From positions 1-64,000 of the forward strand of contig JAHFDG010000013.1 of NCBI GenBank assembly GCA_023249105.1: a stretch of 64,000 bases of DNA, read 5' to 3'. The notes under the pieces were generated by a model. That model saw only the letters and a program-made list of their open reading frames with translations, searched no databases and was not told the DNA's origin. Origin of the DNA: Candidatus Methanoperedens sp. (GTDB lineage Archaea; Halobacteriota; Methanosarcinia; Methanosarcinales; Methanoperedenaceae). Shown here one piece after another: positions 1 through 64,000 of the stretch (its first letter is position 1; every line of letters starts with the position of its first letter). Made by a program: the position numbers and the translations under genes.

Positions 1-276
1 GAGTGGAATTAGCGGAAGGATTAAATTTTTCAACTGGAATTAAAAATAATATCAAATTTTTTTTGATATTTTGATTTTTTGAGATTCATTGACGCTATTT
101 TTGGGACAGCCTGTTTAGTCATGTATGGGGTTCATCAGGTTATTAGTAGCATATTATCATGAACCGTAATCTATGAATGGCAGGGACATTTATATGATTC
201 CGCTGATAATTTATAATAGAATAGATATCAGCAGCTAAAACGGTTGTATATCGAACATAAAACCGGAGGTTAGAGT
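1..276. other. Left-edge intergenic region with possible tail of an upstream gene
   Basis: A short plus-strand open frame enters from the left edge and stops at 72-74. It is too short to name. AT-rich sequence follows, then a TTTGGGACAGCCTG stretch near 100-113 that resembles an insertion-sequence terminus, but no partner end is visible. An AT-rich tract near 207-230 may hold the promoter of the next gene. Nothing else is recognised. Confidence 0.25.
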
Positions 277-2037
277 ATGAAGGGAGTTTATAAACTTGGG
301 GTTGTAGTTTTAGTGTTACTTGCAATAACAACAACCGCGTCGGCATTTACAGAAATCGGGGACAATATAACTGTTGCAAATAACGTCACAGCACAGAATT
401 TTTTAGGTTATTTAAATTGGGGATATTTATTAGGAATTCCTACTGATTTTCCGAACTCTACGGTTGCAAGTTATAATGGTAATTTCCCGAACAACACAGT
501 AGCAGGCTATGGCAACAACTTCCCGAATACAACCCTGAGCAATTATGGAGGGAACTTCCCCAATACATCATTGCCTAATTATCTCTTAATTTCTACATAC
601 GGTACCAACTTCCCGAACGCCACACTCGGAACTTACAATGGTAACTTCCCGAACAACACGCTTGCAGGATATAATAACAACTTCCCGAATACTTCCTTGC
701 CAAACTACCTGTTAATTTCAACATACGGTGGTAATTTCCCGAACAGCACACTCGCATCAAAAGAAGCAACATGGGACGCTAAAACCAATTTCAGCATAAA
801 TGCAAGCGGCAATCCCCAAATATACAGTTCAGCAACGCTTGCTGCCGGCACAAATATTAGTCTTAACCAGAACGGAAATACTATTACAATCTCTTCAACA
901 GGAGGTGCGGTTACAGCGCATGACCTTAACTCAACAACGTACCACTCTGGATATTTAGATTATGTCAGGATAATAAACGTGCTTGTTAATCTGGCTAATA
1001 ATGTTACAGGACAATTGCAGGATGCGAATATAGCATCTGCGGGAACGTGGAATGCAAAAACGACATTGGCTCAAGTAAACCAGTCTGCTAATTTGTACAA
1101 TGTAAATGGCGCAAATATTACCTCAGGGACAATCCCGACTGCAAGATATATGGATGCTGTGAATGCTTCTGCAAATCTGTATAATGTAAATGGCGCAAAT
1201 ATTACCTCAGGGACAATCCCGACTGCAAGATATATGGATGCTGTGAATGCCTCTGCAAATCTGTATAATGTAAATGGTGCAAATATTACCTCAGGGACAA
1301 TCCCGACTGCGAGGTATCTGGCTGCTGTGAATAACACTGCGCTTCTGGCGTCAATCGCCCAGGTTACAGGACTTGACACAGCATTAGCAGGAAAAGAACC
1401 CACAATAACAACTTTAAGTATTGCCAAAGGTGGAACAGGTCAGACAACACAGACAGCAGCATTTAATGCTCTAGACCCACTGACCACAAAAGGTGATATC
1501 ATAGTGAATGATGGCACAAACAGCGTAAGACTTCCTGTTGGAAGTGATGGTCAGGCTCTCATCGCAAACTCAACAGCACCGAATGGAGTGAATTGGGATG
1601 CGCCAAATTATCGCAATTTAGTTACCCTTAATTCTGATGTTGCCTCAACCGCTTCAACTGCGTTTCAAGATGTTACGGGGCTTTCGTTTCCGGTAACAGC
1701 AGGAACGACTTACAGGTTCAAGGCAACAATTATTTACACTGCTTCTGCCACTACTGTGGGTTCCCGCTGGGCGGTGAACGGACCAGCCTCCCCAACACTT
1801 CTGGCTTATAACTCTGTTTGGACGTTGACCGCAACCACCAACTCAGCCGCGAACGCTGCCGCTTATGATACCGGCACAGCTTCGGCTACTTCAGCAACCA
1901 CCGCTGGAAACATCGCCACGGTAGAGGGTATAATTATACCTTCGGCTAGTGGAACATTTATTATTCGGTTCGCTCCAGAAACTGCTACCGCAAGCGGAAC
2001 TGTGGTGAAAGCCGGAAGCACTTTAGAATGGTGGTGA
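277..2037 (+). CDS. Secreted repetitive surface protein, tail-fibre-like
   Basis: Predicted exported protein of 586 aa. Residues 1-23 form a signal peptide (Lys followed by a hydrophobic core, ending in ASA). About ten short repeats of the type NFPNxTLxxY fill residues ~50-165. Three nearly identical 28-aa repeats with the core SGTIPTARY cover nt ~1096-1320. Residues ~404-443 contain TTKGDIIV, LPVG and GVNWD, a motif string common in phage tail-fibre and receptor-binding proteins. The C-terminal ~130 residues are Thr/Ala-rich and look beta-structured, as in a trimeric fibre tip. Asn-X-Ser/Thr sites are abundant, which fits N-glycosylation. A GGAGG Shine-Dalgarno lies just upstream. The gap to the next surface-protein gene is 46 nt, so they may be cotranscribed. 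Host adhesin or a captured viral fibre are both possible; no function is assigned. Confidence 0.75.
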   Translation: MKGVYKLGVVVLVLLAITTTASAFTEIGDNITVANNVTAQNFLGYLNWGYLLGIPTDFPNSTVASYNGNFPNNTVAGYGNNFPNTTLSNYGGNFPNTSLPNYLLISTYGTNFPNATLGTYNGNFPNNTLAGYNNNFPNTSLPNYLLISTYGGNFPNSTLASKEATWDAKTNFSINASGNPQIYSSATLAAGTNISLNQNGNTITISSTGGAVTAHDLNSTTYHSGYLDYVRIINVLVNLANNVTGQLQDANIASAGTWNAKTTLAQVNQSANLYNVNGANITSGTIPTARYMDAVNASANLYNVNGANITSGTIPTARYMDAVNASANLYNVNGANITSGTIPTARYLAAVNNTALLASIAQVTGLDTALAGKEPTITTLSIAKGGTGQTTQTAAFNALDPLTTKGDIIVNDGTNSVRLPVGSDGQALIANSTAPNGVNWDAPNYRNLVTLNSDVASTASTAFQDVTGLSFPVTAGTTYRFKATIIYTASATTVGSRWAVNGPASPTLLAYNSVWTLTATTNSAANAAAYDTGTASATSATTAGNIATVEGIIIPSASGTFIIRFAPETATASGTVVKAGSTLEWW

Positions 2038-2083
2038 GGTCATCGACTATGCCTTGAGGTGCCATTAAATTACTGGAGCAGCT

Positions 2084-5000
2084 ATGAAGCTATACCCCAT
2101 TTTATTTTTGGCGGTGCTTGCAATCGGTGTAGCTTCGGCTGACGTCAGCATTGTAAACGACACTTTTTTCAACCTCGGCAACAGCGCTTACCTCAACGTC
2201 CTTGCACCCCAGACCACAACGAACATCACGATATACAACTCAACAAGCACACCGGCGTCCGCGCTCCAGTTTTACATCAACGGCACGCCAATAAGATTCA
2301 CCGCAAACACAAACAAAACACTATCAAACATTTTTTATAACAATGTTACCGATATCGTAACATACACCGGAAACGGCACTACCGGTTATCTTAACGTATC
2401 TGCGCGAATGAACTTATCGCTGAGATATTACGATTTCGAGGTCGATGGGATTATCAACCAGGCGCTATTATCCGACGCTTCCGGATGGGTAACATTCAAT
2501 TATACAGGATGGATACAGCCCCAGCATGATTTTAGAATAAAGCGAACAGGAGCGCCCAGCATTACTTTCTGGGGCAACAACAAGACCAACGACCAGAGCA
2601 CAACCCTGACGATTAACATAAGTGAAGCTGTCAACTTCAATGCCACGGCAAACCAGAGCATAGATACCTGGTACTGGTTTAAGGATGATGCAGACCAGTC
2701 CAATAACGATGTCAACTTTATAACTAATTTCACTGCCGGAACCCATACCATTAGAGTCAATGCCACAAACAACGCTAACGGTACAAGCAATACCATCACC
2801 TGGACTGTGACCGTTGTGGCGCCGCCGACGCCTGCTATCACAAGCTTTGCCCCACCATCGCCTGCAAACGATATCGTGGGCGCAGCAAGAACCTTTAACA
2901 TCACCGTAAACCAGACCGTGGACGTAAGATGGTACATAAACGGAACGCTGAAACAGACCGATACCGGTGTAACCGCCTCATCTTACACTAATACCAGTGC
3001 AGCCCCTGGCACATGGAACGTGACAGCCACTGCAAACAACGCCAACGGTACAGATTCACAGCAGTGGACATGGAATGTTACAGCTACGCCCACAGGAGCG
3101 CCCAACATAACCAGTTTCGCTCCATCGTCTCCAGTAAGCGATATCGCAGGCGCAACAAGAACCTTTAACATCACCATAAACCAGACCGTGGACGTAAGAT
3201 GGTACATAAACGGAACGCTGAAACAGACCGATACCGGTGTAACCGTCTCATCTTACACTAATACCAGCGCAGCCCCTGGCACATGGAACGTGACAGCCAC
3301 TGCAAACAACGCCAATGGAACAATTTCACAGCAATGGATCTGGAATGTTACAGCTGCGCCAACAGGAGCGCCCAACATAACCAGTTTCGCTCCGCCGTCC
3401 CCAGTAAGCAATTCAGCAGGCGCAACAAGAACCTTTAACATCACCATAAACCAGACCGTGAACGTAACCTGGTACATCAACGGCACAACGATATTTAACC
3501 AGACCAATGTAACCGCCTCATCTTACACTAATACCAGTGCAGCCCCTGGCACATGGAACGTAACTGCCACTGCAAACAACGCCAACGGTGTAGTTTCACA
3601 GCAGTGGATATGGAATGTGACTGCTGCAATGGTCATCAACATTACATCGCCAGCCAGCAACAGTGTCAACGATACTGGCTACGTTAACGTGACAGTCACA
3701 CTTAATACGCCCGGAACAGCGTTCCTTAACTGGGAAGGGGCAAACGAATCGATGAACGGAGCAGGAACAAACTTCTACAAGAACAAGACCGGTTTACTCA
3801 GCGGTAATTTCACATTCAAGATATATGCCAATGATTCGGGCGGACTTTCCAACGTGTCAGAAACAAGAGTAGTAACAGTGGATAGGACAACAATAATCAA
3901 TTTATCTGCTTATATCGACCCTGTAACCGGGAATGTGACCCAAATATTGAATTTACCAGCGCCAAGTAGAAATTCAACACTTACCATCTTCAATGGCACA
4001 AATGCAACATTGAATGGCGCTCCAATAAGAAATATTACAATAGACTCCCTTGCTCAGGTGAATTCAACTTATACAGCATATCTGAACAGCAGCGATAAAC
4101 TAATCGGTGAAAACCTGTCTTGTGGTCCAAATGGCGTTCAATTCAGACCTGATATACAGATACGGCTCAACTATACAGACGCGCAGCTCACAGCGGCAGG
4201 AATAAATGCATCTACACTGAGGGTCAAGTTCTACAACACCACCACAAATACCTGGATTGAACAGACACCATACACCCTAAATGAAACTGGTAAATATATC
4301 ATAGCAAACGTAAGCCACTTCACTACCTTTGCACTGATAGGAACGGCGGCTGCACCGGTTCCAACGCCAGTACCAACAGCACCGCCAGTGCCAGTCTCAG
4401 TTCCCGGAGGCGGCGGCGGAGCAGGCGCAATATCCCCGGAACCACTAAATAACATAGATATGTTTGAGATTGCGGAAGAATATTTGGGGGCAAACGTTCC
4501 AGCATCCTATATATTTGCTACACCAAACCTTGTAATTTCTGAAGTATTAATAACCCCGGCAAAGAATTTTGGAACTACAAGCATAAGGGTAGAAATGCTC
4601 AAAGACCTGTCAAAGATAGAAGGAGTGACGCAGCCCTTGGGGACTGTTTATAAATATGCTAACATTTGGGTAGGTGCGAAGGAACTCGAAAGAGAACAAG
4701 ACATTATAGATGCGTTCATAGGATTTAGAGTCGAAAGGGGTTGGCTTGCAGAGAATAACCTTGAGGCAGGTAGTATAAGGCTTCTTAGATGGGATGGAAG
4801 CAAGTGGGATTCACTAGCAACTGAGCAAAAGAGCCTTGATGAACAGTTCGTATATTATGTAGCGAAAACCTATGCTTTCTCGCCTTTTGCAATAGTTGCC
4901 AATCCTCCTTATCCATCCGCTACCATTCGGCCAGTGGAAACCCCAACATTAATAATACCATTCCAGAGAATATTAGAATCAAAAATCGCTATGTGGGTAT

Positions 5001-5257
5001 ATATTTTAATTGCTTTGGCATTCATTAGTTTTATACTTTATAAATCAGGGATGTACAAAAAGGCACTAAAGGTCTATGGCAAAGTTACAGAGATAAAGCA
5101 AAAAGCGAAAACAGAGGAGATAACGCCAGGGGATTCCGATGCCTGGTATAACAGAGGTTTTGACCTTTATGAACAGGGGAAATATGATGAAGCAATAAAG
5201 GCTTATGATAAAGCTATAGATATAATCCATAAGTCTGAAAAGGAGAAAAAAGATTAG
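2084..5257 (+). CDS. PGF-pre-PGF domain surface protein with membrane anchor and cytosolic TPR
   Basis: Large exported protein of 1057 aa. Residues 1-19 are a signal peptide. Three Ig-like repeats of ~90 aa (nt ~2835-3635, exact 270-nt period) share the motif TFNITxNQTV and WYINGT and are rich in NxT glycosylation sites. A Pro/Gly linker (~753-786) precedes a region (~790-950) matching the PGF-pre-PGF domain of archaeal surface proteins, seen from MFEIAEEYLG through VERGWLAENN. A transmembrane helix lies at ~967-988. It is followed by a basic stretch and one TPR unit (AWYNRGFDLYEQGKYDEAIK, ~1019-1038). The extracellular C-terminal domain would therefore be tethered to an intracellular protein-interaction motif. 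This differs from family members that end in a PGF-CTERM sorting signal. Confidence 0.85.
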   Translation: MKLYPILFLAVLAIGVASADVSIVNDTFFNLGNSAYLNVLAPQTTTNITIYNSTSTPASALQFYINGTPIRFTANTNKTLSNIFYNNVTDIVTYTGNGTTGYLNVSARMNLSLRYYDFEVDGIINQALLSDASGWVTFNYTGWIQPQHDFRIKRTGAPSITFWGNNKTNDQSTTLTINISEAVNFNATANQSIDTWYWFKDDADQSNNDVNFITNFTAGTHTIRVNATNNANGTSNTITWTVTVVAPPTPAITSFAPPSPANDIVGAARTFNITVNQTVDVRWYINGTLKQTDTGVTASSYTNTSAAPGTWNVTATANNANGTDSQQWTWNVTATPTGAPNITSFAPSSPVSDIAGATRTFNITINQTVDVRWYINGTLKQTDTGVTVSSYTNTSAAPGTWNVTATANNANGTISQQWIWNVTAAPTGAPNITSFAPPSPVSNSAGATRTFNITINQTVNVTWYINGTTIFNQTNVTASSYTNTSAAPGTWNVTATANNANGVVSQQWIWNVTAAMVINITSPASNSVNDTGYVNVTVTLNTPGTAFLNWEGANESMNGAGTNFYKNKTGLLSGNFTFKIYANDSGGLSNVSETRVVTVDRTTIINLSAYIDPVTGNVTQILNLPAPSRNSTLTIFNGTNATLNGAPIRNITIDSLAQVNSTYTAYLNSSDKLIGENLSCGPNGVQFRPDIQIRLNYTDAQLTAAGINASTLRVKFYNTTTNTWIEQTPYTLNETGKYIIANVSHFTTFALIGTAAAPVPTPVPTAPPVPVSVPGGGGGAGAISPEPLNNIDMFEIAEEYLGANVPASYIFATPNLVISEVLITPAKNFGTTSIRVEMLKDLSKIEGVTQPLGTVYKYANIWVGAKELEREQDIIDAFIGFRVERGWLAENNLEAGSIRLLRWDGSKWDSLATEQKSLDEQFVYYVAKTYAFSPFAIVANPPYPSATIRPVETPTLIIPFQRILESKIAMWVYILIALAFISFILYKSGMYKKALKVYGKVTEIKQKAKTEEITPGDSDAWYNRGFDLYEQGKYDEAIKAYDKAIDIIHKSEKEKKD

Positions 5258-5286
5258 GGGATTAATAGGCACTCGCTCTCAAAACG

Positions 5287-5347
5287 GTCAAAAATAATCA
5301 ATAAATTTATATCTTAAGAAAAATAATGTTATTATGGAAATGGAGGT
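5287..5347 (+). promoter_or_regulatory. Promoter and SD of HEAT-repeat unit 1 (duplicated)
   Basis: A 61-nt stretch is repeated exactly at 6498-6558. It contains a TATA-like TTTATATC at 5306-5313 and ends with a GGAGG Shine-Dalgarno eight bases before the start codon at 5354. The spacing suits an archaeal promoter giving a short 5' leader. Confidence 0.6.
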
Positions 5348-5353
5348 TAATTA

Positions 5354-5851
5354 ATGGAAAATTTTATTGAAAAAAATTTGGTTCCGCTTTTGTCCCAATG
5401 TATAAATTCTTCACAGAGTGAACTTGCACTTGATTCTCTAAAGGCAGCAAAAGCATTTGTTTATTATAGTCCTATGGCTGACTTAACACAGGTTCTTAAC
5501 AATGCTTTACATCATAAGAGTAAAGATGTAGCGTATCTCTCCCTGGATGTGCTGAGGCAAATGAACGAGATGGAAGGCAAGGTAAAGCCTCTCACTCCAA
5601 TTGAATATAAAAAAATTCTTATTGATGCAATAACCCCATTCTTAGTTACCTGCCTCAGGTCAAGTTCTGACGATATAGTGCTCAATGCACTGAATGCAAC
5701 AAGTGAAATATCGAGCGATGCTGAAATAAAGGCGCATCTTTTTAATCATGTGGAAAAGATGATGTTGCACAAGAATAAACAAATTGCTTATCATGCGCTG
5801 GATATAGTAAGAGGTATGAACATTGGAAAAGAGATTCACGTTTTTGAGTGA
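5354..5851 (+). CDS. HEAT-like helical repeat protein, unit 1 first gene
   Basis: Protein of 165 aa made of alpha-helical repeats. The pattern ALHHKSKDVAYLSLDVLRQM at ~50-70 recurs as MLHKNKQIAYHALDIVRGM near the C-terminus, a HEAT/ARM-like arrangement. It has no signal peptide or catalytic motif, so it is probably a cytosolic protein-protein interaction scaffold. The neighbour at 5853 continues the same repeat type, and the pair is duplicated downstream. The stop codon ends one base before the next ATG, indicating translational coupling. Function unknown. Confidence 0.8.
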   Translation: MENFIEKNLVPLLSQCINSSQSELALDSLKAAKAFVYYSPMADLTQVLNNALHHKSKDVAYLSLDVLRQMNEMEGKVKPLTPIEYKKILIDAITPFLVTCLRSSSDDIVLNALNATSEISSDAEIKAHLFNHVEKMMLHKNKQIAYHALDIVRGMNIGKEIHVFE

Positions 5852-5852
5852 A

Positions 5853-6515
5853 ATGATTTTCGATGGAAAATCCATTCAATCAGTAGCTAATAAGCAGATT
5901 TATCCATTTCTTAATAATTTGCTACAGTCAGAGGATGAGACAGAAGTTCGTGAAGCTTTAAACAATATTAAGATTCTTGTAGATTTGGGGATGGAAAAGG
6001 AAAACTTCCCAGGATTGCAAAAGCTATTGTATCATAAAAATGTCAACATTGCTCATAGCTCGTTTGATATTCTCAGGAAAATGTCTCCAAGAATAAAACA
6101 GGTTGAAATAAAAACCGAGGTATTAGAATCTATGTATCCTTTTTTTTGTAAGCGGGCATTCTCTAATACGAGTGTTGCATTAGATTCATTAAAAATTCTT
6201 GATGTCTTAATTGATTATGAAATTGTAGGTAATTACAAGAATCTACAAAAAGCATTGCTGCATAAAAATGATAAAGTTGCATATTTGGCATTAAATGTTC
6301 TCAGGAAAGTTAAAGGATTGCCTATCGAAACAAGAATATCGAAAGTAAAATTATTGAGTTCTGAGAGCAACGGGGGAGGAAAACGAACGATTGTGGAATC
6401 TATTGTGGATTCGCTGATGAGCCTGAAAGAACAGAAAACCACTCAAGTAATACGAAATAAAGAAATTGAAAAAAAAGCTGATGTCATCTCAAAAACAGTC
6501 AAAAATAATCAATAA
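5853..6515 (+). CDS. HEAT-like helical repeat protein, unit 1 second gene
   Basis: Protein of 220 aa beginning MIFDGKSIQ. This start aligns exactly with the homologous start at 7067 in unit 2, so it is preferred over an upstream ATG at 5823 that overlaps the previous gene. Helical repeats with the cores LLYHKNVNIAHSSFDILRKM and ALLHKNDKVAYLALNVLRKV are visible. The final residues and stop are encoded by the duplicated promoter block of unit 2, so the native C-terminus was probably replaced when the duplication formed. Function unknown. Confidence 0.78.
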   Translation: MIFDGKSIQSVANKQIYPFLNNLLQSEDETEVREALNNIKILVDLGMEKENFPGLQKLLYHKNVNIAHSSFDILRKMSPRIKQVEIKTEVLESMYPFFCKRAFSNTSVALDSLKILDVLIDYEIVGNYKNLQKALLHKNDKVAYLALNVLRKVKGLPIETRISKVKLLSSESNGGGKRTIVESIVDSLMSLKEQKTTQVIRNKEIEKKADVISKTVKNNQ

Positions 6516-6558
6516 ATTTATATCTTAAGAAAAATAATGTTATTATGGAAATGGAGGT
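6498..6558 (+). promoter_or_regulatory. Promoter and SD of HEAT-repeat unit 2 (duplicated)
   Basis: Exact 61-nt copy of 5287-5347, including the TATA-like TTTATATC and GGAGG. It overlaps the 3' end of the preceding gene. Confidence 0.6.
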
Positions 6559-6566
6559 ATCAATTA

Positions 6567-7070
6567 ATGGAAAATTTTATTGAAAAAAATTTGGTTCCGC
6601 TTTTGTCCCGAAGTATAAATTCTTCAGAAAATGAACTTGCACTTGATTCTCTAAAGGCAGCAAAAGCACTTGTTTATTATAGTCCCATGGCTGAATTAAC
6701 CCCGGTTCTTAACAATGCTTTACATCATAAGACAAAAGATGTAGCATATCTCTCCTTAGATGTACTGAGGATGATTCACGAGACAGAGGGTAAAGTAAAG
6801 CTCCTTAGTTCAGGCGAGTACAAAAAAATACTTTCGGATACAATAATCCCATTCTTAGTTACCTGCCTTGAGTCAAGATCTGACGATATAGTGCTCAATG
6901 CAATGAATGCAGCGAGTTTGGTATCAAATGATCCTGAAATCAAAGGTGTTCTCTTTAATCCTATGGAAAAGATGATGTTGCACAAGAATAAGCAAATTGC
7001 CTATCTTGCACTGGATATAATAAGAAATATGAACATTGGAAAAGATATTCACATCTTCGAGCGAATATGA
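6567..7070 (+). CDS. HEAT-like helical repeat protein, unit 2 first gene
   Basis: Protein of 167 aa and close paralogue of the protein at 5354. Both begin MENFIEKNLVPLLS. The ATG at 6567 is chosen because it matches the paralogue and sits nine bases after GGAGG. An in-frame ATG at 6537 lies inside the duplicated leader, where the corresponding triplet in unit 1 is out of frame. Repeat cores ALHHKTKDVAYLSLDVLRMI and MLHKNKQIAYLALDIIRNM are present. The stop overlaps the next start (ATGA). Confidence 0.8.
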   Translation: MENFIEKNLVPLLSRSINSSENELALDSLKAAKALVYYSPMAELTPVLNNALHHKTKDVAYLSLDVLRMIHETEGKVKLLSSGEYKKILSDTIIPFLVTCLESRSDDIVLNAMNAASLVSNDPEIKGVLFNPMEKMMLHKNKQIAYLALDIIRNMNIGKDIHIFERI

Positions 7071-7762
7071 TATTCGATGGAAAATCCATTCAAACAGTAG
7101 CTGATGAGACAATTTATCCATTTTTGAATAATTTACTACTAGCAGAAGATGAGACAGTAGTTCGTGAAACATTAAACAAGATTAGGACTCTTGCAAATTT
7201 TGGTATAGAACGGAAAAATTTCCTCGGGTTGCAAAAAGTGCTGTGTCATAAAGATATCGACATTGCCCGTAGCTCTTTGGATCTTCTCAGGGAAATGCAT
7301 CCTGGTATAGTAAAAGAGGTTGAATTAAGAAGTGATGTTTTGGAGTCGATGTATCCTTTTTTTTGCGACCAGGTATTATCCACTCCAGATATTGCAATAG
7401 ATTCATTAAAAATTCTTGATGTCTTAATTGATTATGGCATTGTGGGAGATTATAAGAACCTGCAAAAAGCCTTGTTGCACAAAAACGATAAAGTAGCGTA
7501 TCTGGTCCTGGATGTGCTCAGGAAAATCAAAAGGTTGATTGGGGAAACAAAAATAGAGAGAGTAAACCTGGTTCGTACTGAGATAAGCAGGGAAAGCGAA
7601 GAGAAGGTATTAGAGAAAAGAGTTCAACAGATTAAGGAAAAGTCATTTGAGGAACCCGTACAAAAGGAAGAAGAAATCCAAAGCAGGATTATTGAGGTTC
7701 TCAAGAAAAACCCCAAATATGTAGATGGTCTTAAAGAGATAAAATCCAAGTATAAGAGATAA
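7067..7762 (+). CDS. HEAT-like helical repeat protein, unit 2 second gene
   Basis: Protein of 231 aa, paralogue of the protein at 5853. Repeat cores ALLHKNDKVAYLVLDVLRKI and VLCHKDIDIARSSLDLLREM are present. The C-terminal ~65 residues are highly charged, predicted helical and ungapped. They have no counterpart in unit 1 and probably represent the ancestral tail. The coupled ATGA overlap with 6567-7070, and the coiled-coil gene 7 nt downstream, suggest an operon. Function unknown. Confidence 0.8.
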   Translation: MIFDGKSIQTVADETIYPFLNNLLLAEDETVVRETLNKIRTLANFGIERKNFLGLQKVLCHKDIDIARSSLDLLREMHPGIVKEVELRSDVLESMYPFFCDQVLSTPDIAIDSLKILDVLIDYGIVGDYKNLQKALLHKNDKVAYLVLDVLRKIKRLIGETKIERVNLVRTEISRESEEKVLEKRVQQIKEKSFEEPVQKEEEIQSRIIEVLKKNPKYVDGLKEIKSKYKR

Positions 7763-7769
7763 TTGAATC

Positions 7770-8570
7770 ATGTCTTTTAGAAACAGGATATCACGTATTT
7801 TTTTTTGGAAAAAAAGACCTGATGCAGTACAGATCTCTGAAAATCAATCTGTTGTTGATTTAGATAACATTATACAAAGCTTCGTTAATGAAACGATTAC
7901 TTTTCGTGAAAAATTATTTGAAGGGTATAACAACATTGTAAATAAGACTAAAAAGGAACTTGATGAAAAGCAGGAAACTATTTCAAGCCTGCAAAAGTTG
8001 ATTGAGAAGCAGCAGGAGATGATTAAGGAAATCAGGGAACATCAAGTGGCATACGTTCCAAGTAAGCAACAGGAAGAAATTATAGAGAAATTGAAGAATG
8101 AGATCAACAGGTATCAGGGGATAATAAAGACATACGAGGAATCTGCAAACAAACTGAATGCCGAGCTTGAAGAAATTAGACTTGTGCATCAGAATGAAAG
8201 AGTAAAGCATCAGGAAGTGGCAAATCAACTTGAAAAAGAACGGGATATAGCTTCAAGTTTGGAAAGGGAAATCAGGGAATTAAGGAAAGGACAGGTGATT
8301 CCTAAAGAACTCAAGGAAGAAATTGAAAAGAAAACATCTTTAATCAGCGAATATGAGAGGCAAGTAAAGACTTTAAAGAATAATCTTGATGAAATCAGCA
8401 ACCGGTATCAGGAAGCAACTGAAAAATATGAAAAAGAAAAGCAGAGTACTATTCGACTTGAGATGCTGATTTTAGAACTGGATAAGGAATTAGGGTTAAT
8501 GGACATTATCGAGAAAATTGAAACAAACCAAGAAGAGAAAGCCCGGATAACGGTTAAAAACTCAAGGTAG
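7770..8570 (+). CDS. Long coiled-coil protein
   Basis: Protein of 266 aa. A short basic N-terminus (SFRNRISRIFFWKKRPD) is followed from residue ~50 to ~255 by almost uninterrupted heptad-like, Glu/Lys-rich sequence predicted to form a coiled coil. There is no membrane segment or enzyme motif. It follows the HEAT-repeat genes with a 7-nt gap and is likely their partner. The basic, aromatic N-terminus could contact membrane or nucleic acid. Function unknown. Confidence 0.75.
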   Translation: MSFRNRISRIFFWKKRPDAVQISENQSVVDLDNIIQSFVNETITFREKLFEGYNNIVNKTKKELDEKQETISSLQKLIEKQQEMIKEIREHQVAYVPSKQQEEIIEKLKNEINRYQGIIKTYEESANKLNAELEEIRLVHQNERVKHQEVANQLEKERDIASSLEREIRELRKGQVIPKELKEEIEKKTSLISEYERQVKTLKNNLDEISNRYQEATEKYEKEKQSTIRLEMLILELDKELGLMDIIEKIETNQEEKARITVKNSR

Positions 8571-8602
8571 TTGACGCTGCATTCGTGAACTTATCATTTC
8601 TT

Positions 8603-9196
8603 TTACTGCAATAGTGAGTTAATCCTTTCGGGATAAAAAGAAAAAATATTCCCAATCGTTATCATTATCATCCCTGCCCAGAATATCAAAAGGTGAAAAG
8701 AACTCTCTTGCAGGGTCATAAAATTAAAAATCATGACCACAAGACCAAGATGCAAAAGCGATGAGCCCAATCTCCCGGCATATCCTTCTTTTTCAAACCT
8801 GAGCGCTTCGCTCTTTTTAATTGTCTTGATGAGAACAAAACCCTGCACAATTATCATGACAGCGAGGAGAAAAACCAACCCTCTCTCGATGCCCGAAAAA
8901 AATGTAAGTAAAAGAGTTGCTCCCAATGCCAGAGCGGTGAATTTTATCAAGAAATCCTGTTCCAAAAGCCTTTTGGGTATGCATAAGCCAAGAGTTAACA
9001 GGAGCAATACAAGGAACGGGTAAAGGTATGAATTCATGTCGTCTATATAGGATGTATATCGAATAGTGCTCGTCCACTGCGGAGCGACTGCAAGGTAATT
9101 GTAGTAAGTAATCCCGTAAACACATAAGAGCCCCATCGCAAAAAGGATGAGCGCTGTCAGGATGATAAGGTAATAATCATAATTTTTAAGTTTCAT
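8603..9196 (-). CDS. CcmF-like cytochrome c assembly membrane protein, C-terminal part
   Basis: Protein of 197 aa with about six hydrophobic segments. The start ATG overlaps the TGA of the upstream WWD-domain gene by the classic ATGA. The Gly/Ser-rich segment GRLGSSLLHLGLVVMIF resembles the region of CcmF where a conserved His follows LGSSLLHLG. Together with the upstream gene it looks like CcmF split into two polypeptides, as also occurs in some organelles. CcmF acts in attaching haem to apocytochrome c on the outer face of the membrane. The longer frame reaching back to 9355 lies inside the upstream gene and is rejected. Assignment rests mainly on context. Confidence 0.6.
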   Translation of the reverse strand: MKLKNYDYYLIILTALILFAMGLLCVYGITYYNYLAVAPQWTSTIRYTSYIDDMNSYLYPFLVLLLLTLGLCIPKRLLEQDFLIKFTALALGATLLLTFFSGIERGLVFLLAVMIIVQGFVLIKTIKKSEALRFEKEGYAGRLGSSLLHLGLVVMIFNFMTLQESSFHLLIFWAGMIMITIGNIFSFYPERINSLLQ

Positions 9197-10179
9197 GGCT
9201 GCACCACCGAATGTATCCCCGGGACGATGTAGGTCAGTAGATAAGTAAATACAAGCGATGCAAAGCATATTATCCCAAGATAGGCGGTCGCGCTCCACAT
9301 CCTGCCCCTGCCTGAGTATATACGGGCATGCAGGTACGCGGAATAAAGCACCCACATCATTATCGAACCCGAGATTTTAGGGTCCCACCACCATGCGCTG
9401 TCTTTCCATGCAACGATAGCCCACGGGTAACCGATTAGCATTCCCGTTGTTAACAGGATGTAGCCGATTTTCGCATACCTGTAAGCGATTTCATCATAAA
9501 CCTTCTCGCGTTTCCTGAGCATGTAAACGCATGCTGCCGCAGTTAGAATCAGTGATACATAAGCTATAAACAGCATGGGCGGATGCGTCCACATGTATGT
9601 TGAATTATAGTAATATGTTATGCGCCCGTAGAGTGTCCCTGCTATTTGAAAAATGCTATCATCCCCGGCTCCGAGCGCAGTAAACCACTGCGTAATTTCA
9701 TTATGCACTATCGGCAGCGGCTCTTTAAACGGGTTTGAGAAGAAATACACAATCGTTGAAAAAACAGTCAATATTATTCCAAGGGACGCTGTGAGTTCCT
9801 TCCTGTGCCTGGCAGTCAATGCAAATATCATGGTGACCATCGCCCAGAAATAGAGTTTTTCTGATTCAATCCATAAAGGTATGACCATGCGGCTTTCCCC
9901 GACCGGTATCATCTGCCCCAGAAAAACCGGGTACTCAATCAAAATAGTATTATAAATCTGTACATGGAACCATATAAGAAAGATAAATCCCAGGATATAA
10001 AGACCTGTGACGATATACAAACATTTTATTAAAATATCATAATACTTATCTTTCTGCTTCCATAAATATAAAATTGATAAAAAACCCTGGAAAAGCGATA
10101 ATATGAGAATATACGTTATTACAGGATTTCCGATTATTCCCAGATATTCCCTTGCTGCCGCATATTCTGAAAAACCCAT
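9193..10179 (-). CDS. ccmF: CcmF/CcsA-type haem-handling protein with WWD domain
   Basis: Integral membrane protein of 328 aa with about nine hydrophobic segments. The tryptophan-rich WWD signature is visible near residues 265-285 (AWWWDPKISGSIMMWVLY), preceded by MWTHPPMLFIAY. This matches the haem-handling proteins CcmC/CcmF/CcsA of cytochrome c maturation. Context and length favour the N-terminal half of a split CcmF, with the C-terminal half encoded next at 9196. It implies that the organism makes c-type cytochromes. The start overlaps the stop of the UPF0201 gene by 1 nt. Confidence 0.82.
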   Translation of the reverse strand: MGFSEYAAAREYLGIIGNPVITYILILSLFQGFLSILYLWKQKDKYYDILIKCLYIVTGLYILGFIFLIWFHVQIYNTILIEYPVFLGQMIPVGESRMVIPLWIESEKLYFWAMVTMIFALTARHRKELTASLGIILTVFSTIVYFFSNPFKEPLPIVHNEITQWFTALGAGDDSIFQIAGTLYGRITYYYNSTYMWTHPPMLFIAYVSLILTAAACVYMLRKREKVYDEIAYRYAKIGYILLTTGMLIGYPWAIVAWKDSAWWWDPKISGSIMMWVLYSAYLHARIYSGRGRMWSATAYLGIICFASLVFTYLLTYIVPGIHSVVQP

Positions 10180-10601
10180 TAAAGCTCAATCTCCCCGACA
10201 GGTTTGCCATCAATGGTCTCTGGTGCCAGCCAGTCGATAATCCGAAGGAGTTCATCGTTATCCCCTGCTGAAATCTCAACATATATTGACCCGAGGCTCT
10301 CCACACCTCCCGGAAAATTCAATTTACCTGCAAAGGCGACCTGTTTGTTTAACCGGAATTGTGTGGTATTCCCCTCGATTCCAATTAAAAGGATATGGCG
10401 CGCCGTATCAAGAATCCGCTCTTCTCTTAACCTGCGGTGAAGCAGTCTCAGGCTTTCCAGGTCTCCCTCGCCATAAAGCTCTGGGGTTCCAAAATCCCGG
10501 ATTTGTAGTTCAACAGGGAGTAAATTAGTTATAGCTTTCCTGACTTTATCCTCAATTTCAGTGGGATGCACAGGCGCTGAAACTCTTACTATCACGTTCA
10601 T
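10179..10601 (-). CDS. UPF0201 family archaeal protein
   Basis: Protein of 140 aa of the archaeal UPF0201 family, annotated in Pfam as RNA-binding. Features include the N-terminal VSAPVHPTEIEDKVRKAI, the L-x-LHRRLREERILDTAR segment and the C-terminal NFPGG. No enzymatic activity is established for the family. It overlaps UPF0200 upstream by 4 nt and CcmF downstream by 1 nt, so all are translationally coupled. Conserved pairing with UPF0200 is common in archaea. Confidence 0.88.
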   Translation of the reverse strand: MNVIVRVSAPVHPTEIEDKVRKAITNLLPVELQIRDFGTPELYGEGDLESLRLLHRRLREERILDTARHILLIGIEGNTTQFRLNKQVAFAGKLNFPGGVESLGSIYVEISAGDNDELLRIIDWLAPETIDGKPVGEIEL

Positions 10602-11137
10602 ATTTTTGCCAGCAATTCTTCAATTTGTTTTTTAAATTTTTCAATAGAACCGGTATTCATTATGACAATATCCGCCTTTTCTATTGCCCTGCCCAATCCC
10701 CAGCCCTTTTCGCGTTCATCCCGTCTTTTTAATTCATCGGTGTTCACTGTATCGTCCGAACGGGCGCGTTTTTTCACTCGTTCAAACCTGACTTCAAACG
10801 GTGAATGGATTGCTATGAGTTTAAAATCGTTCCCGAATTGCTTTTTGTAATAATTTACCTCGTCTATATTCCGGATTCCGTCAACCACAGCCACCGGGGA
10901 ATCGAGTCCACTTATGCGGGGAACACACCGTTTTGCAATGGCGTCCATGCCCTCTTCCTTCCGGAGCGCAGTTCCCGTACCTCCGATATTCTCATCCGTC
11001 GGGGGTAAACCTCTTCTTGCCGTTTCCTCTCTCACGATATCGCCCATATTGATAACAGGAATCCCTGAGAGACGGGATATCGCCGCAGCTTCAGATTTTC
11101 CGGATGCGGGCATTCCTACAAAAGCAATTAACTTCAT
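10598..11137 (-). CDS. UPF0200 family nucleotide kinase-like protein
   Basis: Protein of 179 aa with a P-loop at the N-terminus (FVGMPASGKSEAA) resembling adenylate or dephospho-CoA kinases. INMGDIVREE, a kinase-like motif, follows. It belongs to the archaeal UPF0200 family, whose substrate is unknown. It is the first gene of a minus-strand operon (UPF0200, UPF0201, CcmF parts) and is divergent from pan. Confidence 0.88.
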   Translation of the reverse strand: MKLIAFVGMPASGKSEAAAISRLSGIPVINMGDIVREETARRGLPPTDENIGGTGTALRKEEGMDAIAKRCVPRISGLDSPVAVVDGIRNIDEVNYYKKQFGNDFKLIAIHSPFEVRFERVKKRARSDDTVNTDELKRRDEREKGWGLGRAIEKADIVIMNTGSIEKFKKQIEELLAKI

Positions 11138-11180
11138 GGGCGGATTAATTTAGCTGGAAGATAATAAATCTATGCACCTA

Positions 11181-11190
11181 AAATATATAT
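11181..11190 (+). promoter_or_regulatory. TATA box of pan, near-leaderless
   Basis: The AT-only stretch AAATATATAT is centred about 30 nt before the pan ATG at 11216. At normal archaeal spacing, transcription would begin within a few bases of the start codon, implying a leaderless or near-leaderless mRNA. No Shine-Dalgarno is seen. Confidence 0.55.
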
Positions 11191-11215
11191 CCTATTAGCC
11201 CACTGTATATCATTT

Positions 11216-12427
11216 ATGGAAGATGCGATAGCAAAGAGTCCAATAACAAGCGGCACAATAAAACAAGACAATGAGATTGAGATAAAAGAATTGCGGGAAA
11301 CCATTGAATTGCAGAAAACCCAGATAAAAGACATGCATTCAAGGCTTCTTGAAGCTGCTATCCTGAACAACAAATATATACAGGCGGTCCAGGATTACCA
11401 GAAACAGATGGAACAATTGAAGAAGCCGCCATTGTTTATTTGCAGCGTTGTGGAATTGCTTGACGATATGGCGCTGTTAAGACAGCACGGCAGCAACCAG
11501 GAAATTGTAACGAAGGTTCCGGATGAAATGATGCGTGAGATAGAACCCGGTGCGCGTGTTGCTGTCACAGGCAACCTTGCTATCGTCAGGGTATTATCAA
11601 AATCATTTGATGTCAGGGCGCGCGTGATGGAATTGATTGAAAGCCCCAATATCGATTATAATATGATAGGCGGTTTGCAAAAGCAAATCGAGGAAGTTAT
11701 CGAAACACTTGAGCTTCCGCTTACGAACCCGGGGCTTTTCACGGACGTGGGCGTGGAGCCTCCCCACGGCATCCTGCTTTACGGCCCACCCGGAACGGGT
11801 AAAACGCTAATAGCGAAAGCTGTGGCGCACAGGGCCAAGGCTACTTTTATAAGGATGAGCGGGAGCGAGCTTGTGCAGAAATACATAGGTGAAGGCGCAA
11901 GACTTGTAAGGGATGTTTTTGACCTGGCGCGGGAAAAAGCCCCAAGCATCGTTTTCATCGATGAGATAGATGCTGTGGGAAGCAGGCGAACCTATGACGG
12001 CACGACAGGCTCTTCTGAAGTGAACAGGACAATGGTCCAGCTCCTTGCCGAACTTGACGGTTTTGATGCGCGAGGGGATGTGAAAATCGTTGCAGCCACC
12101 AACCGTATCGATCTTCTTGACCCGGCATTGCTGCGACCCGGCAGGTTTGACAGGATAATCGAGATACCAATGCCTGATGCAGAAGGACGGAAAGAAATAC
12201 TCAGGATACACACACGAAACATGAAACTTGAAAATGTTGACCTTGATGATCTCGTGGAAATGACCAACGAGTTAAGCGGCGCAGATTTAAAAGCCATCGT
12301 CACCGAGGCGGGAATGTTCGTTATCAGGCGCAAAGGCAAAGCTGTTACAATGCAGGACTTTAAGGACGCCTATAACAAGATGATAATCAAGGAGACAAAA
12401 GAGGAAGTAGCCGGGATGTTCGTGTAA
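11216..12427 (+). CDS. pan: Proteasome-activating nucleotidase (PAN)
   Basis: AAA+ ATPase of 403 aa that unfolds substrates and feeds them to the 20S proteasome. Residues ~15-70 form a coiled coil. An OB-like domain follows (~72-145). The AAA domain has Walker A GPPGTGKT at 190-197, Walker B IVFIDEID near 245-252 and the second region of homology with RPGRFDR. The extreme C-terminus reads MFV, a hydrophobic-Phe-X version of the HbYX motif that docks into the 20S alpha ring. No proteasome subunit genes are nearby. Confidence 0.95.
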   Translation: MEDAIAKSPITSGTIKQDNEIEIKELRETIELQKTQIKDMHSRLLEAAILNNKYIQAVQDYQKQMEQLKKPPLFICSVVELLDDMALLRQHGSNQEIVTKVPDEMMREIEPGARVAVTGNLAIVRVLSKSFDVRARVMELIESPNIDYNMIGGLQKQIEEVIETLELPLTNPGLFTDVGVEPPHGILLYGPPGTGKTLIAKAVAHRAKATFIRMSGSELVQKYIGEGARLVRDVFDLAREKAPSIVFIDEIDAVGSRRTYDGTTGSSEVNRTMVQLLAELDGFDARGDVKIVAATNRIDLLDPALLRPGRFDRIIEIPMPDAEGRKEILRIHTRNMKLENVDLDDLVEMTNELSGADLKAIVTEAGMFVIRRKGKAVTMQDFKDAYNKMIIKETKEEVAGMFV

Positions 12428-12550
12428 GCAGAACGCTGCTACAAAACCCTCACGCAGAAAAACCCACCGCCGCCTTCGATTCATCTACCAGAGGCGGCAG
12501 GCACAAATTCTTCGTCCAGCTAACACTGGCTCAGGATATGAAAAATGTGT

Positions 12551-13798
12551 TTAAGTCATTGCTTGGTGGAATTGCCTATCAGGTAATATATTCTTGTGTT
12601 CCTCGATAATAAAGCATACAAAATCACTGATATCTGATTCTCTTCCCTTATCAAGATATTCGAAATACTCGTATTTCCTGTCTGGATTAAAAGCAAAAAT
12701 CGGGTATCCGCTCTTTAGCAGTATGAATGAATGAATAAGTCGTGCTGCCCTGCCGTTACCGTCTTTGAATGGATGGATAGAAACGAAAAGAAAATGGAAT
12801 AACGAACCAAGTATAAGTGGATGAATACGGTCCTTGTTGAGATGATAATAACTCATAAGTGACTTCATCAGGTATTCTATCTCCTTCTTGTTAGAAGGCA
12901 ATTTCAATTTCGAACCAACAATTCGTTTTGTAGAAGAACCAAAGAAGATCCCTGCTTCTTTGATCAATCCACGCATCAGTATCTGGTGAGTGGTTTTTAT
13001 CAGATCAATATTCAAGTCCGTATCTTTATATACTTCAATTATATGATCAAGGGCATCCTTTGTGTTTTTTATCTCGATGATCTCCTTTGGGGTCAGGTCT
13101 GTTGGAAGGTCATTTATTATGCGTTCAACATCTTCATTGGATGCTGTATTTCCTTCTGTAACTGTGGAAGAATAAATGTGCAGATTTATGAGTTTGTTCA
13201 TAATCTCTTTTGATCCTGTAATATCTCTTCTTGCATCCATTTCGGCGATAATATCTTTACATGTACTTTCCATATCCGGAACTTGCAGTCCTTTCATTGT
13301 CAGGTACCACAGCGTTACATCGTTTACAAGGAAATTGAAAACCATCGGTTTTTGCTGGATTATGCGAATGAACCGGTTCTTTATCAGATTCCTGATATGT
13401 TTCCTGAGAGTTTTTGCAGACAATTTTGAATTTTTTAATAGATTTTCACTGGATATCTCTCCAGATTTTAGAATGTCAAGGATCAATGCTTCTGTTCTTG
13501 GATTCAGGATTTTATTGTGATCTAACCCTTCTTTCCTGCACCAGAGCAGGAAGGACAGGTGATTTACCAGAGAGTCGTTTTCCAGATTCAGGGAGTAATT
13601 ATAATTTCTTGCAGTCGATAACGGTTTTTTCAATATGAAATTGCTATTTATCAATTCACGCATTCGCCTGTATAATATCTGGGTGTTCAGGTCTTCAAAA
13701 AGTATGTTTTGACGGAGGATATTTTCAAGAATACTGAATGTAACTGGTTCGTTGAAATGCAGATATATCAGTATATCATATTTGCCGGGTGTTGGCAT
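12551..13798 (-). CDS. Fic family protein (predicted AMPylase) with winged-helix segments
   Basis: Protein of 415 aa. The Fic catalytic motif HPFKDGNGRAAR is intact near residue 340. The auto-inhibitory helix motif SSTVTEGN lies upstream near residue 209, as in class II Fic proteins where the Glu blocks productive ATP binding. The N-terminal ~150 residues contain winged-helix-like segments (for example LLKNSKLSAKTLRKHIRNL), suggesting DNA binding and autoregulation. Fic domains usually transfer AMP to a hydroxyl side chain of a target protein; the target is unknown here. It stands alone, with an inverted repeat in its promoter region. Confidence 0.88.
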   Translation of the reverse strand: MPTPGKYDILIYLHFNEPVTFSILENILRQNILFEDLNTQILYRRMRELINSNFILKKPLSTARNYNYSLNLENDSLVNHLSFLLWCRKEGLDHNKILNPRTEALILDILKSGEISSENLLKNSKLSAKTLRKHIRNLIKNRFIRIIQQKPMVFNFLVNDVTLWYLTMKGLQVPDMESTCKDIIAEMDARRDITGSKEIMNKLINLHIYSSTVTEGNTASNEDVERIINDLPTDLTPKEIIEIKNTKDALDHIIEVYKDTDLNIDLIKTTHQILMRGLIKEAGIFFGSSTKRIVGSKLKLPSNKKEIEYLMKSLMSYYHLNKDRIHPLILGSLFHFLFVSIHPFKDGNGRAARLIHSFILLKSGYPIFAFNPDRKYEYFEYLDKGRESDISDFVCFIIEEHKNILPDRQFHQAMT

Positions 13799-13821
13799 AT
13801 GTGGTAATAATGATATACTAA

Positions 13822-13880
13822 TATATAAATAAGATTCTTTGTGGATTACATATTTTCCCTTTTTAGTGGAAATATGTAAT
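13822..13880 (-). promoter_or_regulatory. Promoter and operator-like inverted repeat of the Fic gene
   Basis: An AT-only ATATATAAAT stretch (13821-13830) sits ~25-30 nt upstream of the Fic start and reads as a TATA box on the minus strand. Immediately upstream, ATTACATATTT (13845-13855) is mirrored by AATATGTAAT (13871-13880), an inverted repeat with ~15-nt separation. It could be an operator for the HTH-containing Fic protein, or a hairpin. Confidence 0.45.
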
Positions 13881-14024
13881 TAAACTGTGAGTTGTGTTAT
13901 TTTCTTGGTGCCTGCTCAGTGGAGGGGTTATGACGGCGGCTCCGCACTTGGGCTGTGCGGCTGATGCACGCTATCCATCGGCTTCGTTGCAGTATTTGTT
14001 TATGGTAATAGATGGATTTAGAAA

Positions 14025-14510
14025 TTAGTTAATCTTCTCTGCTATTTTTTCTGCAATCCCTGTTATATGGTCTAAATTTTCGGCTTTTTCTTTCTTATAT
14101 TTTGCGCTCACTGCCGCAAAGACATTGTTTTTCAAAAACAACAGGTTATAGGTTACCCCGTCGGTGTCCTTTTTCTTGAGCATTAACGAGGATTCACCAA
14201 TAGTTTTTGTTTTTACAGGCCTTCCGTATTTGTTCTTCTTTAAATAATCCACATCGGCATTATAAGCCTTGTTAGCTCCCTCACTATCCTGGTATGTGGT
14301 AATGACCTGTATGATGACATCTTTATTATCCATTAAAAAACAGCTAAAGCATCCTTCCGAGAATCCCCAGTTTGCCAATTCTTCCGTGGTGGCATAATTG
14401 AAATTCAGGTCAGGCTCTGTTAAAAGAGTGCATACGTTTTCATGGACAATTTCAATATTGTCCCCGGCTTCTACTCTTGTCAATGCGATATCAATCGAAC
14501 GTTCTGTCAT
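14025..14510 (-). CDS. Hypothetical protein
   Basis: Protein of 161 aa beginning MTERSIDIALTRV; a TTG 9 nt upstream is also possible. It is mixed alpha/beta with two Cys near the middle (GCFSC). No signal peptide is present, although the composition resembles the soluble part of small archaeal lipoproteins, so a lost N-terminus is possible. It is divergent from PCNA. Not recognised. Confidence 0.55.
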   Translation of the reverse strand: MTERSIDIALTRVEAGDNIEIVHENVCTLLTEPDLNFNYATTEELANWGFSEGCFSCFLMDNKDVIIQVITTYQDSEGANKAYNADVDYLKKNKYGRPVKTKTIGESSLMLKKKDTDGVTYNLLFLKNNVFAAVSAKYKKEKAENLDHITGIAEKIAEKIN

Positions 14511-14617
14511 GCTTTGCAATAATTGCAGACGTTAGATATGAAAGTATCGGCGATAGAATAAAATAGATAGAATAACTTATTAATATCCTGCATTATAGTG
14601 AATTGAGGAGACATCAT

Positions 14618-15355
14618 ATGTTTAAGGCAGTAATCGGTGCGGAAAAATTAAAGGATTCTATCGAATCGATATCCACGCTCGTGGATGAAGCGAAATTTAA
14701 AATTACACCTGAGGGTATATCTGTCAGGGCCGTGGATCCGGCTAATGTCGCCATGGTGAGCTTTGACCTTGCAAAAGATGCTTTTGATTCCTTTGAAGCA
14801 ACAGACGGTGAACTCGGCATAGACCTCACAAAATTGAACGGGGTAATGGAAATGGCAGATAAAAGCGAAAACATCGAACTTGAGCTTGACGAGACTGCCC
14901 ACAAACTGGTTGTCAGGATGCGTGGGCTTGCCTATACCATGTCCTTGCTTGACCCATCTTCTATCAGAAAAGAACCGAAAGTCCCTACCCTTGACCTGCC
15001 GGCGCGCATCGTAATCCGCGGCGAGGATATTAAAAGGGCAATCAAAGCTGCTGAAAAAGTAAGCGATTATATGTCCATAGGCGTAAAAGGAGATGTCTTT
15101 TTCATGGAAGCGGAAGGGGACACGGACAAGGTTCGTGTGGAACTGGCAAAAGACCAGCTTATCGATATGCAGCCTGCTGAGGCAAAATCATTATTCTCCC
15201 TTGACTATCTCTCGGATATGAGTAAAATCCTCGGGAAAGCCAATGAGGTTACAATCGACCTCGGAAAGGATTATCCCCTGAAATTAAAGGTCAAGATTGC
15301 AGAAGGTCATGGCGAGGTCAGTTATATGCTGGCTCCCAGGGTCGAATCGGAGTAA
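14618..15355 (+). CDS. pcn: DNA polymerase sliding clamp PCNA
   Basis: Protein of 245 aa, the normal archaeal PCNA length, beginning MFKAVIGAEKLKDSIESIS. The start is chosen because GAGGAG lies just upstream at suitable spacing and it matches family N-termini. The homotrimeric ring tethers replicative polymerase, FEN1 and ligase to DNA. The interdomain loop region (LDPSSIRKEPKVPTLDLPA) and the C-terminal MLAPRVESE are typical. The primase large-subunit gene follows in the same direction. Confidence 0.95.
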   Translation: MFKAVIGAEKLKDSIESISTLVDEAKFKITPEGISVRAVDPANVAMVSFDLAKDAFDSFEATDGELGIDLTKLNGVMEMADKSENIELELDETAHKLVVRMRGLAYTMSLLDPSSIRKEPKVPTLDLPARIVIRGEDIKRAIKAAEKVSDYMSIGVKGDVFFMEAEGDTDKVRVELAKDQLIDMQPAEAKSLFSLDYLSDMSKILGKANEVTIDLGKDYPLKLKVKIAEGHGEVSYMLAPRVESE

Positions 15356-15366
15356 GACCCCGACGA

Positions 15367-15386
15367 CCCCGTATTTAAATACGGGG
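15367..15386. repeat. 20-bp perfect palindrome between pcn and priL
   Basis: CCCCGTATTTAAATACGGGG is perfectly palindromic. It lies in the 49-nt gap between the pcn stop and the priL start. It could be a protein-binding site, an attenuating hairpin or a dispersed element. A similar core (CGTATTTAAGTACGG) occurs at 38986-39000. Confidence 0.7.
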
Positions 15387-15404
15387 AATAAGGGACTGCT
15401 AAGC

Positions 15405-16430
15405 ATGGATGTTTTCAAATTTGCTTATTTTCCTTTTGTAAACGGCGCTGTAAAATATGTAGAAGCACTGGATTTTAAACTTGATGAGCTTTTTACTGAA
15501 CGAGCTTTCGAACAGGTAAGGGAGCGGGGAAAAGAGCGGGTACTTTCAGCTATAGGCGACGGCATCACCAAAAATGCATATCCTGACCGTGTAAGCGCTG
15601 AAAAAGAACTGCTGTCTTACCCCGTTGCAAGAATACTTGTCTCATGTATCAATGACGGCTATCTTATAAAGCGATATGCACTTGCCGAAGCAAAATCAGC
15701 GTACGAACGGCTAAAAGAGCTTCCCGGTGAAGAGCTAAAGGAACTGGCTCTTGATTTTGATATCGACGCTGTATTGGATGACCGCTCCATCATAGTTCAT
15801 TTTACAGATTATATCCGTTATGCAAATGTCATACATGAACCCAAATGGAAGCTCGTGAACAGGAACATGAATAGGGGTATGATTTCCCTCCCAAAAGAAG
15901 ATTTCTCACGAATAATGCAGGAAGCCATCAGGAAAAGGATTGAATCAAGCCTGCCGCTTGTTGTGCCGCCTGAGATATGCACTTCACTTAATAGTTATCT
16001 TGAGGAAATACGCAATGCTCTTGTTGCGCGAAAATCCGAGTTCAGCATCGAAGAGTTCAAGGAAATAATGCCAGATTGTTTCCCCCCGTGCATGGTCCAT
16101 GCCCTCTCCAATGCACAGGCAGGTGTGAATCTCCCGCATTCGATGCGCTTTGCGCTCGTCTCATTCCTGCTCAATATCGGGATGAAAACAGATGGGATTA
16201 TCGAGCTTTTCAAGGTCTCGCCGGATTTTGATGAGGAACGCACAAGGTATCAGGTGATGCACATCCATGGCGCAACGGGTACGACTTATACTTCCCCTTC
16301 GTGCGCTACCATGATAACATACGGGAATTGTTTCGGGAAAGAGGCGCTGTGCGAGCGGATTTCGCATCCGTTGAACTATTACCGGAGGAAGGCATGGATA
16401 CTGAAAAAGGGCAAGCCTCCAGAGAATTGA
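15405..16430 (+). CDS. priL: DNA primase large subunit PriL
   Basis: Protein of 341 aa, beginning MDVFKFAYFPFVNGAVKYVE as in archaeal PriL. It partners with PriS to make RNA primers. The C-terminal domain shows the [4Fe-4S] cysteines: PPCM near residue 228, SPSCATM near 305, and GNCFGKEALC near 313-322. The start is taken after the palindrome, because the longer frame begins inside pcn. The priS gene is not in this window. Confidence 0.93.
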   Translation: MDVFKFAYFPFVNGAVKYVEALDFKLDELFTERAFEQVRERGKERVLSAIGDGITKNAYPDRVSAEKELLSYPVARILVSCINDGYLIKRYALAEAKSAYERLKELPGEELKELALDFDIDAVLDDRSIIVHFTDYIRYANVIHEPKWKLVNRNMNRGMISLPKEDFSRIMQEAIRKRIESSLPLVVPPEICTSLNSYLEEIRNALVARKSEFSIEEFKEIMPDCFPPCMVHALSNAQAGVNLPHSMRFALVSFLLNIGMKTDGIIELFKVSPDFDEERTRYQVMHIHGATGTTYTSPSCATMITYGNCFGKEALCERISHPLNYYRRKAWILKKGKPPEN

Positions 16431-16486
16431 TTTAGCTGTGAACATTTAGAAATCTTTTTTATCTCATCAGCCTATCAGGACGCCCC

Positions 16487-17827
16487 ATGAAAAAAGTTTT
16501 GATAATTTTATTATTACTATTGACATTAAATACCGCCTCTGCGGTTTCTGAAATCACATTAAACGATGTCAAAAGACCACAAAGCGCCATCCTTTTTATC
16601 GTTGACGGCTTTGGCTCCTCGTATTATTATCCGGAACTCACACCCACCGCCATCGATGGAAGCGAGCTTAATAAAACGGGAGGCCTCAACCTCACATTTG
16701 GAACCCGTGTAGTTAACATTAAAACACCCCATCCTGTAACGGGCATTGCGCATTCGGTCATTGTAACGGGTTACTCTGAGGCAAACGAGGAAACCGTGGG
16801 CTATCCGGATGCCACCATTTACGATATCACAAGACAGCACGGCTTCGTTAACCTGGCTGTCATGGAAAAAGGCGATTTTTCAAACATGCGAAATGAACAG
16901 GACATAATCTTGTTCGCCGAGAATAATTCCATTGATAAACCCCTGGTTTCTATCCAGGCAAAAAATGCGCCCTCCGGCATCTATGAATTAATGTTTGACT
17001 GGAAAATGAAACTCCCCGGATACATGAACAGCACATCCGGCGCGGGGAAGTATTCCGCTTACAATAAATGGGCAATAGACGCCGCTCATGCAGTTGTAAA
17101 GGAAATGATAAAAAACCACCCGTCACAGAAATTCCTGCTGACCGTGAATATCGGCGGGATAGATAGCGGCGGTCACAATCTCGGGGATGATGATTACGTG
17201 AAGTTAATCGAAGACTTGGACAGGGATTTTTATCCCCTGTACAGGACAGCTTCAGATAACAATATCGCCTTATTTTTCACAGCCGACCACGGCATGTCTT
17301 TTGCCGTGAAGAACGCAAGAAGGGGCGGGCACAGTTCTGAAAAATACTCTTCAAAGCAGGAAAGCCTGAGGATTCCGCTCGTCATACTCTCCCCAAATAC
17401 CGGTCACGCAGTACTGGGCGGGGAATACGGGCAGGAGGATATCGCCCCGACGCTCCTGAGCGTCCTTGACCTTCCGGACAATCTGCAATACGCAGACGGT
17501 AAAGCCATAAATGTTAAAAATTATGCCAGCATTTTCGTAAAAGCCGATTCGAAATACACTGTATCATTATGGAATAGCGGCAGGAAACTATCGGAAAGCT
17601 CCGACTCCGAGCTTATTTTTGCAGGACTGCCCCTGAATGCAAGTTATACCCTGAAAGCAAAAGGCTCCGGAAGCGCTTTTGAAGAACAGGTTTCACTTGA
17701 TTCGGATAAGCAATTCAATTTCAATAGTGCGAATTCAGGGCTCAATACCAGGAGCATTGTCGCGATTATCCTGATATTGGCAGTTATTATCGGAGGGATA
17801 TTTGTCATAAAGAGGATACAGGATTGA
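16487..17827 (+). CDS. Membrane-anchored alkaline phosphatase superfamily protein
   Basis: Protein of 446 aa. The signal peptide (residues 1-19, ending TASA) and a C-terminal helix (IVAIILILAVIIGGIFVI) followed by basic residues predict an extracytoplasmic enzyme anchored at its C-terminus. Metal-site motifs of the phosphatase/phosphopentomutase/phosphodiesterase superfamily are seen: FIVDGFGSS near residue 32, NIGGIDSGGHNLG near 222 and FTADHGMSF near 263. Substrate unknown; a nucleotide, phospholipid or glycan phosphoester is plausible. The gene converges on the zinc-ribbon gene with a 1-nt gap. Confidence 0.8.
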   Translation: MKKVLIILLLLLTLNTASAVSEITLNDVKRPQSAILFIVDGFGSSYYYPELTPTAIDGSELNKTGGLNLTFGTRVVNIKTPHPVTGIAHSVIVTGYSEANEETVGYPDATIYDITRQHGFVNLAVMEKGDFSNMRNEQDIILFAENNSIDKPLVSIQAKNAPSGIYELMFDWKMKLPGYMNSTSGAGKYSAYNKWAIDAAHAVVKEMIKNHPSQKFLLTVNIGGIDSGGHNLGDDDYVKLIEDLDRDFYPLYRTASDNNIALFFTADHGMSFAVKNARRGGHSSEKYSSKQESLRIPLVILSPNTGHAVLGGEYGQEDIAPTLLSVLDLPDNLQYADGKAINVKNYASIFVKADSKYTVSLWNSGRKLSESSDSELIFAGLPLNASYTLKAKGSGSAFEEQVSLDSDKQFNFNSANSGLNTRSIVAIILILAVIIGGIFVIKRIQD

Positions 17828-17828
17828 T

Positions 17829-18011
17829 TTATCCCTGCATTGGCGGGCATTTTTTATCGGCGTATGAACAGAATACACAGCAATCGCCTTCTTTAGGTTT
17901 CATTACATGCCCGCATTTCCTGCATTTGTAAAAGACAAGGCAGCTATCTGAAGGCATGGTTTCCCTGTGAGAATAACCGCACTCCGGGCAGGTTATGGTG
18001 GCTTCGATCAT
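17829..18011 (-). CDS. Small zinc-ribbon protein
   Basis: Protein of 60 aa starting MIEATITCPECGYSH; an upstream start at 18023 adds four residues. CPECG and CRKCGH form a zinc ribbon. The tail GDCCVFCSYADKKCPP carries four more Cys and matches a widely conserved GDCCVFCSYG-type family of unknown role. No partner gene is adjacent. Confidence 0.75.
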   Translation of the reverse strand: MIEATITCPECGYSHRETMPSDSCLVFYKCRKCGHVMKPKEGDCCVFCSYADKKCPPMQG

Positions 18012-18044
18012 ATAGATTACCATATAGATTGTATTTATTTCAGA

Positions 18045-18464
18045 CTACAGGAACTCTTTTAGGTGACTATACAGAATAGTTCTTCGCATGGCGAATATTT
18101 TCCTGATTATTTCCTTTCCCTGCGCGAAGTCGACTTTTGCTCCATAATAGTTTATGCCGTTTCTGGCATACCTCAATCTGTCAAACTCTGAATAGTTGAA
18201 ATCGGTTATTATTGTTTTTAACAATTCCCCGATACAGATATGCGACAGAACCTTGTGTCCTTTGGAGATGCAAAGCGCCTCAAGAACCTCCCTGAGAGAA
18301 TCGTAAGCCATGGAAACATAAGCAGAAATATTTATTTCATTGATGTTTGCGGTATTGACGGCGTTTTCCTTGATACCGGACATCTCGGTTAGAGACCTTA
18401 TAAGCTCCTTATCTACCCGGGTTTTCTTTATAAGTCCTTTTCTGTAGCAGTCGTCTAAGTCCAT
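18045..18464 (-). CDS. HEPN-domain protein, likely toxin partner of nucleotidyltransferase
   Basis: All-helical protein of 139 aa. RYARNGINYYG near residues 103-113 resembles the catalytic R-x4-6-H region of HEPN RNases, but the His position is Asn, so activity may be altered or the motif variant. It overlaps the upstream nucleotidyltransferase by 10 nt. HEPN/MNT pairs are known toxin-antitoxin systems in which the MNT AMPylates the HEPN toxin. Confidence 0.72.
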   Translation of the reverse strand: MDLDDCYRKGLIKKTRVDKELIRSLTEMSGIKENAVNTANINEINISAYVSMAYDSLREVLEALCISKGHKVLSHICIGELLKTIITDFNYSEFDRLRYARNGINYYGAKVDFAQGKEIIRKIFAMRRTILYSHLKEFL

Positions 18465-18979
18465 TTTATCTCACCCTGCAAGACAATCCCGTTAAGCACA
18501 TTATTTACCAGGTGCTCATTATTCAGGTCTTTAATTTCCCGAACAGCAAACAATTGTAGTTTCCGCTTCAATTTTTTTTCAAATTTTTCAGTTTCAGGGA
18601 AGTCTTTTTTTCTCTCCGATACAACAAGTATGTCAAAATCGCTTGTTTCAGTGTCGATACCGTAGGATGCAGAGCCGAATAAAACTATCGCAGGCTTAAG
18701 ATAATATCTGTTTAAACTGTCCAGCAGCATAGAGTCCTTAATTTTTCTTATGTTGTAAAATACCTTTAAATCCCTGTATAAACCGTTTTCAATATTAGCC
18801 TTATACAGGTTTAAAATTCTCTCTTTTCTACCTTTCAGCAAACCCTGTTTTACTAGTTTCTTCAATTCCTTGCTTGCAGTTGCGGGAGCGATTTTTAAAA
18901 TTCTGGCTGCCTCCCGGACATTAAACTCTTTGGTGGGAGAATCAAAAAATATTTTCATTATGTTTAATTCTCTGAACAT
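18455..18979 (-). CDS. HTH-fused MNT-type nucleotidyltransferase
   Basis: Protein of 174 aa. Residues ~1-55 form a winged helix (EFNVREAARILKIAPATASK). The nucleotidyltransferase core shows GSASYGIDTETSDFDILVV near residues 98-116, including the GSx7SDxD metal-binding signature. The fusion suggests the antitoxin represses its own promoter. It is the first gene of a two-gene operon with the HEPN protein. Two palindromes at and just upstream of the start support autoregulation. Confidence 0.82.
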   Translation of the reverse strand: MFRELNIMKIFFDSPTKEFNVREAARILKIAPATASKELKKLVKQGLLKGRKERILNLYKANIENGLYRDLKVFYNIRKIKDSMLLDSLNRYYLKPAIVLFGSASYGIDTETSDFDILVVSERKKDFPETEKFEKKLKRKLQLFAVREIKDLNNEHLVNNVLNGIVLQGEIKWT

Positions 18980-19004
18980 ATGTTTATTAATATGAACAAT
19001 TGTT
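18975..19004 (-). promoter_or_regulatory. Paired palindromic operator-like sites at MNT start
   Basis: AACATATGTT (18975-18984) overlaps the start codon, and AACAATTGTT (18995-19004) lies upstream. Both are perfect 10-bp palindromes whose centres are 20 bp apart, two helical turns. They are plausible binding sites for the winged helix of the downstream protein. Confidence 0.45.
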
Positions 19005-19035
19005 TAAAAATGTTTCCATTGCAAGTTCGCTTCTT

Positions 19036-20034
19036 TTAAGGTCTTGCTATATATATCCCATCCACTACCCTTTCCATTCTCACATACACCTCTGCACCAA
19101 CAGGAATCTTCTCGGCATCCACGATAGTTAATACCCTGTCCCGTGCAACAGCAAGCTTCTCATCCTTCATCCAGCCCGGCCCTACAACTTTCACCTTTAC
19201 TCTTTCATACCTTTTGAACACGCGCGGTAAGGGTTTGCACTCATAACTTCCGAAATCCTGCGGCGTGAGAACAAGCTTCGTATTATAAATTTTTTCCCAC
19301 TCCCTGAGCCTGGAATAGAAGTTCTCCCAGTCCATTGCCCTGATATCCGGCTTCCTCCCGTATTTATGTGGCAGGAACTTCTGTATTCCGAGCGCAGGCC
19401 ATTTTTTTCCTGCGCCTATCGAAAGCGCAAACTCGATTAATTTTGGAATCTGGGCATCATTAATACCGGGCAGCCACACCGGCGCGATAAGAAGGTCGAT
19501 ATTTGTATTTTTGGTTATATATTCAGCGCTTTTTAGAACTTTTCCCAGATCGTATGAATCTGTCCCCGCAATCCTTTTCGCAAGGCCGGGATCGAGGGAT
19601 TCGATGGACATATTGATGCGTGAAAGCCCGGCTTTATCAAGCGCATCGATGAGTCCGGTATTGAGCATAGTGCCGTTTGTCTGCATGGATACCGTTCTGA
19701 CATGGCTGTTTGCAGACAACCCCTCAACGAGTTGAACAAGCTCAGGGTACAGCGCAGGTTCCCCGACCGTATCGATATGCGCCTCGATATCGTTTATTTC
19801 CTTGTACGATACTGCCCATTCGAACGCTGCAAGCAATTGCGTAAGGTCAACCATATACTCGGAGCCCCGGCGGCTGGAGTGGGGGCCAGCATCGGTTGAG
19901 CAGAAGATGCAGGATAAAGGACACTCGCTATAGGGACGAAGCTGCAATACATTCGTTCCGCGGTCGATGATACCGAATGCGATGCAGCCGAAAAGAGGAA
20001 TGTCGCGGATGAGGATATGATTACATTTTGCCAT
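19036..20034 (-). CDS. Radical SAM protein with C-terminal TRAM domain
   Basis: Protein of 332 aa. The radical SAM cluster motif is C38-x3-C42-x2-C45 (SECPLSCIFC). The family barrel follows, with DTVGEPALYPEL and VSMQTNGTML. The last ~50 residues (PGWMKDEKLAVARDRVLTIV to the end) look like a TRAM RNA-binding domain, suggesting an RNA substrate. The family is archaeal and uncharacterised; it lacks the N-terminal domain of methylthiotransferases. It overlaps the upstream glycosylase gene by 14 nt. Confidence 0.8.
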   Translation of the reverse strand: MAKCNHILIRDIPLFGCIAFGIIDRGTNVLQLRPYSECPLSCIFCSTDAGPHSSRRGSEYMVDLTQLLAAFEWAVSYKEINDIEAHIDTVGEPALYPELVQLVEGLSANSHVRTVSMQTNGTMLNTGLIDALDKAGLSRINMSIESLDPGLAKRIAGTDSYDLGKVLKSAEYITKNTNIDLLIAPVWLPGINDAQIPKLIEFALSIGAGKKWPALGIQKFLPHKYGRKPDIRAMDWENFYSRLREWEKIYNTKLVLTPQDFGSYECKPLPRVFKRYERVKVKVVGPGWMKDEKLAVARDRVLTIVDAEKIPVGAEVYVRMERVVDGIYIARP

Positions 20035-20626
20035 TTTCTACCAATACACACTCCCCACAGCGTTTCTTCCCGCAGAACTGCTTCCCGTATTCAACTATGA
20101 GGGCATGGAATTCCTTATACAGGGGAACATCCATGGGCAGCGAACTCTCAAAAACCGATTGCAGTTCCCCGTAATCGCCTTCAACCCCAAGACATTTGCA
20201 TATCCTCTTCGTATATGCGTCAATGACGAAGCTGGGTTTGTCAGCCGCGTATAAAACGATGCTGTCAGCGGTCTCCTGCCCTATGCCATTGAGAGAAAGA
20301 AGTATCTCCCGAAGTTCAGCGCCCTGTTTTTCAAGTATATCTGGATTTTCTGAAAAAAACCCAGAGATATTCTTGAGCCTGTTTGCCTTCTGCCTGTAAA
20401 AACCGGTGCATCTTACCAGCGTTTCCAGCTCTTCAATACCGGCCTTTGAGAGAGGTTCCGGTTCCATCAATCCGCGCTCTTTTAAGTTTCGTATCGCCCG
20501 TTCCACATTCTCCCATTTGGTCTGCTGGGTCAGGACTGCTCCTACCACAACCTCAAAAGGAGTATCGGCAGGCCACCATTGCTGGTGCCCGAACTGGTTC
20601 AGGAGCTTTTTGTATATATCCATCAT
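20021..20626 (-). CDS. HhH-GPD DNA glycosylase, endonuclease III-like
   Basis: Protein of 201 aa of the endonuclease III-like group. EVVVGAVLTQQTKWENVERA and the helix-hairpin-helix LNGIGQETADSI are present. The catalytic Asp is retained in FVIDAYTKRI. The Lys used for beta-lyase activity in endonuclease III (GxGRKTA) is replaced (GIGQETA), so a monofunctional glycosylase of the MagIII/Mig type is more likely. The C-terminus has C-x4-C-x2-C but ends before a fourth cluster Cys. The base lesion is unknown. Confidence 0.82.
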   Translation of the reverse strand: MMDIYKKLLNQFGHQQWWPADTPFEVVVGAVLTQQTKWENVERAIRNLKERGLMEPEPLSKAGIEELETLVRCTGFYRQKANRLKNISGFFSENPDILEKQGAELREILLSLNGIGQETADSIVLYAADKPSFVIDAYTKRICKCLGVEGDYGELQSVFESSLPMDVPLYKEFHALIVEYGKQFCGKKRCGECVLVENGKM

Positions 20627-20806
20627 AAAGGGTTACGCCCCTTTATGACGTATAGGGGATGTGAAACATCCCCTTCTCGAGTCACGCCTGTCTTCGACAT
20701 GCTTCGCAAACGGGAGGGCGTGTCCGGGTATGGCGCGCCATACCCGTCGTTTGAAAAGCGACACCTCGCTTTATGCGGTATCCACGTATGCCTGTGGGCA
20801 TACGTG
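20624..20806. repeat. Cluster of hairpins and palindrome (dispersed repeat, copy 1)
   Basis: Four dyads lie in this intergenic stretch: CATAAAGGG/CCCTTTATG (20624-20647); AGGGGATGT-GAA-ACATCCCCT (20654-20674); a perfect 22-bp palindrome at 20725-20746 centred on GGCGCGCC; and CACGTATGCC-TGTG-GGCATACGTG (20783-20806). Between the last two, 20759-20779 is the exact reverse complement of 44359-44379. The block separates npdG from the glycosylase gene. No coding sequence is credible here. Confidence 0.8.
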
Positions 20807-20858
20807 TCTGCGAAGTAAAGCGGCGCAACGGTTTTTGATAAAAATTTCTTAAAGTTTT

Positions 20859-21515
20859 TCATACAAACTTTACGCCAAGGTTAGAAAGCCCGTTGCGGAG
20901 CGCAAGATTAATCAAAAAAGGGGTGAGGGACTCTATCATATACGAAGATGCAAGACCTCCGCCATCAAGAGGCCGAAGTGATTTGATTTCCCTTGTCAGT
21001 TCCATCACCGTTCTTTTTGCCCTGTCATCATCGCCGCAAACCACGACATCATAATCAAGACTCAATTCAAGAGCTGCTAATTTCTTCGCAGAAACATTAT
21101 GGTATGCCGAGACTACTTTTACGGTTTCAGGGAGAATCTCCTGTATCTCAAGCGCTGCGCTTCCCTGTTTTGGCGGAGTGTATTCAAACCATTTGTTCTT
21201 TTTCATGGGAACTACAAGCGAAATAACAATCTGGTCCCTGAAATAAGGCCTGAGGTCTTTCAAAAGAGTGACCACACCCCGATACGGCACCGAAAGCACA
21301 ACAACATCCGCATCGTTGATTGCGGTTTCGTTCTTGCATCCTGTTATGCCGCAGCAAAAAAACCCTTTATTCAAAAGCGCTTCTGTATATTTTCCCGCAG
21401 AACTGACTGCTTTATCTATCTCTCGCGAGCATAATAAGATTTCATGTTTCTCAGCCCACCTGAGTGCAAATCCTTCCCCGATGCTGCCCGTGCCTCCCAG
21501 TATCGCTATTTTCAT
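20859..21515 (-). CDS. npdG: F420-dependent NADP+ oxidoreductase
   Basis: Protein of 218 aa that transfers hydride between F420H2 and NADP+. The N-terminal Rossmann motif IAILGGTGSIGEG, DVVVLSVPYRG and VSAYHNVSA are characteristic of NpdG/Fno. Its presence supports an F420-using archaeon. It overlaps the upstream glycosyltransferase by 4 nt (ATGA) and is therefore coupled to it. Confidence 0.92.
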   Translation of the reverse strand: MKIAILGGTGSIGEGFALRWAEKHEILLCSREIDKAVSSAGKYTEALLNKGFFCCGITGCKNETAINDADVVVLSVPYRGVVTLLKDLRPYFRDQIVISLVVPMKKNKWFEYTPPKQGSAALEIQEILPETVKVVSAYHNVSAKKLAALELSLDYDVVVCGDDDRAKRTVMELTREIKSLRPLDGGGLASSYMIESLTPFLINLALRNGLSNLGVKFV

Positions 21516-22429
21516 AACTTTTCCTTCATTATTTTGCGCATCGTATGCATATTTTCCCTGTGCATGGACACGATGAGGTCGCTAAGTATTGCGAAAATGA
21601 ACATCTGGATTCCGGTAACTATGAGGAGCGTTGCAAGAATAGTGAGAGGGATATGGTTGATATCTTTAAGCCATTCATCTACCACATAGATGCCAACAGC
21701 CATGCCGCTAATTGTGAGAAGCCCGCCGATTATGTTGAAATAGAAAAGAGGATTGTGTGTCCTCGCGAGCAGATAAATGGTCGATGCGATGCGAAACCCG
21801 TCCCTGAGAGGCTGCAATTTGGTGGCTGCGCCGCTTACCCTCGCAAGATATGTTATCGGGACCTCCACGATTTTCATGTCTTTCTTAACGCATTCAACCG
21901 TGATCTCGGTTTCGGCCTCAAAACCTGTCCTGTTCAATTCTATTTGTTTAATAGCATTATTATTAAAAGCCCTGTAGCCTGAAAGTATGTCTTCAAGCCA
22001 TATGCCATATGCAAAGCCAAATATCTTATTCAATATCCTGTTCCCGAAAAGATTCAAACCTGTAAATGCGCCTTTCTGGTAATTTGCGAACCTGTCCCCG
22101 ATAACGTGGTCTGCTTGCCCCGATACAACAGGTTCGAGAAGTTTATCAACTTCTTCGGGGAGATAAGTTCCGTCCCCGTCTATCATTACCACATATTTGC
22201 TCGTTATTAATTTGAATGCCTGGCTCACGGCCTGTCCTTTTCCGGTTCCGCTCTGGATTACTACCCTTGCCCCGGCATTTTTTGCCTTTTCTACCGTGTC
22301 ATCCGTGCTATGACCATCGATTACAATGATATCTGAAAAGCCGAGCGACATGAATTCTTTTATAATTCCCTCTATCGTCTTTTCCTCATTGAGAGTTGGA
22401 ATTAATATACAGACTTCTTCTTTGTTCAT
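21512..22429 (-). CDS. aglJ: AglJ-like dolichyl-phosphate glycosyltransferase (GT2)
   Basis: Protein of 305 aa. The GT-A fold begins at LIPTLNEEKTI. VIDGHSTDDTV and the DxD region MIDGDGTY lie at ~33-85. VPITYLAR and two C-terminal membrane helices (~232-252 and ~266-290) follow. This matches AglJ, which loads the first hexose on dolichol phosphate for S-layer N-glycosylation. The N-glycosylation-rich surface proteins at the left of the window would be plausible substrates. Substrate specificity cannot be read from sequence. Confidence 0.83.
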   Translation of the reverse strand: MNKEEVCILIPTLNEEKTIEGIIKEFMSLGFSDIIVIDGHSTDDTVEKAKNAGARVVIQSGTGKGQAVSQAFKLITSKYVVMIDGDGTYLPEEVDKLLEPVVSGQADHVIGDRFANYQKGAFTGLNLFGNRILNKIFGFAYGIWLEDILSGYRAFNNNAIKQIELNRTGFEAETEITVECVKKDMKIVEVPITYLARVSGAATKLQPLRDGFRIASTIYLLARTHNPLFYFNIIGGLLTISGMAVGIYVVDEWLKDINHIPLTILATLLIVTGIQMFIFAILSDLIVSMHRENMHTMRKIMKEKL

Positions 22430-22479
22430 TTCCCTTCCTTATTCTTTTGTTTATATTTAATATTTAGTGGTTTAATTAA

Positions 22480-23163
22480 CTACAATCTGGTCCCCACATA
22501 AACAGTTACAATTCCAAAAGTCAGGTCATGAAATCCGATTTCCGACAAACCTGAGCCTTTCATAAGCCTGACAAATTCATCCCTTTTTGGAAACGCCATC
22601 ACTGATGAAGGCAGATAACTATATGCACCTTCTTTTTTCGAAATAAGAGCACCTACAAGTGGCAATATCCCCCGGAAATAAAGATAATAAATCGATCTGA
22701 AAACCTTATTCTCAGGCTGGGAGAACTCAAGAATTACCACTTTGCCTCCCTTTTTAACTACGCGGTTCATTTCAGACAGCGATTTTTTGATATCTGCAAC
22801 ATTCCTTATCCCGAAAGCAACAATAGCGCCATCAAATGTTTCATCTTTGAATGAAAGGTTTTCTGCATCGTTCTGGATGCACCGGATATTTCCTATATTC
22901 TGCTTTTTTATTTTCCTTTCGCATAATTGCAGCATTTCATTACAGAAATCCGATGCAACAATTTGATTATGATTTTTGTTTGAAACTTCTATCGCGACAT
23001 CCCCGGTTCCTGAACAGACATCAAGTATGTACCCTGATGGCAGTTTTGATACTGCAAACCTCCGCCAGTATCTATCCCGTCCCAGGCTCAACAGGTGATT
23101 GAGAATATCATACCTTGGGGAGATTCCTGCAAACATTTTCCTGATGTATTCTTTTTTATGCAA
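22480..23163 (-). CDS. menG: UbiE/MenG-type quinone methyltransferase
   Basis: Protein of 227 aa that methylates demethylmenaquinone or a similar quinone. The SAM-binding motif is ILDVCSGTGDVAIEV. The family signatures SPRYDILNHLLSLGRDRYWR near the N-terminus and AFGIRNVAD in the middle are present. It implies a membrane quinone pool, which fits menaquinone-using Methanoperedens-like archaea rather than methanophenazine-only methanogens. No other quinone genes are in the window. Confidence 0.88.
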   Translation of the reverse strand: MHKKEYIRKMFAGISPRYDILNHLLSLGRDRYWRRFAVSKLPSGYILDVCSGTGDVAIEVSNKNHNQIVASDFCNEMLQLCERKIKKQNIGNIRCIQNDAENLSFKDETFDGAIVAFGIRNVADIKKSLSEMNRVVKKGGKVVILEFSQPENKVFRSIYYLYFRGILPLVGALISKKEGAYSYLPSSVMAFPKRDEFVRLMKGSGLSEIGFHDLTFGIVTVYVGTRL

Positions 23164-23256
23164 TTGATTCCTCTTTTTTTTATTTTCTTATGCAAAAACC
23201 AGCATGAAAATCAATTTACCAAAACTTATAACTTATCTCGATTATAAGAAGAAGTT

Positions 23257-23886
23257 ATGAACCAGATTAATAGCAAGGATATTAAATCAGAGGTAATGCG
23301 CGTTATCCTCAACATATCCAAGAGCCTTGCCAAAGAAAACCAGGGGGCACTTTTTATCATAGCGGACAGGGACAAAATCGAGGGAAATTACCGCCTTCAC
23401 TACCCACAGATTCAATTTGCGGGGAATTTACTCAGTAAGGGGATGGATTCAGTTGTGGAAAAACTTGCTATGCTTGACGGCGCCATGATTTTTACGTCTG
23501 AAGGAGAGTTCATTGCATACGGTTCAAGGATATTAAAAACCGATACATTGATTGGTTTCGGCACACGGCATTCGGCAGCAAGAGGTATAACATTATATAA
23601 TGATTCATTTACCGCTGTCCTTGTCTCGGAAGAGAGCGGCTGGATAAAAGTTTTCCAGAAAGGAGAGATTGTTCTTGAGACCGACTCGGTGGATATAGAA
23701 CCCTCCACACTTGATAAGGTTTCCCGCTTCCTCACAAACCACGACATGGCACTGCTTGCAAGCGCAGGAATAGCTGCCGCCGCGGGGGTTGCAGCGCCGG
23801 CGATACTTGTAGTGGGCGGTGCATACATGGTGGTGAAAACCGCAGGCTCTATGATATCATCAGCCTTAAAGAAAGAAAAGAAATAA
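23257..23886 (+). CDS. dacZ: Diadenylate cyclase DacZ
   Basis: Protein of 209 aa that makes c-di-AMP from two ATP. The DAC (DisA_N) domain occupies ~1-150, with the catalytic signatures LDGAMIF near residue 75 and GTRHSAARGIT near 107, equivalent to DGA and RHR. A hydrophobic Ala/Val-rich segment (~172-200) could be a membrane-associated helix. The next gene, dapF, begins after one base, so the two are cotranscribed. Confidence 0.88.
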   Translation: MNQINSKDIKSEVMRVILNISKSLAKENQGALFIIADRDKIEGNYRLHYPQIQFAGNLLSKGMDSVVEKLAMLDGAMIFTSEGEFIAYGSRILKTDTLIGFGTRHSAARGITLYNDSFTAVLVSEESGWIKVFQKGEIVLETDSVDIEPSTLDKVSRFLTNHDMALLASAGIAAAAGVAAPAILVVGGAYMVVKTAGSMISSALKKEKK

Positions 23887-23887
23887 T

Positions 23888-24687
23888 ATGATACATTTTA
23901 CAAAACTTCACGGCAACGGGAATGATTTCATCCTGATAGATGAATATAACGGTGAGATAGTACCTGAGAAATCCGCATTCGCAAGGAAATACTGTGACCG
24001 CCGTTTCGGGATAGGGGCAGACGGTGTCCTGTATCTTGGGAAATCGGATAAAGCCGATATCAGGATGAGGATTTTCAATTCTGACGGCTCCGAGGCTGAG
24101 ATGTGCGGAAACGGCATCAGGTGCCTCGCAAAATACGCGCTGGATGAAGGGTATATCAAAGAGAATGCAAGCGTTGAAACACCTGTCGGAAATCTCTCGT
24201 TAGCCCTGCGGGACGAGGATAAGACGTGGGTAACAGTAAATATGGGAATACCTGTTTTTGAACGGGCAAAAATCCCGGCACAAGGTGTGGGAGAATTTCT
24301 CAATGTCGCTTTACACGGGTATAACGTCTCAGCGGTAAATACAGGAGTCCCTCATGCTGTAATTTTTGTGGATTCTTTTAAACCTGAGCTGATGTCCATT
24401 GCCCCAAAAATCCGCTACGACCCTGTTTTCCCAAAAGGTATTAACGTGAATTTTGTGATTCTAAACTCAAGTGATGAGATTACAGTACAAACCTATGAGC
24501 GCGGGGTGGAAGCCGAAACCTTAAGCTGCGGCACAGGCTCTGTTGCCTGCGTAGCTGTCGCCCATAAGCTTGGCAAAACCGGCAAGAAAGTGAAAGTGAA
24601 TACGAAAGGGGGAAAATTGAAAATCACCCTTGCCAATGATGGCGCCTATATAGAAGGGCCTGCCGAGCGGGTGTTTGAGGGGACAGT

Positions 24688-24691
<4 letters not shown>
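23888..24691 (+). CDS. dapF: Diaminopimelate epimerase
   Basis: Protein of 267 aa converting LL- to meso-diaminopimelate for lysine synthesis. The N-terminus FTKLHGNGNDFILID is typical. The two catalytic cysteines are seen in EMCGNGIRC (~75) and LSCGTGSVA (~218). It sits directly behind dacZ and converges on the metalloprotease gene with a 4-nt overlap. Confidence 0.95.
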
Positions 24692-26847
<2,156 letters not shown>

Positions 26848-26876
26848 ACAAAGGGAAGAGAAAAAATTATTTAGCT

Positions 26877-27320
26877 ATGATAATTATTAGAAAAACAATT
26901 CTTTTGATAGCGATTGTAATGCTATTGATGTCTATAGGATGCGTTTACCTGCCTTCACCGGATGCATCACCAAGCCAAGTTGTCGATATATTTGCGTCTA
27001 GTAACGGAATTTATTATTTGATGTCCACAGAATATAAAAAAACAGTAAATGAGAATGATTTTGAAAATAAGAAGAATAAATGTGAGCCTAATTGGATTCG
27101 TTATGAATATGTAGGAATAATAAATGGAAGTGAACATATAGAGGGAAATAATGCATCTGTGGAAATTAACTATCTCGAAAAGTTTGATGATGGTGTTCTT
27201 GGTGATTATGATCCATTGAGTAAGATGACACAAAAAACCAAAACTAAAACAATTTATTTGATAAATGAAACAAGCGGATGGAGACTTAAGGGTTTTTCTT
27301 GCGAATTAAGAACAAAATAA
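26877..27320 (+). CDS. Small lipoprotein
   Basis: Protein of 147 aa with a hydrophobic N-terminus ending in a lipobox-like LMSIGC, so export and lipid attachment at the Cys near residue 22 are predicted. The remainder is mixed and charged, resembling NTF2-like small lipoproteins (…EYKKTVNENDFEN…). Function unknown. AT-rich composition differs from pyrI. Confidence 0.65.
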   Translation: MIIIRKTILLIAIVMLLMSIGCVYLPSPDASPSQVVDIFASSNGIYYLMSTEYKKTVNENDFENKKNKCEPNWIRYEYVGIINGSEHIEGNNASVEINYLEKFDDGVLGDYDPLSKMTQKTKTKTIYLINETSGWRLKGFSCELRTK

Positions 27321-27399
27321 TTGTGCAAGATCACACATTAGGTATAACAACATTTGGCATGTGCAAAGTTTAATTTAAGAAAAAGGATTATAACAACTC

Positions 27400-27639
27400 A
27401 TGGACGAGAATACCGTAAACAGGACTAAGGCTGCCATCAACGCCCTGATAGACATAGAGCAGTTGTGGATCGAGAACACGCCCAACTACAACCTCTCAAC
27501 ACAGGAACTGTTTGTTCTCAAGAAAAGGCTTGAGCGGGCTTCAGAGAATGTTTCTAAGATTTACGAGGAGAACAGGGCAAAGTTGCAGGCGGCTGAGGAT
27601 GAAATAAAGAAGATGCATGAGGGGAAGAAAAAGAAGTAG
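27400..27639 (+). CDS. Small charged helical protein
   Basis: Protein of 79 aa, predicted mostly helical, with a Lys-rich C-terminus (EGKKKK). No recognised motif. It precedes the 58-aa/nucleotidyltransferase pair, but the 22-nt gap and different codon style do not prove a link. Confidence 0.55.
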   Translation: MDENTVNRTKAAINALIDIEQLWIENTPNYNLSTQELFVLKKRLERASENVSKIYEENRAKLQAAEDEIKKMHEGKKKK

Positions 27640-27661
27640 GCGCATTTTTTATTTTTAACAT

Positions 27662-27838
27662 ATGAACAACAAAGAGAAAGAAGAACTAAGAAAAAAGGTT
27701 AGGAAAACCACAGAAGATGAAATTATTAGAGATGCTATGCGAGCAAGAAAATTTTCAGGCGCTGAAACTCTTGCGCAGGGCATTGATCTCATTGATTTTG
27801 CTTTAAGGATAAGAAAGATGCGCGATGAGAAGTGTTAA
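27662..27838 (+). CDS. 58-aa antitoxin-like protein upstream of a nucleotidyltransferase
   Basis: A short ORF read directly from the DNA, beginning MNNKEKEELRKKVRKTTEDE and ending RKMRDEKC. It is helical, with a charged N-terminal half and an amphipathic C-terminal half (GIDLIDFALRI). Its stop overlaps the start of the next gene by 14 nt. Small proteins of this kind commonly precede DUF6036/AbiEii-like nucleotidyltransferases, suggesting a toxin-antitoxin or two-subunit unit. Assignment is by context. Confidence 0.6.
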   Translation: MNNKEKEELRKKVRKTTEDEIIRDAMRARKFSGAETLAQGIDLIDFALRIRKMRDEKC

Positions 27839-28382
27839 CGACATCTTAAAATTAGTATGTACTTTCCTGAATGAAAGAAATATCAATTATTGTATTGTAG
27901 GGGGCTTTGCAGTAATTATTCATGGAAATCCAAGATCTACTATGGACATAGATTTTGTTCTGCAAATTGAAGAAAAGGATATACCTGATGTTGTAAAGTT
28001 CCTGCGGGATAATAATTTCTTTGCAGACGAAGATGATATGAGAGCCGCGTTTTCGGAAAAGTCCCACTGCACGGTGGAAGATAAAGAAACAATGTACAGG
28101 CTCGATATTAAAGGCATGTATAATGAAATGGATGAAAGGGTGCTTAAAAATAAGGTTCAGATTGAGTATCTTGGAACCTCTATAAATATTGCCTCTGCCG
28201 AAGATACTATTGCAAACAAGCTATTATTCGGGAGAGAGCAGGATATTAATGATGCCCTCGGCATATATGTAAGGCAGAAGCAGAAGCTTGATATGAATTA
28301 TCTTGAAGCTCTTTGCATGAGGTTAGGAGTAGATGAAGAATTAAAGCGTTTGATAGTAAAATCTGGTATGCGTTCTAACTGA
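27825..28382 (+). CDS. Nucleotidyltransferase-fold protein (AbiEii/DUF6036-like)
   Basis: Protein of 185 aa. The NTase core begins NYCIVGGFAVIIHGNPRSTM and continues DIDFVLQ, giving G-G and the D-x-D metal ligands. A distal Asp lies in RLDIKGM. ASAEDTIANKLLFGREQDIND is typical of AbiEii-like and DUF6036 proteins, some of which are toxins that pyrophosphorylate or nucleotidylate tRNA. It is coupled to the 58-aa gene. Confidence 0.75.
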   Translation: MRSVNDILKLVCTFLNERNINYCIVGGFAVIIHGNPRSTMDIDFVLQIEEKDIPDVVKFLRDNNFFADEDDMRAAFSEKSHCTVEDKETMYRLDIKGMYNEMDERVLKNKVQIEYLGTSINIASAEDTIANKLLFGREQDINDALGIYVRQKQKLDMNYLEALCMRLGVDEELKRLIVKSGMRSN

Positions 28383-28504
28383 CGTGAGAAAAAGAAGTTA
28401 AAGCCATCTATTCGCCTATTTTGAACACCTCAAACCCCAACCATTACCTATTTATATCAATTTAACTTTACTGAAATCAAGTTTAATTGATTTGGTGGAC
28501 ATAA

Positions 28505-29419
28505 ATGCACATCTCAGATGGGATTCTGGAACCAAAATGGATTTTATTCTGGTTTGTAATATCTGCGATATTCATCGCCCTGGGCTTGCGGATAATCAAC
28601 AAGCGCATCGCAGCCGACCCCGCATACCTTCCCCGGATATCACTCATCGGCGCCGTGGTATTTGTAATATCCGTCTGGCACATCCCCGTACCAGTAACAG
28701 GTTCATCATCCCATCCTGTGGGTACGCCTCTCGCTTCGATAATCATAGGACCATTTGCGACAGTCGTTATAAGCGCGATTTCCCTTTTCTTCCAGGCGTT
28801 TGTAGCCCACGGCGGTCTCACCACCATCGGGGCGAACACTTTTTCCATGGGAATCGTGGGCGCATTTGGCGGCTATCTTGTTTACAGGATGCTGAAAAAT
28901 ATATCACCACTCTGGTTTTCTGCAGGCATGGCGGGTTTTGCGGGAAGCATCCTCACATATCTGACAACAGCACTTGAACTTGCACTTTCCCTGAATCCCG
29001 GAAATGTGATGCACTACTGGAAATTATATTCGCTCGGGTTTATTCCAACACAACTCCCGCTTGCATTTGCCGAATTTGCATTCACAGGGTATGTGATAAA
29101 ATACATATCAGAAACTAAATCAGAATTGATTGATGCTCAGGGTTATGGTATAAGCAGGTTCACAAAAACAGCCCTGGCTTTGATGGTCTTAATCGCGTCT
29201 GTTATTTTCGTTGGGGCGTATTTCGGCTACATAAACGGTGGGGGCAATGCGGGCGTTGACGGCACTGTAGAAACGCTTGCTGCCCCCGCAGCAGTATCAA
29301 ATGGAATTGGAGTGAAATTGATGGCACGCCTTGGCGAACCTGTGGGTTTTGCTTTTGTGGGCATAACAGGCGGTCTCGTAACGGGATATTTCTGGTCAGG
29401 GGCAAGGAGGAAATCCTGA
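28505..29419 (+). CDS. cbiM: Cobalt ECF transporter substrate-binding protein CbiMN
   Basis: Membrane protein of 304 aa. The mature N-terminus MHISDGIL provides the metal-binding Met1-His2 typical of CbiM/NikM. SSSHPVGTPL and VAHGGLTTIGANTFSMGIVG match the core. The C-terminal ~85 residues add membrane helices and GYINGGGNAGVDGTVE, resembling CbiN, so M and N appear fused. Cobalt is favoured because of the methanogen context, but nickel cannot be excluded. Confidence 0.88.
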   Translation: MHISDGILEPKWILFWFVISAIFIALGLRIINKRIAADPAYLPRISLIGAVVFVISVWHIPVPVTGSSSHPVGTPLASIIIGPFATVVISAISLFFQAFVAHGGLTTIGANTFSMGIVGAFGGYLVYRMLKNISPLWFSAGMAGFAGSILTYLTTALELALSLNPGNVMHYWKLYSLGFIPTQLPLAFAEFAFTGYVIKYISETKSELIDAQGYGISRFTKTALALMVLIASVIFVGAYFGYINGGGNAGVDGTVETLAAPAAVSNGIGVKLMARLGEPVGFAFVGITGGLVTGYFWSGARRKS

Positions 29420-29529
29420 TGCTGGATTGGCTAACGGGTGACCCCCTGAATGGAATCGTGGTTACAATAACATTTTTTATTTCACTCATAATAGGCAGAC
29501 ACCTGAGATTGTGGCGAAAAGGGTTGTAG
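29419..29529 (+). CDS. 36-aa single-span membrane protein between CbiM and CbiQ
   Basis: A small ORF read directly from DNA, beginning MLDWLTGDPLNGIVVTITFF. One hydrophobic helix is followed by GRHLRLWRKGL, a positive-inside tail. Its ATG overlaps the cbiM stop (TGATG), GGAGG precedes it, and cbiQ starts 7 nt after it. It is therefore probably translated as part of the transporter operon. It may be a stabilising subunit of the ECF complex. Confidence 0.6.
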   Translation: MLDWLTGDPLNGIVVTITFFISLIIGRHLRLWRKGL

Positions 29530-29536
29530 AGGCAAA

Positions 29537-30253
29537 ATGACAGATACAAGAATCAAGCTCATGGTATCGTTTCTCCTGATTATTGCGATAACATCGATGA
29601 AACACTGGTATTTTCCGATTGCGGTATCGGCATTTTGCATTATTTTTGCGCATAAATTTGGCATACTCGGGGATTACAGTAAAAAACTCGTTTTTCCATT
29701 TGTTTTGGCTTTATTTATCCTCACAGTCCAGGGTTTTACCTATGGAACGAATATAATTAATATCGGAATCATACCGGTCTATGAAGAAGGACTTGAGTAT
29801 GGCTTTCTTATTTTTTCACGGGTATTCGCTTCAGCCTCTGTCCTGATTCTTTTGATGCTGACAACTTCCGAGAATGAGCTTCTGGATAGCATGCGCTACT
29901 TTGGGATTCCCATTACCATAATCGAGATTTCTTCTTTCATGAGCAGGTACATAAGAACTTTTTGGGGCGAAGGAAAAAAACTAAAACTGGCGCAGGAATC
30001 ACGATGCGGTTTTTCAAGGAACGCAGGATTTACGAAACAGATGCAAAATATTGCCTCGATTTCAGGAGCGCTCATCACGCGCGCATTCGCAAGAAGCGAG
30101 GAGGTTTACAGAGCCATGCTTTCGCGCGGCTGGAAGCCGGATTTAAAATATTCGATAGACTGCCACCCATTAAATAAAAGGGATGTGGTTCTGGGAATTG
30201 TGTTATCTTCGGGGATTATTGCCATTCTTGGATTTGACCGGTTGGTGACATGA
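29537..30253 (+). CDS. cbiQ: ECF transporter transmembrane protein CbiQ
   Basis: Membrane protein of 238 aa, the T component coupling CbiMN to the ATPase. About five helices are visible. The cytoplasmic coupling region has ITRAFARSEEVYRAMLSRGW, containing the ARS and SRG motifs. The last 4 nt overlap cbiO. Confidence 0.9.
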   Translation: MTDTRIKLMVSFLLIIAITSMKHWYFPIAVSAFCIIFAHKFGILGDYSKKLVFPFVLALFILTVQGFTYGTNIINIGIIPVYEEGLEYGFLIFSRVFASASVLILLMLTTSENELLDSMRYFGIPITIIEISSFMSRYIRTFWGEGKKLKLAQESRCGFSRNAGFTKQMQNIASISGALITRAFARSEEVYRAMLSRGWKPDLKYSIDCHPLNKRDVVLGIVLSSGIIAILGFDRLVT

Positions 30254-31572
30254 CTGCAATAAAAACAATCGGGCTTGAATATGCATACGCAGACGGCACA
30301 AATGCACTGTCTGGTATAAACTTTGAAGCCAATGAAGGCGAGAAAGTCGCAGTTCTAGGTCCCAACGGAAGCGGAAAAACCACGTTATTTTATCACTTCA
30401 ACGGCCTGATTAAACCAACATGCGGGGAAGTACAGGTGTTCGGGGAAAGTATTTCTAAGACCAATATCGAAAATATCAGGAAACGTGTCGGTCTTGTATT
30501 CCAGGAATCAGACAACCAGTTATTTGCCCCAACTGTTTTTGAGGATATCGCTTTCGGTCCCAAAAATCTCGGACTGGATTCCAATGAAATCAAAAGCAAG
30601 GTTTCGGAGGTGCTTTGCAGGTTCGATATCGAAAATCTTGCACGGAAAAACCCTGCGAACTTAAGCGGCGGGCAGAAAAAAAGAGTGGCAATCGCAGGCG
30701 TTGTTGCCATGGAGCCTGATGTCCTGGTGCTTGATGAACCCACTTCGGGCATGGATGCAGCCGGGATTACTGATACAATCGGGATTCTTGATGAGTTAAA
30801 CAATGAAGGAAAAACAATTATCCTGTCAACCCATGATTCTGACCTTGCGGCATCATGGGCAGACCGCGTGTATATACTGAATAAAGGAAAAGTCTTTAAA
30901 TCTGGGCTTCCAAGACATATTTTTGCAGATGAAAAACTGATTGCAGATGCGGGATTGAGGCAGCCTGTAATAGTCCAGACATATCGCGAGTTCCGGGCGC
31001 GCGGGATATCAAAAGGCGAAATCCCGCTTTCAGTTCTTGATTTTATGGAGTCGGTTGATAGTATAAAAGTAATGAAAATAAGGTGCGCAGTAGCAGGGTG
31101 CGATGTTGCCGCAGGCGACGATGTCTGCCTTGAGATGAGAGACGGCATGATGGTTGCAAACAAAGGTTCAAAAGGCGGCGTAACAGGAACTGTTGTGTTT
31201 GACGGTATGAAGGGCGAGGATATTGCGGTAAAGGACGTGGCAGGGAATTTGCAGCAGTTTGCGGGCAATATTACAATCATCAGGGTTCCCGGGATTATTG
31301 AAGGCGGCTCGAGGGCTGCGGATTTGGAAAAGGTTCGCGATATCCTTTCTAAAAATAAACAGCAAAAGATTGGCGCTATGGGCACATCGGCGAAGGTATT
31401 GATTAATAAGATGGGGCTCATGTGCGATTTTGAGTTTGATGTAATACAATCAGGCATGCTTGCAGCACTTCGAGGTTTTGATGTGACAATTCTAGCCTCC
31501 GGAGGAATGGCTGACAGAGTGGTTGAGAAAGCAAAAGATAAAAAGCTCAATTACGAATGTTTTGTGCTATAG
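30250..31572 (+). CDS. cbiO: ECF transporter ATPase CbiO with extra C-terminal domain
   Basis: Protein of 440 aa. The ABC ATPase domain (~1-230) has Walker A GPNGSGKTT near residue 37, signature LSGGQKKR near 138 and Walker B VLVLDEPTSGMD near 160. The remaining ~190 residues form a separate domain with KIGAMGTSAKVLINKMGL and ILASGGMADRVVEKA near the end. This part is not needed for transport ATPases and may be regulatory. It is the last gene of the cobalt operon. Confidence 0.9.
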   Translation: MTAIKTIGLEYAYADGTNALSGINFEANEGEKVAVLGPNGSGKTTLFYHFNGLIKPTCGEVQVFGESISKTNIENIRKRVGLVFQESDNQLFAPTVFEDIAFGPKNLGLDSNEIKSKVSEVLCRFDIENLARKNPANLSGGQKKRVAIAGVVAMEPDVLVLDEPTSGMDAAGITDTIGILDELNNEGKTIILSTHDSDLAASWADRVYILNKGKVFKSGLPRHIFADEKLIADAGLRQPVIVQTYREFRARGISKGEIPLSVLDFMESVDSIKVMKIRCAVAGCDVAAGDDVCLEMRDGMMVANKGSKGGVTGTVVFDGMKGEDIAVKDVAGNLQQFAGNITIIRVPGIIEGGSRAADLEKVRDILSKNKQQKIGAMGTSAKVLINKMGLMCDFEFDVIQSGMLAALRGFDVTILASGGMADRVVEKAKDKKLNYECFVL

Positions 31573-31630
31573 TTATATCCTGTTAAAGCAGAGTAATTAT
31601 AGCCACGAGTTGAGCGCACAAAAATAAAGG

Positions 31631-31700
31631 AATCGCTTTGCGCTCCTGGAGTCTTTGCGGTGAGTTGTTTTTAACCGCAAAAGCGCAAAGGCCAGCGAAG
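31631..31700. repeat. Hairpin repeat upstream of carbamate kinase
   Basis: CTTTGCGGT at 31653-31661 and ACCGCAAAAG at 31673-31682 form an inverted repeat. Flanking GCTTTGCGC and GCGCAAAGGC are also complementary. The wording (CTTTGCGGT/ACCGCAAAG) resembles a repeat type widespread in prokaryotic genomes. Confidence 0.6.
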
Positions 31701-32636
31701 ATGAGTCAAAATATGAGCCGAATCGTAATCGCAATAGGTGGGAATGCAATCTTGAACCCCACGAGGGGAAGCCCGGTTGAGCAGCAGAGAATGATAGATG
31801 AAACCTGCAGGGAAATTGCCCAGATAATCCGGAAAGGCTATGATGTTGTCCTGACGCACGGTAACGGCCCCCAGATAGGAAATATCCTTGCGATGCAGGA
31901 AGAATGCGGTCTTGTTCATCCCCAGCCACTTGATGTATGCGGGGCAGAAACGCAGGGGATGCTCGGGTACTCACTCCAGCAGTCCCTTGACAACAGGTTG
32001 ACGGAAGCAGGTATTAAGAAACAGGTCACAACAGTACTGACACAGGTTATAGTGGATGAATCATGTTCATCTTTTGAGAACCCGACAAAGCCTATTGGCA
32101 TTTATTATCCTGAAAATAGGGCGCTTCGAATGATGGCACAGGGCATTAAGATGATACATGATAAAAAAGGCTACCGCAGGGTTGTTCCATCTCCCGAGCC
32201 ATTGCAGATTGTGGAAATTGACCTCATAAAAAAACTCATTAAAGGAGACGCCACAGTAATTGCGGCAGGTGGAGGCGGGATTCCAGTTATTCGAAAAAAC
32301 GGTCTGCTGGTGGGTATTGAGGCTGTGATTGATAAAGACCTGGCCGGCAGCCTCCTTGCCTCTGATGTTGGAGCAGAGGTTTTCCTGATACTCACCGACG
32401 TTGAAAAAGTAGCGTTGAATTATGGAAAAGAAAACCAGCTTGACCTTGATGAAATCACAGTTTCAGAGGCTCTGCGATACATGAAAGAAGGACATTTCGG
32501 GAAAGGCAGCATGGAGCCAAAGGTGCTTTCCGCTCTTGGATTTATAAAAAAAGGTGGAAAAAGGGCGATTATTACAAGTCTTGATAAGGCATTGCCAGCA
32601 CTTCTTGGTACTGCGGGCACGCGGATTATAGCGTAA
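31701..32636 (+). CDS. arcC: Carbamate kinase
   Basis: Protein of 311 aa. RIVIAIGGNAIL at the N-terminus, THGNGPQIGN near 55 and GGGGIPV near 195 are amino-acid-kinase family signatures of carbamate kinase, which makes ATP from carbamoyl phosphate or the reverse. Met at 31713 is an alternative start. Upstream frame to 31638 reads through the hairpin repeat and is excluded. It could serve fermentation or supply carbamoyl phosphate; pyrBI lies 5 kb away. Confidence 0.9.
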   Translation: MSQNMSRIVIAIGGNAILNPTRGSPVEQQRMIDETCREIAQIIRKGYDVVLTHGNGPQIGNILAMQEECGLVHPQPLDVCGAETQGMLGYSLQQSLDNRLTEAGIKKQVTTVLTQVIVDESCSSFENPTKPIGIYYPENRALRMMAQGIKMIHDKKGYRRVVPSPEPLQIVEIDLIKKLIKGDATVIAAGGGGIPVIRKNGLLVGIEAVIDKDLAGSLLASDVGAEVFLILTDVEKVALNYGKENQLDLDEITVSEALRYMKEGHFGKGSMEPKVLSALGFIKKGGKRAIITSLDKALPALLGTAGTRIIA

Positions 32637-32638
32637 TA

Positions 32639-32851
32639 TCAGGCTTTTGTCTTTCTTGCCGTTACGACTTTATTCAAATCAGCTACCAGCGCATCTACAT
32701 TAATCCCATGCGCCATTGCGCCTTCTTCGATGCTTTCAAATGCAGATACGTGGCATCCAACGCAGTGGAGTCCATGTCTCATGAATACCATCATGCTTTC
32801 AGGATACTCGGTGACTACTGCCTCAATTTTCATGTCTTTTGTTATTGTCAT
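32639..32851 (-). CDS. DUF1858 small redox-associated protein
   Basis: Protein of 70 aa starting MTITKDMKIEAVV. GLHCVGCHVSAFESIEEGA gives the CxxC typical of DUF1858 proteins found with hybrid-cluster proteins and other redox enzymes. The longer frame to 32929 is unlikely. It lies convergent with arcC. Confidence 0.82.
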   Translation of the reverse strand: MTITKDMKIEAVVTEYPESMMVFMRHGLHCVGCHVSAFESIEEGAMAHGINVDALVADLNKVVTARKTKA

Positions 32852-32963
32852 AATTCCTCTTTTATTCGTATATTGACGAACATTAATAAAGCTTTCTAAC
32901 CTTAAATAAATATTACTATCTTTTCGCACTTAAAAGTACTGTTTCTTTGATGGTGTAAAATCT

Positions 32964-33111
32964 TTTGGTGTTAAAGTCGTTGGGGAGGTTTGCAGGCGAA
33001 CTGGGATGGAACACGGATTGCACAGATAACACGGATGCGCACGGATATTATCCGTGGAAATCCGTACAATCCGTGTCATCCGTGTGCATTTGCCACTGTT
33101 CCAACACCAAA
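32964..33111. repeat. Inverted-repeat element built of CACGGAT units
   Basis: TTTGGTGTT (32964-32972) and AACACCAAA (33103-33111) bound the element. Inside, repeated ACACGGAT motifs on the left mirror ATCCGTGT motifs on the right around the centre CACGGATATTATCCGTG. The whole could fold into a long hairpin. A related element occurs at 51632-51740. Short open frames across it are not credible genes. Confidence 0.7.
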
Positions 33112-33133
33112 CTTTTTTACAGTCTCGTTTCTT

Positions 33134-33652
33134 TTAGTGATGCGTGCCTTCCACGACTTTCACGCCTTTTTTGAGAATCATCTGCCTGATCTCATCTATA
33201 TGCGGGCATTTGGGATAGCCTCCTTCCATAAGCATACATGAACTCAGGTGAACCACATCCACGCCATGTTTGAGGAGGCTATCCATCAGCCTGAAAACCC
33301 GCCTTCCAGGGCATCCCCCGCATGTGAAAAAACCTATTATCTCGGCATCCTTGCCGTATTCTTCAAAATGCACCTTTCGCTTGTTGAACGCCTTAAAACA
33401 TGCAACTCCGGGGCAGGTCTCGCTCACGATATCGCACCTGACAACCGCAATCTTCGTGGTTTTCTTTTCATCCTTTTTCATTAAAGCGCCGAACTCTTCA
33501 GCCGCTTCCTTTACATCATCAAGGGTTACTTTGTTTTTACCCTTCTTTCCTGCCGACATCTCAATGCCCATTTTCGCCATACTGCGTACATGCTCTGGGA
33601 CTTTTTCAAGTTCGTTGGCTGCCTCTGGTTCCCATTCCATTCGTATCACCAT
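33134..33652 (-). CDS. CGGC-domain protein with N-terminal PCP_red-like domain
   Basis: Protein of 172 aa. The N-terminal ~60 residues (WEPEAANELEKVPEHVRSMA) resemble the PCP_red domain found at the end of protochlorophyllide-reductase-like proteins. The C-terminal ~100 residues contain FFTCGGCPGRRVF and HLSSCM, the CGGC domain of presumed metal-binding or redox function. The start could be Met at 33640. It is the last gene of a minus-strand three-gene cluster. Confidence 0.8.
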   Translation of the reverse strand: MVIRMEWEPEAANELEKVPEHVRSMAKMGIEMSAGKKGKNKVTLDDVKEAAEEFGALMKKDEKKTTKIAVVRCDIVSETCPGVACFKAFNKRKVHFEEYGKDAEIIGFFTCGGCPGRRVFRLMDSLLKHGVDVVHLSSCMLMEGGYPKCPHIDEIRQMILKKGVKVVEGTHH

Positions 33653-33677
33653 GCGTCTCTTCCAGAATACCTGATAT

Positions 33678-34094
33678 CTACTTCCACAAACTTACCTTCT
33701 CCATGCTCTTCCATATATTGTATATGAACACAAAAAACGAAATTGCCTCTATTACCCCGAACAGCATGACCATCAACAGGGCATCCGAAGCATCTTTTTG
33801 TTTCACCATGTACATTTTCATAAATGGATATGAAAAGAACAATCCGATCAAACCGATATTACCAAGCCAGAATTGTAAAACCCCAAGTTTTTCGGAAAAT
33901 AGCGGCTTGCCTGTAAAGCGCGGGATAATCTCATAACATATTCCAGAGAGCAAAAATGATACCCAGCCTATCAGTGCAAAATGCGAATGCATGAAACTGT
34001 ACCCGGGGCCCGGTATTATCAAAACCCCGAGAATTGTGCTTATGGCAAGATATACCAGGCTTGTTTTAATAAACAGGTTTGCAAGCTTATTCAT
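33678..34094 (-). CDS. Four-helix membrane protein, haem-copper-oxidase-like fragment
   Basis: Protein of 138 aa with four hydrophobic helices. FMHSHFALIGWVSFLLSG places His-x-His at the start of helix 2, similar to the low-spin haem helix of oxidase subunit I, and EIIPRFTGK follows. It may be a small haem-binding membrane protein related to such oxidases. It lies 6 nt after the DUF2124 gene. Confidence 0.6.
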   Translation of the reverse strand: MNKLANLFIKTSLVYLAISTILGVLIIPGPGYSFMHSHFALIGWVSFLLSGICYEIIPRFTGKPLFSEKLGVLQFWLGNIGLIGLFFSYPFMKMYMVKQKDASDALLMVMLFGVIEAISFFVFIYNIWKSMEKVSLWK

Positions 34095-34100
34095 AACCTT

Positions 34101-34577
34101 CTACTTGAAGCCGTATGTTGTGACTTCCATATCTGCATCCATAAGGTAGTCAAAATCAATTAATTTATCCCATCCAGCTTTCTGGAAAACGCCGCCGATG
34201 CAGGCTCCGAGGATTTGCCTGTCCGGGTATGTGCCTGTTATCTCGTCAATCAAATTCTTCAAGCCGTTGACATCCACTTCCATTTTAGGCATAGCTAAAC
34301 CCCCCAGAAGAACAACCGTATCTGTACTTGGGTCGGCTTTTTCCCCGAGCTGCATCCCATATTCTGTCATTTCGACCCTTGCCGCCATATCCTTCCTTAG
34401 ATTCGGTATAAAGACCATTTCTTTCCCTGCATCACGCAGCACGTAACCAAGAAGTTCAGCAAACGGGTTGCACCATCCGGGGCATCCGATGAATGTTATT
34501 TTTTTCCTGCCGCGCGCAAGTTTCCGAAACGCGGTGAGCATGCCGCCGATGCCTTCTGCCTTTTCTATCTGTTTCAT
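34101..34577 (-). CDS. DUF2124 family protein
   Basis: Protein of 158 aa matching the methanogen DUF2124 family: FIGCPGWCNPFAELLGYVLR, VVLLGGLAMPKMEVDV and ILGACIGGVFQKAGW. Cys in the GCPGWC loop may be redox active or bind metal. It starts the putative operon with the oxidase-like and CGGC proteins. Confidence 0.8.
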   Translation of the reverse strand: MKQIEKAEGIGGMLTAFRKLARGRKKITFIGCPGWCNPFAELLGYVLRDAGKEMVFIPNLRKDMAARVEMTEYGMQLGEKADPSTDTVVLLGGLAMPKMEVDVNGLKNLIDEITGTYPDRQILGACIGGVFQKAGWDKLIDFDYLMDADMEVTTYGFK

Positions 34578-34692
34578 TAAATCACAGGGTATGGATTGTT
34601 AAAGGTGGGATATAAGAGTTTATTAATCAATACAAAAAACTGGAAAATAAAAAGAATAAACAAAAAAAATTAAAAAAGGAAAAGGAAAAAAT

Positions 34693-35202
34693 TTAGATTA
34701 ATGCGCTGCTTATGCCCATTACGCCTGACTGAATGATAATCGCTGTAGTTATTATTACACCAGCCATCTCAAGCGCCACTGCAACATTTCCTTTCTTGAG
34801 TTCCTCGAATTCCTCGATACCTTTAGTCAGTTTATCAAGTATATTCAATGCAAGATAGATAGCGGCGATTGCAAGCACTATTCCGAGTACTAATTGGACA
34901 AAGCTCAACACGATTGGCATTATGCCTTCTAAGGAAAACAGGTCTTTTGCTTGAAGAGCTGTTGACAATCCTTTAGAGACGCCTGCAACACCCGATTGAA
35001 CGACAATACCGATTGCAATAAATACTGATGCAACAAGAATGCCCACGGCAACATTGCCTTTAGCTATTTCTTTTTCTTCATCGATTCCTTTGGTTATCTT
35101 TCCCAGAACGGAAAAACCAATATACAACGCAACGACTGCAAGTATGATGGCAATAACCAACTGTATAATGCCAACAATTGCAGTTCCTAAACTTAATACC
35201 AT
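34693..35202 (-). CDS. DUF350-type membrane protein with internal duplication
   Basis: Protein of 169 aa with four membrane helices in two similar halves. GKITKGIDEEKEIAKGNVAV in the first half matches DKLTKGIEEFEELKKGNVAV in the second, the DUF350 signature. Role unknown. A TATA-like stretch lies upstream in the divergent region near 35225-35260. Confidence 0.8.
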   Translation of the reverse strand: MVLSLGTAIVGIIQLVIAIILAVVALYIGFSVLGKITKGIDEEKEIAKGNVAVGILVASVFIAIGIVVQSGVAGVSKGLSTALQAKDLFSLEGIMPIVLSFVQLVLGIVLAIAAIYLALNILDKLTKGIEEFEELKKGNVAVALEMAGVIITTAIIIQSGVMGISSALI

Positions 35203-35271
35203 ATATTCACCTCACGCTTAAAGCGTAGTCTGTATAATAGTAACAGGGGAATATAAAATTATTGTGAACAT

Positions 35272-35448
35272 TTATTCAAGAAATGTGAGTGCTTTATTGG
35301 GGCAAGCTATAACACACCGCATACATTCAGTGCATCTATCGTGATATATTCTTACAATACCGTCAACGCGCTCCAGGGCTCCGGCATTACACACGCTGTC
35401 GCACCTGCCGCATTTCATGCACCCAAGAACTGTTATCAACCCAGCCAT
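35272..35448 (-). CDS. Small 2[4Fe-4S] ferredoxin
   Basis: A 58-aa ORF read directly from the DNA. It starts MAGLITVLGC and carries two cluster motifs, CMKCGRCDSVC and CTECMRCVIACP, giving the eight Cys expected for a clostridial-type ferredoxin. It ends NKALTFLE. It probably carries electrons for nearby oxidoreductases. It is monocistronic by position, between DUF350 and a divergent regulator. Confidence 0.85.
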   Translation of the reverse strand: MAGLITVLGCMKCGRCDSVCNAGALERVDGIVRIYHDRCTECMRCVIACPNKALTFLE

Positions 35449-35540
35449 CACCGCTCATAAGCTATTTAAGTTTATAGATATTTAGATAGGTTTTGTATAA
35501 AACGTGCAAAAACCAGGACTTCGGTTTACACGAGGTAATT

Positions 35541-35912
35541 ATGCCAAGATCCATTCCTGAAATGATACGGGGAGACTTCAAATGCGATGATATCGCAAAA
35601 TGTATTCTCGGGCTTAAGAATATCGACATCGAGGCTTATAAGATGCTTGTTGCAAAAGGCCCTTTGACCGCAGAACGTCTCGGTGAGCTTTTGAACAGGG
35701 AACGAAGCACAGCTTACAGGTCGCTTCAGAACCTGATGGTATGCGGTCTTGTGTACCGGGAGACCAAAACAATCAGCGAAGGCGGATATTATTATGAATA
35801 TATCGCACTTGACCCGGGTAAAATGAAAGAGAAGGTAGCAGGGAACATAGACGAATGGTATAATAAAATGAAAAAACTTGTCGCAGATATAGATAAAGAA
35901 ATTATGAAATAG
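35541..35912 (+). CDS. TrmB-like winged-helix transcriptional regulator
   Basis: Protein of 123 aa beginning MPRSIPEMIRGDFKCDD. The winged helix is AERLGELLNRERSTAYRSLQNLMVCGLV with a GGYYYEYIA wing. A helical tail follows. No ligand domain is present. It is divergent from the ferredoxin and may regulate it. The ATG at 35541 follows a GAGG-containing leader. Confidence 0.78.
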   Translation: MPRSIPEMIRGDFKCDDIAKCILGLKNIDIEAYKMLVAKGPLTAERLGELLNRERSTAYRSLQNLMVCGLVYRETKTISEGGYYYEYIALDPGKMKEKVAGNIDEWYNKMKKLVADIDKEIMK

Positions 35913-35948
35913 CATTCTCTTTAAGATGCCAAGAATCTCAGCTTATTT

Positions 35949-36209
35949 TTAATAATTGTTTAGCTCCTCTTTTATTTCTTGTTTCAATTTTCTAATCTCT
36001 GCGTTAGTTCTACACTTTGAATATTTATCAGGAATTGGCACTCTTATTAACTTAGGTATAACATCACTAAAACGTTTCGATTTCCTTGTTTTTCTTCTTA
36101 TAACGATTTTTGAATATCCCTCTCGACATCCAAATGGTGTCGAAGAAACTATATAATCACCACTTTTTAATAATTCAATAAAATCATTTTTCTCGTATGA
36201 CATTTTCAT
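35949..36209 (-). CDS. Small basic hypothetical protein
   Basis: Protein of 86 aa, Lys/Arg-rich (RRKTRKSKRF), with a helical C-terminus. No recognised domain. Met at residue 3 is an alternative start. AT-rich codon use. It could bind nucleic acid. Confidence 0.5.
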   Translation of the reverse strand: MKMSYEKNDFIELLKSGDYIVSSTPFGCREGYSKIVIRRKTRKSKRFSDVIPKLIRVPIPDKYSKCRTNAEIRKLKQEIKEELNNY

Positions 36210-36254
36210 TATTATTACCTCTAATACGTAGAAAGTAACTTCATGTATATAGTT

Positions 36255-37283
36255 TTATTGCACTTTAAAAATACTATTGCACACTTCTTCCACCTTCTCC
36301 CTGAACTCTTTTTGCGAAAAACCCATCATTGCTGCCGCAAACATCGCCCCGCCCGCGCCCACTCCTTCTTTTACATCCCCCTTTTCATACATCCGAAGCC
36401 CTGGAAACTTTGCGTTACCAAAACCCGGGTCAGCAGCATAAGCCCTGTAACCCAGGATTTCTGTCATTTCCCTGAAATTGGCGCTCGGGTCATCTGCAAC
36501 ATAACGGGTTGTGGCGATGGAGACATCCTTTTTTAGCCCAAGATGTTTTATGATACTCAAAACCGAAACCATCTGCGTCCCGCCTGCAAGTACTATCTCT
36601 GTATCAAGCCCGTCCACAAGCCCGGCTGCGGCTGCCATCATGGGGTCGCCGATACACTCGACTGCACGAAGGGGCTGGTTCCGTAAACTGCCAAAGGATA
36701 TCCTTGAACTCCTCATCCCTTCAGAGATTACCATGTTTTTGATGTCAAGCGGGTTTTGCGGGAAACTGGATGAAACTTTCCCGTCATAGCCCAGGGCTTT
36801 CATCACGCCCATGGCTGTAGTAGTCCCGCCTGGAACACTCTCTCCTATTATCACAAAATCCGAGAATTTTGAAAGCTTTTTTCCAAGAGCCCTGGATTTA
36901 TTGTAAATATCAAGTGCATCCACCACAGCTTTCCCTTTCCTGATATCCCCGCCAGGCTGGGCGTTGATATCGATAGTCGGTATTTTTGGGCGGATACGCA
37001 GCCCTGCATTAATAAAAAGGCATGGGATTTCAGTAAGGAGCATTGATGCCCTTGTAATAACTGCAGGAGAAGGAGCCCCTGAAGGCGTCATTGCAGGCTC
37101 GTTTATACTTATGGCGTTTCCTGTCTCAACGAGTTCGGCATCCGCAGCAGGCGTATAATCCGTAAGCTTTGGGGATTTTCCTGCTGCGGATATGTTTGGG
37201 ATTTTAGCCGTCTCGGTATTGGCAAGAATGCACAGGAACAGGGGTTTTTCCGGACTGAAATCCGGATGGGGTTTAACCCACAT
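36255..37283 (-). CDS. cobT: Archaeal CobT-type phosphoribosyltransferase
   Basis: Protein of 342 aa of the archaeal CobT-like family that acts in lower-ligand attachment of cobamides. INEPAMTPSGAPSPA, IGESVPGGTTTAMGV and ECIGDPMMAAAAG are recognisable. It lies 8 nt after dnaG on the same strand. Cobamide assembly fits the cobalt transporter at 28.5-31.6 kb. The exact base substrate is uncertain. Confidence 0.87.
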   Translation of the reverse strand: MWVKPHPDFSPEKPLFLCILANTETAKIPNISAAGKSPKLTDYTPAADAELVETGNAISINEPAMTPSGAPSPAVITRASMLLTEIPCLFINAGLRIRPKIPTIDINAQPGGDIRKGKAVVDALDIYNKSRALGKKLSKFSDFVIIGESVPGGTTTAMGVMKALGYDGKVSSSFPQNPLDIKNMVISEGMRSSRISFGSLRNQPLRAVECIGDPMMAAAAGLVDGLDTEIVLAGGTQMVSVLSIIKHLGLKKDVSIATTRYVADDPSANFREMTEILGYRAYAADPGFGNAKFPGLRMYEKGDVKEGVGAGGAMFAAAMMGFSQKEFREKVEEVCNSIFKVQ

Positions 37284-37291
37284 CTTAATTC

Positions 37292-38605
37292 CTATAGTTC
37301 ACTTGAAGTTTCTATATGCATTGATGCCGGGCTTTTTACAATATTGCCCATTTTTGCGCCTATCAGGGTCTCAATTCCTTTTTCTGATGCAATATCCACT
37401 ATTCGCTGGGTTATGACGCCATCGAATACCACGCTTTTGACATTGCCGTTTATGTCCCTTAATGCATTTGCGAGGTCGCGTACAGGCACTTCGCTAATGA
37501 GGGCATTCTGCTCATCAATCAAATGCGCGCTGAGCGTGCCGCTTAATTGGGTTATATGTTCCTGGAAAGGACTTTCTTTCCTGGTCTCTTTTTGCCTTTC
37601 TTCCCTGGGTTCTTCCCTCTGCCTGGGTCTTTCCACCCTTTCTGCCACAGGAGCCTCAAATTCTGCAAGCTCTTCCTTGGCAGGTTTCATTTCTATTTCT
37701 TCAGGAATTGAGGATTCGCTCTTCCCGGCTGTCTTTTTCCTCGTCGCGGCCATTATGGCAACTCTTCTTTTCTTGCCGACCTGGTAATAATCAAGCCCCT
37801 GCTCAACAGGTATTTTCTGCCTTAATGACTTGACAACCTCTTTCTGGACGAGTTCTTCAACGCCTTTCCCGTCCGGAGCGCGTGCAATGAAATCAATATC
37901 TGCAACCTGGAGCAGTTCTTTTATTATAAGTTCTCCGCCCCTGTCTCCATCTGTAAAAGCCGTAACCGTCTTTTTCTTGCATAAATCGACTACAGCCTGC
38001 GGCACGTTCGTCCCGCCGACTGCAATAGAGTTCTTGATACCATAACGCAGGAGGTTAAGCACATCAGCCCGCCCTTCAACCACGATTATAGCATCCGAAT
38101 CAAGAACATTGGGTCCCATCGGGATATTATCCTTGCCATACGTGGTCATCTCTTCAATCCTTACCGACTGCCTGACCTCATCTAGGATTTCCTGGCTTTC
38201 AGGCAGCATTTCATCAAACATCGCTGTAAGAATCTGTTTTGCGCGGTCAACTACCTGTTTTCTTTTCGATGACCTCACATCCTCTATTTTAACTACGTTG
38301 ATGTTTGAGATGCATGGCCCTATCCTGTCAATTGTTTCAAGGCTGGCTCCAAGGACAGCGGTTTCAACCTTATCAAGACTTGAAGGGATCTCGATTGTTC
38401 CGCTTGATTTACCCATGTTTGATTTTATGTTGACCTCAAGCCGTCCGATCCTGCCGCTTTTTTGCAGTTCCCGCAGGTCAAGGTCAGCGCCTATTAATCC
38501 TTCTGTCTGCCCGAAAATCGCCCCGACGACATCCGGTCGTTCTATAACTCCATCCGCTTTTATTATAGCATGAATGATATATTTTGTTGTATCTGAATTT
38601 TGCAT
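37292..38605 (-). CDS. dnaG: Archaeal DnaG (primase-like Toprim protein)
   Basis: Protein of 437 aa. The Toprim domain contains [16 protein letters not shown] and [11 protein letters not shown], near residues 172 and 218. The N-terminal and C-terminal domains are of archaeal type, with a charged low-complexity linker (~300-345). Archaeal DnaG is associated with the exosome and may also prime DNA. It is the first gene of an operon with cobT. Confidence 0.94.
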
Positions 38606-39108
38606 ATTTAGTACCCTCCCTAAGAACAGTGTTAGAAAAAGAATTTCACTGGTTTGAATTACGCTATTTCGACGGTTTTTACTATCCTGAACTAATATCG
38701 TCTATATTAGTCCCCGGACTCTTTATCTTATATCTCAAACCGGAAATGATAAGTAACATTGAATATCTGGTCACAATCATTGCTTGTGACTTCTGCATGA
38801 TTATTATTATCTAAATCTAACTACTTTCCTTCGGATGATTATTTGCATGGATGTTTTTCGTACCGCATCAATGCAAGTATACTATAATTGACCGAATCCC
38901 TTTAAAAACCTTACGGTCATGATCCTTATTGCCTGATACTTTTTCGGTTTGCGTTGCTGCAAAACGTTAAGCATGGAGCCCGTATCGTATTTAAGTACGG
39001 TTATTTTATCCATTCAGTATATATAATATATCACCAGTAAATTGCCTGTTTCTGAGTTAACTATTTATACTATTACAGATATGGTCAACTTCCCCAAATA
39101 GAGGAAAA
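38606..39108. other. 500-bp intergenic region with promoter-like elements
   Basis: No credible gene is found; a 76-codon plus-strand frame overlaps the dnaG start and lacks a family. CGTATTTAAGTACGG at 38986-39000 resembles the pcn-priL palindrome core. TATA-like sequence occurs at 39020-39034 and again near 39062-39070. GAGG at 39101-39104 is the Shine-Dalgarno of the HdrBC gene. An unrecognised small RNA cannot be excluded. Confidence 0.5.
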
Positions 39109-40449
39109 ATGCCTGAATATACTTTATTCTTAGGTTGCATCATCCCCGCCCGCTTTCCTTTCATGGAAAAATCAACACGGCTGGTTCTATCAAAACTCGG
39201 CTGCGTTCTCCATGACCTTGAAGGGGCGACCTGCTGCCCCACAAAAAGTATCATAAAGCCCATAGGCGATATGACATGGTACGTGACGGCTGCAAGGAAC
39301 CTCGCTTTAGCGGAGAAGGCAGGTCATAATTTGCTCGTACCCTGCAACGGCTGCTACAGCACTTTAAAATCCGTTGAAGTCGAAATGAGGATAAATCCCG
39401 GTCTTCGTGAAGAGGTAAATACAATACTTTCCTTGGCAGGACTGGAATACAATGGGACCATCGAAGTAAAGCATCTCGTTGAAGCGCTGCATGACGAAAT
39501 AGGCATACCGAAAATAAAGCAGCATATCAAGAAACCTTTTGACGGTATGAAGATTGCCGCGCACGCTGGATGCCACATGCTCCGCCCCAGTTCTTCCATA
39601 TTTTTCGATGACCCGAACAAGCCAAAGAAGTTCGATGCATTGATAGATGCCCTCGGAGCAAAAAGTATCGACTATGAAACAAAGATGCTGTGCTGCGGAG
39701 GTAATTTGAATAATGCGGATGAACCGGAGGAAGCCACCGCCCTTGCGCGCATGAAGCTCCTTGAGGTCACAAAAAAGGCAGATGCGATTTCACTCACATG
39801 CCCTTCCTGTTTTATGCAGTATGATTCACGCCAGTACCTCATGCAAAAAAGCGGTGAGAAAGTGAATGTCCCGATCCTGTATTATCCTGAATTGCTCGGG
39901 CTTGCTATGGGTTTCACGACTGAGGAGCTGGGAATGGGTATGCACAGGATAGACGCTGCTGAATTCCTGTCGAAATGGGATTCACGATATAACTATCTCA
40001 AGACGCTCAAAGAGGTATTCGACCTGCCGGCAATCCGGAAGTGCTATGAGTGCGGAGCCTGCGTAAACGACTGCCCTGTTGTGAAGATAAACCCTGAATA
40101 TAATCCCAATGAAATAATCGGAAGACTGCTGTCAGGAGAACTTGAGGCTGTAATTGAATCACATAACATATGGCGGTGCGTGGACTGTTATACATGTTAT
40201 GAACTCTGCCCGCAGAAAATGGGCATGAACAAGATATTTGATAAACTAAAGCATATAGCTCTTGAGAAGGGAAAAGGACCGAAAGGCTTTGCCGCCAGCA
40301 TCGAGATGTTTAAGAAAGAGGGGAGATTGGGAGAGCCCACGTCTGTCAGGAAGAAACTGAAACTTTCCGAACCGCCAAAAAGCGGGGCAGAGGAATTAAA
40401 AAAATTGTTAAATCATATTAATCAAAAAGGAGAAGAAAATGAAGTGTGA
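39109..40449 (+). CDS. Fused heterodisulfide reductase-like HdrB-HdrC protein
   Basis: Protein of 446 aa. The N-terminal HdrB part has two CCG domains: C10, C42-C43 and CNGC (79-82) in the first; HAGCH, CCGG and CPSC in the second, which bind noncubane [4Fe-4S] clusters. The C-terminal part (~305-380) is HdrC-like with CYECGACVNDCP and CVDCYTCYELCP. It is fused in the order B-C. The gene overlaps the glutamate synthase amidotransferase subunit by 11 nt, so it may pass electrons to glutamate synthase rather than, or besides, reducing CoM-S-S-CoB. HdrA is absent here. Confidence 0.88.
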   Translation: MPEYTLFLGCIIPARFPFMEKSTRLVLSKLGCVLHDLEGATCCPTKSIIKPIGDMTWYVTAARNLALAEKAGHNLLVPCNGCYSTLKSVEVEMRINPGLREEVNTILSLAGLEYNGTIEVKHLVEALHDEIGIPKIKQHIKKPFDGMKIAAHAGCHMLRPSSSIFFDDPNKPKKFDALIDALGAKSIDYETKMLCCGGNLNNADEPEEATALARMKLLEVTKKADAISLTCPSCFMQYDSRQYLMQKSGEKVNVPILYYPELLGLAMGFTTEELGMGMHRIDAAEFLSKWDSRYNYLKTLKEVFDLPAIRKCYECGACVNDCPVVKINPEYNPNEIIGRLLSGELEAVIESHNIWRCVDCYTCYELCPQKMGMNKIFDKLKHIALEKGKGPKGFAASIEMFKKEGRLGEPTSVRKKLKLSEPPKSGAEELKKLLNHINQKGEENEV

Positions 40450-41515
40450 TGGAATTCCTTCGGGATGTGCAATATCCGGAATGATGAGTGAGCAAGGAAG
40501 ACGCATCGATGGCAGGATTATAATAAAATCCATTGCCTGCATGCACGACCGCTCAAACGGGCTTGGCGGTGGATTTGCAGCCTATGGTATTTATCCGAAA
40601 CGAAAAGACATGTATGCTTTTCACATGATGTATGACAACATGGAAGCAAAAGAAGCCACGGAGGAGTTCTTCAAGGACTACTTTAATGTAGACAAGGACG
40701 AGCCTGTTCCCACACAACGGCAAAACGGCATTTCGAATCCCCCTATACTCTGGCGATATTTCCTTGAAGTACCCGAGAACAAGCTTGAGTTCCTGTCAGA
40801 GAGGGATTATGTCACGAATACCGTGATGAAGATAAATTCCGAGATAGAAGGGGCTTTTGTTGCCTCAAGCGGCAAGAATATGGGCGCATTTAAAGGCGTG
40901 GGATATCCGGAGGATATCGGAAAGTTCTACAAACTGGAAGATTACAGCGCATACATCTGGACTGCCCACGGCAGGTTCCCCACGAACACGCCAGGCTGGT
41001 GGGGAGGAGCCCATCCGTTTACCCTCCTTGACTGGTCAGTAGTTCATAACGGCGAAATCTCTTCATACGGAATCAACAAGCGTTACCTTGAGATGTTCGG
41101 CTATAAGCTTGAATTGAGAACCGACACCGAGGTTATCGCCTACCTGATTGACCTGCTCGTCCGGCGGCATAAGCTTCCTATCGATAAAGCCGTAATGTCC
41201 CTTGCATCGCCCTTCTGGAAGGATATAGACAGGATGGAACCGGAGCAAAAAAAAACCGCCACCATGCTGCGGCAGGTTTACGGAAGTACGCTTTTAAACG
41301 GGCCGTTCAGCATCATCGTAGGGCACAGCAACGGGATGATAGGATTGAACGACAGGATTAAGCTTCGTCCCATGACCGCAGCCCGCAAGGACGATATGTT
41401 ATACATGGCATCGGAAGAATCGGCTATCAGGGAAATTGCTCCCGACCTTGATGAGGTATGGAGCCCGAGGGCTGGCACTGCCGTAATTGGTACGCTTAAA
41501 GCTGAGGTGGAATAA
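40439..41515 (+). CDS. gltB1: Glutamate synthase, glutamine amidotransferase subunit
   Basis: Protein of 358 aa, the class II amidotransferase domain of archaeal split glutamate synthase. The putative N-terminal nucleophile is Cys10 in PSGCAISGMM, implying removal of a nine-residue leader. GGGFAAYGIYP and HGRFPTNT follow. It releases ammonia from glutamine for the FMN subunit. It overlaps neighbours on both sides. Confidence 0.9.
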   Translation: MKCDGIPSGCAISGMMSEQGRRIDGRIIIKSIACMHDRSNGLGGGFAAYGIYPKRKDMYAFHMMYDNMEAKEATEEFFKDYFNVDKDEPVPTQRQNGISNPPILWRYFLEVPENKLEFLSERDYVTNTVMKINSEIEGAFVASSGKNMGAFKGVGYPEDIGKFYKLEDYSAYIWTAHGRFPTNTPGWWGGAHPFTLLDWSVVHNGEISSYGINKRYLEMFGYKLELRTDTEVIAYLIDLLVRRHKLPIDKAVMSLASPFWKDIDRMEPEQKKTATMLRQVYGSTLLNGPFSIIVGHSNGMIGLNDRIKLRPMTAARKDDMLYMASEESAIREIAPDLDEVWSPRAGTAVIGTLKAEVE

Positions 41516-43014
41516 TGGAATCGCAACTTCCCGCAGAATTTGCCGTGAACGTGGACCATGAGAAATGCCGCAGGTGCAAGCGCTGCGTAATAAATTGTAG
41601 TTTTGGCGCGATTGAGTTCAAGGACAAGGTCACCCCGAATAGCAGGCTGTGTGTGGCATGCCACAGGTGTGCAACCTTCTGCCCTGAGAACGCCATAACC
41701 ATCACAGAAAACCCGCTTGATTACAAGTACGGATACAACTGGACGCCTGAAATAAGAAAGAACATCTTAAAACAGGCCGAAAGCGGCGGCATCATCCTTA
41801 CTGGCATGGGAAATCCCAAGCCATACCCCATCTACTGGGACCATATGCTGATAGATGCCTGCCAGGTGACCAATCCGTCAATCGACCCGCTGCGCGAACC
41901 GATGGAACTGCGTACATATCTTGGCGCCAAGCCTGACAGCCTGGAATTCGATGAAAATATAAGCCTGGCAACTGAGCTTGCGCCGCAGGTGAAACTTGAT
42001 ATACCCATAGTGTTCGCGGCAATGTCATATGGCGCCATCAGCTTAAACGCCCACAAGGCGCTTGCCATGGCTGCAACGCGTATGGGTACGCTGATGAATA
42101 CAGGTGAAGGAGGGATGCATGAGGATATCGCGCCTTATGCGGACAGGATTATCGTGCAGGTCGCATCAGGAAGATTCGGCGTGACGAGTAAATACCTGAA
42201 CAGAAGCGCTGCTGTGGAAATAAAAATCGGGCAGGGCGCAAAACCCGGCATAGGCGGGCATCTGCCTGGCGAGAAGGTGGGAGAGGATATCTCAAAAACA
42301 CGAATGATACCCGTGGGAACGGATGCATTATCCCCTGCACCGCATCACGACATATATTCAATAGAAGACCTCTCGCAATTGATATATGCGATTAAAGAGG
42401 CTACCGATTATAAGAAACCCGTTTCGGTCAAGATAGCCGCAGTGCACAACGTAGCTGCCATCGCAAGCGGCATCGTGCGGGCAGGCGCGGATATTGTGAT
42501 GCTGGACGGATTCCGCGGAGGGACGGGTGCGGCTCCCATGGTTATCAGAGACCATGTGGGTATACCCATCGAACTTGCCCTTGCTGCTGTTGATGACAGG
42601 CTGAGGCAGGAAGGGATACGCAACCGCGCCTCCATCCTTGTGGGGGGAAGCATAAGGCAGAGCGCTGATGTTGTAAAAGCCATAGCGCTTGGCGCGGATG
42701 CCTGTGTCATCGGCACGGCTTCGCTCATAGCGATGGGATGCAGGGTATGCCAGAAGTGTTACACCGGCAATTGTGCATGGGGCATTGCGACGCAGAAGCC
42801 AGAACTTGTGCGCCGGCTGAACCCAGAAGTTGCCGCCGATAGGCTGTGCAATCTTCTCATTGCATGGGGGCATGAGATTCAGGAAGTGCTGGGCTCGCTT
42901 GGCATCAATGCGATAGAATCGTTGCGCGGGAGCAGGGAACGCCTGCGAGGCGTTGGGCTTCCCCAGGAAACGCTTGACATACTCGGGATCAAACATGCAG
43001 GAATAGGACAGTGA
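41515..43014 (+). CDS. gltB2: Glutamate synthase, ferredoxin-FMN subunit
   Basis: Protein of 499 aa. The N-terminal ferredoxin domain has CRRCKRCVINC and CVACHRCATFCP. The FMN-binding TIM barrel has GGHLPGEKV, SVKIAAVHNVAAIASG and GGTGAAP. The distal cluster motif is CRVCQKCYTGNC. It makes glutamate from 2-oxoglutarate and ammonia. It abuts the amidotransferase (1-nt overlap) and the GXGXG subunit (4-nt overlap). Confidence 0.94.
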   Translation: MESQLPAEFAVNVDHEKCRRCKRCVINCSFGAIEFKDKVTPNSRLCVACHRCATFCPENAITITENPLDYKYGYNWTPEIRKNILKQAESGGIILTGMGNPKPYPIYWDHMLIDACQVTNPSIDPLREPMELRTYLGAKPDSLEFDENISLATELAPQVKLDIPIVFAAMSYGAISLNAHKALAMAATRMGTLMNTGEGGMHEDIAPYADRIIVQVASGRFGVTSKYLNRSAAVEIKIGQGAKPGIGGHLPGEKVGEDISKTRMIPVGTDALSPAPHHDIYSIEDLSQLIYAIKEATDYKKPVSVKIAAVHNVAAIASGIVRAGADIVMLDGFRGGTGAAPMVIRDHVGIPIELALAAVDDRLRQEGIRNRASILVGGSIRQSADVVKAIALGADACVIGTASLIAMGCRVCQKCYTGNCAWGIATQKPELVRRLNPEVAADRLCNLLIAWGHEIQEVLGSLGINAIESLRGSRERLRGVGLPQETLDILGIKHAGIGQ

Positions 43015-43748
43015 TTATTGTGAGAATAGACGCAAAAGGCATGCATTACCGCCAGTTGAACAAAATAATCCGCGACGCCGTTGCCTCTGGCGAAAAAGAA
43101 TTCGAACTCGATAACATAGGCGGACAGAGGTATATCGGCGGAGGATTGAATGAAAGTGTTAAGATTACAATTAACGGCACGCCGGGAAACGACCTCGGGG
43201 TTTTCATGAACGGGCCGAAAATCATCGTTAATGCAAATGCCCAGGACGGCATCGCAAATACCATGAATGCAGGTGAGATTATCGTTCACGGGAATGTGGG
43301 CGATATTATCGGATACGGGATGCGCGGCGGGAAGTTGTACATCAAGGGAGATGCAGGCTACCGCGTGGGAATACACATGAAGGAATACAAGAAACAGGTT
43401 CCTGTCATAATAGCAGGCGGGACTGCGGGCGACTTTTTTGGCGAATACATGGCGGGCGGCATAATGATTTTGCTTGGCATGAACGGAAAGAGCCCGCTGG
43501 TAGGCGACTACGTCGGTACGGGCATGCACGGCGGCGTGATATATATCCGCGGGAAGGTTGACCCCTTCAATCTCGGAAAAGAGGTAAGCTGCCTTGAATT
43601 GAGTGAAGAGGATACGAAGCTCATCGGTGGTTATCTCAAGGAATATTGCGAGTATTTCGGGTTTGATTATGATGAGGTCATGGGCGGGAAGTTCACGAAG
43701 CTTGTGCCGCTGTCAATCAGGCCGTATGGGAATTTGTATGTGTATTAG
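43011..43748 (+). CDS. gltB3: Glutamate synthase, GXGXG subunit
   Basis: Protein of 245 aa containing the right-handed beta-helix of repeated G-x-G turns (for example GNVGDIIGYGMRGGKLYIKG). In fused glutamate synthase this domain is structural and holds the ammonia tunnel. It is the last gene of the four-gene operon. Confidence 0.92.
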   Translation: MIIVRIDAKGMHYRQLNKIIRDAVASGEKEFELDNIGGQRYIGGGLNESVKITINGTPGNDLGVFMNGPKIIVNANAQDGIANTMNAGEIIVHGNVGDIIGYGMRGGKLYIKGDAGYRVGIHMKEYKKQVPVIIAGGTAGDFFGEYMAGGIMILLGMNGKSPLVGDYVGTGMHGGVIYIRGKVDPFNLGKEVSCLELSEEDTKLIGGYLKEYCEYFGFDYDEVMGGKFTKLVPLSIRPYGNLYVY

Positions 43749-43759
43749 AAATCGGTCTT

Positions 43760-44242
43760 TCAGGTGAAACGTCCTTTATTTTTTGCGACTTTACTTTTTA
43801 AAACCCTTCCGTGCTCATCTATCTCCCCTCTCTTGATGCGGGTGCTCGATATCGGTAAACCATCATCCGCAAGAACATAATCCACCAGCACGATTTCTAT
43901 TAGCCCCAACTTTTTCTCCCCACGTATCTTATTTATCTTCAATCCGACAGGATGCGTTTCCGGCGATACAACAAGATAATCAAAATCTTCAGTTATTGTC
44001 GGCCCGTACGGGTCATCCAGCCTGGTAATTACAGGAACTATCCCCTGCTTTCGGATAAATCCTGAGACCCCATCATATCGTGACTGGTAATCACTTACAT
44101 CGTGCGCTTTGCTTCGGGACATTTCATCCGAGGTCAGCCCGACAAGTAACTCGCCACCGCGGCTCAATTCAACAGCTTTCATCAACAGGGCTTTATGACC
44201 GTCATGAAGAGGGTCAAAAGTCCCTCCAACTGCTACACGCAT
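43760..44242 (-). CDS. coaD: Phosphopantetheine adenylyltransferase, archaeal type
   Basis: Protein of 160 aa in CoA synthesis. The nucleotidyltransferase motifs are GGTFDPLHDGHKALL at the N-terminus and ISSTRIKRGEI near the end. It is archaeal PPAT. It is divergent from lysS across the hairpin repeat. Confidence 0.92.
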   Translation of the reverse strand: MRVAVGGTFDPLHDGHKALLMKAVELSRGGELLVGLTSDEMSRSKAHDVSDYQSRYDGVSGFIRKQGIVPVITRLDDPYGPTITEDFDYLVVSPETHPVGLKINKIRGEKKLGLIEIVLVDYVLADDGLPISSTRIKRGEIDEHGRVLKSKVAKNKGRFT

Positions 44243-44310
44243 ATTCGCAAAATTGAACTGGCAAACGATAAGAGTATCTTTTAATATCTCCTAAGCAGTT
44301 TCAGGGGGGT

Positions 44311-44379
44311 GTGATAAACCCTGGTTTATCACGACAGGTATGCGAAGCATACCTGAACACCGCATAAAGCGAGGTGTCG
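44311..44379. repeat. Hairpin-rich dispersed repeat, copy 2
   Basis: Two hairpins, GTGATAAACC/GGTTTATCAC (44311-44332) and CAGGTATGC-GAA-GCATACCTG (44335-44355), precede a 21-bp segment (44359-44379) that is the exact reverse complement of 20759-20779. The segment ends 4 nt before the lysS start and contains GAGGTG (44371-44376), the only Shine-Dalgarno-like sequence for that gene. Confidence 0.8.
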
Positions 44380-44383
44380 GTTT

Positions 44384-45889
44384 ATGGACGAAACAATACA
44401 CTGGGCAGATGTTATAGCAGAAAATGTACTTGCACGGGGAAAAAAGCATACCGTAGCCTCAGGCATCACACCCTCAGGCCCAATCCACATTGGAAATATG
44501 AGAGAAGTGGTGACGGCAGATGCGGTTTACAGGGCGCTTTCGGATAAGGGCGCAGATGTGCGGCTTATCTATATCGGGGACACACTTGATCCGCTACGTA
44601 AAGTATATCCTTTCCTGTCAAAAGACTACGAAGCCCATGTGGGAAAGCCGCTGTCTGAAATCCCATGCCCTTGCGGCGGCCATAAGAGTTATTCAGAACA
44701 TTTCCTTCTCCCTTTCATTGATGCGCTGCACACCCTGGGCATCAAGCCTCAGGTTTACAGGGCTAATGAACTCTATAAAGAGGGAAAGTACGTTGAAGCA
44801 ATAAAAAAAGCCCTGCTCAACAGGGATGCCATAGCCCGAATCCTCTCCGAAGTTTCAGGGCGGGAACTTGAACCCGGATGGAGCCCGTTCAATCCCATAT
44901 GCAATGAATGCGGGCGCCTGAGCACGACAAAAGTGAAGGGATTTGATACTGAAAAGGAGACAGTCGATTACGTCTGTAAATGCGGCTCTCATGGCACTGT
45001 ATCCATGAAAGGCGGGGGCAAGCTCAACTGGCGCGTTGACTGGCCCGCGCGGTGGCCCATTTTCGGCACCACAGTTGAGCCGTTCGGCAAAGACCATGCC
45101 ACGGCAGGCGGTTCTTACGATACGGGAAAGCGGATTGCTCGTGAAATATACGATTACGAGCCGCCGTACCCGATAGTGTATGAGTGGATAATGCTAAAAG
45201 GCAAAGGCGCCATGCACTCATCCACGGGTCTTGCGATATCGATAAATGAGATGCTTGAGATAGTGCCGCCAGAGGTCCTGCGCTACCTGATTATAAGGCA
45301 GAAGCCTGAAAAACATATTGAATTCGACCCTGGGCTTGCTTTCCTCAACCTTATTGATGAGTACGACCAGGTGGAAGGGGACAAAAGGGCATACCAGCTT
45401 TCGAGGACTGAAGGCACGGAACCTTCCAAGATTCCCTTCAGGCACATGGTGACGGCGGTGCAGATCGCAGATGAGCGGGGTTTTGATTACCTGCTTACTG
45501 TTTTGAAGCGTACTGATTACGATACGTCAGACGTTGCCGCGATAAGGCAGAGGGCGAACAATGCAAGGAACTGGCTTCTTAAATATGCGCCCGAATTTGT
45601 GAAATTCAAAGTCCAGGAAGCGATTCCACCACAGGTAAAGAGTTTCACAAAAGAACAGAAACTTGCGCTTGCTATACTGGCCGATGAACTGGAGCAGGGC
45701 ATGTCAGGGCAGGAAATCCATGATAATATGTATAAGGTGGCGGAGGAGGCTGGACTTGACGGGAAGAAGGTTTTCGAGACTGTGTATCAGGCGCTTCTGG
45801 GGCTGAAATCAGGACCGCGGGCGGGGCATTTCCTAGCGTCGCTTGATAAGGATTTTGTGGTGAAGAGGTTTAAAGAGGCGAGTGCATAG
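44384..45889 (+). CDS. lysS: Class I lysyl-tRNA synthetase
   Basis: Protein of 501 aa, the class I LysRS of many archaea. The HIGH motif is GPIHIGN near 30-36. The KMSKS-like site is AMHSSTG near 275. CPCGGH and CNECGR form zinc-binding sites. Translation probably starts at ATG 44384, with GAGGTG donated by the repeat. Confidence 0.94.
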
Positions 45890-45990
45890 GCTGGGTTCTT
45901 TTCTGGATTTTTACAATATAAAAATACTTTAACAAAACATACAGGTATTTATTACAGCATGTAGATTTTAAGTAGGAAGACCCTCATTTC

Positions 45991-46010
45991 AAGGTATATA
46001 TATATTGTAG
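45991..46010 (+). promoter_or_regulatory. TATA box of hsdR, leaderless
   Basis: GGTATATATATATTG-type sequence is centred about 24 nt before the hsdR ATG at 46023, so the transcript probably starts at or next to the ATG. No Shine-Dalgarno is seen. Confidence 0.55.
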
Positions 46011-46022
46011 AACTTAGGTTAT

Positions 46023-48782
46023 ATGAAACCAGAGGAAAAAGCAAGGCAGCAAATTGACCAAATGCTTGAAGCTGCTGGCTGGAAGATTCAGGATTTGCGC
46101 GAGTTTAATCTTGGAGCATCTCGCGGCGTTGCTATCCGTGAATTCCCGCTAACATCTGGCGCTGCTGATTATTTATTTTTTGTTGATAGGGAAGCTGTCG
46201 GGGTGGTTGAGGCTAAGCCGCAGGGAACTACATTAAGCGGGGTTGCAGAACAATCGGAAAAATACTTAAGCGGAATTCCAGAAGGGCTTCCTCATGTGAA
46301 GGAACCTCTCCCTTTTTCCTACGAGAGCACCGCTATAGAAACATATTTCCGGGATACAAGAGACCCCGATACGCGCTCACGCAGGGTTTTTGGTTTTCAT
46401 AAGCCTGAAACCCTCAAAAAGTGGAGTTCCCAGGTTGATACTTTAAGGGCAAGACTCAAAGACTTACCTTCTTCAAGAAATCTGAATAAAGAGGGTCTGA
46501 GAGATTGCCAATTTGAAGCCATCGAGAACCTTGAACGCTCGTTTGCAGAGGGAAGACCAAGAGCTCTTATCCAGATGGCAACAGGAAGCGGAAAGACCTA
46601 TACAGCAGTGAGTTTCATTTACCGCCTGATAAAATTCGCTGGTGCAAAAAGAGTGCTCTTTTTGGTGGACAGGAGCAACCTGGGGCGCCAGACGAAAAAG
46701 GAATTCCAGCAGTATGTTACGCCTGATGACGGCAGGAAGTTCACCGAGCTTTACAATGTCCAGCACCTGACGTCGAATACCATCGATCCTGTGAGCAAGG
46801 TTTGTATCACCACAATCCAGAGGCTTTATTCAATGCTCAGTGGAGAGGCAGAGTTTGAGCCTGAGAATGAAGAGCCGTCACTTTTTGAGATATCACCTGA
46901 TGGAGCGCCCAAAGAAGTTTCGTACAATCCGCAGATTCCGATTGAGACATTTGATTTTATTGTAACTGATGAATGCCATCGTTCAATCTATGGTCTCTGG
47001 AGGCAGGTGCTTGAATATTTTGATTCTTTCATTATTGGACTAACTGCTACACCATCCAAGCAAACACTGGGATTTTTTAACCAGAATCTTGTCATGGAAT
47101 ACAGCCATGAGAGGGCTGTTGCTGATGGCGTGAATGTGGGTTATGAGGTTTACCGCATCAAGACAGATATCACTGAAAAAGGAAGTATTGTTGAAGCTGG
47201 GGATTTTGTGGACAAAAGGGATAAGCTCACAAGAAAGGTGCGATGGGAACAACTTGATGAGCCTTTTGAGTATGCCGCCGACCAATTAGACCGAAGTGTA
47301 GTTGCGAAAGACCAGATACGGACTGTTATCAGAACCTTCAAGGAAAAGCTCTATACCGAGATATTCCCAGGCAGAGCAGAGATTCCAAAGACACTTGTTT
47401 TTTCCAAGGATGATTCCCATGCAGAGGATATCGTGCATATCATGCGGGAGGAGTTCGGGAAGGGGAATGATTTCTGCAAGAAGATAACCTACAAAACCCT
47501 TGGCGAGAAGACCGAAGACCTGATTGCAAGCTTCCGTAATTCCTACAACCCGCGCATAGCCGTGACCGTGGATATGATTTCAACAGGTACGGATATTAAA
47601 CCGCTTGAATGCCTGCTGTTCATGCGCGATGTCAAGTCGCGGGTGCTCTTTGAGCAGATGAAAGGGCGCGGCACAAGGACGATATCTTCAACTGATTTTA
47701 AAGCAATTACTCCCGGCGCTTCAACCAAAACACATTTCATGATAGTGGACGCTGTGGGCGTGTGTGAGAACGACAAGACCGATTCAAGACCGCTTGAGCG
47801 AAAGAAGAGCGTGCCGTTTGACAAGCTCATCATGTCTGTTGCTCTCGGCAAGAGGGATGAGGATACCATTACCTCGCTTGCGGGAAGGCTTGCGCGGATG
47901 GATAGGGAGATAGAAGAAAAGGACAGGAAAGAGATTCAAAAGGCTGCGGATGGTAAATCATTAAAAGAGCTCATTAATAAGCTTCTGGATGCGGTTGACC
48001 CTGATAAAAAAATTGAAAAAGCGCAGGAGATTTTTGGAACAAAAACGCCAACAGATGAACAGGTTAAGAAGGCAGGCGAAGAACTTGCAAAGAGTGCCTG
48101 CACACCGTTTGATGCTCCGAAGCTCAGGAACACCATAATTGAGATAAAGAAAAGAAATGAGCAGATTATTGATACTGTGAGCAAGGACACTGTGAACTTT
48201 GCAGGTTTTGATGAACAGGCAAAGATAAAGGCCCGAACCATCGTGGATACCTTCAAGAAATTCATAGAGGAGAACAAGGATGAGATTACAGCTCTACAAA
48301 TCATTTACAGCAAGCCATACGGCAGGCGCCACCTGACATACGAAGAGATCAGAGAGCTTGCCGAAGCGATAAAAAAGCCGCCTTACCAGCTTACGCCGGA
48401 AATTCTCTGGCAGGCGTATGAACAACTGGATAAATCAAAGGTGAGAGGCGCAGGCGCACAGAAGCTATTGACGAATATCATCTCGCTGATACGTTTTGCC
48501 TCAGGAAAGAGCGATGTGCTTGAGCCTTTCCTGGAAACGGTGAACCAGCGCTTCGAGCGATGGCGCGAGGAGCAGGAGGGGGCAGGGGTGCGTTTCACGG
48601 AGGCGCAGATGGAGTGGCTTGTGATGATAAAAGACCATATTGCATCGTCGCTGAGTATTGGAATTGAGGATTTTGAGCTTGCGCCGTTCTTTGAGAGAGG
48701 CGGGGCTGTGAGGGTGTATCAGCTTTTTGGAAAGGGATTGAATAATATCTTAGAAGAGCTAAATGAGGTACTTGCGGTATGA
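46023..48782 (+). CDS. hsdR: Type I restriction endonuclease subunit R
   Basis: Protein of 919 aa. The N-terminal PD-(D/E)xK nuclease shows D49 and E63-A64-K65 (VVEAK). The helicase core has ATGSGKTY near 185-192 and DECH near 316, followed by SF2 motifs including KGRGTR. The C-terminal part resembles the EcoEI R C-terminal domain. It cleaves unmethylated DNA after ATP-driven translocation when joined to HsdM/HsdS. hsdS and hsdM lie 3 kb and 7 kb downstream, separated by the accessory modules. Confidence 0.95.
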   Translation: MKPEEKARQQIDQMLEAAGWKIQDLREFNLGASRGVAIREFPLTSGAADYLFFVDREAVGVVEAKPQGTTLSGVAEQSEKYLSGIPEGLPHVKEPLPFSYESTAIETYFRDTRDPDTRSRRVFGFHKPETLKKWSSQVDTLRARLKDLPSSRNLNKEGLRDCQFEAIENLERSFAEGRPRALIQMATGSGKTYTAVSFIYRLIKFAGAKRVLFLVDRSNLGRQTKKEFQQYVTPDDGRKFTELYNVQHLTSNTIDPVSKVCITTIQRLYSMLSGEAEFEPENEEPSLFEISPDGAPKEVSYNPQIPIETFDFIVTDECHRSIYGLWRQVLEYFDSFIIGLTATPSKQTLGFFNQNLVMEYSHERAVADGVNVGYEVYRIKTDITEKGSIVEAGDFVDKRDKLTRKVRWEQLDEPFEYAADQLDRSVVAKDQIRTVIRTFKEKLYTEIFPGRAEIPKTLVFSKDDSHAEDIVHIMREEFGKGNDFCKKITYKTLGEKTEDLIASFRNSYNPRIAVTVDMISTGTDIKPLECLLFMRDVKSRVLFEQMKGRGTRTISSTDFKAITPGASTKTHFMIVDAVGVCENDKTDSRPLERKKSVPFDKLIMSVALGKRDEDTITSLAGRLARMDREIEEKDRKEIQKAADGKSLKELINKLLDAVDPDKKIEKAQEIFGTKTPTDEQVKKAGEELAKSACTPFDAPKLRNTIIEIKKRNEQIIDTVSKDTVNFAGFDEQAKIKARTIVDTFKKFIEENKDEITALQIIYSKPYGRRHLTYEEIRELAEAIKKPPYQLTPEILWQAYEQLDKSKVRGAGAQKLLTNIISLIRFASGKSDVLEPFLETVNQRFERWREEQEGAGVRFTEAQMEWLVMIKDHIASSLSIGIEDFELAPFFERGGAVRVYQLFGKGLNNILEELNEVLAV

Positions 48783-48804
48783 CAAAGAAAACGGGTATTC
48801 CAGT

Positions 48805-48921
48805 ATGAACCGGAAAGAACTTGAATTAATTTTGCTGCAAGGTGAAGGCTATAAAATAGAGTTCAAGGAATCTCCAAATAATCAACAAAATGGTTATGAC
48901 GTTATACTTTATATATCATAA
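48805..48921 (+). pseudogene. Truncated AlbA_2-type gene remnant
   Basis: An open frame of 38 codons begins MNRKELELILLQGEGYKIEF, the typical start of AlbA_2 (DUF4062-free) DNA-binding/RecG-related proteins whose full length is several hundred residues. It continues for ~10 residues unlike the family and then stops. It appears to be the 5' remnant of a gene lost when the downstream module inserted. Confidence 0.6.
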
Positions 48922-48981
48922 AAAAGGTTTAGACATAATAAAGAATTAATATAGGCGCATGATTTTTATTGTTGAGGTAGT

Positions 48982-50205
48982 ATGACTTTTGTGGATATAG
49001 AAGAAGTTTCGAAGGAGAAGAACTCTTTAGTTCGTTCATGCAGAATAAAAATTAATGGAGGTACTGTAATAACTCCCTCAAGGGCTATCAGCGTCACCAA
49101 GTCCAACATTGAAGAGCTGAAAGTATCCTCAACATTAATTGACAATCAATTCTTACCTTTTGGTGAGGTGTTTGTTCGCGTTCCTTTGGATTTCTTGAGT
49201 AAAATAATAGATGATGATAGTGCTGGGCAGAAATTCAGTTCCTTGCTATCAAATCGTTTAAATCAATTGAAAGATGCAGGATTAGTCCCATATTTGATTC
49301 TTTCTTTGGTCGATAATGAAGATAATCCTTATAACAAGATGCCTCCACCACAAATTTTAGATCTTCTTTTTAATTTTATCTGGGGAACCCCAAACAATTC
49401 TATTATTGTACCCCCTCTTATTGGGGTTCTCAACGAGGATAAGGAATATATTAAATATATTGCTGCTTTGGAGAAAAGGCAGAAGGAACGTATTGATAAA
49501 AAGCCTCTGCCCATGATGGCAATTATTCCTCCAGTGTACCGATTAATTGCTCCAGAACTTCTGGATAGATTTTGGAAAATAGGATGCCGCATCATTGCTT
49601 TCGATTTAGGGAATAAAAAATATAGTGCATATGGTTATGTCATTGAGAAACTTCATTCTGAATTAAATGTATTGAGTAAACGAGATAAAGAACCTTATAT
49701 TCTACATGCTTTAAATTCAAAGTTGAAAACTGGAAAGGGAGGTACAAGTAGAATCAATGATTTATTGGGGACAGGTTTTGGATTCGATTCTTATGCACCT
49801 AATCATGGCGGGCGTCTAAAATGGGTTCCTCCTCCAGCACCTCCAACTGAATCTAACCATTTGTTTGATAGAAAAACTTATGGCTTCTTTTCACTTGCTG
49901 ATGTTATCTCCAATAAGACCATAGATCAAAAAGATATTCTGAACACTAATGCATTTAAGAGTGTAGAATTAGCTTCAATTGAAGATCAAAAACCTGAAAG
50001 AATAAAGCGAATCTGTTCAGCATATAATCTTGAAAAAACTATAGGAGAGATTCGAAATTTTCCAGAATTGATAAATAATGAAGAATTAATTAAATATTTT
50101 TCCAAAAAGGAACGTATTCAAGATGACCTGAAACTGATGAAAAATATTTCAGACAGAGGAATAATCTCTAAACAGCAAAAGAATCTGGATAAGTGGTTTG
50201 GATGA
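48982..50205 (+). CDS. Unrecognised TIM-barrel-like protein, module 1
   Basis: Protein of 407 aa, paralogous to the protein at 54433. Shared motifs in order are a KINGGTVITP-type N-terminus (~23-32), AIIPPV (180-185), IIAFDLG (204-210), GFGFDS (265-270) and LFDRKTYG (294-301). Regular alternation of strands and helices suggests a TIM barrel. The spacing of the central and GFDS motifs recalls tRNA-guanine transglycosylase-type enzymes, but their DSGGFQ site and zinc cysteines are absent. GAGG at 48974-48977 precedes the ATG. It overlaps the next gene by ATGA. Function unknown. Composition is more AT-rich than hsdR. Confidence 0.8.
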   Translation: MTFVDIEEVSKEKNSLVRSCRIKINGGTVITPSRAISVTKSNIEELKVSSTLIDNQFLPFGEVFVRVPLDFLSKIIDDDSAGQKFSSLLSNRLNQLKDAGLVPYLILSLVDNEDNPYNKMPPPQILDLLFNFIWGTPNNSIIVPPLIGVLNEDKEYIKYIAALEKRQKERIDKKPLPMMAIIPPVYRLIAPELLDRFWKIGCRIIAFDLGNKKYSAYGYVIEKLHSELNVLSKRDKEPYILHALNSKLKTGKGGTSRINDLLGTGFGFDSYAPNHGGRLKWVPPPAPPTESNHLFDRKTYGFFSLADVISNKTIDQKDILNTNAFKSVELASIEDQKPERIKRICSAYNLEKTIGEIRNFPELINNEELIKYFSKKERIQDDLKLMKNISDRGIISKQQKNLDKWFG

Positions 50206-50684
50206 AAATAAATGAAAGCTCTTTGACTTCAACTCAACTCGCGATAATTACGCTATTAAAAAGTAAAGATATCACTGGAAAAGATTTTGCTCCAATTCCA
50301 GGTAACATTCATTTGGTAAAAGAGATTTTCGCAATAAAGAATACAGATATCGGAAATCAGTTGCTTGATGAATTGAACTTTGAGCCAGATAATTTTGGCC
50401 CTTTTGATGAGACAATCTTTGCTGCTCTAGATGATTTAAAGGATGCTGGGCTGGTGGAGTATATTCAATCAAAAAATAACACCAAAATCAAATTAACCAA
50501 AGAAGGAGAGCATCTTACGGAAAAAATTTGGAATAAACTTCGTGAGGATGTGAAAGCTGTTATTACATATGTAAAAATGAACTTTAACCATATTTCTTCG
50601 GAAAAATTACTTGACAGGATTTATTCAGTTTATCCGGAGATGGCGAAATATTCCCTATCAAAAGTAGCCAAAAAATATCAATGA
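50202..50684 (+). CDS. Winged-helix-like 'GPF' protein, module 1
   Basis: Protein of 160 aa starting MKINESSLTSTQLAII; the ATG overlaps the preceding TGA. The pattern of hydrophobic helices, then FEPDNFGPFDETIFAALDDL, then LVEY…KIKLTKEGE looks like a winged helix of the type seen in SocA/DUF4065-like antitoxins. YSVYPEMAKYS near the C-terminus matches FTFPEMTKES in the module 2 homologue. It is likely the antitoxin or regulator of the adjacent PIN protein. Confidence 0.7.
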   Translation: MKINESSLTSTQLAIITLLKSKDITGKDFAPIPGNIHLVKEIFAIKNTDIGNQLLDELNFEPDNFGPFDETIFAALDDLKDAGLVEYIQSKNNTKIKLTKEGEHLTEKIWNKLREDVKAVITYVKMNFNHISSEKLLDRIYSVYPEMAKYSLSKVAKKYQ

Positions 50685-50699
50685 TAGGAGATGCAATTT

Positions 50700-51173
50700 G
50701 TGGCAACTCTATTTGGAGATACATGTTTCTTGATTGGATTAAAAGATAAAACTGACCAGCATCATAAAGAGGCAACAAAAATCTGGAAGAAGTTACTAAA
50801 TACAAATGTAGTAAAGGGATTAAATCACGTTACTATTTCAGATTTTGTATTGATTGAAATTTTTCAGGGTTTACAGAAGCGTGCAGGATTTGAAACCGCT
50901 GCTGCTGTATATAGTGAACTAACCGATAATTGTAGAGTTCAACAGGTAACTTTACCAATGGTGCAACAGGCTATAAATCAAAAACTCGAACCTTATCGCA
51001 ATCATAAAACAAAACAACCTCCAATTGGTCTTGTGGATGCAATCTCTTTAGTAACAATGGATAAGTTAAGAATTTCATGGATTCTCAGTTTTGATGAGGG
51101 TTTTGACCGGATTCCATTAGTTAAAAGGATTCATAATGAAAATACGCTGCCATATAATAAATCTGTTCGATAA
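50700..51173 (+). CDS. PIN-domain protein (VapC-like), module 1
   Basis: PIN-fold protein of ~157 aa, a predicted metal-dependent RNase. Acidic residues are seen in FGDTCFLIG, DFVLIEIFQG, GLVDAISL and SFDEGFDRI. The GTG at 50700 is preferred because GGAG (50687-50690) is at proper spacing from it, whereas it touches the in-frame ATG at 50691. Overall length and motif order match VapC toxins. Confidence 0.8.
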   Translation: MATLFGDTCFLIGLKDKTDQHHKEATKIWKKLLNTNVVKGLNHVTISDFVLIEIFQGLQKRAGFETAAAVYSELTDNCRVQQVTLPMVQQAINQKLEPYRNHKTKQPPIGLVDAISLVTMDKLRISWILSFDEGFDRIPLVKRIHNENTLPYNKSVR

Positions 51174-51197
51174 GACTTTAAAAAAGTGGAAATTTTG

Positions 51198-51590
51198 ATG
51201 AACGTTTTACTGTCAGTTAAGCCTAAATATGCTGAAAAAATAGTCGAAGGAAAGAAAAAGTACGAGTTCAGGAGAGCTATTTTTCAAAAACAAAATATAG
51301 AGAAGGTCTATATTTATTCCAGTTCGCCAGTGAGTAAGATCGTTGCCGCATTTAAGATAAAAAAAATCTTAAAGGATTCCCCGGAAAAGATATGGACGCT
51401 ATGCCAAAAATATGCGGGCATCTCAAAAAAAGATTTTTTCGCTTATTTTAAAAATTCAGAAATGGCGTTTGCGATTGAGATTGGATATGTCGATAGTTTC
51501 AAAGAGCATATAGACCCATTTAAAATCATTGAAAATTTCAAGCCACCCCAGTCGTTTTATTACTTACCATTTAATTTTCAACAAACCTAA
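51198..51590 (+). CDS. ASCH-domain protein
   Basis: Protein of 130 aa beginning MNVLLSVKPKYAEKIVEGKK. This and the following KYEFRR are the ASCH-family start, with YIYSSSPVSKIVAAFKI next. ASCH domains are predicted RNA-binding or nuclease modules related to PUA. It lies between PIN and hsdS. It may be part of the accessory cargo. Confidence 0.82.
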   Translation: MNVLLSVKPKYAEKIVEGKKKYEFRRAIFQKQNIEKVYIYSSSPVSKIVAAFKIKKILKDSPEKIWTLCQKYAGISKKDFFAYFKNSEMAFAIEIGYVDSFKEHIDPFKIIENFKPPQSFYYLPFNFQQT

Positions 51591-51631
51591 AGGAAATGAT
51601 ATGAGAATTGCGCTATTAACACCACAGCGAC

Positions 51632-51745
51632 ATAGAACACAGATGACACGGATTAGACGGATTTTCACGGATTATCCGTGCGCTCCGTGTTCTATCGCAA
51701 TCCATCCGGTGCATCTGCGCGCGTTCATCCGCGGTTTATTTTTGA
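51632..51745. repeat. Inverted-repeat element with CACGGAT units before hsdS
   Basis: ATAGAACAC near 51632 and GTGTTCTAT near 51697 bound a region with centre CACGGATTATCCGTG. A further GATGCACCGG-like tract follows to ~51745. It is related to the element at 32964-33111 by its repeated CACGGAT/ATCCGTG wording. No gene is credible here. Confidence 0.65.
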
Positions 51746-51766
51746 TAAAGGGATGCGGGAGGCAGT

Positions 51767-53221
51767 ATGAATGAGGATGCGTTGCCCGGAAGCTGGGTGT
51801 GGACGAGTATAAAGGAAATTTGTGATTTGATAAATGGGAGAGCTTTCAAACCTGAGGAGTGGTCAACCCAAGGATTACCAATCATCAGAATACAGAATCT
51901 CAATAATATCAATACAGATTTCAATTATTGTAATTTTGAAGTAGAGGAAAAATACCTTGTAAATAATGGACAACTTCTATTTGCGTGGTCTGGTACTCCA
52001 GGAACATCATTTGGAGCGCATATATGGAATAGAGGAGAAGCAGTTCTTAATCAGCATATTTTTAAAGTGCAAATCGATGAGAATTGTATAAATAAGATTT
52101 TTTTCTTGTATCTGATAAATCGAAATATATCTGAATATATCAAAAAAGCGCATGGGACAGCAGGATTAGCTCATATCACCAAAAACAAATTTGAAAATTC
52201 AACAATCCTCATCCCCCCTCTCCCCGAACAGCGCCGCATCGTAACGAAGCTCGAGGAGTTATTCACAAAACTTGACGCAGGGGTGGAAGCGCTGAAAAAG
52301 ACGCAGGCGCAGTTGAAGCGCTACCGCCAATCCATCCTCAAAGCCGCCTGCGAGGGAAAGCTCGTGCCCACCGAGGCTGAAATGGCGAAAGCAGAGGGGC
52401 GCGCCTACGAGCCTGCGGATGTGCTGTTGACACGCATCTTACAGGAGCGGCGCAAAAAAAGCAAGGGCGCTAAGTACAAAGAGCTTTCGGCGCCGGATGC
52501 TAATGGTTTGCCGGAGCTGCCGGAGGGGTGGTGCTCAGCTTTTTTGGAACAAATTGCAGAAATTAATCCAAAATTACCCAATAATGGTCTTAACGACGAT
52601 ACTGAAGTTTCTTTCTTGCCAATGAAAGTAGTTGAGGAACAGACTGGGAGATATGATTTGTCCATAATTAAAAAATATATCGAAGTAAAAAAAGGATATA
52701 CATCTTTTATAAATGGGGATATTATTTTTGCAAAGATAACGCCTTGCATGGAAAATGGAAAAATTGCAGTTGTGGAGAATTTGAAAAATGGAATTGGGTT
52801 TGGTTCTACTGAATTCCATGTGATTAGGATATTTGGAAATGACATTTCAAGGACTTATATTTTTAATTTTATACTACAAGAAAATTTCAGGAGAGATGCT
52901 CAGAGGAGTATGACTGGTTCGGCAGGTCAATTAAGAGTTCCTGCAGATTATTTACGACAAACTCCAATTCCCCTCCCTCCTCTCCCCGAACAGCGCCGCA
53001 TCGTCGCAGAGGTCGAGCGCCGCCTCTCTGTGGCTGACGGGGTTGAGAGAACCGTGGAGCAGAGCCTTATGCAGGCTAAGAGGCTGCGCCAGAGCATATT
53101 AAAGAAGGCGTTCGAGGGCAGGCTTGTGGCGCAGGATGCGAGTGATGAGCCTGCGGGCGTGCTGCTGGAGAGGATTAAGGCTGAGAAGGCGCGGACGGGA
53201 GAGAAGAAGAGGAAAAGATAA
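51767..53221 (+). CDS. hsdS: Type I restriction specificity subunit S
   Basis: Protein of 484 aa with two target recognition domains, starting at LPGSWVWTSI and LPEGWCSAFL. Each is followed by a conserved PPLPEQRRIV helical spacer (RQSILKAACEGKL and RQSILKKAFEGRL). It sets the two half-sites of the bipartite DNA target. The two TRDs are AT-rich while the spacers are GC-rich, a mosaic suggesting domain exchange. GGGAGG precedes the start. Confidence 0.94.
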   Translation: MNEDALPGSWVWTSIKEICDLINGRAFKPEEWSTQGLPIIRIQNLNNINTDFNYCNFEVEEKYLVNNGQLLFAWSGTPGTSFGAHIWNRGEAVLNQHIFKVQIDENCINKIFFLYLINRNISEYIKKAHGTAGLAHITKNKFENSTILIPPLPEQRRIVTKLEELFTKLDAGVEALKKTQAQLKRYRQSILKAACEGKLVPTEAEMAKAEGRAYEPADVLLTRILQERRKKSKGAKYKELSAPDANGLPELPEGWCSAFLEQIAEINPKLPNNGLNDDTEVSFLPMKVVEEQTGRYDLSIIKKYIEVKKGYTSFINGDIIFAKITPCMENGKIAVVENLKNGIGFGSTEFHVIRIFGNDISRTYIFNFILQENFRRDAQRSMTGSAGQLRVPADYLRQTPIPLPPLPEQRRIVAEVERRLSVADGVERTVEQSLMQAKRLRQSILKKAFEGRLVAQDASDEPAGVLLERIKAEKARTGEKKRKR

Positions 53222-53301
53222 AATGTTGTATAGCAATAATACTTTCACACCGCGCGCATACCAAAAGGGCATATATTTGAGCAGCCTTGAGGATTTTGAA
53301 A

Positions 53302-53889
53302 ATGGATATAAAAAAAAGGATACTCGAAAACCTGACTGAAACTCAGAAATACACTCTGCTACTCCTGAGTGCAAACAATTATGAGCCTGTCAAAGGCAAA
53401 CTATGGTTTCAAAAGGAGCTTTTTCTCTTAGCCAAGAACAGTGATGAGCTTGCCGAACAAACCGATTTCGAAGCAGATTTTATGGGCCCGTATAGTGAAA
53501 GTGCCGAGGAGGAACTTGAGCAGCTTGAGTTTGCGAAAGTTGTCGAAAAAGAAGGCAATAAGCTAAAATTGACTGACCTGGGCAAGGATATAACGAAAAT
53601 ACTTGAAAAAAATTCCAGCGAAGAAGAAAAGGAAATGATTGAAGATTTCAAGGCTGAACTTAATGATTTAACTGAAGATGAGCTGCTTGGTTTCATATAC
53701 TTTACTTTTCCCGAAATGACCAAAGAATCTATAAAGATTCAAAAAATCAAACCAAAAAGAAAAAATATAGCATTAAGTTTGTATGCAAAAAGTAAAATTA
53801 GTCTTGGGAAAGCACTGGAAATTGCAGAAATGAATATTGATAATTTTATTAAAGAAGCTAAATTGAAAGGGATTCAAGTATATTCATAG
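53302..53889 (+). CDS. Winged-helix-like 'GPY' protein fused to UPF0175 antitoxin domain, module 2
   Basis: Protein of 195 aa starting MDIKKRILENLTETQK; GAGG at 53289-53292 supports ATG 53302. The N-terminal part is homologous to the module 1 protein: LWFQKELFLLAKN, DFEADFMGPYSESAEEELEQ, KLKLTDLGKDI, and FTFPEMTKES. The C-terminal ~45 residues (ALSLYAKSKISLGKALEIAE and on to GIQVYS) resemble UPF0175, the antitoxin partner of DUF3368 PIN toxins. A DUF3368-like PIN follows 10 nt downstream. Confidence 0.78.
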   Translation: MDIKKRILENLTETQKYTLLLLSANNYEPVKGKLWFQKELFLLAKNSDELAEQTDFEADFMGPYSESAEEELEQLEFAKVVEKEGNKLKLTDLGKDITKILEKNSSEEEKEMIEDFKAELNDLTEDELLGFIYFTFPEMTKESIKIQKIKPKRKNIALSLYAKSKISLGKALEIAEMNIDNFIKEAKLKGIQVYS

Positions 53890-53899
53890 GCGCTTCTCC

Positions 53900-54385
53900 A
53901 TGAAAATCATAGATTCATCTCCAATCATAGCTTTTTATTCAGAACTTAGCAACCCTAATTTGTTACATAAGTTTATAGAGTTAGGATATGAACTTAGGAT
54001 ACCAAAAGGTGTTTTCAGCGAATTAGAGAACGGAAGAACCTCAGAAATATTAAAATCAAGTATAGCAGATGGAAAAATTAAAATTTTGGCAGATTTATCA
54101 TCGGAAGAAACTTTACATTTTAAAAACAGGCACCCATATCTTGGAAAGGGGGAAATTGAAGTAATCCTATGGTGGCTTAAACTGAAATCAGACGCTAACA
54201 AACATTATTGCATCCTTGATGATAAAAAAGCGAGAAAAGTAGCCGGAAAATATAATGTAGTTTTCACAGGAACCATAGGTTTAATAGATCTGTTGCATAA
54301 AAAACAAGCTATTACCCAGAATGAGCGCATGGAATTTATTACTAAACTTTCAGTTTCGGGATTCAGGATAAAGGGGATTTCCTGA
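53900..54385 (+). CDS. DUF3368-type PIN-domain protein, module 2
   Basis: Protein of 161 aa. IIDSSPIIAFYSEL, RIPKGVFSELENG, GKGEIEVILWW and CILDDKKARKVA follow the DUF3368 PIN pattern. VFTGTIGLIDLLHKK is the usual GTxGLL segment. It is probably an RNase toxin neutralised by the UPF0175-containing neighbour. The upstream gene ends 10 nt before. Confidence 0.85.
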   Translation: MKIIDSSPIIAFYSELSNPNLLHKFIELGYELRIPKGVFSELENGRTSEILKSSIADGKIKILADLSSEETLHFKNRHPYLGKGEIEVILWWLKLKSDANKHYCILDDKKARKVAGKYNVVFTGTIGLIDLLHKKQAITQNERMEFITKLSVSGFRIKGIS

Positions 54386-54401
54386 GATCAATCCGTTAGT
54401 T

Positions 54402-54425
54402 TTTTAACCATATAATATAAATATA
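54402..54425 (+). promoter_or_regulatory. TATA region before module 2 large protein
   Basis: An AT-rich run (TTTAACCATATAATATAAATA) precedes the ATG at 54433 by ~25 nt measured from the ATATAATA core. It would give a leaderless transcript, so this gene may have its own promoter within the module. Confidence 0.4.
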
Positions 54426-54432
54426 ACAATGA

Positions 54433-55596
54433 ATGTCAAACCATATTGAGTTCAAAAAGGTGTGCCCTGATGATGATACGTTATATGTCACCAAAGAACT
54501 CCGCATTAATGGGAAAAATTTAACGACACCAATAAAATCGCTGGGCTTAAGCTCAAAGCTGGTACTTAATGATAAAATAAAAGGAATAAATGAGTTTTAT
54601 AAAAAATTCTCTTTAGATGAAAACTTAAAGAAGAATTCGATTTATAGAGTTCTGGGTTCTCCTGAGAAATTGAGCGATCTAAATTATAAATTCAACTCTT
54701 TGGTTAGAAAAACAGATACTAATAGGGAGATTAATCTTTGTTTTATAGAATACGATGATGCGAATTATCCGGAAAAGAAACCATTGGAGTTTATTTTGGA
54801 TACAGCATATGAATATTCTGATATTACTCCTCTACCGATCATATCAAATATAGCCCAGCGTATTGATTCTGAAGAGAAATTCGCTAAATACATGAAATTT
54901 TTAAAAGAGTCTCTTGAAATAATAGAAACTTTGAATCATAAGCCTATAATGGGAATAGTACCGCCTGTACAATTCTATATTAAAGATATTGTTGAGTTTT
55001 ATGCGAAAAAAGGTATTGATGCTTTTGTATTTGATTTTGATGGGAAAACACCATTAAGTATGCCTCAGGTTATTCGAAGTTTTATGCGTTCTTTAAAGGA
55101 AAATGAATTATTGGAGAATAGTTTCATACATTCAATTAATATCAATCAGGGACGATTCAATAAAGAAGCTAATGTTGTTGGTGCAAAAGATATTCTTTCT
55201 TTTGGGCTTGGTTTTGACAGTATGGGGGAAAGACACAAACCATTAAAAGGCCCGAAAGAATTTTTTGAAAAATTGAAAAATCGGAAAGATAATAGGCTCA
55301 GGCTATTTAATAAAAAAGATTATGGATATTATAGATTAGGAGTTAGTGAAATAGATGAAATTTATCCAATTGATTCAATTATTAAACGAGAATCTTTTGG
55401 CAGTGAAAACTCCGATTTAAGGTCTCTACAAAAAAATTTCAATCTGGAGCAAACAGGACTTGAAGCTATTCGGCTTAGGGAAATCATAAGTAATCAGGAA
55501 TCAAAAGAGTATCTATCCCATAAAACACAAGTCAAAAAAGAGGATTTTAAAAAGATTATAAAGATGAAAAAAGAAGTTTCACAAAAACACACCTAA
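54433..55596 (+). CDS. Unrecognised TIM-barrel-like protein, module 2
   Basis: Protein of 387 aa, paralogue of the protein at 48982. Shared motifs are ELRINGKNLTTP (22-33), GIVPPV (174-179), FVFDFDG (198-204), GLGFDS (258-263) and LFNKKDYG (291-298), all in the same order and spacing. There is no signal peptide, membrane helix or known catalytic motif. In this module the gene is last, after the winged-helix and PIN genes, whereas in module 1 it is first. Function unknown; see the TGT-like comment for the module 1 protein. Confidence 0.8.
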   Translation: MSNHIEFKKVCPDDDTLYVTKELRINGKNLTTPIKSLGLSSKLVLNDKIKGINEFYKKFSLDENLKKNSIYRVLGSPEKLSDLNYKFNSLVRKTDTNREINLCFIEYDDANYPEKKPLEFILDTAYEYSDITPLPIISNIAQRIDSEEKFAKYMKFLKESLEIIETLNHKPIMGIVPPVQFYIKDIVEFYAKKGIDAFVFDFDGKTPLSMPQVIRSFMRSLKENELLENSFIHSININQGRFNKEANVVGAKDILSFGLGFDSMGERHKPLKGPKEFFEKLKNRKDNRLRLFNKKDYGYYRLGVSEIDEIYPIDSIIKRESFGSENSDLRSLQKNFNLEQTGLEAIRLREIISNQESKEYLSHKTQVKKEDFKKIIKMKKEVSQKHT

Positions 55597-55649
55597 TCGA
55601 CATTTTTAACTTAAAATTTTCAAAACTTTTGATGATATTATGGTGAACA

Positions 55650-55778
55650 ATGCCTGACAGTAAAGTTATAGAGGCTATTAAATTCTTAGAGAGCCGCCTG
55701 AAAGAAAAATGGTTGCATGTCTCAAAAATCATTCTGTTTGGTTCACAGGTCAAAGGAAAAGTAATGTACTCAACTTAA
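55650..55778 (+). pseudogene. Truncated MNT-type nucleotidyltransferase remnant
   Basis: An open frame of 42 codons starting MPDSKVIEAIKFLESRLKEK. It reaches the start of the nucleotidyltransferase motif (IILFGSQVKGK) and then loses the family pattern and stops before the DxD residues. It is the N-terminal remnant of a MNT gene, located just before hsdM. Confidence 0.6.
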
Positions 55779-55805
55779 AAGGGTGTATTCAGAATAGGTT
55801 TAAAA

Positions 55806-57260
55806 ATGGCAAACGAATCCTCAACAATCGTGCAGCGCCTCTGGAATTACTGCAACGTCCTCCGCGACGACGGCGTGAGTTATGGCGATTACGTGGAACA
55901 GTTGACCTACCTCTTGTTCTTGAAAATGGCTGACGAACAGACAAAGCCTCCCTTCAACAAGCCATCAACAATCCCGGCAGGTCTTGACTGGAAGAGCCTT
56001 GTTTCAAAAGATGGAGATGCTCTTGAGACCCATTACCGCCACATCCTTGAGACGCTTGGAAAAGGAAACGGGATGCTTGGCGTCATATTCAGGAAATCCC
56101 AGAACAAGATTCAGGACCCTGCAAAACTCCGGCGCCTGATTGAACTCATAAACGACGAGACATGGATGGGACTTGACATCGATGTGAAAGGCGACATCTA
56201 CGAAGGGCTTCTACAAAAGAATGCTGAGGACATAAAAAGTGGCGCAGGACAGTATTTCACACCAAGACCGCTAATCAAGGCTATGGTCGAGGTCATAAAA
56301 CCACAGGCTGGTATGACAATTTGTGACCCGGCATGCGGCACAGGCGGTTTCCTGCTTGCGGCGCATGATTATATCTCTAAGCATTCGATGGACAAGGAGC
56401 AGAAAAAGTTTCTCAGGTTCGATACATTCAAGGGATACGAGATAGTTGACAACGCAGCTCGCCTGTGTGTAATGAATCTATACCTGCATGGAATTGGCGG
56501 GGAGGATAGCCCCATAATAGTAACTGATACACTTGCCTCAGACCCAGGAGACCGCTTCGATATCGTTCTCACCAATCCCCCTTTTGGCAAGAAAAGCAGC
56601 TATACAATTGTAAACGGGGAAGGGAAAGCCGATAAAGAATCTCAAACTTATGAACGCCAGGATTTCTGGGCGACCACATCAAACAAACAATTGAACTTCC
56701 TCCAGCATGTAAAAACGCTACTGAAGATAAACGGAAAAGCCGCCATTGTCGTTCCGGACAATGTCCTCTTTGAAGGCGGCGCCGGCGAGACTGTAAGAAG
56801 AAAGCTGCTGCAGGAGTGTGATGTGCATACACTTCTGAGGCTGCCAACCGGAGTGTTTTACGCACAGGGTGTAAAAGCCAACGTGCTTTTCTTTGACAGG
56901 AAACCTGCTAGTGAAAAGCCGTGGACAGAGAAGCTCTGGATATATGATTTAAGGACAAACCAGCACTTCACGCTCAAGACAAACACTCTGAAATATGAAG
57001 ACCTTCTTGATTTCATCAAATGTTACAATCCAGAGAATCGCTTCAATCGGGCTGAAACAGAAAGATTCAAAGCATTCAAATATGATGAACTTCTGCAGCG
57101 CGATAAGTTAAGCCTTGACATATTCTGGCTTAAGGACGACAGCCTTGAAGATTCCGAGAATCTCCCTGACCCTGATGTGATTGCACGGGATATCGCGGAA
57201 AACCTTGAATCTGCGTTAGAGCAGTTTGCGGGCATCTCCGAGGTTCTTGGGGAAAAATAA
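55806..57260 (+). CDS. hsdM: Type I restriction-modification methyltransferase subunit M
   Basis: Protein of 484 aa, an N6-adenine methyltransferase. The helical N-terminal HsdM domain (~1-150) is followed by QYFTPRPLIKAMV, SAM motif DPACGTGGF near 174 and catalytic NPPFG near 257. It methylates the recognition site with HsdS. The gene lies last in the locus, an unusual distance from hsdR. Confidence 0.95.
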   Translation: MANESSTIVQRLWNYCNVLRDDGVSYGDYVEQLTYLLFLKMADEQTKPPFNKPSTIPAGLDWKSLVSKDGDALETHYRHILETLGKGNGMLGVIFRKSQNKIQDPAKLRRLIELINDETWMGLDIDVKGDIYEGLLQKNAEDIKSGAGQYFTPRPLIKAMVEVIKPQAGMTICDPACGTGGFLLAAHDYISKHSMDKEQKKFLRFDTFKGYEIVDNAARLCVMNLYLHGIGGEDSPIIVTDTLASDPGDRFDIVLTNPPFGKKSSYTIVNGEGKADKESQTYERQDFWATTSNKQLNFLQHVKTLLKINGKAAIVVPDNVLFEGGAGETVRRKLLQECDVHTLLRLPTGVFYAQGVKANVLFFDRKPASEKPWTEKLWIYDLRTNQHFTLKTNTLKYEDLLDFIKCYNPENRFNRAETERFKAFKYDELLQRDKLSLDIFWLKDDSLEDSENLPDPDVIARDIAENLESALEQFAGISEVLGEK

Positions 57261-57264
57261 TGAG

Positions 57265-57639
57265 CTATTTCTTCAACACTTCAAACAGCATAAAAATCCC
57301 GATAATCAGCACCACAGCAGCCCATATCGAAAATTCGGGAAGCGCATAATATTTCGCAGCGCCAAATAGCACTCCCAGTGCGCCAAGCCCTATGGTAAAC
57401 TTGCTTACATTGAGCTTCCAGATAATCCGAAGCCCGTTCAACAAAATCAGAATCACGCCGCTTCCTGCATATATGAGAGCCCATTTCTGGGTATTGTCTA
57501 TTCTATTCATACTCTCAAGAATCCAGCTTCCACCTATAAGTATGAAAAATAAAGCCCACGACAATTTAATAAGCTTCAGGTTCAGCATATGCTTCGCAAG
57601 GAGAGACTTTTCATCCATCATGACTTCGACTTTTACCAT
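57265..57639 (-). CDS. Four-helix membrane protein, unknown
   Basis: Protein of 124 aa with four hydrophobic helices and a short charged N-terminus (MMDEKSLLAKHML). Resembles generic DUF-type small archaeal membrane proteins; LiaF/toast_rack-like transmembrane domains have similar appearance (LILIGGSWIL, GLGALGVLFGA). Starts at Met 57621 or 57618 are also possible. Convergent with hsdM. Confidence 0.55.
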   Translation of the reverse strand: MVKVEVMMDEKSLLAKHMLNLKLIKLSWALFFILIGGSWILESMNRIDNTQKWALIYAGSGVILILLNGLRIIWKLNVSKFTIGLGALGVLFGAAKYYALPEFSIWAAVVLIIGIFMLFEVLKK

Positions 57640-57748
57640 GTGGTTCCTGAATGTGCGGCTTGAAGTTTAAATATTACCCTATATTCAAATGACAAACTAT
57701 GCATAAGATTGATAAGAAATTAGATTCATTAGCAGCGCTGGTGATTTT

Positions 57749-57991
57749 ATGAGTGAATGTTTCCTATGTCATACTGCTCTTGAACCCGTAAACGATGCCG
57801 AGATAGAAGGCGTTGAACTGTGCATCGACTGCTGTGAAAAACTTGATGCCATAAATAGAGATTATCTCACATCAAGCCCGGGCGGATTTGACCTTCTTCT
57901 TGATATAATTGCTGACGAGATATCAAATCCTGAAAGTAAATTGAGAGATGCTCTCAAAGATGTTGTCAAAGAAGTGATGTCAGAAAAGTAA
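57749..57991 (+). CDS. Small zinc-finger-like protein
   Basis: Protein of 80 aa. CFLCH and CIDCC near residues 4-8 and 28-32 give a four-Cys metal site. The remainder is acidic and helical. Not assigned to a family. Confidence 0.6.
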   Translation: MSECFLCHTALEPVNDAEIEGVELCIDCCEKLDAINRDYLTSSPGGFDLLLDIIADEISNPESKLRDALKDVVKEVMSEK

Positions 57992-58002
57992 AACTCTTCT
58001 GT

Positions 58003-58113
58003 TCAGGTGACGGAGTAGAACATCCTGCCGACAAGCATGACGATCAAGAATAAAATTAAAATAAGTAATGCTATAATAATATCATCCTTCTCAAGATTCA
58101 TTTTTTCTTTCAT
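58003..58113 (-). CDS. 36-aa single-span membrane protein
   Basis: A short ORF read from DNA: a charged start MKEKMNLEKDD, one hydrophobic helix of ~20 residues and a short tail GRMFYSVT. No SD of note. Coding status is plausible because the sequence looks like a clean transmembrane helix, but there is no further support. Confidence 0.4.
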   Translation of the reverse strand: MKEKMNLEKDDIIIALLILILFLIVMLVGRMFYSVT

Positions 58114-58182
58114 TTTTTAGTCACCAGACTTCTATTCTTTTTTTATGGTATATAAACTCATCCAAAAATGATTTTAAAGCAG

Positions 58183-60000
58183 TTAAAAATGAGAAGCCAA
58201 TCCTTTATTCAATTCCTTTTTATATCGATTTTTAGCTATACTGACCATATCTCTCGGGATAGAGTGTTTGTTAATCATCAAATGATTTTCAATAATCTTC
58301 AATTCGTTCTGGTAAGAGGGGGCGATTAATCCCGCATATTCCAGGCCGTCGCTGGTCAGGACATACTCGTATCGCTGCTGCCACCTGCCCTTTTTTTCAA
58401 AATAGCGCAGGTCTTCATCCACCATTCCCATTGCCACAAGAAGCTGGATATCCTCAAAAAGCTTATCGCTGTACGGGAAACCGTAGCGATTATGGAACCT
58501 GTACTCGAATAGATTGCGCAGCCTGTCTATTTTTTCAAATTCCCTTACAAGTCGGTATATCAGGTTAATATTGCGAAGCCTTGGCATAGTTATTCTTCCT
58601 TCCGCTTCACTGCTGAACAGCCTGTGCGCGCTGTAGAAAATAAGAAGAAGACCTTCGATGGGCAGGTTGTTTTCATTCCTGATAAAGTGCAAAAGCTTTG
58701 GGGATAAGCTTTCAATACCGAGAAGGAAATCATGCGAAGCCTGGGATAGCGTGGAATCATCCTCTTTCTTTGAAAATATGCACAGCGAAATCTGGCGCGA
58801 AATCGCCCTGACAAGCCCATTTGCAAGAGCCGATTCGTCATAGAAAAATCCCTCTTCTTCCCCGATTTTTACCCTGGTGCTTTTTGGGATACCGCTTGCG
58901 ATATCAAGGTCTATTAACACAGGAGCACCGTATTTTTTCGCAAAGCGCTTTGCAAGCTCATCTTCAAACATCTTCCTGGCAACGCCATTTCTTGCAATGG
59001 TTGAAAGGGCCATTCTTGTCAACGGGTTGAGGTTCTTGTGTGTAAAACGCGAAACTGCATTGCAGATGTAACCGTTTCGCAGGTTCAATACCAGTTTTTT
59101 GGAATTCTCATCGCCATTGGATTCTATGAAATTCAAAAGGTCGCTGTCTATGTATGAAGTGAAGAATTTCGCCATAATTGCCCTGATATCGTTCCCCGAT
59201 TTCCCGTATAGGTCAAGCGCTTTCTCAAGAGCATGGAGAAGCATCACCCTTGCCCCCTGCGTTTTGGGATTATGGATAATCGCGGAATAATGATGCGCCC
59301 TTGCAATCAGCATGGATTCGGCGGCTGTGAGCGCCATTTCCTCATCGTAACTCTCTGAACCTCCCAGTATTACCCTGCCGTTGTATAGCGACATGCTTCC
59401 TATAATCTGGTCAAGGTCCACAAGCCCGAGAGAGACGCCCGTGTGGTATGAATCGCGAAGCAGGAAATCAATCCTGTCTGCGTCTATGTCATTTGAGATT
59501 ATCTGCGCAAGGTAAGGTTTTGAAACCTCATCAACTTCACCCGTTGCCATTTTGGCAATTTCTTCAAAGAACGGCGCGCCTGCATGCGCTGCAATTTCTG
59601 GTTTTGTATGGAATGAATTTGTTATGATGTATTTTGTGAACATCTCGTGGTTCAGGAAATTCTTTCCATTTATCACGGGCTGGTATAACGGGTTTCTTTT
59701 AAGGACGCTTTCCACTACATGCGAGAATGCGCAGTGCCCGATATCATGGAGCAGGGCTGCCATCCTGATTTTTACTATCTCCTCCTGCGATAGACCAAGC
59801 GCCTTTGCCATTTTATCTGCGATGAAGAGCGTTCCCACGCTGTGCTCAAAACGCGTATGATTGGCGCCTGGAAAAGCAAGGTCGGCAAGACCGAGCTGCT
59901 GGATGCGGCGCAGGCGCGCCATCTCAGGTGTGTTGATTACGAGCTGCTCAAGCTCGCTTATATCCACACGACCGTAGATGGGGTCTATGATAGATGGCAT
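58183..60000 (-). CDS. HD-domain phosphohydrolase
   Basis: Protein of 605 aa. The HD domain begins MARLRRIQQLGLADLAFPGA, then TRFEHSVGT near 50 and LLHDIGHCAFSH near 87-98, as in dGTPase/SAMHD1-like phosphohydrolases. The Asp for the HD site recurs in SNDIDADRIDFLLRD near 178. The C-terminal ~300 residues are helical and end in a winged-helix-like part (YEYVLTSDGLEYAGLI). It may hydrolyse nucleotides; the substrate is unknown. Confidence 0.85.
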   Translation of the reverse strand: MPSIIDPIYGRVDISELEQLVINTPEMARLRRIQQLGLADLAFPGANHTRFEHSVGTLFIADKMAKALGLSQEEIVKIRMAALLHDIGHCAFSHVVESVLKRNPLYQPVINGKNFLNHEMFTKYIITNSFHTKPEIAAHAGAPFFEEIAKMATGEVDEVSKPYLAQIISNDIDADRIDFLLRDSYHTGVSLGLVDLDQIIGSMSLYNGRVILGGSESYDEEMALTAAESMLIARAHHYSAIIHNPKTQGARVMLLHALEKALDLYGKSGNDIRAIMAKFFTSYIDSDLLNFIESNGDENSKKLVLNLRNGYICNAVSRFTHKNLNPLTRMALSTIARNGVARKMFEDELAKRFAKKYGAPVLIDLDIASGIPKSTRVKIGEEEGFFYDESALANGLVRAISRQISLCIFSKKEDDSTLSQASHDFLLGIESLSPKLLHFIRNENNLPIEGLLLIFYSAHRLFSSEAEGRITMPRLRNINLIYRLVREFEKIDRLRNLFEYRFHNRYGFPYSDKLFEDIQLLVAMGMVDEDLRYFEKKGRWQQRYEYVLTSDGLEYAGLIAPSYQNELKIIENHLMINKHSIPRDMVSIAKNRYKKELNKGLASHF

Positions 60001-60067
60001 GATGATATTAGATAAGAGCGAGGGAGTATTAAAATGAATCTATAATTGAAATATAATATGCTATTCC

Positions 60068-60403
60068 TCAGATTATCCGTATCCCCTTTTTAATAGCTTC
60101 ACTAACAATGCTAATCTGTTCCCTCTTCCTTGCGAACTCATCTGGAGTGTAGCATAAGACATCCACAATTTCAGCTTTCCTATCGCTTAATAGACCGATG
60201 GACTCAATGAACTTGAACATCCTCTTTGTGAACTTTATTTCCGAGAATTTATTAGACACAACAATAAGGTCTATATCGCTGTATTCACCCGGACTACCGT
60301 ACGCTCTTGACCCCCAGAGCCACATCTCATCAGGTGTATATAATGACTTTATCCTGGCGAGATATTTATTCAAGAAGTAGGATACTTTTTTATCAAATGC
60401 CAT
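60068..60403 (-). CDS. MNT-type nucleotidyltransferase
   Basis: Protein of 111 aa. The minimal nucleotidyltransferase motif LWGSRAYGSPGEYSDIDLIV shows GSx9DxD. It begins one base after the HEPN stop. HEPN/MNT pairs are toxin-antitoxin systems in which the MNT acts as antitoxin. Confidence 0.85.
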   Translation of the reverse strand: MAFDKKVSYFLNKYLARIKSLYTPDEMWLWGSRAYGSPGEYSDIDLIVVSNKFSEIKFTKRMFKFIESIGLLSDRKAEIVDVLCYTPDEFARKREQISIVSEAIKKGIRII

Positions 60404-60808
60404 TTAATCCTCCTTCTGCAATTGAATTTTTGCTAATTCTATAATTTGTTCAGCCTTATTGATTCCATCTTCAGCATCCTCGTAATCGACATTTTCATAA
60501 GGCACAATATCGCCGACATCCGGATATCTGAGAACCAGATAATACGAATCAAGCTCTGCAACAAGTTTCAGTGCATCTTCAGGCATATCTGTTAATTCAA
60601 TTAACTTTCGAAGAGAGTGTGTTCTTGGCGGTTCTTCTTTTCTATCTTTAATATATAACGCCTTCAATATCTTTTCTGCTGCCTGTTCACATAAAATCAA
60701 ACAAACATCGTAAGCTTCAATGTCGAGGTTCTTTTTGGCATTTTCAAGGTCGTGGTCCGCCTGCCGCACCCATCGGTCTATTATTTCATCCAGATGATTT
60801 AGAACCAT
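60404..60808 (-). CDS. HEPN-domain protein
   Basis: All-helical protein of 134 aa, starting MVLNHLDEIIDRWVRQAD. VCLILCEQAAEKILKALYI and RTHSLRKLIELT are typical of HEPN proteins paired with MNT. There is no strong R-x4-6-H motif, so RNase activity is uncertain. First gene of the pair. Confidence 0.82.
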   Translation of the reverse strand: MVLNHLDEIIDRWVRQADHDLENAKKNLDIEAYDVCLILCEQAAEKILKALYIKDRKEEPPRTHSLRKLIELTDMPEDALKLVAELDSYYLVLRYPDVGDIVPYENVDYEDAEDGINKAEQIIELAKIQLQKED

Positions 60809-60875
60809 ACTATACACTTATTATTCTTTTCATCTTTAAATGTTATTTGATGCGTAAAAATTTGAGTGAGGAGAG

Positions 60876-61204
60876 TAAGCCCCTTTATGTTTAGCGCAAG
60901 GAGCGAGTGCCCCTGTAGCGCTTATGCAGCATTCAGCTATGCGCCGTACTCGGACAGGTCTGGACTGCCCTTTATGCCCTATTTCGGCTTGCACCCGCGT
61001 GGATTCGCCGTTCCATCCGCATGCACATGACCTCATTCTTACAAAATCATCGCATTTCTGCGCAGCGGTATCGTTTCTGTTCCAGAGCCAGGATTCTCAC
61101 CCTATGCCCTTAACAAGCATCCGCGGTCCAGAAGGTGAGGGGACTTTCCTCAGCGTTGCCGCCGGAAGCCGCCCTTCCTCTCTCGCATCCTTATTTCGCC
61201 TGTC
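60876..61204 (-). ncRNA. rnpB: RNase P RNA, archaeal type A-like
   Basis: The minus strand carries the conserved RNase P elements in order. CR-I is GAGGAAAGTCC near 61144-61154. ACAGAAACGATACCGC (61065-61080) is the conserved P9-P10/11 region. GGTGCAAGCCGAAATAGGG is near 60976-60994. GGGGCTTAC (near 60876-60884) is close to the 3' end. The intervening segments form complementary helices. It processes pre-tRNA 5' ends. Boundaries are approximate, from the outer complementarity. Short open frames on either strand here are false. Confidence 0.88.
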
Positions 61205-61215
61205 ATAGTTTAAAC

Positions 61216-61491
61216 TTACCGCCGCAGCAGGAATCCTGAAAACTCTCCCTTATACAGTTCAGGTGTCACTTCCACATCTGTCACTCTTGCATATTCCGGG
61301 CCTTTCCTGCACCACTCTACCATTTTTTCAACCCTTTCCTCCTCCCCTTCAAAGACCGTCTCAACCCTTCCATCAGGAAGATTCCTCACCCAACCAGAAA
61401 GACCAAGCTCATCTGCCTTATCCTTAGTGCTTGACCGGAAGAATACACCCTGTACCTTCCCGGAAACAAAAACATGAACCCTGACGTTCAT
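61216..61491 (-). CDS. acyP: Acylphosphatase
   Basis: Protein of 91 aa. [20 protein letters not shown] carries the catalytic Arg in the GxVQGVxFR motif. [17 protein letters not shown] carries the Asn. It hydrolyses carboxyl-phosphate bonds. It lies just upstream of rnpB on the same strand. Confidence 0.94.
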
Positions 61492-61529
61492 TTCCTAACT
61501 AGAATTTTAAAATAGAAAAGAGAAACGGG

Positions 61530-62444
61530 TTATAGAAGACCCGATCTCTGAAGCAGCATCAAATCCTCAGTATTCAGTTTCTCGCCAAGCTTGAACTGGT
61601 TATAAACCTCTTCAGCTTCCTTCTTAGCCTGCTCCCTGATGGATTCATCCTTGCTTTCTTTTGTCTTTCTCTTTAATCCGATTATTACCTTATTGAGTTC
61701 ACGGATTTCTTTCTGGGTCTGTATGAATAACCTGTGCTGCTCATCCGCCGCTTCCTGGGCTTTCACAAATTCTTTGTGCGCCGCGTCTGATTCCGCCCGT
61801 ACAGCATCAGCTTCCTTGAAAATCACAATCATCTTATCATGATGCTGCTGCGCTGCGTCTGCAGACTCTTTGACTTTATTATGGTGTACTAAAGCTTCAT
61901 CACGCAGGGATTGGGCATTTTCAAGTAATGATTTTAATTCCGTGTTTCCTTCAAGCTGCTGTTTTCTTTTTTTCAGCTCGTCGGTCAATGTAGCGATGTT
62001 ATCAACAAGTTCCCGCTCTTTTGCAGGGGTCATTACCTCTGTCTGCTGCTTAAACTCAAGAGCGTCGATTTGTCTTTTTAATTCTTTGAGTGAAGGCCCG
62101 TCGCCAAGATTCATGCCCTTTCGAATCTTATCGAGTTCGGCGTAAATTTTGTTGGCCTCTTCATTTAATTCATCGCGTTTGAGTTTTGCCTCGGCAACTT
62201 TTTCGTTGTTCTCATCGCGAAGCTTTTTAAGTTGTTGCGCCTCATCAATCAGCTCTTTTGTCCGCTTATTTAAATCGTTTCTATTACTGGCGCATTTACT
62301 TGCTTCCAAGTTGAATTCATTTCTTTTGTTCTTATACTCTTCCGACTTATCTTTCAAGTCCGCTTTTCTACCCTGTAACTCATTTAACAACCTATAGTCC
62401 TCCTTTTCCAACACCAGTTGGGGGTTATGCATTTCATAATGCAC
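61530..62444 (-). CDS. COG1340-like coiled-coil protein
   Basis: Protein of ~304 aa; an internal start at 62432 fits as well. Nearly continuous coiled coil rich in Lys/Glu, with ELKRQIDALEFKQQTEVMTP and EIRELNKVIIGLKR, as in the conserved archaeal COG1340 coiled-coil proteins. Ends in QFKLGEKLNTEDLMLLQRSG, a conserved short tail. Function not established. Confidence 0.8.
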   Translation of the reverse strand: MHYEMHNPQLVLEKEDYRLLNELQGRKADLKDKSEEYKNKRNEFNLEASKCASNRNDLNKRTKELIDEAQQLKKLRDENNEKVAEAKLKRDELNEEANKIYAELDKIRKGMNLGDGPSLKELKRQIDALEFKQQTEVMTPAKERELVDNIATLTDELKKRKQQLEGNTELKSLLENAQSLRDEALVHHNKVKESADAAQQHHDKMIVIFKEADAVRAESDAAHKEFVKAQEAADEQHRLFIQTQKEIRELNKVIIGLKRKTKESKDESIREQAKKEAEEVYNQFKLGEKLNTEDLMLLQRSGLL

Positions 62445-62747
62445 TGTACAGTCCCGGATAACCCGGAACAGCCTTTCGGCATCATTCGACTGTTATACAC
62501 TGAAGGGGGATTCTAATATCATAATCATTTGATTCCCAAAAACAATCCTGAAATAATTATGTCTTTAGACTGCTCCAACTCACTGCATAAAGAGTGAATG
62601 ATTTCTCCTCATGCTCTCACATTCCTTTTAACCTTTTCGGACAAAAAATGAATTTGTAGAGGACGAAGTATGATTATTATTTTTCCTGTTTTTTCCCCAC
62701 TTAAAGTCTATAATCGCAACAGTCTGAATTTAAGAAAACAAAAAAAA
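62445..62747. other. 300-bp intergenic region, nothing clear
   Basis: AT-rich sequence between the M48 protease and the coiled-coil gene. A GCATT/AATGC dyad overlaps the coiled-coil start. An A-rich tract lies near 62730-62745 at the 3' end of the protease gene and may be its terminator (T-rich on the minus strand). No RNA or ORF is recognised. Confidence 0.4.
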
Positions 62748-63713
62748 TTAATACGCGGATATCCCCTGGAGCGAGGATAGCCGCTGGATGCGTTTTAGCA
62801 TGTTGGGATGGGTGCTTAGCATTTCCATCATCTTATCAGTGGTTTTTACTTTAATCGGTCTTGTCCGAAGCGCCATTAATTCATTCATGTCGATTGTACC
62901 GCTCCCGTCAAGGTCGATCTGGGATAATTCCCTTAAATCGTTGCCGGCACGGGAAGGATCGTTAGCAAAAAATGCTTTCATACCTTCTACCTGTTTTAAT
63001 GATTCCTTCGGGACCTTTGCACTGCCATAAACGAGTTTGTACAGGGCTGAAGCAAGATAATGCGGCTGGTTTCCAAGCTTGACCGCGCCCTCATCCGCAT
63101 AATATTCCCTGATTCTCGAAACGTAAAGCACAAGGAGATTTGTTATCAAATATACTACGAACGCCACAATTCCGATAATGATATTATTCCCACGGTCCCT
63201 GCCGCCTGAGAACAATTGGTTCCACGCAAGATACCAGCATATCATGGGAATCACGCTTATCATCGTTATAACTGCAACATCCTTGTGTTTCAGGTGCGAT
63301 ATCTCATGCCCGAGAACAGCCCTGAGTTCCTTTTCATCAAGGAGTTTCATTATTCCTTCAGTGACGCATACCCGCCCGTCGCTTGCCCATCTTCCGAATG
63401 CAAATGCGTTGGGTATAGGCATGTTGGCAATCCCTATCTTCGGTTTTGGAATCCTTGCATCCCTTGCAAGTTCCGCAACCATCCTGTGAAGCGCCGGTTG
63501 TTCTTGTTCGCTGACATAATGCACTCCCATAGACCATTCTACCATCTTTGGTCCTATCATGTACTGGATGAACATCATAACTGTAGCAAGAACAGCGTAG
63601 AATACAAATCCTGTTCCCTGTATTCCCATATAACTTACAGCAAATGCCACAAGACCATAGATAATTGCGAACATTACAGCCATTATTAGATACAATCTTA
63701 ATTTAAGCCACAT
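62748..63713 (-). CDS. htpX: HtpX-like M48 membrane protease with EF-hand loop
   Basis: Protein of 321 aa. Two N-terminal membrane helices (~8-27, ~34-54), zinc motif HEISH (136-140), two further helices (~147-164, ~178-198) and the third zinc ligand in REYYADEGA (Glu203) define HtpX. It degrades misfolded membrane proteins. Inserted near the end, residues 267-278 (DLDGSGTIDMNE) form a complete EF-hand calcium loop, which is unusual for HtpX. Confidence 0.92.
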   Translation of the reverse strand: MWLKLRLYLIMAVMFAIIYGLVAFAVSYMGIQGTGFVFYAVLATVMMFIQYMIGPKMVEWSMGVHYVSEQEQPALHRMVAELARDARIPKPKIGIANMPIPNAFAFGRWASDGRVCVTEGIMKLLDEKELRAVLGHEISHLKHKDVAVITMISVIPMICWYLAWNQLFSGGRDRGNNIIIGIVAFVVYLITNLLVLYVSRIREYYADEGAVKLGNQPHYLASALYKLVYGSAKVPKESLKQVEGMKAFFANDPSRAGNDLRELSQIDLDGSGTIDMNELMALRTRPIKVKTTDKMMEMLSTHPNMLKRIQRLSSLQGISAY

Positions 63714-63752
63714 ATTTTTTTATCACCTTTCTATTCTCTTTAAATAAGTATC

Positions 63753-64000
63753 TTAGATAAATACTTTATCAACCTTATTACGCGCTGACGTTAGCGCCGC
63801 ACTTCCAGCTATTTCCGAAGCAAAGCGGTCAGCCCTGTATTCAAGTTCGGATTCTGATGAGGATGAAAAGGTCATTAATGCAAGCTGCTTCAGGTATGGC
63901 GTTTGTGTATTCTGGCGAATATGCCATGCTTCATGCGCCAGTACAGCCTTCAACTCATTATCATCCAGCATCTCAAGAAGCCCAATCGACACGAAAATCG
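63753..64000 (-). CDS. M48-like metalloprotease, partial (runs off the window)
   Basis: The C-terminal part of a second zinc metalloprotease, open to the right edge. The frame reads IFVSIGLLEMLDDNELKAVL and then AHEAWHIRQ, i.e. HEAWH (HExxH), as in M48 peptidases. ELEYRADRFA supplies the Glu ligand. The N-terminus lies beyond 64000. It is upstream of the htpX gene on the same strand (39-nt gap), so they are probably cotranscribed. Confidence 0.8.
   Translation of the reverse strand, partial: IFVSIGLLEMLDDNELKAVLAHEAWHIRQNTQTPYLKQLALMTFSSSSESELEYRADRFASEIAGSAALTSARNKVDKVFI

Follow-up and report, generated by a model that had tools for sequence, protein, structure and literature searches.

BIMEs are mosaic combinations of palindromic units, whereas mitochondrial byp elements and the bypass of T4 gene 60 involve inserts that ribosomes skip unread. 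Bacterial and archaeal MITEs are short, non-coding-looking, multicopy and mobile, and are flanked by a short target duplication. The element that we describe here has all of these MITE traits, consists like REP/BIME of mosaic palindromic units in many copies, and resembles the byp elements and gene 60 in that the insert would be neutralized at the level of translation. It also recalls the Rickettsia palindromic elements (RPE), which an excerpted account presents as dispersed palindromes of ~100-150 bp with an open frame that are tolerated in a coding context (PMC10969869). At its ends, it has the -4 nt geometry of termination-reinitiation coupling at ATGA overlaps and fits the distance rule of that coupling, as given in excerpts of Huber et al. 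2019 and 2023 (PMC6728339, PMC10666635); in the latter study, reinitiation is almost lost in both Haloferax volcanii and E. coli when stop and start lie ~20 nt apart (PMC10666635).

The element lies in a window of 64,000 nucleotides (the whole stretch of DNA analyzed) from Candidatus Methanoperedens sp. A sequence-only reading of this DNA had reported a hairpin cluster at 20624-20806. The cluster is real, every listed dyad was found in the sequence, and the 21-bp segment CGACACCTCGCTTTATGCGGT at 20759-20779 is the reverse complement of 44359-44379. Both strands fold far beyond 200 dinucleotide shuffles (z scores of -6.2 and -7.3, with 0/200 shuffles equal). The span was nevertheless drawn too narrowly, since the unit extends over 20623-20862, and the four dyads are modules of this one longer mosaic unit rather than separate elements. 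The main feature had been overlooked, namely a stop-free frame tied by ATGA overlaps to both neighboring genes (Table 1). On the minus strand, the 3′ end of npdG reads ...GTATGA, and its ATGA opens the frame of a mini-ORF that terminates at TTATGATGG, where the TGA overlaps the nth ATG. An Rfam scan of the window matched RNase P RNA alone, leaving the hairpin element without an Rfam match; the archaeal RNase P RNA lies at window positions 60864-61184 on the minus strand and is a full-length match to RF00373 (195.6 bits).

Table 1. Coordinates of the element, its modules and its neighbors in the window
Feature	Positions	Strand	Remarks
Downstream gene nth, endonuclease III-like	20021-20626	-	PF00730
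Mini-ORF, 79 codons, MKNFKKFLSK...LYVIKGRNPL*	20623-20862	-	Stop-free through all hairpins
Second ATGA	20623-20626	-	Mini-ORF stop TGA / nth start ATG
Dyad CATAAAGGG/CCCTTTATG	20624-20647		
Terminal E1 hairpin CATAAAGGGGCGTAACCCTTTATG	20624-20647	-	nth start codon inside stem
Inserted element body between both ATGA copies	20627-20858	-	Basis: unfilled npdG-nth junctions in 24/29 relatives' loci
GAA-loop hairpin AGGGGATGT-GAA-ACATCCCCT	20654-20674		
Perfect palindrome, 22 bp	20725-20746		
Internal E2-type module CATAAAGCGAGGTGTCGCTTT	20755-20779	-	Common to 44359-44379
TGTG-loop hairpin CACGTATGCC-TGTG-GGCATACGTG	20783-20806		
Start (S) module ATGAAAAACTTTAAGAAATTTTTATCAAA, including first ATG	20834-20862	-	One mismatch vs family pattern
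First ATGA	20859-20862	-	npdG stop TGA / mini-ORF start ATG
Upstream gene npdG-like, F420-dependent NADP oxidoreductase	20859-21515	-	PF03807
Partial second copy, hairpin + E2 module	44333-44383	+	GAGGTG 7 nt before ATG; directly 5′ of ORF 44384-45889

The partial second copy differs from the first in its surroundings. Its start reads ATGG, and no bridging ORF is read there. The ORF that follows is presumably a class I lysyl-tRNA synthetase, and both the GAGGTG and the start-codon hairpin of this gene are apparently supplied by the element copy.

The sequence-only reading had proposed a modular hairpin repeat family, REP-like or MITE, that should have further copies in the genome. Such copies exist: a 214-bp query matched 56 places in the 3.28 Mb (134 contigs) of its own genome. 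Different parts of the query matched at different genomic places, indicating that the repeat is a mosaic. The multicopy, modular and MITE-like mobile character of the proposal therefore stands, but not its picture of a plain extragenic REP-like repeat. The recurrent layout is a start module, formed by the hairpin AAAACTTT..AAAGTTTT and then ATCAAA, followed by at least one middle hairpin and by an end hairpin, CATAAAG...CTTTATG, whose closing ATG serves as start codon for the following gene. The 214-bp query was matched in 24/24 genomes of the genus, compared to 0/16 genomes from other families of the order. In a class-wide sample, the start-module pattern matched in 5/9 genus genomes, with single matches in 3/140 others that do not exceed the reversed-control rate; the pattern is frequent only within the genus Candidatus Methanoperedens. 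Among 31 genomes of the genus, 7 carry 19-39 start modules each and the other 24 carry 0-9. An exact end-module scan of viral contigs gave 0 matches. In twenty pairs, the two units share at least 85% identity despite unrelated flanks, for instance L003/L004 (266 nt, 96%), indicating that whole mosaics move.

Several arrangements depart from a single unit between two genes. Tandem pairs of complete units joined at ATGA, in the order gene, mini-ORF, mini-ORF, gene, occur in L289, L290 and L037. In L295, a minimal version consists of the start hairpin alone, and its 8-codon mini-ORF (MKNFRKVL*) ends on the gene's ATG. Locus L131 (300-1478, 1475-1861) holds an antisense copy inside the N-terminal coding part of an aminotransferase-like gene, which we take to be histidinol-phosphate aminotransferase-like, and a 128-codon mini-ORF that opens at GTGA and closes with ...HRIKRGIAL*/ATGA, upstream of a nucleotide kinase-like gene. 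Intergenic copies recur in two contexts, ACGAACT-unit-ACGAACT and ATCYGTG-unit-ATCYGTG, that are themselves repeats (L008, L034, L069, L073, L075, L100, L102, L105, L113 and L067, L112, L142, L182, L184); the length of copies within them is mostly 0 mod 3.

Comparison of filled and empty sites defines the insertion. Among 29 relatives' loci with the npdG-nth junction (L218 was dropped because it has no nth), 4 are filled, 24 lack the element and mostly show a plain ATGA overlap, and 1 has other hairpins. The filled junctions belong to G000, G015, G022 and G041 and hold four different mosaics. The remaining locus (L210, in G023) carries a different hairpin set, so this ATGA joint has been hit by more than one repeat family. 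At a second junction, 4 of 28 loci are filled, 21 are unfilled and 3 have an end-type hairpin only. In two of the loci at this junction (L336 and L338), only the end-type hairpin is inserted, and the upstream protein reads through it (...VIKRGAAL* and ...VISRGSAL*) and terminates at the ATGA that begins the following gene. The end hairpin itself may be an independent unit, mobile or convergent. Further filled and empty pairs were found elsewhere, the closest being L027 and L050 with flanks 93% and 90% identical. Filled sites have two RTGA/NTGA where empty sites have one, which is the target-site duplication expected of a MITE, and the left and right copies have at least 4 nt in common in 58/59 units. 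The two start copies can differ by one letter yet stay start codons: L259 has TTGA on the left and ATGA on the right with TTGA in the empty relative, and L313/L315 have GTGA on the left and ATGA on the right with ATGA at the empty sites. According to Pfam naming of 10 + 10 + 10 neighbor genes, from which the gene names used here derive, the junctions with insertions include rpoA1-rpoA2, rpl32e-rpl19e (L32e-L19e), rpl30-rpl15 (L30-L15), RNase P p30-Pop5/Rpp14, dapA-dapB and npdG-nth. Such pairs are essential or stoichiometric, and loss of coupling should hurt.

To follow the frame across copies, we collected all matches to the start module in G000, G041 and G022, three genomes that are metagenome assemblies and whose element copies are related to one another. 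The 110 listed matches comprised 108 distinct start modules, with one match each in G000 and G041 not counted as separate: 68 were preceded by NTGA, 9 followed a non-NTGA start-like triplet, and 31 had no start codon and lay elsewhere. Two of the 68 NTGA copies ran off the contig, leaving 66 to be assessed. In 47/66, the mini-ORF stop fell exactly within the NTGA start of an ORF with 50 codons or more (or of one open to the locus edge), with 38 distinct downstream genes behind these 47 copies; in another 7/66, the stop was a TAA located 6 nt upstream of the terminal ATG. These joints, at -4 nt and +6 nt, have the geometry of termination-reinitiation, that is, a 4-nt overlap or a distance within about 10 nt. 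The other 12/66 did neither; one of them (L289) is followed by a second unit in tandem, and several are decayed or of another subfamily. L038 and L039 carry a conserved version, 1 nt short, in which the stop falls 16 nt upstream of the following ATG; L025 probably belongs here too. At the upstream joint, the distance was between -15 and +12 nt in 50/66 copies, while 16/66 had no upstream ORF by the criteria used. Of 100 start-to-end units that form a second set, 58 had ATG on both sides; 50 of these 58 ended exactly on the overlap, and 4 more at +6 nt. Filled and empty sites together show insertion at an NTGA start, and the sequences show a frame kept open between the two NTGA copies.

An insert of 77-400 nt should uncouple a gene pair under the ~20-nt distance rule, in the form excerpted from PMC10666635, unless ribosomes translate the insert as far as the following start codon. 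The geometry of the mini-ORF meets this need, and from the distance rule we infer that ribosomes use it. We consider it likely that the unit is a mosaic, palindromic, MITE-like element that colonizes NTGA/RTGA start codons and has a readable frame crossed by ribosomes that reinitiate. The target is an NTGA (mostly ATGA) at a gene start, very often one already overlapping the stop of the preceding gene. As the filled and empty sites show, insertion leaves one NTGA on each side of the element, and the mRNA would read in the order gene, mini-ORF, gene with -4 nt overlaps at both joints. By the archaeal distance rule for termination-reinitiation, a ribosome finishing the upstream gene would reinitiate on the mini-ORF and melt the hairpins, and by the same rule it would stop at the second ATGA and reinitiate on the downstream gene. 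In this way, the element could sit between essential genes without cutting translation.

The end hairpins may add a further layer. Their folding energies are -13.4 and -14.8 kcal/mol, and in the predicted fold the downstream AUG is paired in a 9-10 bp stem. The E2 loop displays a Shine-Dalgarno-like GAGGTG 7 nt before the AUG, while the E1 end module has no clear Shine-Dalgarno. As judged from the fold, an end module that adds a GAGGTG loop and hides the AUG should make entry dependent on an arriving ribosome. These features also suit a domesticated translational regulator, i.e., a cassette kept for host benefit whose SD-loop/AUG-stem hairpin and mini-ORF would adjust or gate the downstream gene. 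Loop letters are less variable where a start codon follows, letters 3 and 4 showing changes in 8/94 and 5/94 terminal copies compared to 29/110 and 19/110 others, and the lone end-type hairpins before starts (L336 and L338) are consistent with such a role as well. We nonetheless regard it as unlikely, since occupancy of the same junction is patchy among species, the mosaics differ and copies also lie at useless places; a selfish, tolerated insert would account for all this too.

As for the enzyme that moves the mosaic, start-codon-targeting element, the candidates compared were Y1 transposases. The element could be a non-autonomous member of the IS200/IS605 type (Y1 HUH), with single-strand hairpin ends, insertion 3′ of NTGA and a right-end ATGA borne by the element itself. 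Subterminal hairpins are present at both ends, the target resembles a tetranucleotide, and L259 shows the pattern of left and right copies that this origin would leave. The own genome has 5 Y1 transposase matches, yet the ends of these five loci, compared by eye, do not resemble those of the element. Across the 31 genus genomes, Y1 presence did not correlate with copy number: no Y1 match accompanies the 37 start modules of G015, and the 32 of G022 coexist with one short, broken Y1 fragment. L313/L315, moreover, fit a duplication of ATGA followed by a change of ATG to GTG on the left. An IS200/IS605 origin is accordingly quite improbable in our assessment. The resident Y1 transposases look unlikely as movers, given that ends differ and copy numbers do not follow. 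The ends of the element are two different hairpins, and comparison with the five Y1 loci revealed no terminal inverted repeats in common with a resident autonomous transposon; no mobilizing enzyme was found among these candidates.

The frame itself speaks to whether the copies are, as the first reading implied, plain extragenic repeats of the REP/BIME or MITE kind, with a frame that is open by accident. Their high copy number, palindromes, mosaic build and partly intergenic location would all suit such repeats. However, in the 48 units bounded by ATG at both ends, the sense frame was open in 41/48 (7 stops in 2557 codons), compared to 1/48 and 2/48 for the other two sense frames (110 and 109 stops). 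Frame-compatible lengths were likewise found in 42/48 start units but in only 4/32 non-start units; this comparison omits 20 of the 100 units, which are of other kinds, and its Fisher p of 1e-11 is indicative only because the copies are not independent. In addition, two subfamilies read the start module in two frames, ATG-AAAAAC and ATGA-AAAAAC, which differ by one A, and the middle or total length offsets this difference so that both reach the final TGA (e.g., L011/L056, 93% identical). With one sense frame alone open, lengths matched to start sites and both start-module frames compensated, an accidental frame seems very improbable. A role of the mini-ORFs in encoding small functional proteins is scarcely credible despite open frames of up to 130 codons, as two frames are used to read the start module, changes show no third-position excess (51/30/24 at codon positions 1/2/3 of the end module and 30/34/28 in the start module, counts that the hairpins confound) and none of the 4 tested mini-ORFs had a Pfam match at E<=1. 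Judging from these patterns, the selected feature seems to be the open frame with its hairpins rather than the peptide.

If the reading of a start-codon-colonizing element crossed by reinitiating ribosomes is right, selfish or regulatory DNA enters tightly coupled operons through the very ATGA overlap by which archaeal and bacterial genes are translationally coupled. The same gene pairs, present across species in dozens of versions with or without the insert, would then provide a natural experiment in which reinitiation, hairpins and Shine-Dalgarno placement can be set against archaeal protein ratios. Dozens of the small “hypothetical proteins” that gene finders would predict in these genomes would in fact be repeat elements. 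More tentatively, we raise the possibility of a novel class of mobile DNA, neutralized at the ribosome and not in RNA like introns or in protein like inteins: it would copy into start codons, double them and, through an open hairpin frame, hand the ribosome on at both ends. If true, even essential operons with fixed stoichiometry, rpoA1-rpoA2 and those of ribosomal protein genes among them, are open to such a ribosome-neutralized element. In the open-licence literature, we found no description of such an element; the Methanoperedens repeat literature found there concerns Borg tandem repeats, as far as the excerpted text goes (PMC9879509).

Set against the known systems, the element departs from each at a different point. 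RPE fuse in frame into existing proteins, whereas the element is a separate mini-ORF between two genes that both begins and ends on duplicated start codons; its sites are start codons or intergenic, and the sole in-gene copy is antisense (L131). REP/BIME are extragenic, whereas here the reading frame is locked to both neighbors, with a 4-nt overlap with both genes in the window copy and with the upstream gene in 27/66 copies; a dedicated RAYT (Y1) transposase also has no match in G015 and only a broken fragment in G022. The ends are not those of a resident TnpA element as in IS200/IS605, by eye and at five loci of one genome. Unlike MITEs, the element has no parent transposase with matching ends among the Y1 compared, takes a start codon as its target and has a bridged frame. 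The coupling described in the excerpts of Huber et al. links two host genes, while here a mobile insert would exploit coupling at both of its own ends. Unlike the byp elements and gene 60, the insert would be read through and left by reinitiation. Its start-codon targeting and frame bridging match no family tested. The element is best filed with the dispersed palindromic, MITE-like elements.

Follow-up and report, generated by a model that had tools for sequence, protein, structure and literature searches.

Why should a gene whose product recalls a tRNA-guanine transglycosylase (TGT) lie inside a type I restriction-modification (R-M) operon, and could that product still act as one? The question was raised by an open reading frame in a 64,000-nucleotide stretch of Candidatus Methanoperedens DNA (contig JAHFDG010000013.1, positions 1 to 64,000), hereafter the window, for which an earlier note had proposed a divergent TGT-like TIM barrel with a possible link to the DNA-modifying protein DpdA. 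We call its product protein A and the product of its paralogue protein B; each belongs to a small module of three genes set among the host R-M genes:

46023..48782, + strand: HsdR of the host type I R-M system (context; EcoEI_R_C 2.9e-41, ResIII 3.9e-38)
48982..50205, + strand: protein A, predicted TGT fold with a degenerate active site, 407 aa (AlphaFold2 and Foldseek)
50193..50684, + strand: winged-helix antitoxin-like protein of module A, 163 aa, DarG-C/Panacea-like (PADLOC, Pfam and PDB profile)
50691..51173, + strand: PIN-domain nuclease of module A, 160 aa (Pfam PIN 8.9e-10; acidic residues seen in sequence and alignment)
51767..53221, + strand: HsdS of the host type I R-M system (context; Methylase_S 1.1e-33)
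53287..53889, + strand: winged-helix antitoxin-like protein of module B, 200 aa, with a C-terminal UPF0175 domain (UPF0175 7.5e-8, PDC-M19A 1.2e-10)
53900..54385, + strand: PIN-like nuclease of module B, 161 aa, PDC-S70/DUF3368-like (PDC-S70 1.9e-18)
54433..55596, + strand: protein B, TGT-fold paralogue of module B, 387 aa (homologous to protein A; same family profile)
55806..57260, + strand: HsdM of the host type I R-M system (context; N6_Mtase 1.9e-71, PADLOC MTase_I 1.7e-199)

The last 13 nt of the protein A gene also belong to the winged-helix gene, and the PIN gene starts 6 nt after the latter. Module B has a different gene order (winged-helix, PIN, TGT-fold) from module A, in which the TGT-fold gene comes first. 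Directly after module A lies a gene for an ASCH-domain protein (window 51186-51590) that matches the PADLOC candidate PDC-M11B (E 5.5e-50), a further embedded candidate.

Predicted fold and sequence relationships

The open reading frames of proteins A and B were confirmed, and homology between the two proteins spans the whole of both sequences (21% identity, BLASTP E 4e-11; 18% identity within the 27-sequence alignment). The motifs MMAIIPPV, GCRIIAFDLG and GFGFDS of protein A are placed as the earlier note said, and protein B has the same order with MGIVPPV, FVFDFDG and GLGFDS. These motifs are not chance resemblances, because their columns are conserved across 27 homologues (alignment A3): the P183 column holds Pro in 23 of the 27 and the G267 column Gly in 26, every sequence has Asp or Asn at residue 208 (D in protein A), and D269 of GFDS is Asp in 24 and Asn in the other three. 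Elsewhere in the same alignment, no variation is seen at E62 or N349, the Asn of N245 is kept in 26, T31-P32 is almost invariant, and H275 is present in most members. Protein A also has two TGT features absent from the earlier note, namely the N-terminal TP motif (RIKINGGTVITPSR) and the C-terminal 'HN..E' helix (SAYNLEKTIGEIR). Its nearest named record is a 92% identical protein in a Candidatus Methanoperedens MAG (locus L008).

No Pfam, NCBIfam, PHROG or PADLOC family model was found for protein A or protein B, and the TGT profile PF01702 did not match A, B or the 13 members of set A2. Searches against PDB sequences with phmmer and hmmsearch returned only noise (PPR proteins, autotaxin). Matches to the PADLOC model PDC-S02 (E 0.002-0.009; 0.0035 for A) covered about 40 residues and were set aside.

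The AlphaFold2 model of protein A, built from the 27-sequence alignment, was confident (mean pLDDT 85.3, pTM 0.87), with low confidence in the loop 277-290 and the last 15 residues. When this model was compared with the PDB by Foldseek, the best 50 matches were all tRNA-guanine transglycosylases (E 9e-11 to 5e-9, probability 1.00), led by 3gc4 (E 9.2e-11) and including the archaeosine TGT 1iq8 (E 3.3e-9). TM-scores by query length were 0.50-0.56. The rmsd was large (about 7-8 Å), indicating that the relation to TGT is remote. The third match in the Foldseek viral library was an uncharacterised protein from Vibrio phage nt-1; DpdA2 was described in that same phage (PMC6884629).

Weak sequence signals lead to the same superfamily. 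When the family profile was searched over 393 archaeal genomes of the phylum, the weak matches beside the clear homologues were one archaeal TGT, one TGT-like protein with DSGGFQ, and six proteins that, from their sequence, we take to be archaeosine synthases (ArcS); the printed ArcS alignments fall in the C-terminal region. Such an enrichment is not expected by chance, since TGT-superfamily genes are few per genome (three in that of the window). These three are a bacterial-type TGT (G000:C76:45082-46143, PF01702 E 5e-139), an archaeal TGT (C95) and a 624-aa open reading frame with a C-terminal PF01702 match (C27), so that tRNA modification is covered elsewhere in this genome. In L151, a more remote relative linked to a winged-helix protein, CxCxxC survives, and this part matches the TGT profile (E 2e-5, within a small set); the structure model of L151, from five sequences, was poor (pLDDT 47) and was set aside.

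In profile-profile comparisons, hhalign paired the TP motif of the family with the TP motif of TGT profiles and the HN helix with the HN helix, so that the segments are collinear, but the probabilities were weak (3-26%), and the homology claim thus rests on the fold and the genome-wide profile matches. With AlphaFold2 and Foldseek yielding neither a different fold nor a lack of TGT matches, the outcomes set beforehand as refuting it, the TIM-barrel proposal stands. The predicted fold and the collinear motifs place protein A in the TGT superfamily as a divergent member.

The degenerate active site

The loss of the general-base motif and zinc cysteines remarked on in the earlier note extends beyond protein A: DSGGFQ and CxCxxC are absent in all 27 homologues, whereas the DSGGFQ pattern was found in 15 of 16 true TGTs. 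That note had also looked to a conserved Asp at GFDS for support. The Asp is indeed conserved, yet it is most likely not a catalytic residue. In TGT the nucleophile is the second Asp of GxDxFD. hhalign places the GFD of the protein A family on the GCD of archaeal TGT, that is, on the first Asp of GxDxFD, and the model, in which helix 260-266 is followed by G-F-D and then a short strand, agrees with this register. D269 therefore most likely matches the structural first Asp, and GFDS as the source of the catalytic Asp was rejected. The nucleophile position falls on residue 272, in a register taken from the profile alignment and the secondary structure of the model, and is Gly, Ala or Ser in all 27 sequences. 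As the general base, nucleophile and zinc site are all gone from the 27 sequences, canonical TGT-type base exchange by protein A is very unlikely, judging from these residues.

A recurrent gene set in methylation-based defence operons

Protein A has regular partners. Its winged-helix neighbour matched DarG (7.5e-7), PDC-M19A (3.8e-6) and LmuC (3.4e-5) in PADLOC, and Pfam Panacea below the cut-off (0.0037). A winged-helix profile found DarG in the PDB (7yk3, E 1e-5), the resemblance being to the DarG C-terminal region, and Panacea (PF13274) matched 2 of the 14 winged-helix members at E <=0.01, below the cut-off. The module B winged-helix protein is homologous to that of module A (50193-50684). 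Nine of the 14 members have a UPF0175 domain; in module B this domain scores above the Pfam cut-off and adjoins the PIN-like gene, which matches PDC-S70 well and both Pfam PIN (0.0052) and DUF3368 (0.023) below their cut-offs. The acidic residues of PIN are kept in the alignment. UPF0175 (COG2886) is a predicted antitoxin family for PIN toxins (PMC2701414), and PDC-S70 is an unvalidated PADLOC candidate with a PIN domain, described as mainly archaeal (PMC12988326).

In nearly all loci, those of the most divergent homologues included, a winged-helix gene for 160-200 aa adjoins the TGT-fold gene, and in most a PIN gene adjoins both. Across 18 module copies, the pairwise distances of the winged-helix, PIN and TGT-fold proteins were closely correlated (r = 0.92, 0.92 and 0.87; as high in 0 of 5000 permutations), and the correlations remained 0.69-0.83 without close pairs. 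Species history is not a sufficient explanation, because the two TGT-fold copies in the window share no more than 18% identity. The three genes thus form a conserved, co-diverging set, and no description of this combination was found in the open-licence literature.

The R-M setting, which the earlier note had thought a DpdA-like role would suit, is real and broader than stated. At least six loci have a type I R-M host (the window, L008, L065, L066, L071 and L061/L062), among which L061/L062 represent a second subfamily with the order HsdM, Zn protein, winged helix, TGT-fold and HsdS. Four loci have an Hma host (L069, L072, L073 and L080); counting L067, where the module lies beside a gene judged DUF1156-like from its sequence, brings the total to five. 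The host of L076 is Druantia-like, consisting of a large methyltransferase and DruE. The gene set is repeatedly lodged inside methylation-based defence operons, and several loci, such as L068, L074 and L078, have no recognised R-M neighbour.

Other arrangements were also observed. Three haloarchaeal TGT-fold genes (L070:8745-10531, L081:8946-10663 and L114:7956-9640) stand without winged-helix or PIN neighbours, none being recognisable in L070 and L081; each is convergent with a gene for about 155 aa, whose product is cysteine-rich in L070 and L081. Two further haloarchaeal loci (L154:4305-6560 and L155:3965-6277) encode a winged-helix protein, a small PD-(D/E)XK-like protein and a CxCxxC protein of 430-450 aa, possibly the same architecture with another nuclease. 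A winged-helix gene and a truncated PIN gene remain, with no TGT-fold gene, at L145:5200-6160 and L146:5285-6272, which are decayed modules; the former lies inside a type I R-M operon. At L066:5438-7285, a GmrSD type IV restriction gene occurs within the type I R-M locus of the module. Among the viral contigs, 50,697 phage genomes and 72,556 plasmids scanned, the sole match was one Haloarcula plasmid, on which the TGT-fold copy is annotated as hypothetical.

Proposed role, rival readings and known systems

We consider that protein A probably belongs to a back-up defence module that has gone unrecognised. The form of it that we prefer, with somewhat less than even confidence, is drawn by analogy with PrrC, which is embedded in a type IC R-M operon (PMC3874165). 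The PIN protein would be a latent RNase effector, and the winged-helix protein would act as an antitoxin that restrains it, in B-type modules via the UPF0175 tail. The TGT-fold protein would be a barrel that has lost catalysis while retaining a pocket for a nucleic acid or base, and would serve as sensor or adaptor, holding PIN or aiming it at tRNA or DNA-bound substrates. Should the host R-M system be inhibited or bypassed, the TGT-fold protein would release PIN and the infected cell would be stopped. In the window, the putative RNase genes do sit between HsdR, HsdS and HsdM, and they lie likewise inside type I R-M operons in other loci. What weighs against the back-up reading are the several loci without an R-M neighbour, the lack of partners in L070 and L081, and the Panacea matches below the cut-off. 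The invariance of E62 and N349 and the near-invariance of N245 could, moreover, reflect an undiscovered enzymatic activity and so argue against a dead scaffold. A more novel reading, to which we give a small share of belief, is a hitherto undescribed type of defence module whose pseudo-transglycosylase recognises a base or nucleic acid in the old catalytic pocket and licenses the PIN RNase in R-M, Hma and Druantia-like hosts, the signal being, for example, viral DNA that evades restriction through deazaguanine modification, or altered tRNA.

Among the rivals, a selfish three-gene element of the toxin-antitoxin kind survives best, and we regard it as rather unlikely. R-M operons would be its safe landing place, and the TGT-fold protein a second antitoxin or chaperone-like component with no functional tie to R-M. 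The occurrence of the same set in unrelated hosts and in loci with no recognised defence host would fit such an element, as would the two divergent copies within one operon of the window and the decayed copies L145 and L146; that it is found again and again between the genes for subunits of methylation-based systems, on the other hand, suggests more than random landing.

That the TGT-fold protein still catalyses a reaction, but one of altered chemistry, seems improbable to us; it could, for instance, be an N-glycosidase that acts on tRNA or DNA and yields a product for PIN to cut. Such an activity would account for the conservation of E62, N245, D/N208, D269 and, mostly, H275, all of which the model places on barrel strands or close to them. 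However, the TGT general base and nucleophile are missing from every homologue, and E62 and D269 appear, from the model, to be near strand starts on the side away from the pocket.

We assign a similarly low likelihood to a sensor of replicating DNA that is recruited by the sliding clamp, with the C-terminal tail docking the TGT-fold protein on PCNA. The tail of protein A, QKNLDKWF, resembles a PIP box and is disordered in the AlphaFold2 model. PIP-like C-terminal motifs occur in 9 of the 27 homologues, as against 2 of 292 background proteins (Fisher 3e-9, with homologues that are not independent and patterns chosen after the sequences had been seen). That a third of the homologues have such a tail is a hint of recruitment by the DNA clamp, but the tail is absent in Methanosarcina-type members and in protein B of the window, and it may be a docking peptide for another partner. 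As for protein B, it ends in ...SQKHT (window 55540-55600) and its close relative in L008 in ...SRKHSQLTLF; a stop codon stands in the window where the relative reads on, leaving B without the PIP-like QLTLF tail.

A DpdA-like transglycosylase inserting 7-deazaguanine into DNA as a self mark, the DNA-modifying role that the earlier note had raised, is hardly credible even though it would suit the fold and the defence setting and homologues of TGT have been reported from Dpd systems and from BREX-related 'BRC' systems (PMC12839542), because the GFDS Asp is most likely structural, the positions of both catalytic Asp residues and the zinc site are lost, and no Dpd family match appeared among the ten proteins of the locus in PADLOC.

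Compared with known systems, protein A shares with TGT and archaeosine TGT (PF01702; 3gc4, 1iq8) the TIM barrel, the N-terminal TP motif and the C-terminal HN helix, in the same order, and differs in having no DSGGFQ, nucleophile Asp, CxCxxC zinc site or PF01702 match. The strongest sequence echo among the known proteins compared is that of ArcS, in the C-terminal 'N.EQ..E....I.EE.L..Y...K' region; this alignment spans only about 45-65 residues, and the ArcS matches have 520-550 aa, whereas protein A, with about 400 aa, has no room for the extra domains. ArcS is itself a TGT-superfamily member that is not known to carry out base exchange. The TGT homologues of Dpd and BRC defence (PMC6884629; excerpt of PMC12839542) have a TGT fold and a defence setting in common with protein A, which differs in that no Dpd genes were matched at its locus and its catalytic residues are missing; no pairing with PIN is mentioned in that excerpt. 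A TGT fold can now be named, by prediction, for a protein family without a model in any library searched.

The partner genes have their own counterparts. In PADLOC, the PIN of module B matches PDC-S70 and the winged-helix proteins match PDC-M19A, both unvalidated candidates, and the TGT-fold third gene has no model; these two candidates, catalogued separately, belong together with that third gene. The UPF0175 tail of module B and the winged-helix body, which resembles the DarG C-terminal region, recall UPF0175(COG2886)-PIN pairs and Panacea/DarG antitoxins, from which the modules differ by a conserved TGT-fold gene and by Panacea matches below the cut-off. Lastly, like PrrC, the anticodon nuclease of the type IC R-M operon EcoprrI (PMC3874165), the module places a putative RNase inside a type I R-M operon; unlike PrrC, it has a PIN nuclease with separate winged-helix and TGT-fold partners, and none of its proteins matches the PrrC family in Pfam or PADLOC. 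With the gene set recurring in three kinds of methylation-based defence, it can now be asked directly whether a latent PIN RNase protects archaeal restriction systems in the way that PrrC guards EcoprrI.
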